Notes under the pieces: generated by a model | Told to the model about the DNA's origin: nothing | Database searches by the model: none | Seen by the model: the letters and a program-made list of their open reading frames with translations, nothing else | Assembly: GCA_016868785.1 (NCBI GenBank) | Contig: VGFS01000012.1 | Span: 1 to 52,562 of the forward strand | Source: Bacteroidota bacterium | Lineage (GTDB): Bacteria > Bacteroidota > Bacteroidia > NS11-12g > UBA955 | Reading direction: 5' to 3' | DNA length: 52,562 nucleotides | Made by a program: the position numbers and the translations under genes | Part shown: in pieces, positions 1 to 52,562 of the stretch | Layout of the letters: every line of letters starts with the position of its first letter | Position numbering within the stretch: position 1 is the first letter of the stretch

Positions 1-2
1 AT

Positions 3-347
3 TTGATTCCCATTTGCGGCATCAATGGGGCGGCTTTGGCAACGGCGGGGGTGTGGTTGGCATCGGGCATCGTGATGGCCATTTTGGTTTACATGGTTTA
101 TGGTATGCAGCCAGTAACACGGGGTGTTGTTTTGAGTATTTTGCTCTTTGCGGTGGTTTTTATCATCAATCATTGTTGGGTTGTTACCGCGGGTGGCACC
201 CTGCAAATATTGTTGTGGGCATCGGTGAAGTCCCTGGTGTTGGTAGGCGCAGCCTTGTTATTAATTTTGCGGTTTAGGCTGAGTGAAGATGTCTACAGCA
301 TGGCCAAGAAGATGCTGGCGCCTGTGGGTGTGAAACTGAAAGACTAG
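3..347 (+). CDS. C-terminal end of a polysaccharide flippase-like membrane protein (5' truncated by window)
   Basis: The reading frame is open at the left edge, so only the last 114 residues are visible. They contain about three hydrophobic membrane segments and a basic C-terminal tail. The opening run, with the motif GINGAALATAGVW, is typical of the C-terminal half of Wzx/MATE-like polysaccharide flippases, where a Gly-rich 'GxxGAAxAT' turn precedes a membrane helix. A flippase moves lipid-linked glycan units across the inner membrane. The convergent nonulosonic-acid operon next to it (361-3613) fits a surface-glycan locus. Family membership rests on this short motif and on context, so another polytopic exporter cannot be excluded. 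Confidence 0.6.
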   Translation: MIPICGINGAALATAGVWLASGIVMAILVYMVYGMQPVTRGVVLSILLFAVVFIINHCWVVTAGGTLQILLWASVKSLVLVGAALLLILRFRLSEDVYSMAKKMLAPVGVKLKD

Positions 348-360
348 AGGATCAAGATTT

Positions 361-1295
361 TTAGGAGAATTGCTCAAAGAAATCGCCCAAACTCATCCGG
401 TCAAATGCATCCACATAACCTCCTTCGGTTAGGTTGATCACTTTTTTGTTGATGTGTTTGGCGTAACGCGACGTTTCCTCGTATCCCGTGTGCACCTTCA
501 CCAAACTATGAAACAATTCATGAAGACGTATTTTTCCGGTGGTGCCATCTGCTTCCTGTTTCAATAATGGGTGTTTCTTGTTTTCATCGGCATAAAAATG
601 CGATTCTGTGCGGATAATGGTATTGTCAGTGTCCACCATGATGTTGATGTGAAAATCGTGGTCGACCCCAGTAATATAAACTTCCTCAAACCCTGAAAGC
701 ATCGCATTGAAAATGCATGAATTGACTACATTTTCGCATTGTGGACTACCCATTCGCCATTGATACATTTGGTTGCGAAATGATGTTCTACCGCTAATTA
801 CAGTGTAATTGTAGGTTACGAACTGAATATTGGGGTTGTTCAGATTGTTGACGATGTAACAATTTCTGTAAAGCTGAGGGACGTAAAAAATCATGGGCCA
901 ATCTACTTTTTGTAGGGCTTGCCACGTTTCATTGATCATCCGTTGGGTCTTTTCAAAATCGGGTTTGTATTGGGCGATGGGGTGCAAGGTTGGATTTTCA
1001 AAAACCGCTTTTGAGAATTCGAAAAAATACATATCCAACATCAAGTAATACTTGGGTTTTAGGCTAAAAAATTCTGGCTGACAGCTGAACTTATTCACGG
1101 CAAAAAAAGCCAAACCCTGTTCTTTTAGGCTGTTGATGCCAAACCCTGTGCACTTGTCAATAAACGAGCGGGCAGATGGGCCATTGGCAATCACTACCAC
1201 TGATTTTTCAGGTGCTTTGTACGCAGGGAGATTCATCTTGCTTTTGAGCAGGATTTTGCCCACTGTAAGTAATGATTGGAATAGATCTTTGAACA

Positions 1296-1296
<1 letters not shown>
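361..1296 (-). CDS. MptE/DUF115-like or GT42-like protein, candidate nonulosonate transferase
   Basis: A 311-residue protein. The N-terminal third carries VVVIANGPSARSF, which resembles the NGPSL nucleotide-binding turn of the MptE/DUF115 family and of Campylobacter CST-type sialyltransferases (GT42). It then has 'FAVNKF', and later 'GFEEVYITGVDHDF', in the same order as the 'CNQFYF' and 'GYKTIYLCGIDFY' motifs I recall from CST enzymes. No signal peptide is seen, so it is likely cytoplasmic. I chose the ATG at 1296, which shares one base with the stop of the phosphatase gene upstream; a GTG lies one codon earlier. It is the last gene of a four-gene operon that makes and activates a nonulosonic acid, so transfer of that sugar is a reasonable guess, but this is inference from motif order and context. 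Confidence 0.55.
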
Positions 1297-2869
<1,573 letters not shown>

Positions 2870-2872
2870 GCT

Positions 2873-3613
2873 TTATTTCTGATATTTGGTGATTTGATTT
2901 TCCATCAAAGTTACCCAACTTTTTTCACTTAGTAATAGTTTTCGCTGTTCAGTAAAATCGAGTGGAGATAAGACGCTGTATGCCTGAAGGCAAAAATTCC
3001 AATCATTGATGTCGTCTATAGTTAATCTGATTTTGTTGAAATAGGGGTGCCAATCTACGGGGATTTCTTTGATTTGGATGTCGTACTTTTTAGGATTTTC
3101 ATAAATGCCGATCGTTACGTGTTCATTGTACCAATCATTGTCTAACTGCAATACAGATTGAAGTGCACTAATTTTTACGGCTTCTACAAAAATACCCGTA
3201 TGATGTTTGATGCCAGGCTTGCCTGCGTGACCAAAAGAGATGTAGTCTTTTGCTGGGTTGAGAGTACAAGCCATCAAAGTTTGATCAATTATATAATGAC
3301 TTAAAAATGGGTTGTCTGCACATATACGTAAAACAAATTCATTCGATGCCAAACCAAAGGCCTCCGCAGCTTGGGTGAATCGATGTAAAACATTTTTTTC
3401 GTCGCCCCGAAAAACGGGAATCTGATATGTTTTGGCCAATTCTGCTAAACTGTCATCTGCAACTTCACGGGTTGTTAACAAAACAGGTGTGATTTTATGT
3501 TGGGCGAGTCTACTCAAGACCGCTTCCAACAGCGATTTCCCATCGGGTAGAGTCATTGCCATTTTACCGGGCAATCGCGAAGAGCCCATTCGGGCTTGAA
3601 TGAACGCGTACAT
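2873..3613 (-). CDS. SpsF-type cytidylyltransferase family protein
   Basis: A 246-residue nucleotidyltransferase of the CTP_transf_3/SpsF family. It begins MYAFIQARMGSSRLPGK, the nucleotide-binding loop of these enzymes, followed by 'VFRGDEKNVLHRF' and 'RICADNPFLS', where the Asp of the ADNP motif is the expected metal ligand. The start at 3613 is chosen because the motif begins immediately there; the longer open frame to 3814 would run through the adk promoter and into adk on the other strand. It is first in the nonulosonic-acid operon. Its probable role is formation of a CMP- (or other NDP-) activated sugar, standing where NeuA is normally found. No canonical NeuA is visible in the window. 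Confidence 0.75.
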   Translation of the reverse strand: MYAFIQARMGSSRLPGKMAMTLPDGKSLLEAVLSRLAQHKITPVLLTTREVADDSLAELAKTYQIPVFRGDEKNVLHRFTQAAEAFGLASNEFVLRICADNPFLSHYIIDQTLMACTLNPAKDYISFGHAGKPGIKHHTGIFVEAVKISALQSVLQLDNDWYNEHVTIGIYENPKKYDIQIKEIPVDWHPYFNKIRLTIDDINDWNFCLQAYSVLSPLDFTEQRKLLLSEKSWVTLMENQITKYQK

Positions 3614-3683
3614 TATTTTCAAAGGTAAAGAAATTCGGGGTTGCTGAAGTTCAGAGTATATTGTTTCTTTGCGCTCACACATT

Positions 3684-4256
3684 ATGCTGAATTTGATCAT
3701 TTTTGGTCCTCCGGGCTCGGGCAAAGGCACCCAAAGCGAAAAGTTGTTGAGCAAATACCAACTGCAACATATCTCCACCGGTGATTTGTTGCGTGCCGAA
3801 CGCAGTGCGGGCACAGCGTTGGGGAATCAGGCCAACGAGTATATTTCAAAGGGGGAGTTGGTTCCAGATTCAGTGGTGATTGGCATGGTTAAAAATTTCA
3901 TGATGGCTCATCCCGAGGCCAAGGGGTTTATTTTTGATGGATTTCCCAGAACCACCGCACAGGCCGATGCTTTGGATGTAATGTTGCAAGAATTTCAAAC
4001 GAGCATTTCTATCGTCTTGGGTCTAGAAGTGGACGAAGACGAATTGGTGAAGCGATTGTTGTTGCGCGGACAAAATAGCGGCAGGGCGGATGACCAAGAC
4101 GAGTCAACCATTCGCAACCGTTTCCAAGAATATCAAAATAAAACTTTGCCCCTGCAAGGTTACTACCAAGTCCAAGGGAAATATCATGGGGTTCATGGCA
4201 TCGGGGAAGTTGAAGCCATTTTCGAGGCTTTGTGCGCTCACATCGATTCGCTGTAA
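3684..4256 (+). CDS. adk: Adenylate kinase
   Basis: A 190-residue adenylate kinase, interconverting ATP plus AMP with two ADP in the cytoplasm. The P-loop FGPPGSGKGTQ lies at residues 7-17, followed by the AMP-binding 'STGDLLR', the 'FDGFPRT' motif and the arginines of the lid/core in 'RLLLRGQNSGRADD' and 'TIRNRF'. The lid is the short form without zinc cysteines, as is usual in Bacteroidota. I chose the ATG at 3684, where the family sequence starts (MLNLIIFG), over an in-frame ATG five codons upstream. It is divergent from the nonulosonic-acid operon, and a -7-like TTCTTTG lies 12 bases before the start. The nucleotidase gene follows after one base. Confidence 0.96.
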   Translation: MLNLIIFGPPGSGKGTQSEKLLSKYQLQHISTGDLLRAERSAGTALGNQANEYISKGELVPDSVVIGMVKNFMMAHPEAKGFIFDGFPRTTAQADALDVMLQEFQTSISIVLGLEVDEDELVKRLLLRGQNSGRADDQDESTIRNRFQEYQNKTLPLQGYYQVQGKYHGVHGIGEVEAIFEALCAHIDSL

Positions 4257-4257
4257 C

Positions 4258-4974
4258 ATGATGAAGCCATTTCCCGCATCGGTGGAGTGGGTCTTTTTAG
4301 ATCTCGATAACACCCTGTGGGATTTTGATGCCAACGCCAACGAGGCCCTCAAAGAGCTATATCGTAGGCACAACCTGCATTTGCATTCCGATTTTCACGT
4401 AGATCAGTTTGTATTGCTCTACCAAGATGTCAACGCCGCCTATTGGAAACGATACGAACGCGGGGAGGTCACCAAAGAGGTGCTGCGTACCGCTCGTTTT
4501 ACCGACACGTTTGATTTGATGGGTGTTCCCGCTGCCCTGCAACCCACAGATGTTTGGCAAGAATATTTGGATATCTGTCCGCTCATGACCCAAATGATGC
4601 CTCAAGCCCTAGAATCACTGGCATTGCTGAGCCAACGATACAAGTTAGCCCTGTTAACCAATGGGTTTGAAGCTACCCAGCAAACCAAAATTCGTTGTTC
4701 GGGCATCGAGCCGTTCATCCGGTTTATGGTTACCTCGGAATCGTTGGGGGTAGCAAAGCCCAACAAAGCGTTTTTTGACCACGCCCTCTTTCAGGCGGGT
4801 TGTGCGGCACCCCAAGCGGTTTATTTGGGCGATACCTGGGATACAGATGTGGTGGGAGGTCTAGAAGCCGGTATTTTAACCTATTGGTATCGTCGTGGCC
4901 AGGCTCCAAGAGAAGAATCGCATCCCCTTTTTGGCGGTGTGATTGATGATTTGATGGGCTTTGCCCAATTGTAA
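4258..4974 (+). CDS. yjjG: YjjG-family HAD nucleotidase
   Basis: A 238-residue HAD-superfamily hydrolase of the YjjG type. It has the nucleophile motif FLDLDNTLWDF near residue 13, the helical cap, 'LALLTNGF' with the motif II Thr, the Lys in 'GVAKPNK', and 'YLGDTWDTDVVG' with the motif IV aspartates. YjjG enzymes dephosphorylate pyrimidine nucleoside monophosphates, including non-canonical ones, and act in nucleotide-pool cleaning. The gene starts one base after the adk stop, so the two are probably co-transcribed; joint placement with adk fits nucleotide metabolism. Two ATG codons occur back to back at 4258 and 4261. The physiological substrate is inferred from family only. Confidence 0.88.
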   Translation: MMKPFPASVEWVFLDLDNTLWDFDANANEALKELYRRHNLHLHSDFHVDQFVLLYQDVNAAYWKRYERGEVTKEVLRTARFTDTFDLMGVPAALQPTDVWQEYLDICPLMTQMMPQALESLALLSQRYKLALLTNGFEATQQTKIRCSGIEPFIRFMVTSESLGVAKPNKAFFDHALFQAGCAAPQAVYLGDTWDTDVVGGLEAGILTYWYRRGQAPREESHPLFGGVIDDLMGFAQL

Positions 4975-5009
4975 TCGCCTTGTGCTGTCTTTTGCGTATT
5001 TTTGCCTTA

Positions 5010-5690
5010 ATGAAACACATGATGAATCGCAGTTTGGTCGTGTTGGCGATGTTGTTTGCTGGCATGGGTGTGGCTAAAGCCCAAGGGTTTGAGTTGGAAA
5101 ATGGAAAAGCAGAGCACACGTATTACCCTGATGCTACCCAGCCCGTTGATTGCGCGATTCACTTCAAAAATCTCAAAAAAACGGCCATCGTATTTGCCTA
5201 TGAAAAGGTGAGTGTTGATTACCCCACGGCATGGGATGTGTCGTTTTGTGATAACCGCAACTGTTACGCAACGTTTTTGAATAATGATACTATGGCCAAG
5301 GTGGCTCCCAACGCGGAAGCATCTTTGAAAATTACCGTTTTCCCAAATGGTAAAGCCGATACAGCGGTGGTGAAATATGCAATTTGGGATTTTGATAATC
5401 CAAGCGATCGAGACACCATCATTTGGAATATTTATATTCGTTGGGGTGCCAATACCCAGTCGTGGATCGTAGACATGGCCACCGTTTATCCAAACCCTGT
5501 GAAAGACGTTTTGACCGTGATGGGCGTTGTGTCGAACAAAGGCCAATTGGTGGATGCCAAAGGGTCTTTTGTGAAATCGGTGGTCTTGGACCAAGGTCGA
5601 TTGGATGTGTCTGATTTGTCGGCCGGTATCTATTCCCTCTTGCTCGAAACTCCTCAGGGTGTGAGCCGCGTGGGATTCGTGCGTCAATAA
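5010..5690 (+). CDS. Small secreted protein with T9SS type A sorting domain
   Basis: A 226-residue protein with an N-terminal signal peptide (MKHMMNRSLVVLAMLFAG, probable cleavage after AKA). The middle, about residues 25-150, is a single beta-rich domain with two cysteine-containing strands ('SFCDNRNCYATF') that I do not recognise; it resembles the short immunoglobulin-like domains found in many Bacteroidota surface proteins. The C-terminal about 75 residues are a type A T9SS sorting domain, recognisable from VYPNPVKDVLTV and 'LSAGIYSLLLE', which directs export through the outer membrane. A perfect -7 element TATTTTTG lies 5 bases before the ATG. The next gene starts 22 bases downstream and may share the transcript. 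Function unknown. Confidence 0.85.
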   Translation: MKHMMNRSLVVLAMLFAGMGVAKAQGFELENGKAEHTYYPDATQPVDCAIHFKNLKKTAIVFAYEKVSVDYPTAWDVSFCDNRNCYATFLNNDTMAKVAPNAEASLKITVFPNGKADTAVVKYAIWDFDNPSDRDTIIWNIYIRWGANTQSWIVDMATVYPNPVKDVLTVMGVVSNKGQLVDAKGSFVKSVVLDQGRLDVSDLSAGIYSLLLETPQGVSRVGFVRQ

Positions 5691-5712
5691 TTATTCCCTT
5701 ACTGGACAAACC

Positions 5713-7758
5713 ATGCTCGGCGTTCCAGTGTTCGGTTGGGTCATTGCCTTGGTGCTTTCGGCCTCTCTTTGTGCCCTTCAGTATTTCAAGCTCATTCGCG
5801 ATTCAGGCGGCTGGAAATCTGGATGGATCTGGGCGGGTGCATGTCGATTTCTGGCCTGGTTTACATTAATTCTGTTGTTGTTTAATCCTTGGTGGATCCG
5901 CGTTAGTCAGTGGGTTCAGGATCCGGTATTGTTGGTGTACACCGATGCCAGTAAGTCGATTTCTGCCGAGGATCAAGCGCGGTGGTTGAACATCAAATCA
6001 ACGATAGAAAAGACCCAGGGCGTTAAAGTACAGGCCTATTCGGCGTCAGATGCCGTGGTTGTGCAGGGGCAATCACAAGGGTTGAATCCCTACCATACAA
6101 ATCTTTCATCGGTTATTCAGCATGCCAATCAAGTAGCGACAAACATGCCGGTAGCGGGTGTGGTATGGTTTACCGACGGCATCAACAATGAAGGCCGGAA
6201 TCCCCAGTTTGAACCGTTTGTGCCAGGGATTCCTTTGGTGGCTGTTGGTGCGGGCGATGCCAATCCTCAAATCGATGCGTCTGTTGAGGCTGTGCAGTGC
6301 AATGATGAAGCCTTTTTGGGGAATTCATTTTCTGTGGAAATTTCCGTGAAGAGCCAACGGTTAAAGTCACAACCGCTAAAAATTCAACTCAAAGCGGGTG
6401 CCGATATCAAAGAGGTGCTTTGGGTGCCCAGTAGCGACCAAGATTGGAAAAGAATCGCATTTGAAATTAAACCGAAAGTCAAAGGGCAACTGCCCTTGAA
6501 AGTATCGGTTAGCGGTGGTAAGGGCGATGAAAATCGCGCCAACAATGAGCGGGTGAAAAATGTGAAAGTGGTTGATGAAAGAAAAAAAGTGTCGATTTTG
6601 TATGGTGCGCCTCATCCCGATGTAGCGGCTTTGAAATCGGCATTGGAATTGGGTGGACAATTCATTGTGCAGTCGTTGCCGATAGTGAAAATGGAGGTGG
6701 AAGCGGATGCCTATATTTTGCATGGCTGGAAATTTCAATCGCAACAAGAATTGAAAAAAATGGCCGCTTGGGTGGCCGCGGGGAAAGCCCTTTGGATTTT
6801 TTCAACCGATGCACAGAATGTGGCGGGTTTGGGCAAAATAACAGGGCAATCGGGCGAGTTAGCATCGAGCAGAAATTGGCAAGAAGTGCAGCCACATTGG
6901 AATGGCAATGAAACTTCGTGGGGGATGGATGAAAAGGAAACTTCGCGTTGGAGGGATTTTCCGCCGGTCTATGCACCGGTGTCGAAGCCGTCGATTCCGG
7001 AAGGTGCCGAGTTGCTCTTATATCAACGTTGGAGTGGTGTTAATACCCAGTTGCCTTTGATGGTTCACTGGCAAAAAGAATCGGCGGCCTTGGCTCAGTT
7101 TTTTGGGGAGGGCATTTGGCGATGGCGTATGCAAGAGAGAGTCCTGCAAGGAGATGCTTTGGCGTTTGATGCTTGGGTGAGGCGATCTGTAGGGATGCTT
7201 GTGTCGGCTTCTTCGGTTAAAAAACCCCTAGAAATTCTACTGTTGAGCAGTGCTTTCGACCTACGCGATCGGATCATTGCAAGGGTTGTTTGCAGAGATA
7301 AAAGTGGGATGGTGGATGAAAATTTAGACCGTCAGCTGACGTTGGTTGATGACAAAGGGACATCAAGGCGTGTGAATTTATCTAAAGAAGGTCAAGGTTG
7401 GGTGGCCAATTTGGTGGGTTTGTTGCCTGGGCAGTATCAGCTGAAAGCGCAATCGGGGGGTGGTAAATTTCAGACGGAAGCCCTTTTTACGGTGGTGGAT
7501 CAGCCCGCTGAGTTACTGAATACCCAAGCGAATCACAGCGTATTGAAGCGCATGGCTGATCAAACGGGCGGTGTGTTTTTAACGTTGAAAAACGGGGATT
7601 CGCTTGCTTCAGTGCTGTCAAAAATTATTGTGGCCAAACCGGTCATGAAGTCGCAAACTCAGAATAAGCATTGGTGGGATATGTGGGGCTGGATGTTGTT
7701 GTTGGTTTTGCTGTTTGGCGCGGAATGGTCGATTCGACGTTTTTTGGGTAAGTATTAA
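5713..7758 (+). CDS. Membrane-anchored VWA-domain protein
   Basis: A 681-residue protein with two N-terminal membrane helices (about residues 5-22 and 33-58) and one near the C-terminus (about 655-673), with a large domain between. The first 200 residues after the membrane form a von Willebrand A-like fold: the MIDAS motif DASKS is at residues 78-82 and TDG at 154-156, so metal binding looks intact. Middle and C-terminal parts look beta-rich and contain no catalytic motif I recognise. The layout resembles Bacteroidota VWA membrane proteins often annotated as BatA-like or glutamine-amidotransferase-like; a role in envelope complex assembly is only a guess. mnmA starts 26 bases downstream but has its own promoter-like element. 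Confidence 0.75.
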   Translation: MLGVPVFGWVIALVLSASLCALQYFKLIRDSGGWKSGWIWAGACRFLAWFTLILLLFNPWWIRVSQWVQDPVLLVYTDASKSISAEDQARWLNIKSTIEKTQGVKVQAYSASDAVVVQGQSQGLNPYHTNLSSVIQHANQVATNMPVAGVVWFTDGINNEGRNPQFEPFVPGIPLVAVGAGDANPQIDASVEAVQCNDEAFLGNSFSVEISVKSQRLKSQPLKIQLKAGADIKEVLWVPSSDQDWKRIAFEIKPKVKGQLPLKVSVSGGKGDENRANNERVKNVKVVDERKKVSILYGAPHPDVAALKSALELGGQFIVQSLPIVKMEVEADAYILHGWKFQSQQELKKMAAWVAAGKALWIFSTDAQNVAGLGKITGQSGELASSRNWQEVQPHWNGNETSWGMDEKETSRWRDFPPVYAPVSKPSIPEGAELLLYQRWSGVNTQLPLMVHWQKESAALAQFFGEGIWRWRMQERVLQGDALAFDAWVRRSVGMLVSASSVKKPLEILLLSSAFDLRDRIIARVVCRDKSGMVDENLDRQLTLVDDKGTSRRVNLSKEGQGWVANLVGLLPGQYQLKAQSGGGKFQTEALFTVVDQPAELLNTQANHSVLKRMADQTGGVFLTLKNGDSLASVLSKIIVAKPVMKSQTQNKHWWDMWGWMLLLVLLFGAEWSIRRFLGKY

Positions 7759-7784
7759 TCAATCACAATCCCGAACTTTGCATC

Positions 7785-8972
7785 ATGGCGAGAATAGTCG
7801 TTGGCATGAGTGGCGGGGTGGATAGCTCCGTGGTGGCGTTGTTGTTGAAGCAGCAGGGTCACGAGGTGATCGGACTATTCATGCGCAATTGGAACGATGC
7901 CAGTGTGACTTTGGAGGACGAATGTCCATGGATCGATGATAGTCGCGATGCCATGTTGGTGGCCGAGCATTTGGGTATTCCTTTTCAGGTGTTGGATTTG
8001 AGTGCCTTTTATAAAGAGCGAATCGTGGATTACATGTTTGATGAGTACGGGAAGGGGCGAACGCCCAACCCGGATGTGTTGTGCAATCGCGAGATTAAGT
8101 TTGATGTTTTTTTGGACGAGGCGTTGAAGTTGGGGGCCGATTTTGTGGCAACAGGACATTATGTGAGAAAGGAGGAAGTTGTGGTGGATGGTGAAATCGA
8201 ATATCGACTGATGAGTGGAAGGGATGCCAACAAGGACCAAAGTTATTTTTTGTGTCAGTTGAATCAATTTCAATTGTCTAAGGCCTTGTTTCCGATCGGA
8301 GATTTGGAGAAAAGTGAAGTGAGGCGTTTGGCGGAGGCTGGTGGTTTGGTCACGGCGGGTAAGCAAGATAGTCAAGGTTTGTGTTTTATTGGTCATGTGA
8401 GTTTGCCAGATTTTTTACAGCAGCAATTGAAGGTGAAGGAGGGCGATGTGATTGAAATTGAGCGAGATGCACCTGTATTGTTGGCACACAAAGAGAGGGT
8501 GTTAAGGGGCGATGGAATCGATCATCCCGAGTTATGGCATGCAAATTTTAACCGGGGTGATGGCAAGGTGATCGCCAAGCATAATGGGGCGCATTTTTAC
8601 ACACGCGGACAGCGTCGCGGTTTAAACGTAGGGGGCAAGCCTTTGCCCTTGTTTGTTTTGCAGACGGATGTGGCGGAGAATATTATTTATGTGGGACAGG
8701 GCGACAACCACTGGGGGTTAATTTCTTCGGGATTGTTTGTGCGGGAGGATGAGGCCCATTGGGTAAGGCCCAGCTTGAGAGAATCGGTGTTGGATTCTTA
8801 CGAATTGGTATGCAGATTTCGCTATCGACAGGCGTTGGTGGGTTGTAAATTATTAGCAATAAATGGGGGATATCAAGTTGTTTTTTCTGCACCGGATAAG
8901 GCGGTTACTGCTGGACAATTTGTGGCTATTTATTGGAATGATGAAATAGTTTTCAGCGGCGCAATAGCGTGA
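7785..8972 (+). CDS. mnmA: tRNA-specific 2-thiouridylase MnmA
   Basis: A 395-residue MnmA, the cytoplasmic enzyme that adenylates and thiolates U34 of tRNAs for Lys, Glu and Gln. The PP-loop SGGVDSS is at residues 9-15. The two catalytic cysteines are C100 in 'NPDVLCNREIKF' and C200 in 'QGLCFIG', the pair that carries the persulfide and forms the disulfide during turnover. Other landmarks are 'ATGHYVR', 'DQSYFLC' and 'FYTRGQRRGLNVGG'. The length is slightly above the usual 360-380, because of a loop around residues 235-255. The start is an ATG four bases after GAACTTTG, a near match to the -7 element. Confidence 0.97.
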   Translation: MARIVVGMSGGVDSSVVALLLKQQGHEVIGLFMRNWNDASVTLEDECPWIDDSRDAMLVAEHLGIPFQVLDLSAFYKERIVDYMFDEYGKGRTPNPDVLCNREIKFDVFLDEALKLGADFVATGHYVRKEEVVVDGEIEYRLMSGRDANKDQSYFLCQLNQFQLSKALFPIGDLEKSEVRRLAEAGGLVTAGKQDSQGLCFIGHVSLPDFLQQQLKVKEGDVIEIERDAPVLLAHKERVLRGDGIDHPELWHANFNRGDGKVIAKHNGAHFYTRGQRRGLNVGGKPLPLFVLQTDVAENIIYVGQGDNHWGLISSGLFVREDEAHWVRPSLRESVLDSYELVCRFRYRQALVGCKLLAINGGYQVVFSAPDKAVTAGQFVAIYWNDEIVFSGAIA

Positions 8973-9050
8973 GGATATGGATTTTGTCCATTTTAGTCTA
9001 AAAAATGTCATAAAAAAATCTTTCTAGGCAACGAAACAGTGGTTTTAAGC

Positions 9051-9071
9051 GTTATTTACTTTGTAAATAAC
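9051..9071. promoter_or_regulatory. Perfect 9-bp inverted repeat over the probable promoter of the PKD surface protein
   Basis: GTTATTTAC and its exact reverse complement GTAAATAAC are separated by three T residues. The sequence includes TTACTTTG, a one-mismatch copy of the Bacteroidota -7 element, 26 bases before the ATG at 9090. A protein dimer bound here would block or position RNA polymerase, so this is a candidate operator. It lacks the GC content and T-run of a terminator. Confidence 0.45.
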
Positions 9072-9089
9072 CGAAAAGATTTAATTGTA

Positions 9090-12000
9090 ATGAAAATACT
9101 TAAGAAAGTTGCGCTTGCCTTGTTTGTATTGATGTTGGCGAGTGGCAACAAATTGAATGCACAAATTACCTCTACGGGAAAAACGTTTTACATGAGTTTC
9201 ATGGAGATGGAAACCCGAAATGGTGGTCTTCCAGATACGCTGTTGTTGTATGTGACCTCGGATGTCAATACCTCATTGGTGTTGGACAATCCTCGTGTAG
9301 CCGGTTCAAACCAAACGGTGAATATTACAGCCGGGAAGGTGAATCGGATTGAGATAGATAGAACGTATTATTATCCTGTGGGGTCTGAGTTTGGGGCCAC
9401 AGATGTCAACAGTAAAAAGGGTTTGCGCATTGTAGCCAAAGATCCGGTGAACGTATACTGTTTGAATTTGGAGATCAACCGTTCTGATGCCACGTTTGTG
9501 TTGCCATACGAGAGTATACCGTCTGCGCCAGAATTTTTCGTTGCAAGCTTTCCTAACAACGCGGGAACGGCGGGTTTTCCGACCTCCAATAGATGGGCTG
9601 AGAGTGAGTTTGTTGTGGTGGGTATGGATGCGAACGTGAAAGTAGAGATTACACCGAGTGTAACGACGAAAGGTGGAAAAACGGCCGGTACGCCGTTTAC
9701 CGTAACCTTAGCGAAAGGACAAGTTTATGAAGTTCAGTCGCGAAATACGGATGGTACCAACAACACAGATCCTGCGGCTACATCATGGTCGACCACCGGC
9801 GCCAAAGCGGGCGATTTGACAGGTACCCGCGTTCGTGTTGTAGAAGGTTGTGGGAAGATAAATGTGTTTTCTGGGGCGCGCTCTAGTCACGTTACCAAGG
9901 GTAACTGTGGCTCCGGTATCAACGGCCGAGACCACCTGTATACCCAGGTTTTGCCTACTGCGGCATTGGGTAAGGATTATGTTTTGATGCCATTCAGCGG
10001 TCAAACTGGGGGGTATGCCTACAAAGTTGTGGCCGCGAAAGACACCACCAAAGTGTACGTCAACGGCACATTGGTCAACACCATTTTGAAGGCTGGTCAG
10101 TGGATATACGGACACATCACCACGGCAGTTGCAACTACTATTTCCACAGATAAGTCAGCGTATGTGGTTCAATACATGAAAAACGGCGCTTGTTCGGGCT
10201 TGGGGGCAACTAACGGAGATCCTGCGATGTTCATTTCGCCCGATGTGAATCAGCAATTGATCAAGACATTGGTAGGAACGGCAACCACCAGTAACATGAA
10301 CCAGCATTGGGTGAACATTTTGATTCGTCAGACCGCCAAGAATTCAGTAAGAGTCAATAACATCGCACAGCCCGCATCAATTTTTACCAATGTGGGTTCT
10401 AAATACGCTTATGCGCAGGTGAAGGTGAATAATCCCAGTGCGAATACCGTCCAAAGTGATTCAGGGTTTGTGTGTGTTGCCTACGGTGTTGGGCCCTACG
10501 AAAGTTATTCGTATTCAGCGGGTGCCGTTTTCGAAAACGTAGATTACGACATCAAAGTGACTCGAAAAACCCAATGTCCGGGCGAAGATGTGAAGATTGA
10601 AGCAGTGGTTGCGGGTAGGCCCAAAATCAAAGGATATCGTTGGAATTTTGGCGATGGTACATCTGATACCGGTAAATCCGTATTGCACAAGTTTAAGAAA
10701 GTAGGTACTTACTATGTCGTTGTGAAAATACCGATAACCGCTGATTGCGGTCAAGTAGATACCATCACCCGAAGTAAAATTGTAACCATCAAACAAGGGC
10801 CGGTCTTTGATTTTCCCGATACAACTACGCAATGTGCATCTGCTATAAAACGGTTGTTTACGGGTCCAACATCGAATAAATTCTTGTACAAGTGGCAAGA
10901 TTCAAGCAAGTTGCAGAGCTTCACGATGCTAAAAGAAGGAAAAGTGTGGTTGCGCGTTTTGGATACATCCACCAACTGTGTTTCGATAGATTCTACTTGG
11001 ATGCGCAGGGCAGACGCTTTGAATGCCAAGATAAATTTTGATACTTTGGATATGTGTTACAAGACGAATCGTTTTGTAATGAGCGATGGTACTAAATTTA
11101 ACAATGATGCATGGAAGATTTCGCGATGGCGGTTGTTTGATGATTACAAACAGATGTTTGTGAATAGGGATAGTTTCCGGTTTAGGTATACATTCGACAC
11201 AATTAGTACAAACAAATTGCGCTACATTGTTGAGTCGCGAAAAGGGTGTAGAGACACATTGGATACGCTGCTGATTGTTTACCCTTATCCATTGGCTAAG
11301 CTTGCGGCGTCCTCGACGTATTTCTGTCAGAATGCGGAGGTAACATTTACCGATAGTTCTCAAAGTAAAGAAGGTGTAGGTTCTTCGATTTGGGATTTCG
11401 GCAACGGTACCAAGGATACTTCTTTGCCCTACACCACCAAGTATAGGTTTACTACGGAAGGCACATTCAAAGTGAGGTTGATCACAGTTACCCCCTTTGG
11501 ATGTAGAGATACCGTGGATTCTACCTTTGTGGTGAGGCCGGCGCCATTGAATAAAGTGGATATCAATCAGATTAGCTTGTGCTTTAAGACAAACGCGTTT
11601 GATTTTACCGATAAATCATCCATTACGGCGGGAACTTACACTAGGTTGTGGAGTTATAAAAACAATCAAACTGCCACAACATCGTCTATAACCGGTGTGA
11701 AATTTACAGATACCGGATGGCATAAAGTTATCATTAAAAATACGTCGGACTATGGTTGCGTAGATCAAGATACGATTAAGGTATACGTGGCGCCTGAACC
11801 TACGGCTTATTTCCAGGTAACGGATTCATCGCAATGTTTCCAGGGGCATTTCTTTGATTTGGCCGATGCGAGTACAGCGCCGAAGAATGCCGTTTTGAAT
11901 TCAAAGTCTGACTGGAAATACCAAAACGGAACTTACAATTATGCCAAAATAGTTCCGGGTAAGACTTTTTCATCTCCCGGGAAATACTGGATCCGTATTA

Positions 12001-13598
12001 TAGCAACCACAACGGTGGGCTGTAAAGATTCTTTCCAGCGAGAGGTGGTGGTGTTTGACATGCCCAAGGCAGATATCTTGGGGGCAGGTAAGCAACAGTG
12101 TTTGCCTGGAAATAAATTCACTTTCAAGCAACAATACCCTTGGACAGGTCCCAATCCAACGCATGTTTGGACAACCTCCGATGGTGGCAGTGGATCGGGT
12201 GATTCGTTGGTGAGGTCGTTTGCGGCAATTGGTAAGTATAGAGTTTTTCATAGTGTAACGACAAATGATGGTTGTTTTGATTCAACATCCGAGGTGTTTG
12301 ATGTGGTTCCTTCGCCTAAAGCGTCGTTTTTGACCAGTAAGGATACGGCTTGTTTGGGTGGTCATCAGTTTTCATTTACCGACAATACGGTCTTTGGGTC
12401 GGCTTACACCAGTGAATGGACATTGGGCGATGGCACAAAATCCACGTTAAAAAACATTACTGCAAAGGGTTATTTGTCGGCCGGGAAATTTGATGTAAAA
12501 TTGGTATTGACTTCTGGTACTGGTTGTAAAGATTCGATCACCAAATCAGTGAATGTGTGGCCTGTTCCACAGGCCAATTTTGCCATGAACAATTTAGAGC
12601 AGTGTTTACAGGGCAACTCGTTTATTGCTAGCAACATTACTTCGGAGAATTCGGCCACTGGGGTTGCATATACTTGGCTGGTGAAGGGGGTGCCGTTGGC
12701 GAATGTGAAGAACATCCCAGCACAGACATTGCCTGATACGGGTAATTATCCAGTGAAATTGCGGGTGGTGTCTGACAAAGGTTGTGGCACAGAGAAGAGC
12801 ATAACGTTGAGAGTGAACGAACACCCGTCGGTAACGATTACAGGGATGAATGCTTGTGCTGAGGTGCCCATTCAATTCGGCTCCACTGCGAAAGTGAATC
12901 GCGGAAGCATCGCATCGTACAGCTGGAATTTTGGCAACGGTTTTACTTCCAATGTGGCCAATCCGAAACAAGCCTACAGCACTGACGGTACGTATAATGT
13001 GAGTTTGACTGTGGTGTCGGACAAAGGATGTTCTACAACCTCTACGGTATTGCCTATTAATGTGTTGCCAAAGCCTGTGGCGGACTTTACGTCGGAGTAT
13101 TTGCTTTCACGTGGTTTAGAGACCGATTGGAAATTTACTTTTACGGGTAAAAACACGGATACGTACAATTGGTCGTTCCAAGACGGACAGACGTCTACAT
13201 CGAGTGTGCCATTCTTTATGACATTCTCAGGTACGGGTGATTTTAAAGCGATGTTGATCGCGAGCAACGCGAGCGGTTGTGCAGATACTTTGTGGAAGAA
13301 CATTTTCTTGAAACCTGAGTTGCTGTTCCATTTGCCCAATGCCTTTACGCCCAACGTGGATGGATTGAACGAAGAATTCAAGCCTTATCAGTCTTTTGGG
13401 ATGTCGAAATATCGCATGACCATCGTGAATCGTTGGGGAGAGATTTTGTTCTACACGGAGGATCCCAATGTGGGTTGGAAGGGATTGGACAACAAGGGTG
13501 AGCCCGTGATGGAAGGGGTTTATGCCTATGCGATCACCTTCAGGTACATCGACGGCGTGATGCACGCCTACAAGGGTACGGTAACGATCATAAAATAA
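9090..13598 (+). CDS. Giant PKD-repeat surface protein with IgGFc-binding-like head and T9SS type B sorting domain
   Basis: A 1502-residue secreted protein. The signal peptide starts MKILKKVALALFVLMLASG. Residues about 30-430 resemble the IgGFc-binding N-terminal domain ('DPVNVYCLNLE', 'VRVVEGCGKINVFSGAR', 'LGKDYVLMPF'). From about residue 485 to 1405 there are nine or so PKD-like beta-sandwich repeats. Some have the canonical WNFGDGT or WDFGNGT turn; others are degenerate. Most repeats have one Cys in the first strand and one in a late 'GCxD' strand. The last about 95 residues are a type B T9SS (gliding-motility-associated) domain: HLPNAFTPNVDGLNEEF, 'NRWGEILFYT' and a Lys-rich end. Adhesion or matrix binding is likely. 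The start at 9090 gives a proper signal peptide; an upstream in-frame codon lies inside the promoter. Confidence 0.88.
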   Translation: MKILKKVALALFVLMLASGNKLNAQITSTGKTFYMSFMEMETRNGGLPDTLLLYVTSDVNTSLVLDNPRVAGSNQTVNITAGKVNRIEIDRTYYYPVGSEFGATDVNSKKGLRIVAKDPVNVYCLNLEINRSDATFVLPYESIPSAPEFFVASFPNNAGTAGFPTSNRWAESEFVVVGMDANVKVEITPSVTTKGGKTAGTPFTVTLAKGQVYEVQSRNTDGTNNTDPAATSWSTTGAKAGDLTGTRVRVVEGCGKINVFSGARSSHVTKGNCGSGINGRDHLYTQVLPTAALGKDYVLMPFSGQTGGYAYKVVAAKDTTKVYVNGTLVNTILKAGQWIYGHITTAVATTISTDKSAYVVQYMKNGACSGLGATNGDPAMFISPDVNQQLIKTLVGTATTSNMNQHWVNILIRQTAKNSVRVNNIAQPASIFTNVGSKYAYAQVKVNNPSANTVQSDSGFVCVAYGVGPYESYSYSAGAVFENVDYDIKVTRKTQCPGEDVKIEAVVAGRPKIKGYRWNFGDGTSDTGKSVLHKFKKVGTYYVVVKIPITADCGQVDTITRSKIVTIKQGPVFDFPDTTTQCASAIKRLFTGPTSNKFLYKWQDSSKLQSFTMLKEGKVWLRVLDTSTNCVSIDSTWMRRADALNAKINFDTLDMCYKTNRFVMSDGTKFNNDAWKISRWRLFDDYKQMFVNRDSFRFRYTFDTISTNKLRYIVESRKGCRDTLDTLLIVYPYPLAKLAASSTYFCQNAEVTFTDSSQSKEGVGSSIWDFGNGTKDTSLPYTTKYRFTTEGTFKVRLITVTPFGCRDTVDSTFVVRPAPLNKVDINQISLCFKTNAFDFTDKSSITAGTYTRLWSYKNNQTATTSSITGVKFTDTGWHKVIIKNTSDYGCVDQDTIKVYVAPEPTAYFQVTDSSQCFQGHFFDLADASTAPKNAVLNSKSDWKYQNGTYNYAKIVPGKTFSSPGKYWIRIIATTTVGCKDSFQREVVVFDMPKADILGAGKQQCLPGNKFTFKQQYPWTGPNPTHVWTTSDGGSGSGDSLVRSFAAIGKYRVFHSVTTNDGCFDSTSEVFDVVPSPKASFLTSKDTACLGGHQFSFTDNTVFGSAYTSEWTLGDGTKSTLKNITAKGYLSAGKFDVKLVLTSGTGCKDSITKSVNVWPVPQANFAMNNLEQCLQGNSFIASNITSENSATGVAYTWLVKGVPLANVKNIPAQTLPDTGNYPVKLRVVSDKGCGTEKSITLRVNEHPSVTITGMNACAEVPIQFGSTAKVNRGSIASYSWNFGNGFTSNVANPKQAYSTDGTYNVSLTVVSDKGCSTTSTVLPINVLPKPVADFTSEYLLSRGLETDWKFTFTGKNTDTYNWSFQDGQTSTSSVPFFMTFSGTGDFKAMLIASNASGCADTLWKNIFLKPELLFHLPNAFTPNVDGLNEEFKPYQSFGMSKYRMTIVNRWGEILFYTEDPNVGWKGLDNKGEPVMEGVYAYAITFRYIDGVMHAYKGTVTIIK

Positions 13599-13608
13599 GG
13601 AATCATGG

Positions 13609-13629
13609 GACTGGGGTGAGATCCCAGTC
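13609..13629 (+). other. Small hairpin that shares bases with the following terminator
   Basis: GACTGGG (13609-13615) pairs with CCCAGTC (13623-13629) around a 7-base loop. The last four bases, AGTC (13626-13629), are also the outermost pairs of the much larger inverted repeat at 13626-13680, so the base of the large stem and this hairpin cannot both be fully formed. Confidence 0.5.
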
Positions 13630-13680
13630 AAATAAAAAGAGGAGGGGCGCCGCAGGCGCCCCTCCTCTTTTTATTTGACT
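13626..13680. terminator. Bidirectional terminator, perfect 26-bp inverted repeat
   Basis: Arms 13626-13651 and 13655-13680 are exact reverse complements, with the three-base loop GCA. The inner part is GC-rich (GAGGAGGGGCGCC) and the outer part is an A-run on one side and a T-run on the other, so RNA from either strand ends in a strong hairpin followed by U residues. It lies between the convergent genes for the PKD surface protein and rpoD and should serve both. Confidence 0.92.
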
Positions 13681-13781
13681 ATTAATGGTGATCTCTTGGG
13701 GTTATCTTCTTGTTCTCAAGATGAGGAGTGACAAGAAAACCAGTAATACGAGGGCAGCAATCACAGAAATTGATTGTGTGA

Positions 13782-14645
13782 TTATCCCAAGTAGGTTTTC
13801 AAGATTTTGCTCTTGCTTGATTTGCGCAAACGACGCAAGGCTTTTTCCTTGATCTGACGAACGCGCTCACGGGTTAAGCCTACCTTTTCTGAAATGTCTT
13901 CTAAGGTGTGGGCTGCATTGCCATCCAATCCGAAGTAGTATTTCAATACGTCGCGTTCTTTGTCTGACAGTGTAGAAATTACCCGGTTGATTTCATTTTG
14001 CAATGATTCAGTCAACAAGGGCATGTCTGGGTTTGGTTCGTCGTTCTGATCCAAAACGCCCAATAAAGTATTGTCTTCGCCTTCCGCCAATGGCGCATCG
14101 ATGCTCAAGTGTCGGCCTGATGATCTCAACGCATTTTCTACTTCCGACAGAGAGATTTCCAATGATTCGGCAATCTCTTGGGGTGTTGGTTCGCGCTCCA
14201 GCTCTTGCTCCAATCGAGCAGAGGCTTGGGTGATACGACCTAAGCTACCCACTTTGTTGAGGGGCAAACGAACGATACGACTCTGATCGGCCAAAGCTTG
14301 CAAGATGCTTTGACGGATCCACCAAACGGCATAAGAAATGAATTTGAATCCACGGGTTTCGTCGAAACGTTTTGCCGCTTTGATCAATCCCATGTTTCCT
14401 TCGTTGATCAGATCTCCCAGGGTTAAACCTTGGTTTTGGTATTGTTTGGATACAGAAACCACAAAACGCAAGTTGGCATTCACCAGTTTTTCCAACGCTG
14501 CTTGATCGCCTTCACGAATTCTGCGGGCCAATTCCACTTCCTCTTGGGCGTCGATCATCGGCACTTTGGAGATTTCGTTAAGATATTTGTCAAGCGATTT
14601 GTTTTCGCGGTTGGTAAACTGTTTTGAAATTTTTAACTGCCTCAT
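13782..14645 (-). CDS. rpoD: Primary sigma factor RpoD (Bacteroidota type)
   Basis: A 287-residue sigma-70 of the short type that lacks region 1.1. Region 1.2 starts at '[10 protein letters not shown]'; region 2 is seen from '[16 protein letters not shown]' through '[16 protein letters not shown]' (residues about 60-115); region 3 follows '[11 protein letters not shown]'; region 4 ends in the helix-turn-helix '[20 protein letters not shown]' near the C-terminus. It directs RNA polymerase to the TAnnTTTG promoters found throughout this window. A perfect -7 element (TACTTTTG) lies 52 bases upstream of the start, leaving an untranslated leader, unlike several neighbours. The gene is monocistronic as far as can be seen and ends at the shared terminator. 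Confidence 0.97.
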
Positions 14646-14697
14646 GTGTGCTTTTTGCTGTTCTTGGTTACTTCAGTGAATTATATAATAAGCCTTG

Positions 14698-14705
14698 CAA
14701 AAGTA
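14698..14705 (-). promoter_or_regulatory. -7 promoter element of rpoD
   Basis: On the minus strand the sequence reads TACTTTTG, an exact match to the Bacteroidota -7 consensus TAnnTTTG. It is 52 bases before the rpoD ATG. I do not see a clear -33 TTTG at the usual distance. Confidence 0.65.
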
Positions 14706-14778
14706 CATAATAAAGTTGAATTGATTTCGGGATAATTTGTCGAATTCCCTATGTTTTGTCTAATGAATGACTGCTATT

Positions 14779-16749
14779 TTACAGCAAGTGATTGGCCAAA
14801 TGGAAGGTGGCATAGGCGCCGACATAAGCAATGATTCCATAAATGAAAAACAGGGCGATGGGCCAATGCCAGGTGCCGATTTCGCGTTTCATCACGGCCA
14901 TCGTGCTCATGCATTGTAACGCAAAGGCATAAAACACGATGAGGCTGAGTGCGTAGGGCAGTCCATACAATGATTTTCCGGTCTTTGGATTGATTTGTGC
15001 CTGCATTTTCTGTCGGATCCCGGATTCGTCTTCTTCATTGGATTGGAACAGGGTTGCCATGGTGCCAACGAATACTTCTCGGGCGGCGAAGCTGGTAATT
15101 AGGGCGATGCCGGTTTTCCAGTCGTAACCCAGTGGTTCGATAACCGGTTCAAAGGCTTTTCCCAGATGTCCGGCATAACTCGCTTCCAGTCGCAAGTTTG
15201 ATTTTATTTCGCCTTCGTGAGAAGGGTCTAACTGCGATAGGATGACGCCTTCGGTTTCGGCTTTTTTCATGGCTTCGGTTGGACCAAAATTCGATAGAAA
15301 CCAAAGGATCATGCTGATGACCACAATGACTTTTCCTGCTTCGGACAGAAAACTCAAACATTTGAGCCATGCTTGATGGATCACCGTTTGCAATCGGGGT
15401 CTTTGATAGGCGGGTAATTCTAAGATGAATTCGCTGGTTGAGGCCGATTTTTGAAATAGTTTAAACACAAATGCGAGCAAGATTGCTACCACAATCCCGG
15501 CCATGTAGGCTGCGGTAATTACAAACGTTTGCGCATGGAAGGGGCCCCAAAATTCTGCGAAGGGAATCGCTACGCTCACAAGTAAGACATAAACAGGCAA
15601 TCGGGCACTGCAGCTCATCAGCGGGACCACCAACATGGTGGCCAATCGTTCTTTTCTGCTTTTGATACTTCGGGTTGCCATGATGCTTGGTATGGCGCAA
15701 GCAAATCCACCAATCATGGGAATGATGCTTCGGCCATTCAATCCCAGTTTTCGCATGATGCGGTCGGTGATGAAAGAGGCACGCACCATGTAACCGGAAT
15801 CTTCGAGAATGCCGATGAGGAAAAACAGAATGAAAATCTGTGGGACAAACACCACAACCCCTTCGAGTCCTCCGATAAGGCCTTGGGTGATGAAGTTGGT
15901 GATCATGCCTGCGGGCAATACATTGTCGATGGTTTGCGTCAGGAATTGAAAGCCCGACTCGATCCATTCCATGGGTTTTGCTGCTAGGCTGAAGACACCC
16001 TGGAACAGGACCATCATGATCATTGCGAACAAAACGTATCCCATCCATTTGTGGGTGAAAAAATGGTCCAGTTTGAGTGTGATGCTCTTTAAGCCAACAG
16101 GAAATTTGGTTGTGGTTCGCTGAATGACTTTTTCAATGTCGATGTAACGGCGCAGTGTTTCCTCGCTCAGTCCGGGCAATTTCCCTTGTTCCCAGTAAGA
16201 TTTGAGTCGCTCCAACAATTGAGTTGCTTGTCCTATCAATTTGGGCTGTGCAAAGGAAGTGAGCAGTTGTTTTACTGGCTCGATATTCTTTTCTCTGCGG
16301 GGATTGAAAAACAGGCAGGGAATTCCCAGTTCGGCTGACAGGGCGTCGGCATCAATTTTTACGCCTCTGCGTTTGGCGGAATCACTGAGGGTAAGCACGC
16401 AAACTGCGGGTATGCCCAATTCTGCCACTTGGGAATAGAGCAGGAGGTTGCGGCGCAAATTCGAAGCGTCTATAACCAAGAGCAGGGCCTCTGGTTTTTC
16501 CTCCCCGATACCCACGAGGTGTTCTACTACCAGTCGTTCGTCGTCTGATTGGGTGTAAAGGCTATAAATCCCGGGCAGGTCGATGAGTTCTGTTTTTTCA
16601 CCATTGATGGTTACTTGGCCAATAGAAGCTTCAACGGTGGTGCCTGGCAGGTTGCTGGTTTTTTGTGTCAGTCCGGTCAAACGATTGAACAAGGTGGATT
16701 TCCCACAATTGGGGTTGCCCACGAAGGCAATGCGTTTGGGTGCACTCAT
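14779..16749 (-). CDS. feoB: Ferrous iron transporter FeoB
   Basis: A 656-residue inner-membrane Fe(II) transporter. The N-terminal G domain has G1 GNPNCGKST at residues 11-19, a G2 Thr in 'LPGTTVEA' and G3 'DLPGIYS'; G4 is degenerate ('VLTLSDSAKRRG', where NKxD would be expected). After a linker, the membrane part carries two Gate-type repeats with 'GFACAIPSIMATRSI' and 'SCSARLPVYVLL'. Length is at the short end for FeoB. The start codon overlaps the feoA stop (ATGA), so translation of the two is coupled. About 130 bases separate it from rpoD downstream, which has its own promoter. Confidence 0.95.
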   Translation of the reverse strand: MSAPKRIAFVGNPNCGKSTLFNRLTGLTQKTSNLPGTTVEASIGQVTINGEKTELIDLPGIYSLYTQSDDERLVVEHLVGIGEEKPEALLLVIDASNLRRNLLLYSQVAELGIPAVCVLTLSDSAKRRGVKIDADALSAELGIPCLFFNPRREKNIEPVKQLLTSFAQPKLIGQATQLLERLKSYWEQGKLPGLSEETLRRYIDIEKVIQRTTTKFPVGLKSITLKLDHFFTHKWMGYVLFAMIMMVLFQGVFSLAAKPMEWIESGFQFLTQTIDNVLPAGMITNFITQGLIGGLEGVVVFVPQIFILFFLIGILEDSGYMVRASFITDRIMRKLGLNGRSIIPMIGGFACAIPSIMATRSIKSRKERLATMLVVPLMSCSARLPVYVLLVSVAIPFAEFWGPFHAQTFVITAAYMAGIVVAILLAFVFKLFQKSASTSEFILELPAYQRPRLQTVIHQAWLKCLSFLSEAGKVIVVISMILWFLSNFGPTEAMKKAETEGVILSQLDPSHEGEIKSNLRLEASYAGHLGKAFEPVIEPLGYDWKTGIALITSFAAREVFVGTMATLFQSNEEDESGIRQKMQAQINPKTGKSLYGLPYALSLIVFYAFALQCMSTMAVMKREIGTWHWPIALFFIYGIIAYVGAYATFHLANHLL

Positions 16750-16988
16750 GCGATGGCTTCTTCTATGGGTTCAACCTGGATGAGGCTGGCTTCTTCTTTC
16801 CGCAGTCCGAGCAAGTAGGTGTCGATGCGATAAGCGATGGTAGAGCCGCCGCCGGATTCGTACAATCGGATGATTTCGGTGCCTGGGACGCATCCCATTT
16901 CCGCGAGTTTTAGCGAGAATTGCCCTTCTTTGAGTCCGGCAATTTTGGCTTTTTCGCCTTCTTTGAGAAGGTCAGCGGTGGCTTCCAT
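16746..16988 (-). CDS. feoA: FeoA-domain protein
   Basis: An 80-residue cytoplasmic SH3-like FeoA protein that works with FeoB in ferrous iron uptake. It shows 'LKEGEKAKIAGLKEG', 'KLAEMGCVPGTEI' and 'GSTIAYRIDTYLLGLRKEEA', the typical FeoA order. The ATG at 16988 is preferred to a longer in-frame start because a full promoter sits directly upstream of it. It forms an operon with feoB (four-base overlap). Regulation by iron is expected for the family; the palindrome at 17106-17121 is a possible operator. Confidence 0.92.
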   Translation of the reverse strand: MEATADLLKEGEKAKIAGLKEGQFSLKLAEMGCVPGTEIIRLYESGGGSTIAYRIDTYLLGLRKEEASLIQVEPIEEAIA

Positions 16989-16994
16989 TGTGTG

Positions 16995-17026
16995 CAAATT
17001 TAGAATGATTTTAAATAACAAACAAA
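16995..17026 (-). promoter_or_regulatory. Complete Bacteroidota-type promoter of feoAB
   Basis: On the minus strand, TTTG (17023-17026) is followed after 20 bases by TAAATTTG (16995-17002), matching both the -33 and -7 consensus elements. The feoA ATG begins 6 bases after the -7 element, so the transcript should have almost no leader. Confidence 0.75.
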
Positions 17027-17105
17027 TGATTGTAAAGAATGCCTAAAAACTTGGGGGTTTGATGGCATTTGAATTGCGAAAATCGCGGTGAATGTGCAAG
17101 CAAGC

Positions 17106-17121
17106 ACTGACAATTGTCAGT
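17106..17121. promoter_or_regulatory. Perfect 16-bp palindrome upstream of feoAB
   Basis: The sequence ACTGACAATTGTCAGT is its own reverse complement. It lies between the aroE stop and the feoA promoter, about 80 bases upstream of the -33 element. There is no T-run on either side, so it is not an obvious terminator. A regulator binding site is possible. A related site, ACTGACA-GT-TTGTCA, is at 51779-51793. Confidence 0.4.
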
Positions 17122-17148
17122 TTGGGAAAAAAGTTGTGGGCGCTATCA

Positions 17149-17934
17149 TTAGCGATTTTCTTGAAACAATGTCCATGCGGCCACGGCTTGTTGCTGCAGT
17201 ATATAGGCGCCATTCATCACTTGAGCGCCATGGGTTTGGAAGTGTTTCATGATTTTGGTTTCAGCGGGGTTGTAGACCAAATCAATCAATTTGTGTGAGG
17301 GTTGGATGGTTTCCCAGGGCCAATCGATGCAGGTATCGATGTTGGGTAGCATGCCCAGGGGTGTGGTGTGCACAAACAGGGTATTGGGCTGAATGAATTC
17401 TGAGGGATTGTGTGGGTTGTTGGCTGGGGTTACCCACTGATTTCTATGCCAAACATGGAAGGGGATTTGGGCTAGTTCCAGGGCGTATTTTACGGCTTTG
17501 GCACTGCCGCCGTTGCCAAAAATAATGGCATTTTGTATGGGGGTTGGATCCAATACTTGGGCTTTGACGAGGCTTTGGGAAAAGCCATAAACATCGGTAT
17601 TGTGGCCGATGAGGCAGTAGTTGTTGGGGGTATGTTTCACCAACACGGTATTGACCGCGCCTACAGCGCGGGCCTCAGCTGAGAGTTCATTTAAATAGGG
17701 CAATATATCTGTCTTGTGAGGCACCGTTACATTGAAGCCCCGCAAAGGGTCCTGCTGGAAAATTTCTGCTTCGATGAAAGACGGAAAATTACGTATATCG
17801 GCCAGGTCAAACAATTCATATCGACCGTTAACAATGCCGGCATCACTGAAAAACCGACGAAAAATCTCTGGTGATTTGGAGTGCGACACAGGGTGACCCA
17901 ACAATCCCAACCGAAAAGTTTTTTGATTTTGCAT
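17149..17934 (-). CDS. aroE: Shikimate dehydrogenase AroE
   Basis: A 261-residue shikimate dehydrogenase, reducing 3-dehydroshikimate with NADPH in the shikimate pathway to aromatic amino acids. The substrate-binding 'GLLGHPVSHSKSP' is at residues 10-22, the catalytic Lys is in 'FNVTVPHK', the paired Asp is in 'GHNTDVYGF', and the NADP-binding loop is 'FGNGGSAKAV'. The end 'NGAYILQQQAVAAW' is typical. The length is slightly short for the family but all catalytic residues are present. The DedA gene lies 27 bases upstream on the same strand, so the two may be co-transcribed. Confidence 0.95.
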   Translation of the reverse strand: MQNQKTFRLGLLGHPVSHSKSPEIFRRFFSDAGIVNGRYELFDLADIRNFPSFIEAEIFQQDPLRGFNVTVPHKTDILPYLNELSAEARAVGAVNTVLVKHTPNNYCLIGHNTDVYGFSQSLVKAQVLDPTPIQNAIIFGNGGSAKAVKYALELAQIPFHVWHRNQWVTPANNPHNPSEFIQPNTLFVHTTPLGMLPNIDTCIDWPWETIQPSHKLIDLVYNPAETKIMKHFQTHGAQVMNGAYILQQQAVAAWTLFQENR

Positions 17935-17961
17935 GGGTCTGTGTGGGAATTACGTCCGGAT

Positions 17962-18612
17962 TTACTTGGTGAATTTTGCTTTGATTGCGTTGTATACAAT
18001 GGGCAATAGCGACAGGCCAATGATGCCAAAAACCACCGTTTCGAAATGATCATGCACCCATGGGATGGAACCCAACAAATAACCCAAAGTAGTGATGCTG
18101 CTCACCCACAATACCGCACCTGCAATGCAATAGCCCAAAAATTTGCCGTATTTCATGGTGCCCAATCCTGCGGCAAAGGGAGCAAAAGTGCGCACAATGG
18201 GTACAAAACGGGCCATGATTAACGTGTATCCACCGTGCTTTTCATAGAAAGCTTCGGTGCGTTCCAAATATTCACGTTTGAGTAATTTCCATTTCAAATC
18301 AAAAACCCTCACCCCAATTTTGGATCCGATGAAATAATTGGTGTTGTCGCCCAGCAACGCCGCTACAACGAGCAGCGGAATCAAAATGAAAATGTTCAAT
18401 GGCTGTCCGTCCATTGCCGCAATGGAGCCCGCAGCAAACAACAAACTGTCGCCCGGTAACAAAGGCATCACCACAAGGCCGGTTTCTACAAAAACAATGG
18501 CGAACAAAATAAGGTAGGTCAATTGCTTGTATTCGCCCACCAAATACTGGAGTTTGTCGTCGAGGTGAAAAAGCCAATCTTTGGCAAAATCAATGATTGA
18601 AAGGACTGTCAT
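17962..18612 (-). CDS. DedA-family membrane protein
   Basis: A 216-residue polytopic inner-membrane protein of the DedA (SNARE-associated/VTT) family. It has 'LPGDSLLFAAGSIAA' in the first half and 'MARFVPIVRTFAPFAAGLG' in the second, the two family signatures including the functionally important Arg residues. About five hydrophobic segments are visible. DedA proteins are implicated in lipid-carrier (undecaprenyl phosphate or phospholipid) translocation and in membrane homeostasis. It precedes aroE on the minus strand; there is no obvious functional link. Confidence 0.9.
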   Translation of the reverse strand: MTVLSIIDFAKDWLFHLDDKLQYLVGEYKQLTYLILFAIVFVETGLVVMPLLPGDSLLFAAGSIAAMDGQPLNIFILIPLLVVAALLGDNTNYFIGSKIGVRVFDLKWKLLKREYLERTEAFYEKHGGYTLIMARFVPIVRTFAPFAAGLGTMKYGKFLGYCIAGAVLWVSSITTLGYLLGSIPWVHDHFETVVFGIIGLSLLPIVYNAIKAKFTK

Positions 18613-18665
18613 ATCGGTACTGCAATTTTACGACATGCCTTCGATGCGATTGACATCCGTTGTCT

Positions 18666-18673
18666 TATATTTG
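18666..18673 (+). promoter_or_regulatory. -7 element before the 49-residue lipoprotein gene
   Basis: TATATTTG matches TAnnTTTG exactly and ends 6 bases before the ATG at 18680. This supports the small gene as a real transcription unit. Confidence 0.55.
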
Positions 18674-18679
18674 TAATAA

Positions 18680-18829
18680 ATGCAAAAAATGCCTTGTTTT
18701 TTCTCGCGTGTTGGTAAGTCCTTGATGGTATTGGCCATTGTTGGGTTTGCGATTTCTGCAACAGGTTGTGGCAGTGCCAAGCACGGCAGGGTAAAGGCCA
18801 AGAATACGGGCTGCAATTGTGGATTTTGA
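18680..18829 (+). CDS. Very small lipoprotein (49 residues)
   Basis: The frame encodes 49 residues: a basic start, a hydrophobic stretch (MVLAIVGFAISATGC), a lipobox ending at Cys30, and a short mature part rich in Lys, Gly and Cys that ends NTGCNCGF. After lipidation and cleavage only about 20 residues would remain. A perfect -7 element sits 6 bases upstream of the ATG, which together with the textbook lipobox argues that it is genuine. It is divergent from the DedA gene and 131 bases ahead of ahcY. Similar very short Cys-rich lipoproteins occur in Bacteroidota, but I know of no function. The closing C-x-C could bind a metal; this is speculation. Confidence 0.65.
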   Translation: MQKMPCFFSRVGKSLMVLAIVGFAISATGCGSAKHGRVKAKNTGCNCGF

Positions 18830-18938
18830 GTCTACTGCCTGACATTTAACCGATTATCTTGTTCAATTTTCCATGGGAAATGCGGTGAGCGATGCATCTT
18901 TGTTGGTGTATCATAGGGGGAAATTGCCCTGTGATGCC

Positions 18939-18946
18939 TAATTTTG
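18939..18946 (+). promoter_or_regulatory. -7 promoter element of ahcY
   Basis: TAATTTTG matches TAnnTTTG exactly, 14 bases before the ahcY ATG at 18961. Confidence 0.6.
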
Positions 18947-18960
18947 CGCAAAATTTTACA

Positions 18961-20274
18961 ATGACAACACAATCTTCATACGTTCCTTACAAGGTAAAAG
19001 ACATCTCATTGGCTGAATGGGGTAGGAAAGAAATCAAAATGGCGGAAGCAGAAATGCCCGGTTTGATGGCCTTGCGTGCCGAATACGGTGCATCAAAGCC
19101 ATTGGCGGGTGCGCGCATCGCAGGATGCTTGCACATGACCATTCAAACCGCGGTTTTGATTGAAACTTTGGTTGAGTTGGGAGCCGAGGTAACTTGGAGC
19201 TCATGCAACATTTTCTCTACCCAAGACCATGCCGCCGCTGCAATTGCCGCTGCCGGTATTTCCGTGTATGCTTGGAAAGGACAAAACGAAGAAGAATTCG
19301 ACTGGTGCATCGAGCAAACGTTGCATTTCGGAGAGGATCAAAAACCGTTGAACATGATTTTGGATGATGGCGGTGATTTGACCAACATGGTTTTTGATAA
19401 TTACCCTGCCTTGATTTCTGGCATCAAAGGATTGAGCGAAGAAACCACCACCGGCGTTCACCGTTTGTACGAGCGTATGGCCAAAGGTACTTTGCACATT
19501 CCTGCCATCAACGTAAATGATAGCGTAACCAAGAGCAAATTCGATAACAAATACGGATGCAAAGAGAGTTTGGTGGATGCCATCCGTCGCGCTACCGACG
19601 TCATGATGGCCGGTAAAGTTGCGGTTGTCTGCGGATATGGCGACGTTGGAAAAGGTTCTGCAGATTCATTGCGCGGCGCTGGTGCTCGTGTGATGGTGAC
19701 AGAAATTGATCCGATTTGTGCCTTACAAGCGGCAATGGATGGTTACCATGTGGTACACATCGACAAAGCCATTCCTCAAGCCAACATCGTGGTAACAGCT
19801 ACCGGTAACTGTAACATCGTTACTTCAAAGCACTTCCAATCCATGAAGGACAAAACCGTCGTTTGTAACATCGGACACTTCGACAATGAAATCGATATGG
19901 CATGGTTGAACAAAACCTATGGCAACACCAAATACACCATCAAACCTCAAGTAGATGTATACAACTTGAATGGCAATGAAATCATTGTGTTGGCTGAAGG
20001 TCGTTTGGTGAACTTAGGCTGCGCAATGGGTCACCCTAGCTTTGTGATGAGTAACAGCTTTACCAACCAAACCTTGGCTCAGTTGGAATTGTGGAACAAC
20101 CACGCCAGCTACAAGAACGAAGTGTACGTACTGCCCAAGCATTTGGATGAGAAAGTTGCAAAATTGCATTTGGCACACATCGGTGCTGAGTTGACAGAAT
20201 TGACACAAGAGCAGGCCGATTACATTGGTGTAAACATCAATGGTCCGTTCAAAAAAGATACTTACAGATATTAA
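18961..20274 (+). CDS. ahcY: Adenosylhomocysteinase
   Basis: A 437-residue S-adenosyl-L-homocysteine hydrolase. It splits S-adenosylhomocysteine into adenosine and homocysteine in the activated methyl cycle. Landmarks are '[17 protein letters not shown]', '[13 protein letters not shown]', '[13 protein letters not shown]' with the catalytic Lys and Asp, the NAD-binding '[15 protein letters not shown]', and the C-terminal '[11 protein letters not shown]' that reaches into the neighbouring subunit's cofactor site. The ATG at 18961 gives the usual family start; the upstream in-frame extension would cross the promoter. It appears monocistronic: the next gene is convergent, with only 3 bases between the stops. 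Confidence 0.98.
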
Positions 20275-20277
20275 TTT

Positions 20278-21753
20278 TTATCGGTTTGCAGCAGGGTTCC
20301 ACAGTTGATAAGTGGTGCCCTGCTCAAATTCGAAATAGCGCCGATTCAATCGGTCGATGCGCTGAGGTATCTCAAAGGGTGCACCAATCAGCAAAGAATC
20401 CCCAATCTTTTTTTGCGTTTCTCCCCAATCTGCCAATTCCTGGGAGGTCATGGCTTTCATTGATTTTAGGGTCGATGGTTCACCGGTTCTTTCCTTGTTG
20501 ATGGCTGTAATTAGCGCAGTTTCGTAGCTCAGTCCCCACAAAGAACCGGGGAAAATACGGGCAGATAGAGTATCGTAGTGGGCCATCATTTTGGCTCCGG
20601 GCATGGTTGCTGTAAGCGACTGTAGCTGTAATTTTCTGTTGGAATAATCAGGACTGTATTTTTGAATGCCGAGAAGCATGTTGATCGATAAGAACCAGGG
20701 GAGGATACCGATCATGCTTTTAGAAATCTCCCGCTGTTTTGCCGTGATGAATTTCAAGCGATATGCGCTGTGTTGTGGCTCTTGACTGCCCCACAAATAC
20801 ACAGAAATCGACAGTAAGGATAACACGCCAATGGGATAGCAGAATTTCTCCATGTTGATGTGGGCATCGCCCTGGGCGTAAATGACAACCGCGACGATGG
20901 TATCGGACAGAATGATAAAGAAAAAAGCGGCTGAAACCCATCGCCATGGTTTGCTGAGGCCCAAAGCGAAACAGGCCAAAGCGGTAACGGCAGGGATGAA
21001 AAACCAAGAGGCGCCCAACAGGTAGTTTACGCTCAACAATTGGAAAAAATTCGACCAAGTCTCGGGATTGCTTAGGGTCTGATATAGTCCTGAATCGTAG
21101 GCGTTGCTGGGGAAAATGACGGATTTTAGGATCAGTGCGATGCACAAACTGGCCGACATAATTCCCAAGGATTTTCGCGACATTCTGTGTAATGATAGCG
21201 CAATGATTACGGGGAGGTAAAGCCAGCCGGCGGGGTGAGAAAATAATAGGATGAGGATACAGAGGAAGACGCCGGCAGTTTGCCAGACTTGCGTTGTATG
21301 CTTAGGCAGGTTGTCGATCAACAGCAGGGTACACAGGAAAGCCCAGGTGCACAAACCTATTTCGCTGTAGCCGATAAAGAAAAGTTCTGATCCGCCGCAG
21401 ATGATTAGTAAGAATAATATCCAACGGTGCTTGTGGCGGGCGAAAGCAATCCAAGTGGCCCATGCCATGAGCGGTAGGATGAGATTTAAACCCTGTAAAA
21501 CAATCGATATTGGGGCTCCAATGGCGGTGAGCAATTGCCCAGGCCATACGAGGAGTTCGCAAGCGAATCGGTCGTAGAACAGCGCTTGGTGATTGAGTAT
21601 TCGAAAAAGGGTGTAGGCACTATCGGTATGCAACCATCGTTCTTCGCCTAGGTGAAAAACCACAAACAGCCAAAGCGGCCAAATTAAACCTTCGGCGTAT
21701 TGACCCATCCACCGGGATTTTGTTGTGATCGCAGGGTTTGATGGGTTGTCCAT
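20278..21753 (-). CDS. Polytopic membrane protein of unknown function
   Basis: A 491-residue protein with about ten to eleven hydrophobic segments in the first 360 residues and a soluble C-terminal tail of about 130 residues. The arrangement (an aromatic/acidic patch 'HTDSAYTLFRILNHQ' after the first helix, many membrane helices, then a soluble tail) is reminiscent of GT-C glycosyltransferase-like or O-antigen-ligase-like proteins, but I see no decisive catalytic motif. The gene begins 6 bases after the topoisomerase IV subunit B stop on the same strand and is probably co-transcribed with it. Codon use looks like its neighbours. Function not recognised. Confidence 0.6.
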   Translation of the reverse strand: MDNPSNPAITTKSRWMGQYAEGLIWPLWLFVVFHLGEERWLHTDSAYTLFRILNHQALFYDRFACELLVWPGQLLTAIGAPISIVLQGLNLILPLMAWATWIAFARHKHRWILFLLIICGGSELFFIGYSEIGLCTWAFLCTLLLIDNLPKHTTQVWQTAGVFLCILILLFSHPAGWLYLPVIIALSLHRMSRKSLGIMSASLCIALILKSVIFPSNAYDSGLYQTLSNPETWSNFFQLLSVNYLLGASWFFIPAVTALACFALGLSKPWRWVSAAFFFIILSDTIVAVVIYAQGDAHINMEKFCYPIGVLSLLSISVYLWGSQEPQHSAYRLKFITAKQREISKSMIGILPWFLSINMLLGIQKYSPDYSNRKLQLQSLTATMPGAKMMAHYDTLSARIFPGSLWGLSYETALITAINKERTGEPSTLKSMKAMTSQELADWGETQKKIGDSLLIGAPFEIPQRIDRLNRRYFEFEQGTTYQLWNPAANR

Positions 21754-21759
21754 GACGGT

Positions 21760-23655
21760 TTATTCCTCGGCCAAAACCACCTCGGTATCCAAAACGGTTT
21801 TCACGATTTCGGGCTGGTCGTCTTTCTCTACCACCAAGTTGTCGATGATGAATTCTTGTCGCTCCGGGGTGTTTTTCCCCATGTAGTAGTTCAACAATTT
21901 TTCAATGTTCGATTCTTGGCTGAGGATGACGGGTTCTATGCGGATATCGGGGCCGATAAATCCAGCAAATTCATCTGGCGATATTTCTCCAAGTCCTTTG
22001 AATCGTGTGATTTCGGGTTTGTTGCCCAATTTAGCAATGGCGTTTTTTCTTTCTTCGTCGGAGTAGCAATAGATGGTTTCTTTCTTGTTTCTAACCCTGA
22101 AGAGCGGTGTTTGAAGGATGTAAAGGTGTCCATTTCTCACTAGGTCGGGAAAGAATTGCAGGAAGAAGGTCATCAGCAGCAGGCGGATGTGCATGCCATC
22201 CACGTCGGCATCGGTGGCGATAACGATGCGGTTGTATCTCAAGTTTTCTAGGTCTTCTTCGATGTCAAGGGCGTGTTGCAGCAGGTTAAATTCTTCGTTT
22301 TCGTAAACGATTTTTTTCTTGAGGCCGTAGCAGTTGAGGGGTTTACCGCGCAAGCTAAAAACGGCTTGCAGATTGGGGTTGCGGCTTTTGGTAATGGATC
22401 CGCTGGCACTGTCTCCCTCGGTGATGAACAGGGTGGTTTCAAAACGCACATCGGATTTGGCATCGCTGAGGTGGGTTTTGCAATCACGAAGTTTCTTGTT
22501 GTGGAGGTTGGCGCGTTTGGCTCGTTCTTTGGCCAATTTTTGCACGCCGGCCATGTCTTTGCGTTCGCGTTCATTCTGCAGGATTTTTTTCAGCAGGGCG
22601 TCTGCAACGCTGGGGTTTTTATGCAGGTAGTCGTCGACGTTTTTCTTCACAAAGTCGAGCATGGCTGTTTTGATACTTGGGCCATTAGGTCCCATATCGG
22701 CACTGCCTAATTTGGTTTTTGTTTGACTTTCGAAAACCGGCTCCATGATGCGAATACTGATTGCGGCGGTGATGGAGGCTCGGATGTCGGTGGCGTCGAA
22801 TTCTTTTTTATAAAATTCTCGGATGGTTTTCACGAAGGCTTCGCGGAATGCGGCCAGGTGGGTTCCTCCTTGGGTGGTAAATTGTCCGTTTACGAAGGAG
22901 TAATATTCTTCGCCATAGGAATCGGTGTGGGTGAATGCCAGTTCTACATCGTCGTTTTTGACATGAATAACTGGGTATAGCGCGGCTTCGGCAGTAACCT
23001 TGTGTTCGAGCAAATCGAGGAGGCCTCGCCGCGACGCGTAACTTTCGCCATTGAAGCGAATGGTAAGGGCCGAGTTGAGGTAGGTGTAATTCTTGATTTG
23101 TTCACGCAGGAATTCGTTGATGAAACGGTAGTTTTTGAAGATGGAGACATCGGGTTCAAAAACCATCAAGGTGCCATTGGGCTCCGCGGTTTCTGTTTCT
23201 GGTGCATCCACCATCAGTTCACCGCGCTCAAATTCTGCCCGTTTGGTTTTGCCATTGCGGAAACTTTGTACCACAAAATAGTTCGAGAGCGCATTGACCG
23301 CTTTGGTACCCACCCCGTTCAAGCCCACCGATTTTTGGAAGGCTTTGGAGTCGTACTTTCCTCCAGTATTGATTTTGGATACGCAATCGATGACTTTTCC
23401 CAAGGGAATTCCCCGACCCCAGTCGCGAATGGTTACCCGTTTATCATCGATGGTGATTTCGATTTTCTTGCCGTTGCCCATGACGTGCTCATCGATGGAG
23501 TTGTCGACAATTTCCTTCACCAAGACATAAATACCGTCATCGGCGGCGGTGCCATCGCCCAATTTCCCGATGTACATCCCGGGACGCAGGCGGATGTGTT
23601 CTTTCCAATCGAGACTTCTGATTTCGTCTTCGGTATACCTGGCCTGTTCACTCAT
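21760..23655 (-). CDS. parE: DNA topoisomerase IV subunit B (ParE/GyrB family)
   Basis: A 631-residue type IIA topoisomerase ATPase subunit. The GHKL ATPase domain shows '[13 protein letters not shown]', 'DWGRGIPLG', '[14 protein letters not shown]' and the 'QTKTKLGS' Lys loop. The TOPRIM domain has '[12 protein letters not shown]' and the DADVDG triad in '[13 protein letters not shown]'. The length and lack of a long insertion match the B subunit called topoisomerase IV in Bacteroidota. Its partner A subunit begins at 51917, about 28 kb away, rather than next door. A near -7 element (TAATATTG) is 5 bases before the ATG. It decatenates sister chromosomes. Confidence 0.93.
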
Positions 23656-23727
23656 AGATACAATATTAATGCTTGGATATTAACCACTATGCCCGAGTTT
23701 TTCACATCCTTCACTTATTTTCGCAAC

Positions 23728-24264
23728 ATGAAATGGTATGGAATGTTGGGTGTGCTTTTGATGATTTCGGGGTGCACTTCGAAATTTGATCAAGATTTGG
23801 CCAAGGTGGCGCCTTACGAGGCGATGATTGTGCCCAAAGTTCAGTGGGAAAAACTGCCTGATTCGGCTACGACTGCGTTGATGGAATTTGCTAAAATCCA
23901 TCCGGAGTACAAGCATAGTAGCGACTTTGTATACGTTTGTACTAAGTTGGCAGAGCGCCAGGGTATGGTTTTCAAAGCGGCTGAATACAGCGAATATTAT
24001 ATCGAGCAGTTCAAGCCCACCGGCAAACCTTTGATGGAAATGTTGGTGGTGGCCTCACACTATTTTGAGCAGGGCGGGGCGTTGGATAAGGCGTTGAAAT
24101 ACTATCAGCGATTGGCCAAAGAATTCGGAAATGAAGAGGTTGGTAAACAAGCCATCGTGATGATAGACATGCTGAATTTGGGCCTTACAACGCCCGAGGC
24201 GCAGATGAATTACATCCTTCAAAAAGCGGTAAAAGATTCAGCCAAAACGGGGAATGCTCATTGA
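23728..24264 (+). CDS. TPR-like lipoprotein leading the molybdenum-cofactor operon
   Basis: A 178-residue lipoprotein. The signal (MKWYGMLGVLLMISGC) ends in a lipobox; mature Cys at residue 16. The mature part consists of paired helices with TPR-like spacing ('ALDKALKYYQRLAKEFGNEE'), so it is probably a protein-interaction module facing the periplasm. The ATG at 23728 is chosen because it gives the signal peptide; a longer in-frame extension is antisense to parE. TATTTTCG, one mismatch from the -7 consensus, lies 4 bases upstream. Its last 11 bases overlap the start of moaA, so the two are translationally linked, though no role in cofactor synthesis is known to me. Confidence 0.75.
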   Translation: MKWYGMLGVLLMISGCTSKFDQDLAKVAPYEAMIVPKVQWEKLPDSATTALMEFAKIHPEYKHSSDFVYVCTKLAERQGMVFKAAEYSEYYIEQFKPTGKPLMEMLVVASHYFEQGGALDKALKYYQRLAKEFGNEEVGKQAIVMIDMLNLGLTTPEAQMNYILQKAVKDSAKTGNAH

Positions 24265-25240
24265 TTCCTTTCATAGGGTACACGATTATTTGCGAATTTC
24301 GCTGACAGACAATTGCAATTTGCGATGTTCGTATTGCATGCCGGAGGAGGACTATGATTTTACCCCGGCAAGTCGGTTGATGCAGGTCGACGAAGTGGTG
24401 GCTATTGCCAAAGCATTTGTGGATGCGGGTGTGAAGAAAATCCGACTAACGGGCGGAGAACCTTTGGTGAGAAAAGATGCCGCCACCATCATAGAAAAAT
24501 TGAGTGGTTTGGGGGCTGTTTTGACTATGACTACCAACGCCACCCGGGTGCATGAGTTTGCCGATTTGATGTGGGCTGCGGGTATGCGAACGATCAATGT
24601 GAGCTTGGATACGTTAAACCGCGACACCTTTTTGTTTTTGACCAAACGCGATTTGTTTGACCGGGTGAAAGAGAACATTGATGGTTTGTTGTTGAAAGGC
24701 TTTGGGGTGAAGGTGAATGCTGTGGTTATGAAAGGGGTAAACGATGCCGAAATTTTGGATTTTGTGCGTTGGAGTGCGGCCTCGCCGGTGGATGTGCGGT
24801 TTATTGAATTTATGCCTTTTGAAGGCAATCATTGGCAGCAGGAAAAGGTGGTTACTTGGCAACAAATGTTGGAGGTAGTGCGCGCTACTTATGGTGGGGA
24901 TATAGAGCCGCTTCCGCGAAAGCCACATGAAACCGTGAAGCAGTATCGCGTGGCGGGTGCGAAGGGTACGTTTTCAGTGATAAGTACATTGAGTGCTCCT
25001 TTCTGTGGCGATTGCAACCGCATGCGTCTGACTGCGGATGGCAAAATGAAAAATTGTCTGTTTAGCAAGGGTGAAACCGATTTGTTAGCTGCGCTGCGCA
25101 GGGGAGAGGATATCACACCCCTTATCCGTGAGACGGTGGGTCTAAAAGCGATGGCATTGGGTGGGCAGTTTTCGGCCGACATAGAAAATATCGATGCAAA
25201 AACCATTGTGAACCGCAGTATGATTACCATTGGCGGATAG
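24254..25240 (+). CDS. moaA: GTP 3',8-cyclase MoaA
   Basis: A 328-residue radical-SAM enzyme that starts molybdenum-cofactor synthesis by converting GTP to 3',8-cyclo-7,8-dihydro-GTP. The N-terminal SAM cluster motif is CNLRCSYC (residues about 22-29) and the C-terminal second cluster is 'CGDCNRMRLTADGKMKNC'. 'IRLTGGEPLVRKD' is the SAM-binding GGE region, and the protein ends in the Gly-Gly tail (TIGG) required by the family. It starts inside the end of the preceding lipoprotein gene. moeA follows 18 bases downstream. Confidence 0.97.
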   Translation: MLIDSFHRVHDYLRISLTDNCNLRCSYCMPEEDYDFTPASRLMQVDEVVAIAKAFVDAGVKKIRLTGGEPLVRKDAATIIEKLSGLGAVLTMTTNATRVHEFADLMWAAGMRTINVSLDTLNRDTFLFLTKRDLFDRVKENIDGLLLKGFGVKVNAVVMKGVNDAEILDFVRWSAASPVDVRFIEFMPFEGNHWQQEKVVTWQQMLEVVRATYGGDIEPLPRKPHETVKQYRVAGAKGTFSVISTLSAPFCGDCNRMRLTADGKMKNCLFSKGETDLLAALRRGEDITPLIRETVGLKAMALGGQFSADIENIDAKTIVNRSMITIGG

Positions 25241-25258
25241 TCAGTAAATTGCACCTCA

Positions 25259-26512
25259 ATGACCCAAAGTTTAATTTCTGTGGCCGAGGCTAAGTCGCTG
25301 ATTGGGGCGCATGTGTGGCGTTTACCATCCACCCGAATGTTGTTGGGCGATGCTTTGGGTTTGGTTTTGGCCGAGGATGTGATTGCGCCATTGAACATGC
25401 CGGGATTTAACCAAAGCGCGATGGATGGCTATGCGTTTTCATGGGAGGGTTTTTTACAGAATGGGGCATTGACGATTGTTGGGGAGGTGGCTGCAGGGGC
25501 GGCCGAGGCAGGGCCGAGACCCGCCCCCAATCAAGCCGTGAGGATATTTACTGGAGCCCCGGTTCCGGATGGATTTGACACCGTGGTGATGCAAGAAAAG
25601 GTATCGGTGAGCCAAGGTGTATTGCACATCCTGGATGAAGGATTGGTGCAGGGACGGAATGTGCGTTTGGTGGGCAGTGAAATCGCGGAGGGTGCTTTGG
25701 CGATGCAGTCGGGAACCCCACTAACGCCTGCCGCCATCGGTTTTTTGGCAAGTTTGGGAATTACGCAGGTGTCGGTGATTCCAGCCCCAATAATTGCCTT
25801 GGTGGTGACGGGTGATGAGCTGCAGACGCCTGGGGTTGCATTGACTTTCGGACAAGTATATGAGTCGAATTCGCAGTTGTTGCAAGCGGCGCTGCAGTGG
25901 TTGCGATTTTCACAAGTGAAAATTCATTATGCAAAAGACGATTTGGATTCGTTAACACGCACATTGTTGGCGGCGGTTGAGGTTTCGGATTTGGTTTTGC
26001 TCACGGGGGGTGTAAGCGTTGGGGATTATGATTTTGTACCCAAAGCCGCCGCCGCCGCGGGGGTAGAAGCTGTTTTTCATAAAATCAAACAAAAGCCCGG
26101 AAAACCCTTGTTTTTTGGGGTGAAGAAGGGGGCTCATGCAAAATCGGAAATAGGTTCTGCGAATCAAACGGTGGTTTTCGGTCTGCCAGGAAATCCAGCA
26201 TCGGTATTGACTTGTTATTATCAGTACGTCACGGTGGCTTTGGAAAAACTCTCCGGGAGGTCGGTTACTATGAAGCCGTGTCGTGCTCAATTGCAATCGG
26301 ACTATCAGAAACCCGCGGGCTTAACCCATTTTTTAAAAGCCGATTTGCATGCCGCTGCGGATGAGCATTCGTCTTCAATTGTGTTTCTGATGGGTGCTCA
26401 AGAATCGTTTCGCTTGAGTTCGTTCGCGGTATCCAACGCAATCGTTGAAATTCCCGCGGAGACCACAAGGGTTGAAAAGGGTGATTGGGTTAACGTATAC
26501 CCAATCCAATAA
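25259..26512 (+). CDS. moeA: Molybdopterin molybdenumtransferase MoeA
   Basis: A 417-residue MoeA, inserting molybdate into adenylylated molybdopterin. It shows 'LAEDVIAPLNMPGFNQSAMDGYAF', with the family's PxFxxSxMDGYA motif, 'GAPVPDGFDTVVMQE', 'GDELQTPG' and 'YESNSQLL' of the MoCF domain, 'LLTGGVSVGDYDF' and 'VFGLPGNPASVL'. The domain order and length are normal. It is the second cofactor gene in the operon, between moaA and a TauE/SafE-like permease gene. The start is the ATG 18 bases after the moaA stop. Confidence 0.96.
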   Translation: MTQSLISVAEAKSLIGAHVWRLPSTRMLLGDALGLVLAEDVIAPLNMPGFNQSAMDGYAFSWEGFLQNGALTIVGEVAAGAAEAGPRPAPNQAVRIFTGAPVPDGFDTVVMQEKVSVSQGVLHILDEGLVQGRNVRLVGSEIAEGALAMQSGTPLTPAAIGFLASLGITQVSVIPAPIIALVVTGDELQTPGVALTFGQVYESNSQLLQAALQWLRFSQVKIHYAKDDLDSLTRTLLAAVEVSDLVLLTGGVSVGDYDFVPKAAAAAGVEAVFHKIKQKPGKPLFFGVKKGAHAKSEIGSANQTVVFGLPGNPASVLTCYYQYVTVALEKLSGRSVTMKPCRAQLQSDYQKPAGLTHFLKADLHAAADEHSSSIVFLMGAQESFRLSSFAVSNAIVEIPAETTRVEKGDWVNVYPIQ

Positions 26513-26538
26513 GTTCAAATTCTTTAACTTCGAAAACC

Positions 26539-27432
26539 ATGTTTGCATCGGAAGTACTTCTTTGGCTCGGATTATTTTCCCTGGTGGCGTTTATGTATTC
26601 GGCGGTTGGACATGGGGGCGCGAGTGGCTATTTGGCTCTTTTATCATTGTATGATGTAGTGCCAGAATACATGAAGCCCATTGCGTTGGTTTTGAACATG
26701 CTGGTGAGTGGAATTGCTTTCTTTCAGTTTTACCGACAAGGTCATTTTTTGTGGCGTCTTTTTTTTCCCATTGCGATATTCTCTGTTCCGATGGCGTACT
26801 GGGGCGGGTTAACACCCCTGAAGGACCTATGGTATCAGCGTGGATTGGGTATTTTTTTGGTGATTTCTGTGGTGATGCTGTTGTGGCCAAAAAGAACGGA
26901 GACGCCTACATTGTTTACCTCGGCTGACTCTGATTCAGGCACTTCAGGTACTGATGTACCGGATTCTGTGAACAAAAGGGTCGGTTGGTGGAACAAGAAA
27001 ACAGGTGTGGCAGCTTTCATGGGTGCGGTCATCGGTTATGTCTCCGGTTTGTTGGGCATTGGTGGTGGAATTCTCCTTTCGCCGGTGCTTTTGATGATTC
27101 GTTGGACCCATCAAAAGCAAACGGCTGCCATTAGTGCGGCATTCATTTTTGTGAATTCAGCGGCTGGTTTGTACGGGTTTGTTCAACAGCACACACCTTG
27201 GATAACAACCGCTCAAAAGTTGGGCGGCAAGGCGGATACAATACTGGCTGGTCGATGTGCTTTCGGAGATCCTTGGTTTCAAGTGGTAGCAATCCTCTCG
27301 GTGTTGAATTTGCCGGTTTTGTTGGGCGGTCTTTTTGGGTCGTGGTGCGGCGCCAAGAAATTCAATCAAACCGCGATGAAATACATTTTGTGTGTTGTGT
27401 TGTTGATCGCTGCGATCAAATTACTTTTGTGA
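26539..27432 (+). CDS. TauE/SafE (TSUP) family permease inside the molybdenum-cofactor operon
   Basis: A 297-residue inner-membrane protein with about eight hydrophobic segments in two halves. The first half has 'GHGGASGYLALL' and the second 'GLLGIGGGILLSPVLL', the paired Gly-rich motifs of the TSUP/TauE family; a hydrophilic, Ser/Asp-rich linker (about residues 118-150) separates them. Family members move sulfite, sulfoacetate or other organosulfur anions. Here it lies between moeA (26 bases) and moaD (2 bases). Molybdate or sulfite transport connected with cofactor synthesis is therefore possible, but unproven. TAACTTCG, one mismatch from the -7 consensus, is 6 bases upstream. Confidence 0.85.
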   Translation: MFASEVLLWLGLFSLVAFMYSAVGHGGASGYLALLSLYDVVPEYMKPIALVLNMLVSGIAFFQFYRQGHFLWRLFFPIAIFSVPMAYWGGLTPLKDLWYQRGLGIFLVISVVMLLWPKRTETPTLFTSADSDSGTSGTDVPDSVNKRVGWWNKKTGVAAFMGAVIGYVSGLLGIGGGILLSPVLLMIRWTHQKQTAAISAAFIFVNSAAGLYGFVQQHTPWITTAQKLGGKADTILAGRCAFGDPWFQVVAILSVLNLPVLLGGLFGSWCGAKKFNQTAMKYILCVVLLIAAIKLLL

Positions 27433-27434
27433 CT

Positions 27435-27677
27435 ATGCAGGTGAGGTTGTTGTTTTTTGGAAATTTAACCGATGCGGTGCCATCGTCCACGTTGGATTGG
27501 GATTGGAATGGACAACGATTTGCTGTGGTTGATTTGCTACAATCTTTGTATGTGAATTATCCAAAATTAAAGGGGAAGACATTTAGAGTGGCCGTAAATC
27601 AGCAGTTTGTTGAGACCAATTTTGCCCTTACAGATGGCGATGAAGTTGCGTTGATGCCACCATTTTCAGGGGGATAG
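27435..27677 (+). CDS. moaD: Molybdopterin synthase small subunit MoaD
   Basis: An 80-residue ubiquitin-like sulfur carrier. It starts MQVRLLFFGNLTD and ends 'DEVALMPPFSGG'; the terminal Gly-Gly is adenylated by MoeB and then carries the thiocarboxylate used to build the dithiolene of molybdopterin. The start is 2 bases after the permease stop. A much longer in-frame extension upstream lies within the permease gene and is rejected. Both partners, MoeB and MoaE, follow in the operon. Confidence 0.93.
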   Translation: MQVRLLFFGNLTDAVPSSTLDWDWNGQRFAVVDLLQSLYVNYPKLKGKTFRVAVNQQFVETNFALTDGDEVALMPPFSGG

Positions 27678-27681
27678 GTTC

Positions 27682-28461
27682 ATGGAAATGGAAGAGGACT
27701 TTTTGGTTCGATATCAGCGTCAGCTGTCGCTCAGTGAAGTGGGCTTGTCCGGGCAGCGCGCGTTGCGCGCTGCCCGGATTCTGATTGTTGGGATGGGTGG
27801 ACTGGGGTGCCCAGCACTGCAATACCTATCCGCGGCGGGCGTTGGTACGTTGGTCTTGGTCGATGACGATGAAGTGTCGCTCAGTAACCTACACCGACAA
27901 ACCCTGTATTCACCCCAGCAAATCGGACAGAAAAAAGTGCAAGTGGCCGCCGATTGGGTTAGCAGCCTCAATAAAGAAATCCAGGTGGTGGCCGTTGCAG
28001 AGAAATTTTCTGCGGTAAACGCGCTAAACTTGCTTCAATACGTTGATTTGGTGGTCGATTGCACCGATACCTTTACGGCTCGATATGCCATCAACGACGC
28101 TTGTGCAGAGGCCGGTATTCCTTGGGTTTATGGTTCGATTGCAAAGTTTGAAGGACAAGTTTCGATTTTCAATGTGCCCAACGAGGAATGGCATCAGGGC
28201 AATAAACGTGGGTTGTCGCATTCCTTGAATTACCGCGATGTTTTTCCGAATCCGCCGGCAGATGGGGAAGTGCAGAATTGTACTGAATCCGGTGTGTTGG
28301 GTGCTTTGGCCGGCATTGTTGGGTCGTTGCAAGCCCTGGAAGCATTGAAATTCTTGCTCAAAACGGAAGGCCTTTTGGTGGATCAGATGCTCACCTATGA
28401 TGGGTTGTTGCATCGAATGTTGAAATATCAATTGCGTTCAAGTAATCCGTCAAAATCGTAA
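27682..28461 (+). CDS. moeB: MoeB/ThiF-family adenylyltransferase
   Basis: A 259-residue E1-like enzyme that activates MoaD. It has 'RYQRQLSLSEVGLSGQ', the nucleotide-binding 'ILIVGMGGLGCPALQYL', 'DDDEVSLSNLHRQTLY', 'VVDCTDTFTARYAIND' and 'NCTESGVLGALAGIVGSLQALEALK', where the Cys corresponds to the conserved ThiF/MoeB cysteine. The zinc-binding C-x-x-C pairs of E. coli MoeB are not present: the first region reads 'SLNYRDVFP' and the protein stops soon after 'MLKYQLRS'. No rhodanese domain is fused. A 14-bp perfect stem is embedded in codons about 22-33. Confidence 0.9.
   Translation: MEMEEDFLVRYQRQLSLSEVGLSGQRALRAARILIVGMGGLGCPALQYLSAAGVGTLVLVDDDEVSLSNLHRQTLYSPQQIGQKKVQVAADWVSSLNKEIQVVAVAEKFSAVNALNLLQYVDLVVDCTDTFTARYAINDACAEAGIPWVYGSIAKFEGQVSIFNVPNEEWHQGNKRGLSHSLNYRDVFPNPPADGEVQNCTESGVLGALAGIVGSLQALEALKFLLKTEGLLVDQMLTYDGLLHRMLKYQLRSSNPSKS
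27748..27778. repeat. GC-rich 14-bp perfect inverted repeat inside moeB
   Basis: TCCGGGCAGCGCGC (27748-27761) and its exact complement (27765-27778) are separated by GTT. The stem is almost entirely G/C and lies near the 5' end of the moeB coding sequence. There is no following T-run. It could slow ribosomes or polymerase, or serve as an RNA-processing site within the operon. Confidence 0.7.
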
Positions 28462-28475
28462 CTTTACCCTCGCAA

Positions 28476-28922
28476 ATGTTGGACAGAAAACCCAAAAATA
28501 TCTTTGTTCAGGGTGCGATATCACCGCAAAAAATCGGCGAGGATATAGCCCACCACAACAAGAAAACCCAAATTGGCGCTCACAGCATTTTCATGGGTCA
28601 AGTAAGGGCCGATGAGTCGTTGAATGGGACCGTAGAAGCCATTGAATACACGGCACACGAAGCCATGGCCTTGGAGAAAATGCACGAAATTCGCGAAGCC
28701 GTTTTTGCCAAATATCCACTCACTTGTTTGCACATCACCCACAGTTTGGGTCGAGTGAATGTGGGTGAAATTTGTCTGTTTGTTTTTGCATCGGCAGTGC
28801 ATCGGAAAGAAGCCATAGAGGCCTGTGAAGTAGTTGTAGAACACATCAAGCAATCTCTGCCCATTTGGGGGAAAGAGATTTGTTCGAACCAAACATACCA
28901 TTGGAAAGAAAATCGCCCATGA
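28476..28922 (+). CDS. moaE: Molybdopterin synthase large subunit MoaE
   Basis: A 148-residue MoaE, the catalytic subunit that uses the MoaD thiocarboxylate to convert cyclic pyranopterin monophosphate into molybdopterin. Recognisable parts are 'GAHSIFMGQVR', 'IEYTAHEAMALEKM', 'THSLGRVNVGEI' and 'AVHRKEAIEACEVVVEHIKQ', ending in 'LPIWGKEI', with the lysines expected in the active site. The start ATG is 14 bases after moeB. The stop overlaps the start of the moaC-moaB fusion by four bases. Confidence 0.93.
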   Translation: MLDRKPKNIFVQGAISPQKIGEDIAHHNKKTQIGAHSIFMGQVRADESLNGTVEAIEYTAHEAMALEKMHEIREAVFAKYPLTCLHITHSLGRVNVGEICLFVFASAVHRKEAIEACEVVVEHIKQSLPIWGKEICSNQTYHWKENRP

Positions 28923-29839
28923 TCAACATCACCCACAAATCAAATACCTTGAGAAAGGCCATTGCGGAGGCGGTGGTGAAAACCAGTTCTGAGGCAACCA
29001 TCGCGGCGGTAAAAAATCGTGCGGTTCCCAAGGGGGATGTGCTGGAATTTGCGCGGGTTGCGGGTTTGTTTGCCGTTAAAAAAACTGCGGATATGATTCC
29101 CGATTGTCATCCGATGCCGGTTGAATTTACCTCGGTCAGTTATACCTTCAGCGATACGGAAATCCATATTCAAATGGAAGTGCATACCGTCTATAAAACC
29201 GGGGTAGAAGTGGAGGCGATGCATGGTGTTTCGGTGGTGGCGTTGACCATGTATGATATGTTGAAACCCATCGACAAAGGCATTGAAATCGCCCACATTC
29301 GGTTGGTTTCGAAAACGGGCGGCAAATCGGATGCGCAAAAATTGGCCTTGCGTGAAGTGTGTGTCCGCAGCAAAGCGCAGGCGGTGGTTTGTAGTGACTC
29401 TGTATTTCGGGGTGATGCTCAGGACAAAGCCGGTGCCATGGTTGTTGAGCGATTGTTGGATCAGGGAATGACTGTGAATCCTTTGGTTGTGGTGCCTGAT
29501 GAGGTTGCTGCCATTCAAGCATGTGTGATGAACCATGCCCACAAGGTGGATGTTTTGCTGTTTGTGGGTGGAACGGGGCTATCGCACCGCGATGTTACCC
29601 CAGAGGCCGTACGGCCGCTTTTGACCCGAGAAATTGAAGGGATTATGGAGGTTGCCCGACGCTACGGTCAAGACAAAATGCCTTTTGCCATGCTGTCGAG
29701 AGGGGTTGCTGGAATGGTCAACGACACGTTGGTGGTTACTTTGCCCGGTTCAACCAAGGGTGCAATGGAAACGATGGACGCTATTTTTCCTGCGGTAATG
29801 CATGTATTTGCCGTGAAAGACGGGCAAAAACACGGTTGA
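28919..29839 (+). CDS. moaCB: Bifunctional MoaC-MoaB fusion
   Basis: A 306-residue fusion. Residues about 1-150 are MoaC (cyclic pyranopterin monophosphate synthase), with 'KGDVLEFARVAGLFAVKKT', 'MIPDCHPMPV', and 'VEAMHGVSVVALTMYDMLKPIDKG' ending in 'SKTGGKS'. Residues about 155-306 are a MoaB/MogA-type domain, which adenylylates molybdopterin, with 'SDSVFRGDAQDKAG', 'VGGTGLSHRDVTPEAV' and 'TLPGSTKGAMETM'. The fusion joins an early and a late step of the pathway and is known from other Bacteroidota. It is the last gene of the operon; the next gene is convergent, two bases away. Confidence 0.93.
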   Translation: MINITHKSNTLRKAIAEAVVKTSSEATIAAVKNRAVPKGDVLEFARVAGLFAVKKTADMIPDCHPMPVEFTSVSYTFSDTEIHIQMEVHTVYKTGVEVEAMHGVSVVALTMYDMLKPIDKGIEIAHIRLVSKTGGKSDAQKLALREVCVRSKAQAVVCSDSVFRGDAQDKAGAMVVERLLDQGMTVNPLVVVPDEVAAIQACVMNHAHKVDVLLFVGGTGLSHRDVTPEAVRPLLTREIEGIMEVARRYGQDKMPFAMLSRGVAGMVNDTLVVTLPGSTKGAMETMDAIFPAVMHVFAVKDGQKHG

Positions 29840-29841
29840 AT

Positions 29842-30519
29842 TTAGTAAGGAGAAACGTAGGTAGATTTCTTCTGGTTGGGTTTTTTCTTGAAATCGCCGC
29901 GTTTCCATGCTTCCAGGAATTGGACCCAGGCGCCCGGACTGAAATAGTTTTGGGGAGGGGCTTGTTTGTAATAGTACAATTGGTTTGCGCGGGACTGGGC
30001 CAGGAGTTGCTGACTCATGTTGGGGTCGGCGGGTCTAAGGCGTTGTTCTTCTTTCAGGGCCTCTGCTTCTAGGTTCTGACGGGCCCTTTCATAGGCGTCG
30101 TCGGGAATGTCTTTGGTAACAAATTCGTTTTCAAAGAGTGTTTTTAATGGCAGGGCGCGAATGAAGATGGCCGACATCTGTATTGTGTCTTGGGTCATCA
30201 GTTTGATGATGCTGTATCGATTGCCATGCAGGGTATCGGGGACTACGTGCCATGACGGCTCTTGTTCTACTTGTTGAAAAAGGATGGTGTCTCCTTTTTG
30301 CACCACCACATCGAAATGGCCCATGTAATCGGTAAATCCGATGAGTCCGCGTTTTGGGGTGCGGATATTGACAAAGGGAATGGGTTTGAGGCTGTCTGAG
30401 GTCAATACCAATCCGGTGAACAGAATATACGGATTGTTTTGTTTGCCGGGTTGGGCTTTGAGGGGATTGAGACTGCAAGTGCAAGCCAAAATCATGATCC
30501 AAATCCAGCGAAGTCTCAT
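29842..30519 (-). CDS. Exported protein with carboxypeptidase-regulatory-like domain
   Basis: A 225-residue protein with a signal peptide (MRLRWIWIMILACTCSLNP). Residues about 30-110 look like a CarboxypepD_reg/CNA-B-type beta sandwich: 'FTGLVLTSDSLKPIPFVNIR', then 'GFTDYMGHFDVVVQKGDTILF', which is the usual pattern in Bacteroidota envelope proteins. The C-terminal half is helical and rich in Glu, Gln and Lys, ending with a basic tail. A perfect -7 element is 4 bases upstream of the ATG. The gene is convergent with the molybdenum-cofactor operon. Periplasmic or outer-membrane location is likely; function unknown. Confidence 0.75.
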   Translation of the reverse strand: MRLRWIWIMILACTCSLNPLKAQPGKQNNPYILFTGLVLTSDSLKPIPFVNIRTPKRGLIGFTDYMGHFDVVVQKGDTILFQQVEQEPSWHVVPDTLHGNRYSIIKLMTQDTIQMSAIFIRALPLKTLFENEFVTKDIPDDAYERARQNLEAEALKEEQRLRPADPNMSQQLLAQSRANQLYYYKQAPPQNYFSPGAWVQFLEAWKRGDFKKKPNQKKSTYVSPY

Positions 30520-30523
30520 TATT

Positions 30524-30531
30524 CAAAGATA
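30524..30531 (-). promoter_or_regulatory. -7 element 4 bases before the gene at 30519
   Basis: On the minus strand the sequence is TATCTTTG followed by AATA and the ATG. An exact match to TAnnTTTG. Confidence 0.6.
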
Positions 30532-30551
30532 ACCAAAAAGCCGAGACGCGA

Positions 30552-31799
30552 TTACATTGGAATCAACCATCCCATTAGAATCATTAACAATACGATGAAG
30601 GGCGTTGCGACTTTTTTGGTGCAAAGTAGGGTAAGGGTGATGGCAAAAACGCCAACTTGCATGGCCACATGCTGATTAAATTGAATGAATTGCTGCCAAA
30701 AGTAATAGTTAATGAGGAGGGCTGCTGTAAGAATGAAACCCACCGCTGCGGCAAAAATGCCATCTAGCGCCAATCGGATGGAGCGATGTGTTTGCAAACG
30801 GTGCCACAAGGGATAGGCAAAGAAAACCATGAGTGTGCCCGGCATAAAAACGGCAATTAAGCCAATGAGACAACCCATGAGTTGGTAAATTGTATTGTAT
30901 CCAAACGATTTCATGGCCATAGAGTTGACGTAGACCATGAAATTGAAGTTGGGTCCGGGAAGTGCTTGTAATAATCCAAGTCCGGTATTGAATTCTTGGG
31001 GTGATAGGCGATGGTGGTAAACAACGTATTGTTCATGGCTCATCGCGGCGAGGGTGTTTCCGCCCCCAAAACTCAGTGCGCCAATGCGATAGGTGTTTTC
31101 GAACAGTACAAATGGGTGCGCCAATTGGAAGTATTCGGCATTGTTGTTCAATGCCAATCCAACGCCACCCACCACCAAAAAGATGATTCCAAAGGCGGTC
31201 AAGTTTCGCCAGCGTATGGGTTTGGGCTGCTGAATGCTAACCAAGGGTAGTTCGTATTTGTTGAATTTGGCGCTCAAGATTCCGGCCAAGACCATACCTA
31301 GCGGGAATAGCAGCGGGGAGTTGATCATGAAGCCAAGAATGCCTAAAACGATAAAAATGCCATAATTTAACGAAGACTTCCTTATCCAAGGCGCCATTGA
31401 AATGACCGAATAAGCCAAAAAAGCAGCAACCATTGGCTGCATGAATTGTAAATGTCCAGCACCCAAAAATTTGGGCGATAAGGCTATGATGCTCATTAGA
31501 ATGGCCCCTGGAAGTGACCAGACAACCAAACTCAAGAGGGCCAGGGTAGGTCCTCCCATCTTAAGCCCCAATACTGTGATTGTTTGGGTTGTGGAAGGTC
31601 CGGGTAATAAGCTGCAAAAAGCATTGACATCTTTCAGTGTGTCTTGATCAAAGAATCGATGTTTGTCGACCAAGCGCCTCTTAAACTGTGGAATGTGCAT
31701 TTGTGGACCGCCAAATGCCGTGATTCCCAACCAAAATACCGCCCGCAAGAATTTGAAATGTCTCGCCTTTGTTATCTTTGTGGTATGCTGTTGAGACAT
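30552..31799 (-). CDS. chrA: Chromate transporter ChrA family protein
   Basis: A 415-residue inner-membrane protein made of two CHR domains. The first half has 'FWLGITAFGGPQMHIPQFKRRLVD' and 'NAFCSLLPGPSTTQ'; the second has 'RIGALSFGGGNTLAAMSHEQYVV' and 'GLGLLQALPGPNFNFMVYV', the paired FGG and PGP motifs of the family. Members export chromate or related oxyanions. The ATG at 31799 is used because the sequence from there is family-like; the upstream extension is antisense to a lipoprotein. This start makes the 5' end overlap the divergent lipoprotein gene by 15 bases. It does not sit in an obvious operon. Substrate is unproven. Confidence 0.9.
   Translation of the reverse strand: MSQQHTTKITKARHFKFLRAVFWLGITAFGGPQMHIPQFKRRLVDKHRFFDQDTLKDVNAFCSLLPGPSTTQTITVLGLKMGGPTLALLSLVVWSLPGAILMSIIALSPKFLGAGHLQFMQPMVAAFLAYSVISMAPWIRKSSLNYGIFIVLGILGFMINSPLLFPLGMVLAGILSAKFNKYELPLVSIQQPKPIRWRNLTAFGIIFLVVGGVGLALNNNAEYFQLAHPFVLFENTYRIGALSFGGGNTLAAMSHEQYVVYHHRLSPQEFNTGLGLLQALPGPNFNFMVYVNSMAMKSFGYNTIYQLMGCLIGLIAVFMPGTLMVFFAYPLWHRLQTHRSIRLALDGIFAAAVGFILTAALLINYYFWQQFIQFNQHVAMQVGVFAITLTLLCTKKVATPFIVLLMILMGWLIPM
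31752..31780 (+). promoter_or_regulatory. Promoter of the lipoprotein gene, inside the 5' end of chrA
   Basis: TTTG (31752-31755) is followed after 17 bases by TATCTTTG (31773-31780), an exact -7 element, and then 4 bases to the ATG at 31785. The whole promoter lies within the first 16 codons of the divergent chrA gene. Confidence 0.65.
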
Positions 31800-32399
31800 G
31801 AAATCGTTCGCTTGGTAAGCAAAGTTGCGAAAAATCTTGCATTTTGTGGGGTGTTTGTCATCTTTTTTATAAGCGCCTGCGGTCAATCGGGTGCGGAATC
31901 TGCCGACAAGCAAACCCTCATGCTCCAATACAGCGATTCGTTGTGGCAAGAGCACAAGTTGGTATCGTCACTGTTTCGGTACAAGTTAGATGTGATCAAA
32001 GACCGAAAAGTGGAAATGAAAGCCACGTTGCAACAATTGAAGTTTGCTTCTTCCTCGTCTCTGAGCGAGGAACAGCAAGCGCAAATCGTGAAGTATGAAG
32101 CGGTTTATCGCGTGTACCGCGACATCGTGGAAACTTATACAAACGCGGTTTTGCGGGCCGAAGAATTGTTTTACGCCATCAAAGGGTTGGAAAAACAAGT
32201 GAAAGCAGGGAGTTACGGAACCGGCAGTGAAACTGAAAAGTTGGCGCAATTCAAAAAGGAGTTTCAATCCCTGAAACAGAAACTCGACGCCCTTTTGGTG
32301 GATGCAGAATTCATTGATCACCAATTGTCTGCAGTGGAACCGGCCTATCAGAGCACTGCGGAAAAAGTGGAATCGTTGGTGGAAAAGAAAGCCCTGTAA
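31785..32399 (+). CDS. Coiled-coil lipoprotein
   Basis: A 204-residue lipoprotein. The signal region (from MLLRHEIVRLVSKVAKNL) ends in a lipobox FISACGQS, with the lipidated Cys at residue 32. The remainder is highly helical and charged, with heptad-like segments (about residues 70-125 and 150-204) consistent with coiled coils. No enzymatic motif is seen. The ATG is supported by a full promoter 4 bases upstream. The 5' end overlaps divergent chrA and the 3' end overlaps the convergent GSCFA gene by 52 bases, so the gene is tightly boxed in. Outer-membrane or periplasmic location is inferred. Confidence 0.75.
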   Translation: MLLRHEIVRLVSKVAKNLAFCGVFVIFFISACGQSGAESADKQTLMLQYSDSLWQEHKLVSSLFRYKLDVIKDRKVEMKATLQQLKFASSSSLSEEQQAQIVKYEAVYRVYRDIVETYTNAVLRAEELFYAIKGLEKQVKAGSYGTGSETEKLAQFKKEFQSLKQKLDALLVDAEFIDHQLSAVEPAYQSTAEKVESLVEKKAL

Positions 32400-33211
32400 A
32401 ACCGGTCAAATACCACCTCGATGGCTTCTTCCGTGGGGTGCATTTTATCCGCTTCGAAAAACTGCCAATCATTGAGCTCTTCGCGGATGATTTCGTAGGC
32501 GGGGAAATAATGGACCTTTGCTTGCTGCTCCATCAGCAACTCGCCCAAAGCAGAAATTAAGGTTGATTTTGAGGCCAAATTCTCTTGGGCCCCATCCCTA
32601 AGATGTCTGACCGGACTTACCGTGATTACAAGGTGGGCATGGTCGTTTATTTGTCGCAAAGCATTCAAAAGCCCTGCAACGTCGTTTTTTATCTGCGCAT
32701 GCAAACTCAACGTTTTCCGAAATTCTTGCTGAGGCAGTTTGTGGCAATTGCCAACAAATTGTTGGGTGGGTAGGTGCTCGTAGATCCAGGCTGTTCCCAA
32801 GGTGATGCCAATGAGCTGGGCTTGTTTAATGTTGATGTAGGCCTGTTGGGCGATGGAGTAAATCTCTTCAAGCAGTTGGGCGGGTTGGGTGTTTTGAAAC
32901 CGATTCGCATGTTGAAGGCTGTGAAAAATGCCTTGGTGCTCATAAAAATCAGTGGTTCGCAAGGCGGATTCAAACGCAGACCGATCTGCGGCATGAGCGA
33001 TCAATGCACAGTTGTTGTGGAGCGCTTTGGGATGGAAAATGACGCCAAAGGGGTTGGCGAATGATGCATGCCCTTTTGCCAAAATTCTGCGATGCATTTC
33101 TTCACCGAAGCAAGATCCCATGAAAAAACATGAAGCGTTTTTGGGTAAATCAACCTGTGGTGGGATGATGACTGCGGTTTTATCCTTGGGAGGTTGAAAT
33201 GGCCGACTCAC
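32348..33211 (-). CDS. GSCFA-domain protein, probable SGNH-type hydrolase
   Basis: A protein of about 287 residues containing 'SCFFMGSCFGEEM', the GSCFA signature, and a C-terminal 'FEADKMHPTEEAIEVVF', whose D-x-x-H matches the catalytic pair of SGNH/GDSL hydrolases. The Ser of GSCF is then the probable nucleophile. No ATG is available near the 5' end: the frame can start at TTG 33271 or, better, GTG 33211, which is preceded 5 bases upstream by TTGGTTTG, one mismatch from the -7 consensus. No signal peptide is seen. The substrate is unknown; the family is common in Bacteroidota. Confidence 0.78.
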   Translation of the reverse strand: MSRPFQPPKDKTAVIIPPQVDLPKNASCFFMGSCFGEEMHRRILAKGHASFANPFGVIFHPKALHNNCALIAHAADRSAFESALRTTDFYEHQGIFHSLQHANRFQNTQPAQLLEEIYSIAQQAYINIKQAQLIGITLGTAWIYEHLPTQQFVGNCHKLPQQEFRKTLSLHAQIKNDVAGLLNALRQINDHAHLVITVSPVRHLRDGAQENLASKSTLISALGELLMEQQAKVHYFPAYEIIREELNDWQFFEADKMHPTEEAIEVVFDRFYRAFFSTNDSTFSAVL

Positions 33212-33288
33212 AACTACAAACCAACGGCTTTTTGTTGATTTTGGCCACAGTGGGCAAAAGATTGTCAGCAATTTGGGAGTTATGTCCC

Positions 33289-33296
33289 TATTTTTG
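33289..33296 (+). promoter_or_regulatory. -7 element before the large beta-helix/PKD gene
   Basis: TATTTTTG matches TAnnTTTG exactly and ends 5 bases before the ATG at 33302. Confidence 0.6.
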
Positions 33297-33301
33297 TTGA
33301 T

Positions 33302-36300
33302 ATGAGATTGTTGTTCATTGTCCTTAGTGTTTGGTTTTCAAACCTTTGTTTGGCTCAGTTGAGTGGAAATTATACCATAGGTGGAACTGCTTCTACCACC
33401 AACTACGCTACTTGGGCCGATTTTTCTGCGGCTGTTGCAAGCAATGGTGTATCAGGCAATGTGTCGGTGAAAGTAATGTCGGACCTCACCGTTACAGCCG
33501 CGGTTGAATTCAAGCAAAATACAAGCAATCCAACATCCTCCAGCAAGAAGATTTCTATCGACGGGAACGGCAAAAAGCTCAGCGGGGCACTCACCTATGA
33601 GGTGCTTTGGTTGAACGGCCTTGATTTTGTGGATTTGTCGAACTTGACCATCGTCAACAGTAGTACCTCCAGCTCAGGCATTTGCGTGCGGATGTCGGGC
33701 GGTGCCGATGACAACACTTTTAGCGGCTGTACTTTTGAGTTTTCGAACATTGGAAGTACCACCAAGTCACCGTCATCTTATGTAGCTTTTGCCACTTCGC
33801 AAACCAATGTGCTTACTATAAGTTCATCGAACAATGGTGTACGCAATACCATTAAAAATTGTGTGATGACCACTTCGGCAAGCAATAGTCCTGGACCTTT
33901 GTACGCGGTGGTAGATCAACAGGGATCGGCTACGTATGCGGGTACGGGTACAGAAAATGTCTTTTCTGGAAACAGCATCAAGAATTTTTTCAAGACGGCC
34001 TTTTTGCTGCAGTATGTGAACGGAGAGGTGGTGACTGGAAACGACATCAGTCGAAGTTCGGTTGGTAGCGGGGCTCCCGTTGATACGGTGGTGACGGCGG
34101 TGCGGATAACAAACGGGGCGTGTACCAATGCATCGATTCAAATCAGCAGCAATATCATTCACGATTTGCCCTATGCCGGTGCGGTATCAAGTGGCACCAC
34201 CAATTTTATCAGTCGCTTTTGGGGCATTGCTGCGGGTGCGGTTTCAGGGAAATCCACTTACCCTGTGGTCATTGAATCGAACGTGATGAAACGCATCGCG
34301 GTTTACAACAACGTTTCGGGAATGGAGGTTACAAAAGGACAGTTTTTCTTGTTCAAAAAGAATGAACTAAATCGGTTGTGGGCTGAGAAATCTGGGGATT
34401 CTTACGGGTTTAACCTGCAGAGTTTAACAGATATGCAGGTGATGGGCAATGTGGTGAGAAGTTGTCAGTTTGGTAACAACAGTGGGATGGCTCGCTTGTT
34501 TTATTTCGGCGATTGTGGCAATTCGAGTTACGATTGGAATCGGATTGAGGACAATGTGTTGGATTCCAACAAATCCGGTGACGCGATGGGGTGTATCGGC
34601 GTAAATGATGATGGTGATTGGCAAATCAACCGCAATAAGATTGTGTTGAATGTTACCACCTCCACCAAAAGCAGTTTTAATGGGGTTTACCTTTCTTTTT
34701 TGCACGATGTAGTGTTCAATTCCAACATGATTGTGCGGAATGAGGGGTATAGCCAAACCGACAATTTTTATGTGGTAAACTACAATTCGGGGTACAAAAC
34801 GGAGGTGCGTCAAAACACGGTGTACAGCCGTCCAAGTAGTTTGTCGACCCACGTAGGTCTGGGCTATTACATGGAGGATGAATCGGAGGTGACATTTGTT
34901 GGGAACATATTGGACATCCGTGGTGATGATTTTGGGTTTGGCATCAATGTTTGGTCATCGACCAAAATGAAGGAGCTGAACCACAATACTTGCTATGTGA
35001 ATTTTGCGGGTGGTGAGCAGTGGGGTGTGGAGTCGAATTACTATGGAAGTTGGTCGGACTACAAATCTGGCGGCACGGCAGGCAGCGGGGAATATTTTGG
35101 CAATCCTGGCTGGGTAGACATCGCGAAAAATGATTTCCGCTCAACCATTTTTGAAAATCAAAACAATGTGCCAACGGTGGTGAGTAATGGTTTGGATGTT
35201 ACTGGGAACAAGCGTGCCACGGGGAAATCGGACCGGGGTAGTTGGGAAAGTTTTATGGATTTGGCGGCAGTGAAAACCACCTTCAGTATTGCTTCGCAGA
35301 TTTGTTCAGGATACGAAGCCAAATTAGACATTACAGTTAAGAACAATTACACGGATACGGCAACGAAGTTTTATGTGGCGTATGCGTTGAATGGGGTGGT
35401 GACGAGACAGTGGGTGAGTAACAGGATTTTGCCAAAGGACTCATTGAAAGTGAGTTTCACTGTGCCATTAAAAATTTCTGCTACGGGCAATGCTGTCATT
35501 CAGCTGTTTGTGGAGGGGTTTGATGATGACAGAAAAAACGATACGTTAACATTTAAAACGTTTGTTAAACCCGCACCTGGGGGTGGGTATTATGAATTTT
35601 CTGCCAAGTCCCAATCGGGCAACAATCCGGTGTATCAGCGGGGTAAGCCTTTGGATGTAACGGTGTTGAATGTGCCTGTGATATATGATATCAAGGCGCC
35701 GCGTTTCTACAGCAATTCTCAATATGGAACGGGTGGTAGCGCCAAGTGGACGGCCAGTGTTTCTGCGATTTCTCCGAGTGGTAAGAGCCTCGCCGGCGCA
35801 TCATTAACGGCACCATCTGCTACGGCGGACCTTGAAGTCCAATTCAAAACCAGTGATGCAAACTTAGAAGACAGTTTGGTTACCCTTTTGCTAAAAATCT
35901 CAGATTTGAGCAATGGGTGTGATACTGTATTGAAGCGACAAGTATTCATTTATCCGTCGGTGACCCCAGATTTTACTGTGCCAACCAAAGTGTGCATTGG
36001 GGATACGGTGAATTTTGTGAATACGTCCAAATACAAATCGGGCTATGTTGAAAATTGGTGGGATTACGGAACTGGGGATCCCAACGATACCTCCAACTTG
36101 GTCGACGGGTATTTCATTTTCAAAAAAGCCGGAAATTATACGGTGAAATTGCGTGGTACCACCAATCCTTATGGATTCAAATTTGAAAAATCGGTGGTTT
36201 TGGTTGTGAATGCCATCCCTGCGGCCGCATTTACCCGACAAAATGCCTGTGTTGGAGAAAGTGTGAAGTTTGTGAATCAAACCACGCCCGCTTCCGCCAA

Positions 36301-37750
36301 AATGTATTGGGATTTTGGTGATGGCAAGGGTTTTGTGCTCAACAACGCCACCAATATTTCACTCAACTATGGGGCTGCTGGAACCTTTGTGGTGACGCTC
36401 AAGGCTGACATTGCAGGTTGTGAAGCCACTGAAACCCAAAAAGTGTATCAATTTGTAGTACCCAAAGCGGCTTTCAATGTGCTAGGCGGTCGCTGTGATG
36501 GAGATGCATTTGCCTTTCAAAACAACAGCACCATCGCCACTGGCAACATCGGCAGCAAATGGTATTTTAATCACCCCGATAGCAATAGCAACGAACCCAA
36601 TCCCAAGTATATTTTCAATACCCCAGGATCCAAATCGGTGAAATTGGTGGTGAAATCCGAATTCGGCTGTCGCGATTCCCAAACCCGCGCCGTAACCGTT
36701 TTTGAGTCGCCCAAAGTGGCCTTGAACTTCGATGCGGCCTGCATACGCACAGCCACTCAGTTTGTGAACAAAACGCCGACTGTGACGGGTGCTGTTCCGC
36801 AATATCTTTGGAATTTTGGCGATGGAAAAACATCCACCGCCGCTTCGCCCAGCCACAGCTGGGCTTCCTTGGGTAAAAAGCAAGTGCAGTTTTCGGTGAA
36901 GCTCGACAATGGATGTGCCGATTCGTTGACCGTTGTTTTGGATGTGTTAATGCAGCCAACGGCTGATTTTGTTGCAGACCCCGTTTGCTCTGGGGATGAG
37001 TTGACCTTCTTGAATAAAAGTACCACGGCATCGGGTAGCATGACCTACGCATGGGAGTTCGGCGACAATACCACTTCGAACGTGGAAAGTCCCAAAAAGC
37101 GCTACAGCGTAAAGCAAACCACTGCTTACAACGTAACCCTGGTGGTGAATTTGAATGACGGTTGTTCAGATTCCATCACCAAGGCCGTGACCGTGCAAGA
37201 ATTGCCAAGAACTTGCGATTTTGTGGCATTGCCCGATTACGGATTCTCCTTTTATGGATTGTCTCTTGAGCCCATGGATGATTTGATGGCCGCGGGCGGA
37301 CAAGCGGGCATCGATTACACTTGGACCGTGGCTGGGTTGGGTATCAAAAATTCAAAGGATGTAAACGCGAAAGTGAATTATGATTTACAGCAAGACGGTC
37401 AATATACGGTTACATTGAAATCGGTTGTGAGAACCACGGGTTGTGAGTGCAGCAAAACCAAGCAAGTGGTTATGGATCGTGCAGCGGCAAAAACCGTGCG
37501 GTTTGAATCACTCAAGGTATACCCCAATCCCGCTATCGACAAACTTTGGGTTAGAATGTCTGATCAGCATGGTTATTCATTGTACCGGGTTAGAAATGCC
37601 CTGGGCGCTGAAGTTTGCAAAGGCGCAGTGGGCGCGGAGGCTGTGTTGACGGTTGATTTGCCTGGGTTGTCGGCCGGACTTTACACTTTAGAGCTTTCGG
37701 GTATCACTGGACAGGCGGAGTCGAAATTTGTGGTAACTGAAAATCGTTGA
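33302..37750 (+). CDS. Giant beta-helix plus PKD surface protein with T9SS type A sorting domain
   Basis: A 1482-residue secreted protein with signal peptide MRLLFIVLSVWFSNLCLAQ. Residues about 25-650 look like a right-handed parallel beta-helix: repeated short Asn/Gly turns and strands such as 'NNTFSGCTFEF', 'NVFSGNSIKNF', 'IEDNVLDSN' and 'VVFNSNMIVRN', as in pectate-lyase-like or adhesin folds. Residues about 680-890 hold two beta domains. From about 890 to 1400 there are six PKD-like repeats, with canonical turns such as WDFGDG and WNFGDG. The end is a type A sorting domain with VYPNPAIDKLWV and 'LSAGLYTLELSG'. Carbohydrate binding or adhesion is likely; I cannot identify catalytic residues. 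Confidence 0.87.
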   Translation: MRLLFIVLSVWFSNLCLAQLSGNYTIGGTASTTNYATWADFSAAVASNGVSGNVSVKVMSDLTVTAAVEFKQNTSNPTSSSKKISIDGNGKKLSGALTYEVLWLNGLDFVDLSNLTIVNSSTSSSGICVRMSGGADDNTFSGCTFEFSNIGSTTKSPSSYVAFATSQTNVLTISSSNNGVRNTIKNCVMTTSASNSPGPLYAVVDQQGSATYAGTGTENVFSGNSIKNFFKTAFLLQYVNGEVVTGNDISRSSVGSGAPVDTVVTAVRITNGACTNASIQISSNIIHDLPYAGAVSSGTTNFISRFWGIAAGAVSGKSTYPVVIESNVMKRIAVYNNVSGMEVTKGQFFLFKKNELNRLWAEKSGDSYGFNLQSLTDMQVMGNVVRSCQFGNNSGMARLFYFGDCGNSSYDWNRIEDNVLDSNKSGDAMGCIGVNDDGDWQINRNKIVLNVTTSTKSSFNGVYLSFLHDVVFNSNMIVRNEGYSQTDNFYVVNYNSGYKTEVRQNTVYSRPSSLSTHVGLGYYMEDESEVTFVGNILDIRGDDFGFGINVWSSTKMKELNHNTCYVNFAGGEQWGVESNYYGSWSDYKSGGTAGSGEYFGNPGWVDIAKNDFRSTIFENQNNVPTVVSNGLDVTGNKRATGKSDRGSWESFMDLAAVKTTFSIASQICSGYEAKLDITVKNNYTDTATKFYVAYALNGVVTRQWVSNRILPKDSLKVSFTVPLKISATGNAVIQLFVEGFDDDRKNDTLTFKTFVKPAPGGGYYEFSAKSQSGNNPVYQRGKPLDVTVLNVPVIYDIKAPRFYSNSQYGTGGSAKWTASVSAISPSGKSLAGASLTAPSATADLEVQFKTSDANLEDSLVTLLLKISDLSNGCDTVLKRQVFIYPSVTPDFTVPTKVCIGDTVNFVNTSKYKSGYVENWWDYGTGDPNDTSNLVDGYFIFKKAGNYTVKLRGTTNPYGFKFEKSVVLVVNAIPAAAFTRQNACVGESVKFVNQTTPASAKMYWDFGDGKGFVLNNATNISLNYGAAGTFVVTLKADIAGCEATETQKVYQFVVPKAAFNVLGGRCDGDAFAFQNNSTIATGNIGSKWYFNHPDSNSNEPNPKYIFNTPGSKSVKLVVKSEFGCRDSQTRAVTVFESPKVALNFDAACIRTATQFVNKTPTVTGAVPQYLWNFGDGKTSTAASPSHSWASLGKKQVQFSVKLDNGCADSLTVVLDVLMQPTADFVADPVCSGDELTFLNKSTTASGSMTYAWEFGDNTTSNVESPKKRYSVKQTTAYNVTLVVNLNDGCSDSITKAVTVQELPRTCDFVALPDYGFSFYGLSLEPMDDLMAAGGQAGIDYTWTVAGLGIKNSKDVNAKVNYDLQQDGQYTVTLKSVVRTTGCECSKTKQVVMDRAAAKTVRFESLKVYPNPAIDKLWVRMSDQHGYSLYRVRNALGAEVCKGAVGAEAVLTVDLPGLSAGLYTLELSGITGQAESKFVVTENR

Positions 37751-37758
37751 TTGAAGAT

Positions 37759-38106
37759 ATGAAGTCGTTGCGAGAAAAGGAAAATTTGCATGTGGTGTTT
37801 TGGTTGTTCAAGGATTTTGCTTGGCTCATGCATTATCGCGGGTTGGGCATGGCGAAGGCGGTACCCACCATTTTACTATCGATTTGGATCACTTGGAAAA
37901 GTTACCGGAGCACAGTTTCGGATTTCTATCACAATTTGGCCATCAGTTTTTGGATTTTGGGCAATGCCATATGGATGACCGGGGAATTCTTTTTTAACGA
38001 TGACATCCGCGAGGTGGCCATGCGATTTTTTGGTGCGGGGCTGGTGGTAGTGGCGTATTTTTATGGTTGGGTAAATGCGCGCACACCCAAGCTTGGCGAG
38101 GAGTAA
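37759..38106 (+). CDS. Small membrane protein of unknown function
   Basis: A 115-residue protein with three hydrophobic segments (about residues 30-45, 59-77 and 87-105) rich in Trp, Phe and Tyr, and a short hydrophilic C-terminal tail. The ATG at 37759 is preferred to a TTG four codons earlier that overlaps the stop of the preceding gene. It starts 8 bases after the large T9SS gene, so co-transcription is likely, but no functional link is evident. I do not recognise the family. Confidence 0.6.
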   Translation: MKSLREKENLHVVFWLFKDFAWLMHYRGLGMAKAVPTILLSIWITWKSYRSTVSDFYHNLAISFWILGNAIWMTGEFFFNDDIREVAMRFFGAGLVVVAYFYGWVNARTPKLGEE

Positions 38107-38134
38107 AACAAAAAGGCCCCTATGCAAGAGGCCT
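38103..38134 (-). terminator. Terminator of the minus-strand lipoprotein gene
   Basis: On the minus strand AGGCCTCT and AGGGGCCT form an 8-bp stem with one mismatch around a 5-base loop (38114-38134), followed by TTTTTGTTTT. The T-run orientation serves the gene at 38168-38863; the stem may also stop plus-strand transcription. Confidence 0.7.
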
Positions 38135-38167
38135 ATCTGCTAACTATAACCCATGAACTACTACACA

Positions 38168-38863
38168 CTACTTTTTGTGGCAGAGGTAGAACTGTTTGAA
38201 CTGCGACTCGCTCATAATGTTTTGGAAGGATTCCAACACGGAGCGATAATTTACTGACATCATAGACAGATTTTTGTTGGCGCTGCGTTGCCTTGAAAAT
38301 TCTGTGGTGAATTCAGTTTGGTATTGTTTCATTTTGTTTTGAAACGCGGTTTCCCCAATGTCTCCGCGCTGTAACGAGTCGATGTCGAGTTTGATCTGGT
38401 CGTTGTAGCGAGATTTTAGGTCGACGAAATGATGAAATTCATCGCTAAGAATGGGTTTTTGATGATTGCCATAGGTTTCTAGGGCATCTTCAATTTTGTT
38501 GATTTGTTCTTCTGCTAATGACAAGTTTTTCAGGCACTGAGCGAATCCCAATTGTTTGAGAAATGCATTGTTGCATTCTTTTCGCCAAGGTTCTTTGTTG
38601 TTGTTTGTATCCAGGGTTGAATTGTCGTAGAGGTGGTGTTCATCAACAAAATAATCAGGACTCAAGGCCAAATTTTCGATGCTGATGGATTTGGCTGTAA
38701 GGTCGATGCTGCTCTGGATTTGTTTGGTTTCGGATTCGGCTTGCACCACCAAGGAACTGATTTTGTCTTGGGCGCTTACCGGTGTGATGGTATTGTCTTG
38801 ACAACTGCCCAACGCCAGAGCCATTAGGGCTATCAGGATGTAAACAGGGTTGTTGTTTTTCAT
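38168..38863 (-). CDS. Helical lipoprotein of unknown function
   Basis: A 231-residue lipoprotein starting MKNNNPVYILIALMALALGSC, lipidated at Cys21, followed by QDN. An acidic residue soon after the Cys resembles the surface-export signal described for Bacteroidota lipoproteins, so exposure on the cell surface is possible. The mature part is mostly helical and charged, with Cys residues at 'ECNNAF', 'FAQCLKN' and near the C-terminus ('YLCHKK'). I see no known domain. The start at 38863 is chosen for the signal peptide; 16 further residues upstream are in frame. A terminator follows directly. Confidence 0.7.
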   Translation of the reverse strand: MKNNNPVYILIALMALALGSCQDNTITPVSAQDKISSLVVQAESETKQIQSSIDLTAKSISIENLALSPDYFVDEHHLYDNSTLDTNNNKEPWRKECNNAFLKQLGFAQCLKNLSLAEEQINKIEDALETYGNHQKPILSDEFHHFVDLKSRYNDQIKLDIDSLQRGDIGETAFQNKMKQYQTEFTTEFSRQRSANKNLSMMSVNYRSVLESFQNIMSESQFKQFYLCHKK

Positions 38864-39045
38864 TTTAAAGGAATCAGAGCCACAAACACAATAAGGGTCT
38901 ACCACCCCCAAGAATTGGATAAATATTTCTCAAAATCAATGGCATGTCAATGAGATAGACCCGTTGGGTGAGCTTTGGCGTTGTATTTTAACTTGCGGCG
39001 GGGCGTTCGGCTTCAGGGCGGGTAGGGGGTTTGGTAAACAAAGAT

Positions 39046-39053
39046 TACCTTTG
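39046..39053 (+). promoter_or_regulatory. -7 promoter element of icmF
   Basis: TACCTTTG matches TAnnTTTG exactly, 18 bases before the icmF ATG. About 200 bases separate icmF from the divergent lipoprotein gene; apart from this element I see no clear structure there. Confidence 0.6.
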
Positions 39054-39071
39054 CACTACAAAGCCAAATCC

Positions 39072-42000
39072 ATGGAAACAACTGTGTATGTTCCGAAGAA
39101 CAAAGTGAGGGTGGTTACGGCTGCCAGCTTGTTCGATGGTCACGATGCCGCAATCAACGTTATGCGTCGCATCATTCAATCCACCGGTTGCGAGGTGATC
39201 CATTTGGGTCATGACCGCAGCGTGCAGGAGGTGGTAGAAACAGCCATTCAAGAGGATGCAAATGCCATCGCCATGACCAGCTATCAGGGCGGTCACAACG
39301 AGTATTTCAAGTATATGTACGATTTACTCAAGGAACGGGGTGCGGAGCACATCAAAATTTTTGGCGGCGGCGGCGGCGTGATTTTGCCGGAGGAGATCAA
39401 AGAACTCATGGATTACGGCATTACTCGGATTTATTCTCCCGACGATGGGCGTACCATGGGATTGCAGGGCATGATTAATGATTTGGTGATGCAGTCTGAT
39501 TATCCCACGGGCAATGCGTTGCAACAGGAGCAACAGTTGTTGAATGCGGGGGTAGAAGGCAAGCGGGCCGTCGCGCGGTTGATTTCAGCAGCTGAAAATT
39601 ACCCCGAACAACATCAGGTGGTATTGGATGGATTACGCAGTCAAGCAAAGGGGTTGAAAAGTCCGGTATTGGGCATTACTGGCACCGGTGGTGCAGGGAA
39701 AAGTAGCTTGGTGGATGAGTTGGTACGCAGGTTCCTTGCCGATTTCCCAGATAAAAAGTTGGCCATTATATCCATCGACCCATCGAAAAGAAAAACGGGA
39801 GGGGCTCTGCTGGGCGACCGTATTCGCATGAATAGTATCAACCACGACCGTGTGTACATGCGCTCGATGGCTACACGTCAAGCCAATTTGGCGTTGAGTT
39901 CACACGTAGACGATGCGGTAAGTATTTTGAAAGTCGCGGGGTATGATTTGATTGTGGTAGAAACCAGCGGAATTGGTCAGAGCGATACAATGATTACCGA
40001 GCACAGTGATTTGGCTTTGTATGTGATGACGCCAGAATATGGTGCGGCCACGCAGTTGGAGAAGATCGACATGCTTGATTATGCGGATGTGGTTGCATTG
40101 AACAAGTTCGACAAACGCGGTGCTTTGGATGCGTTGCGCGATGTACGGAAGCAATTCCAGCGCAACCATAAATTGTTCGAAACTGAGGTTGATTTGATGC
40201 CGGTATTTGGCACAATCGCGTCGCAGTTTAATGACCCTGGTATGAACAGTTTGTACCGGAGGTTGATGGATACCATCGCCCAGAAAACTGGGGCCGCTTT
40301 GGGAAGTCAGTACGCCTCGGGCGCTGAGATGAGCGAAAAAATCTTCATCATTCCTCCACACAGAAATCGTTATTTGAGTGAAATCGCGGAGAACAACCGC
40401 CAATACGATGAACAGGCGCGTGCGCAGCGAAAAATCGCCCAGCGAATGTATGCCTTGACGGAGTCGATTCAACAATTGAAAGAGAGTGGTGCCGCTGTTG
40501 ATTTGACGTCGCAGTTGGAAGCCGAATTGGCCAAAGTGTCGGCGGAATTAAACCCGAAGAACAAGGCTTTGGTGGAAGGTTGGAGCGGGGTTCGGGCCTT
40601 GTACAAAGCGCCAGACTACGTATTCAAGGTGCGCGACAAAGAACTTCGGATGGCCACCCATACCGAGAGTTTGAGTCATACCCAGGTACCAAAAATAAGC
40701 ACGCCCCGTTATGAAGCTTGGGGTGATTTGCTGCATTGGCAGTTGCAAGAAAACGTGCCGGGCGAGTTTCCTTACACCGCAGGGATTTATCCGTTTAAGC
40801 GCGAGGGTGAGGATCCAACCCGCATGTTTGCTGGGGAAGGTGGACCGGAGCGAACCAACAAGCGGTTTCATTACGTGAGTTTGGGTATGCCTGCCAAGCG
40901 GTTAAGTACGGCGTTCGACAGTGTTACTTTGTACGGACGGGATCCCCACACACGTCCTGATATTTATGGAAAAATTGGCAATGCGGGGGTGAGTATTTGT
41001 TGTTTGGACGATGCCAAAAAACTGTATTCTGGCTTCAATTTGGCAGATCCCAAAACTTCGGTGAGTATGACCATCAACGGTCCGGCACCGATGCTGTTAG
41101 GATTCTTGATGAATGCCGCAATTGATCAGCAATGTGAATTGTACATCAAGTCGCAAGGTTTGGAAGATTCGGTGAATGCGAAAATTGATGCCATGTATGC
41201 GGAAAAGGGGTTGGCGCGACCCAGGTACAATGGTCCGTTACCTGAGGGTAATGATGGGTTGGGATTGATGTTGCTGGGTGTAACGGGCGAGGATGTGTTG
41301 GAGAAGGCCAAGTACGAAGAGATCAAAGCGTGGACCTTGAGTCAGGTTCGCGGAACGGTTCAGGCCGATATTTTGAAAGAAGACCAAGCGCAGAATACGT
41401 GTATTTTCAGTACCGAATTTGCGTTGCGTTTGATGGGTGATGTACAGCATTATTTCATCGCCAACAAGGTGAGGAATTTTTACAGTGTGAGTATCAGCGG
41501 ATACCACATTGCCGAGGCGGGAGCCAACCCCATTACGCAGTTGGCTTTTACGTTGAGCAACGGATTTACTTACGTTGAATACTACTTGAGTAGGGGCATG
41601 TACATCGATGATTTTGCACCGAACTTGAGCTTCTTCTTTAGCAACGGTATCGACCCTGAATACGCGGTCATCGGTCGGGTGGCGCGCAGAATCTGGGCCA
41701 AGGCCATGAAGTTGAAATACGGCGGGAATGCGCGTTCTCAGATGTTGAAGTATCATATCCAGACCAGCGGACGCAGTTTGCACGCCCAGGAGATTGATTT
41801 CAACGATATCAGAACCACTTTGCAGGCGCTGTATGCGATTTACGACAACTGCAACAGTTTGCACACCAATGCTTACGACGAGGCCATTACAACACCTACG
41901 GAGGAGAGTGTGCGCAGGGCGATGGCCATTCAGTTGATCATCAACCGGGAGTTGGGATTGGCGAAGAATGAGAATCCTTTGCAAGGAAGCTTCATCATAG

Positions 42001-42449
42001 AGGAGCTCACGGATTTGGTGGAAGAAGCGGTGTTGGCTGAGTTTGATCGCATTACCGAGCGCGGCGGCGTGTTGGGGGCGATGGAAACGATGTATCAACG
42101 CGGAAAAATCCAGGAAGAGAGTTTGTACTATGAAACGTTGAAGCATACCGGTGAGTTTCCGATCATTGGGGTGAATACTTTCCTGAGTTCCAAAGGGTCT
42201 CCCACGGTGTTGCCGGGTGAGGTGATTCGCAGTACCGATGAGGAGAAGCAATTCCAAATTCAGAAGGTAGCCAATCAGCACGCGTTCTTTGGTGATAAGC
42301 GCAATGCCTTGTTGCTGCGTTTGCAGGAGAAAGCCATTGCCAACGAGAACCTTTTTGCGGAGTTGATGGAAGCCTGTAAGGTGTGCACGTTGGGTGAAAT
42401 CACTGAGGCGTTGTTCTCGGTAGGTGGACAGTATCGCCGGAATATGTAA
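39072..42449 (+). CDS. icmF: Fused isobutyryl-CoA mutase IcmF
   Basis: A 1125-residue fusion that uses adenosylcobalamin to interconvert isobutyryl-CoA and n-butyryl-CoA (family activity; related acyl-CoAs are possible). Residues about 1-140 are the B12-binding domain, with DGHDAA at 22-27 supplying the lower-ligand His24. Residues about 190-450 are a MeaB-like G-protein chaperone with P-loop '[12 protein letters not shown]' near 201-212 and NKFDKRG. The C-terminal about 560 residues are the mutase TIM barrel, with '[20 protein letters not shown]' as in IcmF and '[18 protein letters not shown]'. The ATG at 39072 gives the family start. It implies B12 acquisition or synthesis, not seen in this window. 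Confidence 0.95.
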
Positions 42450-42479
42450 TTGACCGACAGTGTAACGCTGTGAATTGGG

Positions 42480-42487
42480 TAAATTTG
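42480..42487 (+). promoter_or_regulatory. -7 element before the alpha/beta hydrolase lipoprotein gene
   Basis: TAAATTTG matches TAnnTTTG exactly. It ends 4 bases before an in-frame ATG at 42492 and 43 bases before the ATG at 42531. Confidence 0.55.
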
Positions 42488-42530
42488 TTGTATGTACACG
42501 GGACTGAGTCACAGGGTTGGGTCTTTTTTG

Positions 42531-43565
42531 ATGCCTAAATTTTCTAAAATAAGCGGCTATTGCTTGCTCGCATTGCTAGCGATGCCTTTCGTTAGCGGCT
42601 GTAAAATGGAGGTCGTTACCGACGGGATGGTCAACGACGATGTGTTTATCAAACAGAAAAATCAGTCGCTGTTTTTGAAAGTGACGGGTGACATCGGGAG
42701 CAGGAAATTGCTGCTAATTGTACATGGCGGTCCGGGTGGGAACAGTCTGGATTACCGCGATTCGATGATTAAAGCCGTGATTGAGCCCAACATGGCTGTG
42801 GGTTATTGGGATCAACGGTTTGGTGGGAACTCCCAAGGCAATGCGGGAGCCAGTGGCCTAGCAGATTACCGCGAGGATTTGCTGACGGTGGTGAAATTCT
42901 TGCGGACGAAGTACGGGGCCGATTTGAAAATCTATCTGATGGGGCACAGTTGGGGCGGTTTTTTGACGCCTTATTTTTTGGGTGATGCCGACAATCAACA
43001 ATGGATTTCGGGATGGATTCAGGTGGATGGTGCCCACAATTACCCGTTGAATGATTCCCTCACGGAGGATATGTTGGCGAAGCGGGCAGCCCTGGAAATA
43101 GGGGCGAATCGCAATGTGGCGCACTGGACAGAGGTGTTGGATTACTGCAATGCCCACAATGTGTCTGATGGCTATGAGGTTTCGGTGAAGATGAATGGGT
43201 ATGCCCATGAAGCGGAGGCACTGATGGATTCTGTTTTCGCGCCCTCAGGGAGTTACAATAAAGAGCGGTCCTCGGCCTATAGAAACAACGCTATCAATCA
43301 GTTGATTACTGCCCTGTTGCGGGTGGATTCGCCAACATACGATACCGATCCGGACGTTTATTTGGGGCGCATTCAGGTGCCAGCTTTGCTACTGTGGGGT
43401 AGGTTTGATTTTGTGTGTCCCCCACCTTTGTGCGATGATTTGAACGGGAAAATTGGCAGTCAAGACAAAACAGTTCAGTACTTTGAGCATTCTGGTCATT
43501 CGCCCATGATGAATGAGCCCATATTGTTTTGGGAAAGTGTGTTGGATTGGGTGATTAAACATTGA
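42531..43565 (+). CDS. Alpha/beta hydrolase lipoprotein, prolyl aminopeptidase-like
   Basis: A 344-residue protein from the ATG at 42531, which begins a good lipoprotein signal (MPKFSKISGYCLLALLAMP, lipobox FVSGC). An in-frame ATG at 42492 adds 13 residues and is only 4 bases after a perfect -7 element, so a leaderless longer form is also possible. The mature part has the S33-type oxyanion motif VHGGPGG, the nucleophile elbow GHSWGG, an acid region 'GRFDFVCPP' and the His in 'FEHSGHSP'. This matches prolyl aminopeptidase-like alpha/beta hydrolases. The substrate is not known. The gene follows icmF with about 80 bases between and precedes an exported protein by 10 bases. Confidence 0.83.
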   Translation: MPKFSKISGYCLLALLAMPFVSGCKMEVVTDGMVNDDVFIKQKNQSLFLKVTGDIGSRKLLLIVHGGPGGNSLDYRDSMIKAVIEPNMAVGYWDQRFGGNSQGNAGASGLADYREDLLTVVKFLRTKYGADLKIYLMGHSWGGFLTPYFLGDADNQQWISGWIQVDGAHNYPLNDSLTEDMLAKRAALEIGANRNVAHWTEVLDYCNAHNVSDGYEVSVKMNGYAHEAEALMDSVFAPSGSYNKERSSAYRNNAINQLITALLRVDSPTYDTDPDVYLGRIQVPALLLWGRFDFVCPPPLCDDLNGKIGSQDKTVQYFEHSGHSPMMNEPILFWESVLDWVIKH

Positions 43566-43575
43566 TTTTGGGAAG

Positions 43576-44361
43576 ATGAAATTGATGATAAACGGATTGT
43601 TACAAAAAGGGTTGATGCTGATTGCCTTGGGGATAATCGGCGTTCCATTGTCTGCCAGCATGGATTCGACGCAAGTATTTGCGGGCGACAATCAAGCGAT
43701 GGTGTTAAAACCCTCGCCACTGCCTCGGAAGCAGATGATGCGCGAAACACTGTCGTGGAATCCCCACCACGATACCCAAGGGTTGTTCCCTTTTCGATGG
43801 GGGAAGTTGATGAGTCCGGTTTCATCGAGAGGCACGGTGGCAAGTGGGTTTATGCTGTCGAATGAGTCGAAGGGGTTTCATGTTCGGTTCGACAACCCCT
43901 ACAAGTTGAAAACGGTGAGTTTTCCGCGGAAAAATTACATGGCCAAAGTGCGCAGTCGTAGCATCGGCATGGAGTTGGGATATTATTCTCATCCCAGTTT
44001 GCATCGGAATATTTATGTGCTAGGCAACACGCAGTGGAAGTATCAAGCCCGAAAGCATTGGAATTATTCGTTGACCTTGGGTGCTGGATACAGTCGTACG
44101 TTTTTGAACAATCCTACCTACAAGTTAAAGGATGGGGAATTTCATCGCGTGCCCTTGGCGGGTTACAATTATTTGGCGTTGCAGATGGGCACAGCGGCGG
44201 GGTATCGGATTAAGGGGGGTGCATCGGTTTATATGGGGTATTCCATATTGTCGTTGGCACCGTATAACTGGTTTTTTATACCCCGAAAACAATTGCAGTT
44301 GGGATTGTCGGTTCCTGCCTCGGTGTTTACCAAGCGAGCGACTAGGAATCTCCCAAAATAA
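43576..44361 (+). CDS. Exported protein of unknown function, possibly outer-membrane barrel-like
   Basis: A 261-residue protein with a signal peptide (MKLMINGLLQKGLMLIALGI). The mature part has a low-complexity first third and then alternating strands with many Tyr, Gly and aromatic positions ('YNYLALQMGTAAGYRIKGGA', 'YMGYSILSLAPYNWFF'), compatible with a small beta-barrel or beta-sandwich. The last 20 bases overlap the remnant dioxygenase reading frame on the other strand, so the true C-terminus may have been shaped by the rearrangement at 44342-44562. It follows the hydrolase gene by 10 bases. Confidence 0.6.
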   Translation: MKLMINGLLQKGLMLIALGIIGVPLSASMDSTQVFAGDNQAMVLKPSPLPRKQMMRETLSWNPHHDTQGLFPFRWGKLMSPVSSRGTVASGFMLSNESKGFHVRFDNPYKLKTVSFPRKNYMAKVRSRSIGMELGYYSHPSLHRNIYVLGNTQWKYQARKHWNYSLTLGAGYSRTFLNNPTYKLKDGEFHRVPLAGYNYLALQMGTAAGYRIKGGASVYMGYSILSLAPYNWFFIPRKQLQLGLSVPASVFTKRATRNLPK

Positions 44362-44480
44362 AGGAGGTCATGGCCAGCGATCCCATCACACACTGGTCGT
44401 TAAAATACTTAGGGGTTCCGTTGGGCAGTCGTGCACCTAAGGTGTACAACAGGGGCAGGTAATGTTCCGGCCGAAGGCGT
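44342..44480 (-). pseudogene. 3' remnant of a DODA-type (LigB) extradiol dioxygenase gene
   Basis: On the minus strand an open frame without a start encodes about 45 residues ending at a TAG (44342-44344). It reads RPEHYLPLLYTLGA, then a short variable part, then 'YFNDQCVMGSLAMTSF'. This is the C-terminal signature of 4,5-DOPA-dioxygenase-like proteins (E. coli YgiD type), including the PEHYLPLLY His region. The homologous N-terminal 220 or so residues are missing: to the right the DNA turns into the end of a tex gene. The exact junction lies around 44465-44490. Confidence 0.72.
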
Positions 44481-44562
44481 GTCATTGTCGCAGCGGGTAA
44501 AAGTGCGTGTATTGGAAGTGGATCGCGTGCGAAAACGCATACAGTTGACCATGAAGTTTTGA
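44473..44562 (+). pseudogene. 3' remnant of a tex-like S1 RNA-binding protein gene
   Basis: On the plus strand the frame ending at the TGA 44560-44562 encodes VSLSQRVKVRVLEVDRVRK followed by RIQLTMKF. This is the last strand pair of an S1 domain as found at the C-terminus of Tex/YhgF transcription-accessory proteins. A stop codon lies upstream in frame at 44410, and the intervening sequence belongs to the dioxygenase remnant, so about 700 residues of Tex are absent. No start codon context is evident. Confidence 0.72.
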
Positions 44563-44584
44563 GGTTTCACAAACAACAATTGAC

Positions 44585-44592
44585 TAACTTTG
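44585..44592 (+). promoter_or_regulatory. -7 promoter element of hutU
   Basis: TAACTTTG matches TAnnTTTG exactly, 13 bases before the hutU ATG. A TTTG at 44558-44561 is 23 bases upstream, a slightly long spacer, and lies in the end of the tex remnant. Confidence 0.6.
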
Positions 44593-44605
44593 TACTTTTC
44601 TAAGT

Positions 44606-46282
44606 ATGAGCGAATTCACAGGCAAATCACGGGTATTGAAGGCGCCCACGGGCAGCAAATTGAATTGTAAAGGTTGGGTTCAGGAGGCGGCGTACCGCAT
44701 GTTGCACAACAACTTGGATTGCGATGTGGCTGAACGTCCGGAAGACCTGATTGTTTATGGTGGATTGGGAAAAGCCGCCCGTAACTGGCCTGCTTTTGAT
44801 GATATTTGTCGCGCCCTGCTCGACCTCAACGACGATGAAACTTTGATGGTTCAGAGCGGAAAGCCTGTGGCAATTTTGCCTACCCACAAAGACGCGCCCC
44901 GAGTATTGATAAGCAATTCGCAGCTGGTGCCAAATTGGGCCAACTGGGATCATTTCCGTGAATTGGAGTCGAAAGGTCTGATGATGTACGGTCAGATGAC
45001 TGCGGGCAGTTGGATTTACATTGGTTCGCAGGGGATTGTTCAAGGAACTTACGAAACATATGCGGAGTGTGCCAACCAACATTTTGGGGGTACATTGAAG
45101 GGTACGTTGAATGTCACGGCTGGATTGGGGGGTATGGGTGGAGCGCAGCCGCTGGCCATTACCATGAACGAGGGTGTGGCGTTGGTGGCTGAGGTAGAGG
45201 AGTGGCGGATCCGCAAGCGGTTGGAAACCCGTTATTTGGATGTGATGGCCCGCGACATTGATCAAGGGATAGACATGGCTTTGGCCGCGAAAGAGCGTGG
45301 CGATGCAGTTAGCATCGGGGTGTTGTGTAATGCTGTTGAATTGCTGTCGCGCCTCATCGCACGCGGTGTTGTGCCGGATACCCTCACCGACCAAACCAGT
45401 GCTCATGACCCATTGGTTGGGTATTATCCTACAGATATGGATGTGGAGGCGGCCGATAAATTGCGCAAAACGGATCCAGAGAAATACACGGAGTTGAGTT
45501 ATAAGACCATGGTGCAGCATGTGGAGTTGATGTTGGAATTGCAGGAGATGGGCAGCATTACCTTCGATTACGGCAACAATTTGCGGGGCAGGGCGTTGGA
45601 GAAGGGATTGAAGAACGCGTTTGATTTTCCTGGGTTTGTACCGGCGTACATTCGTCCATTGTTTTGTCAGGGCAAAGGCCCTTTCCGATGGGTGGCTTTG
45701 AGTGGAGATCCGGAGGATATTTACGTAACGGATCGCAAGATTTTGGAATTGTTCCCAGAGAACGAGAGTTTGAAGCGATGGATAGGGATGGCGCAGGAGC
45801 GCATTGAGTTTCAGGGGTTGCCGGCCCGCATTTGTTGGTTGGGTCAGGGCGAACGCCAGAAGGCAGCATTGGCATTCAACGAGTTGGTAAGGACGGGGGC
45901 GGTAAAGGCTCCTATTGTGATAGGTCGCGACCATTTGGATACGGGTTCAGTGGCCTCGCCAAACCGCGAGACTGAGGCGATGATGGATGGTTCGGATGCG
46001 GTGGCCGATTGGCCAATTTTGAACGCATTTGTGAACGTGGCGGGTGGCGCGAGTTGGGTAAGTTTGCACCATGGCGGGGGCGTGGGGATGGGTTATAGCA
46101 TCCACAGTGGGATGGTGATTGTGGCGGATGGTACCGACGATGCGGAACAGCGCTTGCGCAGGGTGTTGCACAACGACCCAGGTATGGGTGTGGTGCGACA
46201 TGCGGATGCGGGTTATGAAATTGCCAAAGAAACCGCCAAGCAACACGGACTGGATTTGTACAGCCGTTTGCACGGCGAGTGA
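44606..46282 (+). CDS. hutU: Urocanate hydratase HutU
   Basis: A 558-residue urocanase, converting urocanate to 4-imidazolone-5-propanoate in histidine degradation, with a tightly bound NAD. Clear landmarks are '[18 protein letters not shown]', '[13 protein letters not shown]', '[15 protein letters not shown]', '[20 protein letters not shown]', '[13 protein letters not shown]', '[14 protein letters not shown]' and '[20 protein letters not shown]'. Full length for the family. HutH, HutI and HutG are not in the window, so it is a stand-alone gene here, downstream of the rearranged region. The toxin gene is convergent 4 bases away. Confidence 0.97.
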
Positions 46283-46286
46283 TTTG

Positions 46287-46634
46287 CTAAACGGCCAAAA
46301 TGGTCTGAAGGCTTTTTTTAAGTTGCTCTGCTTGTGAGCTGGGTAATTCTCCCAATTTTTTGATGAGTCGTTGATTGTCGATGCTTCGGATTTGATCCAC
46401 GATAACGTCGCTTGGTTCAGTGAGTCCGGTTGTTTGGGATTCGCTCAGGGGGAGGTGAACGCGGAGCAGGGTGGCGGATGATAATTGGGTGGTTAGTGGA
46501 CAAACGACGCTGGTTGATAGGATTCCTTGAATCAATTCGCTGTGCACCACAACCACGGGGCGGGTTTTGCCGACCTCATGTCCTTTTTTGGGGTTGAGGT
46601 TGGCCAGGTAGATTTCAAAAGGCTTGGTGACCAT
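46287..46634 (-). CDS. MazF/PemK-type toxin
   Basis: A 115-residue MazF-like endoribonuclease. The sequence 'FEIYLANLNPKKGHEVGKTRPVVVV' carries the family G-x-E-x-x-K-x-R-P-x-V core, followed by 'CPLTTQ' and 'DVIVDQIRSIDNQRL', which complete the SH3-like fold. Toxins of this family cut single-stranded RNA and arrest growth; activity is neutralised by the upstream antitoxin. The start is 2 bases after the antitoxin stop, so translation is probably coupled. The gene ends 4 bases from the convergent hutU gene. Confidence 0.88.
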   Translation of the reverse strand: MVTKPFEIYLANLNPKKGHEVGKTRPVVVVHSELIQGILSTSVVCPLTTQLSSATLLRVHLPLSESQTTGLTEPSDVIVDQIRSIDNQRLIKKLGELPSSQAEQLKKSLQTILAV

Positions 46635-46636
46635 GA

Positions 46637-46906
46637 TTAATCTTCCATTAATTCGTCAATGGCGTCAAAATCTGCCATGGCTTCGCGGGAGCTGTTATAA
46701 ATGACTGCGGCTTCATTGACCAATTGAAGGCGGGTTTGATTTTCAATGATGCTTTTGGTGTGAGCATCTAGTGTTTCTACGATGAATTTGTTGCGCGAGA
46801 GGGATAGGCCATCAGACAGTCGGTCAATTTCTGATAGTAGGTAACGAGGTAGTTTTAAGGAGATCATGACAATGTCTGGTTTATTGAGTTCTTTGTACGA
46901 TTTCAT
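46637..46906 (-). CDS. Antitoxin, ribbon-helix-helix type
   Basis: An 89-residue protein. Residues about 13-50 read 'VMISLKLPRYLLSEIDRLSD' then 'LSLSRNKFIVETLDAH', a ribbon-helix-helix DNA-binding pattern with a beta strand followed by two helices. The acidic C-terminus ('MADFDAIDELMED') is likely to insert into the toxin. I chose the ATG at 46906, preceded by a GGAGG-like sequence, over a longer hydrophobic extension to 46993 that lies in the AT-rich promoter. Together with the downstream MazF it forms a two-gene toxin-antitoxin operon that is probably autoregulated. Confidence 0.8.
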   Translation of the reverse strand: MKSYKELNKPDIVMISLKLPRYLLSEIDRLSDGLSLSRNKFIVETLDAHTKSIIENQTRLQLVNEAAVIYNSSREAMADFDAIDELMED

Positions 46907-46926
46907 ATTTTGGTCCTCCGAAATTA

Positions 46927-46965
46927 GATATAATACAAAGATATACAAAAGCGATATATAATAAA
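46927..46965 (-). promoter_or_regulatory. Promoter/operator of the toxin-antitoxin operon with three 13-bp direct repeats
   Basis: GATATA occurs at 46927, 46940 and 46953, an exact 13-base period, within an AT-rich stretch. The minus-strand -7 element TATCTTTG (46936-46943) overlaps the first and second repeats. Arrays of short direct repeats like this are typical operators for ribbon-helix-helix antitoxins. Confidence 0.45.
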
Positions 46966-47039
46966 AACATATTTGCATTTGTGTTTTGTGCAACTCGAAA
47001 CGCCCAAAACCTATCCGGATTTCCTTTGTTTCTCACGAT

Positions 47040-47720
47040 ATGAATTACGTTGTTTTCGGTGGGAGTCGCGGCATCGGCGCCGCCGTGGTAGATCGGCTGA
47101 TGAATGAAGGACATTCAATCTGGGTTGTATCGCGCAGTGGGGAAGCGCCCCTGGGTGCGCAATCCATCATTTGGGATGTCTTGTCCGATGAATCCATCGC
47201 GGGTTTGCCCGACACCATCGATGGTGTGGTGTACGCACCAGGAAGTATCAACCTCAAGCCCTTTCGCGGATTAAAGCTCGAAGAATTTCGGGCCGATTTT
47301 GAACTCAATGCGATGGGTGCTGTGAAAGCCCTGCAAGCCTGTCTCCCCGCCATGAAAACCGCCGGTAAAGCATCAGTTGTGCTGTTTAGTACTGTGGCCG
47401 TTCAATCCGGAATGAGCTTCCATGCCAGCATCGCCATGGCCAAAGGCGCTATAGAAGGACTTACGCGCAGTTTGGCTGCCGAGTGGGCGCCTCAGATTCG
47501 CGTGAATGCCATCGCCCCAAGTTTGGTGAATACGGAATTGGCGGGCCGACTGCTATCGACCCCCGAAAAAATAGAAGCCAGCGGGAAACGTCATCCCCTT
47601 CAGCGTGTGGGGGAGCCGAAAGACATCGCCGCGGCGGTGGAATTTTTATTGGGTGAGGGCAGCGATTGGATGACTGGACAGATTGTGTCGATCGACGGAG
47701 GATTGGGTAGCCTGCGTTAA
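47040..47720 (+). CDS. Atypical short-chain dehydrogenase/reductase lacking the catalytic Tyr
   Basis: A 226-residue SDR-fold protein. The cofactor loop is 'FGGSRGIGAAV' at residues 5-15; the central part has 'YAPGSI' and 'NAMGAVKALQACLP'; the C-terminal part has 'INVNAIAPS'-like 'RVNAIAPSLVNTELAG' and ends 'TGQIVSIDGGLGSLR'. The active-site Ser is in 'VLFSTVAVQSG', and Lys is present, but the position normally holding Tyr in YxxxK reads 'HASIAMAK', so Ile replaces Tyr. The start at 47040 gives the shortest family-like N-terminus. A flavin-reductase-like gene follows after 2 bases and should be its partner. Substrate unknown. Confidence 0.85.
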   Translation: MNYVVFGGSRGIGAAVVDRLMNEGHSIWVVSRSGEAPLGAQSIIWDVLSDESIAGLPDTIDGVVYAPGSINLKPFRGLKLEEFRADFELNAMGAVKALQACLPAMKTAGKASVVLFSTVAVQSGMSFHASIAMAKGAIEGLTRSLAAEWAPQIRVNAIAPSLVNTELAGRLLSTPEKIEASGKRHPLQRVGEPKDIAAAVEFLLGEGSDWMTGQIVSIDGGLGSLR

Positions 47721-47722
47721 CC

Positions 47723-48388
47723 ATGACAAACCAAAACAAGACAAGAGTATATCGCGGCGAAGATTTTGCCCAACTCGACAAGCGATATCGCACGCAACTC
47801 ATCAACTCGATGCCTGGGATTAAAGCCCTGCAATTGGTGGGGACGCGGGGTGTGGAGGGACAAGAGAATTTGGCCATTTTTAATAGCATCTTTCATGTGG
47901 GTGCCAATCCGCCTTATTTGGGGATGGTTGTGCGTCCGGATAGCGTAGACCGCCATACTTGGCAGAATATTTTGGCGACAGGGAGCTATACGCTCAACGC
48001 GGTGGGGGAAGACTTTTACGCCAAGGCCCATCAGACCTCGGCCAGGTACGAAAAATCTCAGAGTGAATTTGAAATGGTGGGGTTGTCTCCGCTGTACCGT
48101 GAAGGTATGCTTGCACCGTTTGTAGGGGAGAGCGCGATCAAAGTGGGATTGACGCTGCAGGAGTACCATCGGGTGGCTTGCAACGATACGCAGGTGGTGG
48201 TAGGTAAAGTGGTGTACGTGGAATTGCCGGAATCGCTCTTGTTTGACGATGGATCGGTGGATTTGGTAGCGGCAGGTACTGTGGGAAGTATCGGCTTAGA
48301 CGGTTATGTGGCTAGCCGTTGGTTGGGTCGATTGAGTTATGCCAAGCCCGATAAAGCGGCGACATCGATTTTTACTGAACGGGGGTAA
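47723..48388 (+). CDS. Flavin reductase-like FMN-binding protein
   Basis: A 221-residue protein of the flavin reductase-like (DIM6/NTAB) family, probably FMN-binding. The split-barrel fold is suggested by 'FNSIFHVGANPPYLGMVV', 'TYTLNAVGEDFYAKAHQTSA'-type segments ('GSYTLNAVGEDFYAKAHQTS'), and 'GKVVYVEL'. Many members reduce flavins or act as stand-alone FMN proteins in redox pathways. The gene begins 2 bases after the atypical SDR gene and they are almost certainly co-expressed. The following hairpin (48392-48418) is oriented for the opposite strand. Confidence 0.8.
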   Translation: MTNQNKTRVYRGEDFAQLDKRYRTQLINSMPGIKALQLVGTRGVEGQENLAIFNSIFHVGANPPYLGMVVRPDSVDRHTWQNILATGSYTLNAVGEDFYAKAHQTSARYEKSQSEFEMVGLSPLYREGMLAPFVGESAIKVGLTLQEYHRVACNDTQVVVGKVVYVELPESLLFDDGSVDLVAAGTVGSIGLDGYVASRWLGRLSYAKPDKAATSIFTERG

Positions 48389-48418
48389 AAAATACGCCCC
48401 GGCGGGGCCGGGGCGTAT
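48385..48418 (-). terminator. Terminator of the secG operon
   Basis: ATACGCCCCGG (48392-48402) pairs perfectly with its complement at 48408-48418 around a 5-base loop. On the minus strand it is followed by TTTTTTA, a typical intrinsic terminator for the secG operon; it may also act on the convergent flavin-reductase transcript. Confidence 0.85.
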
Positions 48419-48447
48419 CATCAACACAAAATTGGAATAACAAACAA

Positions 48448-48744
48448 TTACTTGCCCGCTTTCACGTCTGGCAATGCCTCTCCTTGCTCAGTATTTGCTT
48501 TAGCACGCGAAGGTGCTTTGGTTTTTTCGCTGTTGTATGATGCGGCGATCAATGAAATGACTACCAACAACAATGCACCACCCCAAGTGATTTTCTCCAC
48601 TACGTTGGTGGTTTTCTCTACGCCAAAGATTTGGTTACCTTGAGAGAAGTTTGAAGCCAATCCGCCCCCTTTTGGGTTTTGTACCAAAATAACCAACATC
48701 AACAATGTGGCTGCAATAATTCCGATGATTAATATCCAATTCAT
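48448..48744 (-). CDS. secG: Preprotein translocase subunit SecG
   Basis: A 98-residue inner-membrane protein with two transmembrane helices (about residues 3-21 and 51-68) separated by the conserved loop 'LVQNPKGGGLASNF'. SecG assists SecYE during protein export. The C-terminal tail is hydrophilic and Lys/Ala-rich, as in many Bacteroidota. The ATG overlaps the stop of the preceding gene by four bases (ATGA). It is the last gene in a four-gene operon with a sigma-54 activator, an LptE-like lipoprotein and a TPR-like protein. Confidence 0.94.
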   Translation of the reverse strand: MNWILIIGIIAATLLMLVILVQNPKGGGLASNFSQGNQIFGVEKTTNVVEKITWGGALLLVVISLIAASYNSEKTKAPSRAKANTEQGEALPDVKAGK

Positions 48745-49847
48745 TGGTTTTGTTCTTTTTTAGTTTGTTCGATAAGGTCTGCAAAGTAACTACTTTTTTC
48801 CGGGAATTTCAACTGCAGCTTTTCGTAGGATAGAATGGCTTTTTCAAAGTGACCCTGCTGCCTAAAAATGTTGGCCAAGGTCTCGGTGACGATGCTGGTA
48901 GAAAACTGCTCGCTGCGTTTCATTGCGCGTTCCGGGCTGTAAAATTCGCGTTTGGGTTGGCTAATTCTCGGACGTTCCTCGATGAATTTGTTGATCAGGG
49001 CTTCGGTATCGGCGGGTTTGTGCTGGCTACCCGTAGTTTTTGCGTCGGTGTCGCCATTCAGCCAGTCGAAAAAGCTTTTGGGTTCGTTGGGTTCTGCCGG
49101 GGTTACACGGGTCGATGCGGGGTCTACCAGTTTTGTTTCGCGATCCTGGATTTTGGTGTTTTTGGGGTCAGTTGCCGGTTCTGGTGCAAACGACCCGGTA
49201 GGGGTTGAAGCCGGTATTTCTTCGGTTTGGATGAGTCCGGATTTGAGGAATTCCTCCAGGTCATACACTTTGGGCAGTGATTTTCCCGCCAACCAAGGCT
49301 CGTCAACGATGGGTTCGAACCGCAGGGTGGTACCCATGGCTGTTGCCAAGTCGTAGGCGATTTCCGGCTGCTGGGTGGTTTCCGGTTCGATATAGGGTTC
49401 AAACGATGGTTTGTAATCTGGAATGGGATTACTCGGCGCTGTTGTTGCGGTTTCTGCAACAGGCAGGGCTGCTTCCACGGTCGGAGTTTCTTGGGTGATT
49501 TCTGATACGATTTCAGGGGTGAATTCCGCAGCTATGGACACTTCAGGTGTGGCTGAAACCTCAGGGGCAATTGAAATCTCTGGGGCGGCTGAAATCTCTG
49601 GGGTTGTGGTTTCTTTGCTCGGATGCAGCGCGTGATAAAGCCAGTCGCGGTGACTGATGCGCATGGCCGCGTGTTTGGTGCTTTGTTCTGAGCGATAATC
49701 GGATTGTGCTTCGTGGTACAGGGCCAACAAAACAAACGGCGTACTGAACCATGGAAATTTCACGGTTAGCTGCTCGAGTTCCACCGCAGTGGTGGCATCG
49801 ATGTTTGAGGGGCTGTTGACGATATGTCTGAGTTTCTGTGGGTTCAC
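48741..49847 (-). CDS. Proline/glutamate-rich TPR-like protein
   Basis: A 368-residue protein with three parts. Residues about 1-75 are helical ('VNSPSNIDATTAVELEQL'). Residues about 80-170 are a low-complexity, acidic, Pro/Ala/Glu-rich linker with short tandem repeats (PEISAAPEISIAPEVS). The last about 90 residues look like a TPR helix pair ('ETLANIFRQQGHFEKAILSY'). It starts at GTG, which overlaps the lptE stop, and its own stop overlaps secG, so translation is coupled along the operon. Position beside LptE and SecG suggests an envelope or export role, but I do not recognise a specific function. Confidence 0.7.
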   Translation of the reverse strand: MNPQKLRHIVNSPSNIDATTAVELEQLTVKFPWFSTPFVLLALYHEAQSDYRSEQSTKHAAMRISHRDWLYHALHPSKETTTPEISAAPEISIAPEVSATPEVSIAAEFTPEIVSEITQETPTVEAALPVAETATTAPSNPIPDYKPSFEPYIEPETTQQPEIAYDLATAMGTTLRFEPIVDEPWLAGKSLPKVYDLEEFLKSGLIQTEEIPASTPTGSFAPEPATDPKNTKIQDRETKLVDPASTRVTPAEPNEPKSFFDWLNGDTDAKTTGSQHKPADTEALINKFIEERPRISQPKREFYSPERAMKRSEQFSTSIVTETLANIFRQQGHFEKAILSYEKLQLKFPEKSSYFADLIEQTKKEQNQ

Positions 49848-50437
49848 CAGTCGAGGGCCACGGCGGCAAAGATTTGTTGTACGATTTGATTTTGGATTTC
49901 GGTAGACAGCGATTCTTCCACACTTTCGAAGGTGGCGCTGGCATCAAAGATCTTGAAAAAGGAGAAATCGCGGGCGAAGCTTTTTTCTGGGTATTTTTCG
50001 CAGACAAATTCCACCCGTACTTTGATGTTGAACTGGTTTTGCGCTGTTCCAACATCGGCATTCAGCGCCGCTGGCGTGATGGAATATTCCACAATTGAGC
50101 CACCAAATTTGTAGTCGCCATCGGCATTGGTGAGCGACAGTCGGGTTTCGCTTTGAAATTTGGTCTTTAACTTTTCGGTGAAGCTCATGCTGAGTTGAGG
50201 ATTCACGATGGCGGCTTCGTTGCTAAAAAAATCTACCGAGAAGGTTTGAATATCGGCGGGAATGGCGGCGCCTTTGAAGTCGTAAAATTTCCAAAAAGGC
50301 GTGCATCCACCCATCAGCAGAAGCAGGGGGAAGAACAGGAATGTCGCCATGAATTTTCGACCACCACCCGTTAACCGCGTTTGTGCTTTCACGGTCTGGG
50401 AGTTTTCGTGGGTTCTATGGATGGTGAAAGGTTTCAT
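49844..50437 (-). CDS. lptE: LptE-like LPS-assembly lipoprotein
   Basis: A protein of up to 197 residues. The lipobox is LLLLMGGC, and the mature part has 'FYDFKGAAIPADIQTFSVDFF', the usual opening of Bacteroidota LptE proteins, then a two-strand/helix pattern ending 'ALDW'. LptE plugs the LptD barrel that inserts lipopolysaccharide into the outer membrane. The start is uncertain: the ATG at 50437 gives a long n-region, a GTG at 50392 gives a 14-residue n-region with basic residues, and the ATG at 50350 gives one without positive charge. It lies 20 bases after the sigma-54 activator and overlaps the next gene by four bases. Confidence 0.78.
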   Translation of the reverse strand: MKPFTIHRTHENSQTVKAQTRLTGGGRKFMATFLFFPLLLLMGGCTPFWKFYDFKGAAIPADIQTFSVDFFSNEAAIVNPQLSMSFTEKLKTKFQSETRLSLTNADGDYKFGGSIVEYSITPAALNADVGTAQNQFNIKVRVEFVCEKYPEKSFARDFSFFKIFDASATFESVEESLSTEIQNQIVQQIFAAVALDW

Positions 50438-50457
50438 GTATGGGTGTGTCTTGCCAC

Positions 50458-51747
50458 TTATTCAAGTTCGTATTGTTTGATTTTTCTGTACAAAGTTCGT
50501 TCCGATATGCCCAATTCATCCGCGGCTTTTTTGCGTTTTCCCAAGTTTTTAGCCAGGGCTTTTTTGATCATCTCAATTTCTTGCGCTTCCAAACTCAAGG
50601 TTTCTCCAACCGATGGATACGAGATGGCCTCTTGGAAATCATCATCGTCATCGTCATGCGATTGCAGGATGATGGGTTGGTTGGCGATGTTGTTGTTGGG
50701 CATGTTTCCCAAGTTGGATGGGTCGTTATAAGATCCCAAATTGGTGGTGGGCACGTGTGTATTGTTTACCGGAACTGGCACAACGGCATTTTGCATGGTT
50801 GTGGCCGCATTTCGCGCGTCGAGGTTGCCTTCGAGCAGTCCAAAAACCACTTTTTTTAGGTCGTTCACATCGCGTTTCATGTCGATCAGCACCTTGTAAA
50901 AAATATCCCTTTCGCTCATCCCTTCGGTGCCCTCCATTTTGCCCAACAACATGGGCAAGGGTGGTTCTACGTGGGGGATGTATTTTGCGAGGGTGAGTGC
51001 ATTTACGGTAGGGCCGTTTTCGAGCACGCAGATTTGTTCGGTGACATTTTTCAATTGACGCACATTTCCTGGCCAGGGGTAATTTATCAGGAGTTGCTGT
51101 GCGTCTTCTGTGAGTTCAAGCAATTGGCTGTGGTGGGTTTCGGCGAAGTCTGAGGCGAATTTTCTGAACAGCAAGTAGATGTCTTCACGTCGTTCGCTGA
51201 GTTTGGGCACCCGGATGGGAACGGTGGCGAGGCGATAGTATAAATCCTCCCTAAACTTACCCATGCGGGCTCTTTCTAGTAGGTCGCGGTTGGTGGCTGC
51301 AACCACACGCACATCGGTTTTTTGCACGGCTGAGCTACCGACTTTGATGAATTCCCCATTTTCCAGAATGCGCAGCAATCGGGCTTGGGTGCTCAAGGGC
51401 AATTCCCCCACTTCATCGAGGAAGATGGTACCGCCGGAAACCGTTTCAAAATAGCCTTTGCGTTTGTCGGTGGCACCGGTGAAGGCACCTTTTTCATGGC
51501 CGAACAATTCGGAGTCGATGGTTCCTTCGGGAATCGCGCCGCAGTTAACCGCAATGAAAGGGGCGTGTTTGCGGGCGCTCATGTGGTGAATGATTTTGCT
51601 GAAACTCTCTTTACCCACGCCGCTTTCTCCCAAAATCAACACGTTCATGTCTGTGGGAGCCACCTTTACCGCTGTTTCAAGGGCTGTGGTCAACAAGGGC
51701 GAATGTCCAATAATGCCGAACCGCTGTTTGATGAGGTGTGTATCCAT
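50458..51747 (-). CDS. Sigma-54-dependent transcriptional activator without a receiver domain
   Basis: A 429-residue NtrC-family activator. The AAA+ domain starts almost at the N-terminus: Walker A 'ILGESGVGKE', the sigma-54 contact loop 'GAFTGA', Walker B 'GGTIFLDEVGEL', and the arginine-finger region 'FREDLYYRL'. After residue about 250 comes a linker containing six consecutive Asp, and the C-terminus is a Fis-type helix-turn-helix ('ELGISERTLYRKIKQYELE'). There is no response-regulator or GAF domain, so activity must be controlled otherwise. The ATG at 51747 is chosen over a longer frame because an exact -7 element precedes it. It heads the operon with lptE and secG. Confidence 0.92.
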   Translation of the reverse strand: MDTHLIKQRFGIIGHSPLLTTALETAVKVAPTDMNVLILGESGVGKESFSKIIHHMSARKHAPFIAVNCGAIPEGTIDSELFGHEKGAFTGATDKRKGYFETVSGGTIFLDEVGELPLSTQARLLRILENGEFIKVGSSAVQKTDVRVVAATNRDLLERARMGKFREDLYYRLATVPIRVPKLSERREDIYLLFRKFASDFAETHHSQLLELTEDAQQLLINYPWPGNVRQLKNVTEQICVLENGPTVNALTLAKYIPHVEPPLPMLLGKMEGTEGMSERDIFYKVLIDMKRDVNDLKKVVFGLLEGNLDARNAATTMQNAVVPVPVNNTHVPTTNLGSYNDPSNLGNMPNNNIANQPIILQSHDDDDDDFQEAISYPSVGETLSLEAQEIEMIKKALAKNLGKRKKAADELGISERTLYRKIKQYELE

Positions 51748-51763
51748 GCTTTCGCTACTTTTA

Positions 51764-51771
51764 CAAAGATA
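51764..51771 (-). promoter_or_regulatory. -7 element of the sigma-54 activator operon
   Basis: On the minus strand TATCTTTG matches TAnnTTTG exactly, 16 bases before the ATG at 51747. The inverted repeat at 51779-51793 lies just upstream, in the region where a -33 element would be expected. Confidence 0.6.
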
Positions 51772-51778
51772 CAACAAA

Positions 51779-51793
51779 ACTGACAGTTTGTCA
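51779..51793. promoter_or_regulatory. Inverted repeat ACTGACA-GT-TTGTCA in the divergent promoter region
   Basis: TGACA (51781-51785) and TGTCA (51789-51793) are inverted around GTT, with an ACTGACA half-site identical to that of the feoAB palindrome at 17106. It lies between the activator operon and the topoisomerase IV A gene, just upstream of the former's -7 element. Confidence 0.35.
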
Positions 51794-51916
51794 TAGTGTG
51801 CCCGGGGAGGAATCGTATCAAAACGACCGATGGATAGACAATGGCCACGAACCCATTGAATGTGAATAAACTGTTTGGTTTTAATGGGCGGAAATGGCTT
51901 GATTTGAAATTGCAAC

Positions 51917-52562
51917 ATGGACCACGAAGAAGAACTGGAATCAACCCAAGATGAATCAGAACAATCTCCCACGGGTGCTAGCCTCGGCGAGGTTCGGGCG
52001 GTAGGCGGGATGTATAAAGACTGGTTTGTGGAGTATGCCAGTTACGTGATTTTGGAGCGCGCCATTCCGGCATTGGAAGATGGTTTGAAGCCTGTACAGC
52101 GCAGGATTTTGCATGCCATGTACGAAATGGATGACGGTCGCTACAACAAGGTGGCCAACATCATCGGTTCTACCATGGCGTATCATCCCCATGGCGATGC
52201 TGCCATCGGCGATGCCCTGGTGAACTTGGGCCAGAAGGAATTGCTGATCGATACCCAAGGTAACTGGGGAGACATCAGAACGGGCGACAGTGCTGCGGCA
52301 CCGCGATACATTGAAGCGCGCTTGAGTGCCTTTGCCAAAGAAGTGGCTTTCAATGAAAAGACCACCAATTGGCAGTTGAGCTACGACGGTAGAAAGCGCG
52401 AGCCAGTGACCTTGCCCATGAAGTTTCCATTGTTGTTGGCGCAAGGTGTTGAGGGGATTGCGGTGGGTTTGAGTACCAAGATCATGCCCCACAATTTCTT
52501 GGAGTTGTGTGAGGCCAGCATCGATGTATTGCGTGGCAAGAAAATCAATTTATTGCCCGATT
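51917..52562 (+). CDS. parC: DNA topoisomerase IV subunit A, N-terminal part (3' truncated by window)
   Basis: The frame is open to the end of the window (215 complete codons). After an acidic N-terminal leader (MDHEEELESTQDESEQ), it shows 'EYASYVILERAIPALEDGLKPVQRR', 'GSTMAYHPHGDAAIGDALV' and 'AAAPRYIEARLS', in which the Tyr is the catalytic residue that attacks DNA. This is the GyrA/ParC breakage-reunion domain. The Bacteroidota protein of this type pairs with the B subunit encoded at 21760-23655. The ATG at 51917 follows a GATTTGAAATTGC stretch with only a poor -7 resemblance. Confidence 0.93.
   Translation, partial: MDHEEELESTQDESEQSPTGASLGEVRAVGGMYKDWFVEYASYVILERAIPALEDGLKPVQRRILHAMYEMDDGRYNKVANIIGSTMAYHPHGDAAIGDALVNLGQKELLIDTQGNWGDIRTGDSAAAPRYIEARLSAFAKEVAFNEKTTNWQLSYDGRKREPVTLPMKFPLLLAQGVEGIAVGLSTKIMPHNFLELCEASIDVLRGKKINLLPD

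Follow-up and report, generated by a model that had tools for sequence, protein, structure and literature searches.

The TSUP-family permease gene that lies inside a molybdenum cofactor (Moco) operon of this Bacteroidota genome most likely encodes a molybdate importer and, judged from its genomic setting, would add a functionally new branch to an established carrier family. There is probably a phylum-wide class of dedicated one-component molybdate importers within TSUP that has been mislabelled as sulfite exporters, would be under the control of stand-alone ModE domains in part of its range and closes the gap left by Moco makers for which no molybdate transporter is known. The substrates known for TSUP proteins are sulfur compounds, and a molybdate carrier would need to pick molybdate over the far more abundant sulfate.

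The window, meaning the whole stretch of 52,562 nucleotides that was analysed, contains seven genes on the forward strand which according to Pfam follow the order moaA-moeA-TSUP-moaD-moeB-moaE-moaCB (Table 1). The reading frame of the permease starts with ATG, stops with TGA, codes for 297 amino acids and matches PF01925 (TauE) over residues 12–295 (E 6.5e-30, 105 bits at a cut-off of 32.6). It begins 26 bases behind moeA and ends 2 bases before moaD, exactly where the preliminary description of this DNA had placed it, and further downstream the stop codon of moaE is overlapped by the start of the moaC-moaB fusion. No riboswitch was found in the window at Rfam thresholds, and scans of the window for promoters (8 found, 6.9 expected) and terminators (10 found, 9.5 expected) gave results at chance level. 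A G+C-rich inverted repeat of 15 pairs with a 3-base loop is located at 27747–27779 inside the moeB coding sequence.

Table 1: Moco operon of the window with the TSUP permease gene.
Feature	Position	Strand	Basis
moaA, GTP 3',8-cyclase; the operon's leading Moco gene	24254..25240	+	Pfam Radical_SAM, Mob_synth_C
moeA, molybdopterin molybdotransferase (uses molybdate)	25259..26512	+	Pfam MoeA_N, MoCF_biosynth, MoeA_C
TSUP-family permease; putative importer of molybdate or tungstate	26539..27432	+	Pfam TauE, operon conservation, ModA exclusion
moaD, molybdopterin synthase small subunit	27435..27677	+	Pfam ThiS; ends GG
moeB-like adenylyltransferase	27682..28461	+	Pfam ThiF; NCBIfam MoeB models
moaE, molybdopterin synthase large subunit	28476..28922	+	Pfam MoaE
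moaC-moaB fusion	28919..29839	+	Pfam MoaC, MoCF_biosynth

To the source genome as a whole (2.07 Mb in 79 contigs, 100% complete) the absence of modABC could be extended, which had been noted before for the sequenced stretch only: profile searches of the whole assembly found no ModA, and no ModB at E ≤ 1e-10. Two more TauE-family genes are present elsewhere in the genome. The search for molybdoenzymes returned a single PF00384 protein (E 2.4e-22), which is FdhF/YdeP-like (917 bits at a cut-off of 582), is adjoined by genes for FdhD and a MobA-like protein and is the sole molybdoenzyme detected, and neither a sulfite-oxidase-family protein (PF00174) nor a xanthine-dehydrogenase-family large subunit (PF02738) was found in this genome. 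Thus, with cofactor genes, an FdhF/YdeP-like enzyme and neither ModA nor ModB, the genome makes Moco and has a user for it but is without the usual pump. PF00384 proteins of about 770 amino acids, the size of the FdhF/YdeP-like enzyme of the source genome, also occur in genomes where MoaE went undetected (G046, G058, G095, G104 and others).

A profile built from 19 relatives of the permease (A1) was used to scan named genomes and recovered at least 581 relatives, the top 80 of which were analysed further; almost all of these loci are titled Bacteroidota, apart from one Saccharibacteria record and one entry named 'uncultured bacterium'. Among these best 80 of at least 581, all six other Moco genes are found within 5 kb of the permease in 45 loci, three or more in 70 and at least one in 76, so that the linkage between TSUP and Moco genes is far beyond chance and no peculiarity of this one genome. 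The four loci without a nearby Moco gene are L098, L121, L110 and L112; in L098 MocA- and XdhC-like genes are directly upstream of the permease gene and in L121 a ModE-type gene is directly downstream. Genes for a MocA-like transferase (50 of the best 80 loci), XdhC (35) and large subunits of the xanthine dehydrogenase family (25) occur in the flanks, and one representative of a fourth cluster of neighbours is NapA-like. From the order, 29 more loci were inspected and a Moco gene adjoins the permease in 28 of them, with the short locus L025 showing none.

The linkage is looser in more distant relatives. Positions of both the permease gene and moaE were available for 68 TSUP genomes; in 28 of these, mostly from the looser part of the family, the permease gene is more than 10 kb away from moaE or on another contig, and therefore the substrate may vary across this part; in two of the 28 (L156 and L160) moeA and moaA still adjoin the permease. 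A quick tree, in which branches are long, requires eight changes between linked and unlinked states, at least four of them forced by well-supported branches, so that Moco linkage appears to have been lost or gained several times and a single clade of Moco-linked genes was rejected. Hitch-hiking within the operon as the whole cause of the co-occurrence was also considered and is weakened by the 28 of 68 permease genes located away from moaE, together with the presence of the TSUP type in only 4 of 237 genomes that lack MoaE. Support for the importer claim is best within the Moco-linked clade, to which the source gene belongs.

The distribution of the two transporter types was compared in 392 Bacteroidota genomes of at least 90% completeness, with the permease profile scored at E ≤ 1e-20. 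The permease was found in 81, ModA in 136 and MoaE in 155 of these genomes. The TSUP type is present in 77 of the 155 genomes with MoaE and is in these commoner than ModA (54 of 155). More precisely, 76 of the 155 have only the TSUP type, 53 have only ModA (scored at E ≤ 1e-20), one (G286) has both and 25 have neither (Fisher one-sided, 6e-21); at a looser ModA threshold of E ≤ 1e-3 the number with both rises to five. As the genomes are related to each other, ModA was also shuffled 20,000 times within families and within genera. Within families 12.4 genomes with both would be expected and none of the 20,000 shuffles reached the observed value of one or less, and within genera 3.4 would be expected and 74 of 20,000 shuffles were as low as observed, which is a modest result. 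When each family is reduced to a single row, the exclusion loses significance (p 0.18), since families in which the two states are mixed then count as having both; seven families contain both states, and no genome in them has both.

A similar picture is seen in the order, where 52 of 108 genomes have MoaE and 48 of these 52 have the permease at E ≤ 1e-10. ModA is present in only two genomes of the order, and both are among the four with MoaE and without the permease. The remaining two are G062, in which the contig begins with moeB and a TSUP gene may have been cut off, and G072, which is fragmented into 420 contigs. ModB was not found over its cut-off in any of 50 TSUP genomes (other than the source genome and G286). 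At E ≤ 1e-10, a ModB-like permease was seen in 6 of these 50 versus 21 of the 25 genomes with neither TSUP nor ModA. This points to an ABC importer of some kind in the latter, and the existence of 25 such genomes among 155 with MoaE means that there are other uptake routes. Strong ModA matches were also seen in 71 of the 237 Bacteroidota genomes without MoaE (family f20 and others), corresponding to molybdate-type ABC importers without Moco synthesis.

In two genera the Moco operon occurs with the TSUP gene, or without it where modABC is present. In genus g40, one locus (L126, genome G187) reads xdhC-mocA-moaA-moeA-TSUP-moaD-moeB-moaE-moaCB and another (L125, genome G245) has the same row minus TSUP, with moeA and moaD separated by about a dozen bases only and with modA, modB and modC in the opposite direction beyond a gene for a small secreted protein next to xdhC. 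In genus g29, L132 (genome G261) shows moeA-ModE-TSUP-mocA-moaD, while in L127 (genome G309) the row is ModE-mocA-moaD with 10 bases between the ModE-type gene and mocA, and modABC is located on another contig. In a third genome of this genus, G277, a ModE-type gene ends the modABC row.

Stand-alone ModE-type proteins of 92–126 amino acids form a cluster that is represented in 14 of the best 80 of at least 581 loci. Their gene lies directly before the permease gene in 11 of the 14, with one reading frame in between in two, and downstream in the other direction in L121. Two members tested against TIGR00637 (ModE_repress) gave E 1e-25 and 89 bits, just under the cut-off of 98.5, and the profile of the cluster matches the solved ModE proteins 1b9m (6e-24) and 2ijl (3.7e-27); the neighbour consists of the DNA-binding part only. 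Such a protein would probably control the adjacent permease in part of the family, and the window itself has no ModE-type gene beside the permease.

A second recurrent neighbour is a small secreted protein without a Pfam match. In 23 loci (L063:8729-9247 and 22 others) its gene adjoins TSUP or lies within the operon, and in L125 (6027-6524) and L128 (8455-8967) it stands directly upstream of modA. By its model, the protein resembles PruR, a periplasmic protein that binds pterin (7kom, E 4e-8), as well as sulfite-oxidase folds. Among 12 aligned members the usual Cys is kept in four and replaced by Asn in eight.

TSUP proteins are all-helical membrane proteins with two related halves and glycine-rich motifs. 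The source permease carries GHGG in its first and GIGGG in its second half, and its AlphaFold2 model is helical throughout and of good confidence (pLDDT 84.3). Y20, H25, G26, G27, S29, Y31, N53, Y99, W189 and N206 are invariant or nearly so in 114 members scoring at least 270 bits; of these residues, Y20, H25, S29, Y31, N53, Y99, W189 and N206 are lacking at the corresponding positions in both further TSUP genes that the source genome carries. We regard these invariant residues of the Moco-linked clade as candidates for substrate contact. Solved structures gave no match to the clade by sequence above chance (best E 1.5), nor did a Foldseek search with the model at E ≤ 0.001. In a second fold comparison, using the model of 26539–27429, the undecaprenyl-pyrophosphate phosphatase BacA/UppP (5oon) came first (Z 11.3, 4.2 Å over 228 residues; next unrelated entry 5.4) and is the closest solved fold among the matches listed, which include no TSUP-family entry. 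The permease of the source genus is about 50 amino acids longer than most relatives, and two inserted loops (approximately 119–147 and 223–252) are of low confidence in the model.

The preliminary description had offered two options for the permease, uptake of molybdate or tungstate on the one hand and export of sulfite in connection with a sulfite-oxidase-type molybdoenzyme on the other. The near-exclusion with ModA, the swaps in two genera and the ModE-type neighbour together make the first well supported. The second, in which sulfite or a related sulfur oxyanion would leave the cell from or for such an enzyme, is now hardly credible. It draws on named family members that export sulfite or sulfoacetate (excerpts of PMC11535334) and on the sulfite-oxidase-like fold of the small secreted neighbour of some relatives, in which, however, the usual Cys is kept by the minority of aligned members given above. 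A sulfite oxidase is missing from the source genome, and only 7 of the 108 genomes of the order contain a PF00174 protein. In the phylum such proteins occur in 18 of 40 TSUP genomes versus 30 of 40 ModA genomes, the reverse of the prediction, so that this survey of 108 order and 80 phylum genomes lent the sulfite-oxidase link no support. Sulfite metabolism, the hallmark of a TauE-type sulfite exporter, is not what surrounds the permease, as the operon is one of Moco synthesis and PF00174 is not enriched. Sulfite export also leaves unexplained why the same operon lacks TSUP in genomes that have modABC.

The same absence weighs against a role in supplying sulfur (sulfate, thiosulfate or sulfite) to molybdopterin sulfuration or to assimilation in general, because the need for sulfur persists when modABC is present, yet TSUP disappears. 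MoaD, MoaE and MoeB do require a sulfur donor, but the usual source is cysteine and no imported oxyanion. A TauE homologue acting as a sulfate importer (excerpts of PMC11535334) shows that such a task is within reach of the family; even so, we consider a sulfur supplier very improbable, since TSUP tracks MoaE (77 of 155 genomes with it versus 4 of 237 without). A metal oxyanion carrier mainly for tungstate, or an overflow exporter of molybdate is also improbable, if a little less so. ModA-type systems carry both metals, and formate dehydrogenases, to which the only molybdoenzyme detected in the source genome is related, may use either molybdenum or tungsten. But the enzymes encoded beside the relatives are classic molybdenum enzymes, namely members of the xanthine dehydrogenase family and NapA in one locus, and alternation with the ModABC importer is not what one would expect of an overflow exporter.

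For the molybdate importer we propose a scheme in which substrate, direction, energy coupling and regulation are predicted. The permease would be a small secondary carrier from a Bacteroidota subfamily of TSUP that is dedicated to Moco synthesis. Molybdate, and possibly also tungstate, would cross the inner membrane through it, probably driven by an ion gradient, and the imported metal would be passed on to MoeA for insertion into molybdopterin. The permease would in this way take over from ModABC, a pump driven by ATP. Where a ModE-type DNA-binding protein is its neighbour, as in some family members, this protein would probably control it.

In a survey of molybdenum use, 278 of 3,683 molybdenum-using bacteria had no known molybdenum transporter and it was pointed out that further uptake systems may exist (excerpts of PMC6147048). 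The TSUP type is a concrete candidate for molybdate uptake in many Bacteroidota and probably the missing uptake gene. If this is true, it would correct the annotation as 'sulfite exporter' and extend the substrate range of a carrier family that has been poorly characterised (excerpts of PMC5840216) and whose known substrates are sulfur compounds (excerpts of PMC5840216 and PMC11535334). It would also raise the question by what means a carrier of this small size prefers molybdate to sulfate. We found no TSUP protein named as a molybdate importer in the open-licence literature; the excerpted texts of PMC7266159, PMC10102598 and PMC11733289 contain nothing of this kind, and that of a paper on moeA of Flavobacterium IR1 describes a Moco operon and names no such permease gene (PMC12758843).

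The permease resembles other members of the TSUP/TauE-SafE family (PF01925) in its profile match of 105 bits and in the GHGG and GIGGG motifs, but its clade differs in having its own invariant residues and in being tied to Moco instead of sulfur genes. MOT1 and MOT2 belong to protein families different from TSUP, and MOT1-like SulP proteins also occur in some bacteria. As eukaryotic proteins, MOT1 and MOT2 are a precedent for molybdate uptake without an ABC transporter (excerpts of PMC6147048 and PMC5840216). Closer by family is a TauE homologue from Pseudomonas fluorescens, which restores sulfate uptake in an E. coli delta-cysA strain and hence imports a tetrahedral oxyanion, although its substrate is sulfate and a relative of it occurs in a setting of sulfate assimilation (excerpts of PMC11535334). 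With ModABC the permease would share its task, and a ModE-type regulator as well as the secreted protein with the sulfite-oxidase fold can adjoin either TSUP or ModABC; it differs from this system in being a single component without ATPase or binding protein, recognised by the TauE profile instead of those of ModA and ModB.

Follow-up and report, generated by a model that had tools for sequence, protein, structure and literature searches.

Probable deletion scar between the 3' remnants of divergent DODA and tex genes upstream of hutU in an aquatic Bacteroidota genome

Gene loss by deletion between short homologies is known from small bacterial genomes. For the locus described here the closest intact counterpart is found in a congener, G014 (DDYM01000025.1, UBA2234; locus L024), where an alpha/beta hydrolase gene and a hypothetical gene are followed by a full DODA gene on the minus strand (296 aa), a full tex gene on the plus strand (725 aa) and hutU. 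We analyzed a stretch of 52,562 nucleotides (the window; contig VGFS01000012.1 of assembly GCA_016868785.1, Bacteroidota bacterium), which has the same flanking genes in the same orientation but is about 2.9 kb shorter than the G014 locus and retains only the 3' ends of DODA and tex. The features of the window that are needed in the following are:

38964..42449, plus strand: IcmF (fused isobutyryl-CoA mutase), left context; NF045497, 1766 bits, ORF start codon uncertain
42492..43565, plus strand: alpha/beta hydrolase, left flank; Pfam matches, counterpart in G014
43576..44361, plus strand: hypothetical protein gene, left flank; 56% identity to the G014 counterpart
44342..44471, minus strand: DODA remnant, last ~42 codons and stop; ~250 N-terminal codons gone
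44467..44471, no strand: junction, bases common to the DODA and tex sides (CCGGC and neighbours)
44467..44562, plus strand: tex remnant, last 31 codons and stop; ~694 N-terminal codons gone
44585..44592, plus strand: predicted hutU -7 promoter box, TAACTTTG, 21 bp before the ATG and beyond the deletion
44606..46282, plus strand: hutU (urocanate hydratase), right flank, intact; TIGR01228, 941 bits, located after tex in intact loci

A first-pass annotation had read the minus strand from 44342 as the C-terminus of a DODA-type extradiol dioxygenase and the plus strand up to 44562 as the C-terminus of Tex, and both remnants found their counterparts in protein searches (NF007914, PF00575 and the G014 proteins). 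The minus-strand ORF (44342-44485) matched the end of the NCBIfam profile NF007914 (4,5-DOPA-extradiol-dioxygenase; positions 222-262 of 262, E 2.7e-5) and shared 86% identity over 42 aa with the C-terminal end of the full-length DODA of G014 (E 1.7e-23 in a small search set). The listed ATG of this ORF (44485) lies inside tex DNA and is an accidental start; its initial five residues (MTRLR) are the antisense of the tex piece, hence the DODA homology proper begins at about 44470. The Pfam LigB catalytic domain is present in G014 DODA and gave no match in the remnant, and judged by its sequence the piece is a remnant and not a functional member of the LigB superfamily (YgiD/DODA). On the other side, the plus-strand piece matched the second half of the S1 domain (PF00575, positions 43-74 of 74, E 1.7e-5). 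The S1 match alone does not specify tex, as models of ribosomal protein S1 match the piece too; we name it Tex because residues 694-725 of the 725 in G014 Tex align to 44464-44559 with 88% identity, and because of its place before hutU. At the DNA level, the stretch from the tex piece on into hutU is 82-87% identical to tex of G001, G005 and G014. Tex_N, the Tex central region, the YqgF-like domain and the HHH domain were all found in G014 Tex, and none of them in the remnant.

The first-pass annotation had also placed the join near 44470, with about 3 kb absent, and had explained it by one deletion that took the 5' parts of two divergent genes. This is what the comparison with G014 brought out: the matches stop at L024:2024 and restart at L024:4939, both sides meet and overlap in the window at 44467-44471, the additional DNA of G014 lies exactly there, and in G014 these flanks surround both divergent genes in full length. 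We therefore regard the site, with a probability of roughly 0.93, as the scar of a single event in this lineage that deleted about 2.9 kb. The event would have removed the divergent DODA-tex promoter region together with ~85% of DODA and ~96% of tex, joining the two 3' ends at a microhomology. When DODA of G012 is set against tex of G001 at the breakpoint, at most seven bases are common (TCCGGCG), and the microhomology at the time of the deletion was probably 4-6 bp, as estimated from ancestral breakpoint bases that were themselves inferred from relatives at 72-87% identity. Repeats at the junction were only short ones within the window, at chance level. Replication slippage or an end-joining-like event would be the likely mechanism.

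As an alternative, the real genome could hold an intact pair whose ends were wrongly joined during assembly, or the contig could be a strain chimera. The assembly is fragmented (2.07 Mb in 79 contigs, with a reported completeness of 100%) and all named relatives were assembled from metagenomes; moreover, the contig of one relative, G002, starts at exactly the equivalent base, so that this point may be troublesome in assembly, or polymorphic. Against a mis-join speaks that only ~5 bp are common to both sides, an overlap of a length that does not lead k-mer assemblers astray, and that both flanks are native. For the left flank this follows from the 3' ends of the hypothetical gene and DODA, which overlap convergently by 20 bp in the window and in G014 alike. 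The rest of the assembly contains neither gene: the search for intact tex or ygiD-like genes that had been proposed in the first-pass annotation gave no second tex or LigB/DODA gene, as across the genome neither Tex_YqgF nor, above the cut-off, LigB was matched, and a search with the whole Tex returned, besides the stub, only partial matches in other proteins (~31-43% identity, S1/HHH regions). Finally, relatives carry contiguous yet different deletions of the same pair. An assembly error had been held equally possible; given the native flanks and the parallel losses at the locus, we find it quite improbable.

The contig of G002 (L027, position 1; also L063, DBCP01000116.1) begins exactly at the breakpoint-equivalent base, and no further tex piece was found in the G002 genome. 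Possibly, this contig edge results from a mixture of strains with deleted and intact alleles, which may then coexist in one population; it is also possible that the edge is a coincidence.

The direction of the change can be read from the outgroup. In G017 the order is DODA (minus), a small ORF, tex (plus) and hutU (plus), and tex is located upstream of hutU also in G018, G020 and G023, which shows that the pair is ancestral and that the window has undergone a loss rather than its relatives a gain. The divergent dioxygenase/tex neighbours, for which a comparison of gene order had been suggested, were thus found in both G014 and G017. Among the nearest relatives, G001 (sister to the window's genome on hutU, 96/97, and left unplaced in the rpoB tree as it has too little rpoB) carries the C-terminal 244 codons of Tex, with the contig ending there, and in G012 (sister on rpoB, 95/97) DODA is complete and 356 codons of tex are present before the contig ends. 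Since these genomes retain tex or DODA sequence, the deletion in the window is its own and fairly recent.

Other congeners have lost the pair in other ways, with deletions that start just behind IcmF. G004 and G009 have IcmF, a short unrelated filler that differs between the two, ~10 tex codons and hutU; in G010 IcmF is followed by ~30 codons of DODA and by the promoter of hutU, and of tex only the extreme end remains; in G008 and G013 no remnant is detectable between IcmF and hutU. Five scar types are found at the locus. A single genus-wide loss was considered and rejected, as tex or DODA is intact in G014, G005, G012 and G001 and the scars are unlike one another. By sequence comparison there are at least three independent losses of the pair in the genus and probably five, although G004 and G009 belong to one hutU clade and possibly go back to one common event; the deletion in the window is one of several such losses in this genus of aquatic Bacteroidota. 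G012 and G014 are 94% identical in DODA-tex and 98% at the end of IcmF, vs. 87% in rpoB, which argues that the locus recombines between species, and together with partly discordant gene trees this recombination blurs the exact number of losses. The IcmF-hutU interval is also variable in content. The alpha/beta hydrolase is absent at the equivalent place in G004, G009, G010, G008, G013 and G012, and the last of these has, between IcmF and DODA (L032 1428-6250), a gene for an ECF-type sigma factor and a number of hypothetical genes in place of the hydrolase and the hypothetical gene. The match of G004 (L061, CAMBTR010000062.1) is titled Chryseobacterium gleum, yet hutU and rpoB group it with an uncultured Bacteroidota genus, and the title is probably wrong.

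The frames of both remnants are without stops and their differences to relatives lie mostly in third codon positions (5, 2 and 16 at the three positions for DODA vs. G014; 4, 2 and 12 for tex vs. G001). This bias implies that most of the divergence arose while the genes were functional; over such short stretches it is suggestive only of a fairly recent deletion. The same open frames and third-position differences could be taken to mean that the fusion created functional small genes (44342-44485, minus; 44431-44562, plus), but recent loss alone predicts open frames over 30-42 codons, and the start codons are accidental ones located in the DNA of the partner gene. G010 keeps only the extreme end of tex and G008 and G013 no detectable remnant before hutU, and a search of Rfam gave no structured RNA match at the scar. 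A function of the scar is not evident, small genes of this kind have hardly any probability, and as remains of a deletion both pieces would most likely be non-functional.

Another reading, to which we give almost no credence, is that the 3' end of tex serves as an integration site for mobile elements, with the stub as a displaced copy of the attachment site. It draws on the G002 contig start and on G025, a genome of another (sister) family whose tex stub has its start a few codons at most from the same position. The partner of the stub in the window is the 3' end of DODA, though, and not element DNA; the genome has no second tex copy, viral contigs yield no relative, and the matches to phage records have the look of host DNA that was carried along (S1/pnp host genes, unannotated fragments). 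The stub in G025 (L111 3213-3320) resembles that of the window in that only the C-terminal ~35 tex codons are kept and the genome has no Tex_YqgF match, but it lies between genes for a LacI-type regulator and a DEAD-box helicase, with neither DODA nor hutU adjacent. It is possible that its start near the breakpoint of the window is a coincidence.

Every scar ends upstream of a conserved box. TAHHTTTG is located 20-21 bp before the hutU ATG in 10 of the 10 congeners for which the hutU start is available, in agreement with the -7 box consensus of Bacteroidota sigma-A, TAnnTTTG (TAHHTTTG; PMC6847099). A TTG 23 bp upstream, a possible -33 element, lies within the tex stop region and is lost in G010. 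Seen across these genomes, the box before hutU probably sets the right-hand limit of the deletions. In the simplest reading, the very last stretch of the tex region would be preserved by selection on hutU, and hutU, having its own predicted promoter between the tex stop and its start, would not have been silenced by the loss of tex and is probably still expressed. The spacer before the box (44563-44584) is GTTTCACAAAC in the window and a near-palindrome, GTTTGGCAAAC, in several congeners; perhaps it is an operator. Directly downstream of hutU (46287-46993, minus strand) there is a gene for a PemK/MazF-like toxin, together with one that likely encodes the antitoxin and has no family match.

The loss of Tex had been thought notable in the first-pass annotation since Tex is usually conserved. 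This needs to be toned down: a Tex_YqgF match is missing from the majority of congeners and from roughly half of the sister family as sampled, in a survey where part of the genomes are incomplete, and with Tex loss common in the group the surprise is modest. In the literature on tex loss in Bacteroidota and on microhomology deletions in genome reduction we found nothing directly relevant.

Taken further, DODA-tex could be a flexible locus, with repeated deletion up to the hutU promoter, a recurrent breakpoint at about Tex residue 695 and re-spread of alleles between species by recombination. We think this unlikely, but if it is true, the dispensability of tex in free-living bacteria is put to the test in a repeated natural experiment. 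For the window itself, the preferred reading of a single lineage-specific deletion gives a recent and precisely mapped loss of the widely conserved, transcription-associated tex, with intact and variously deleted states in sister species, and thereby a clean small case of parallel gene loss that is bounded by the promoter of a neighbour. It is also a warning for annotators, as stubs such as the DODA and tex remnants are not genes.

As an ordinary trace of gene loss, the scar leaves general views unchanged. It is like known short-homology deletions in that one event cuts out the middle, both 3' remnants stay behind, and the microhomology at the join is a few bases long. No categorical difference sets it apart; what is unusual is the survival, within one genus, of the intact gene pair alongside several versions of the locus that were deleted independently.
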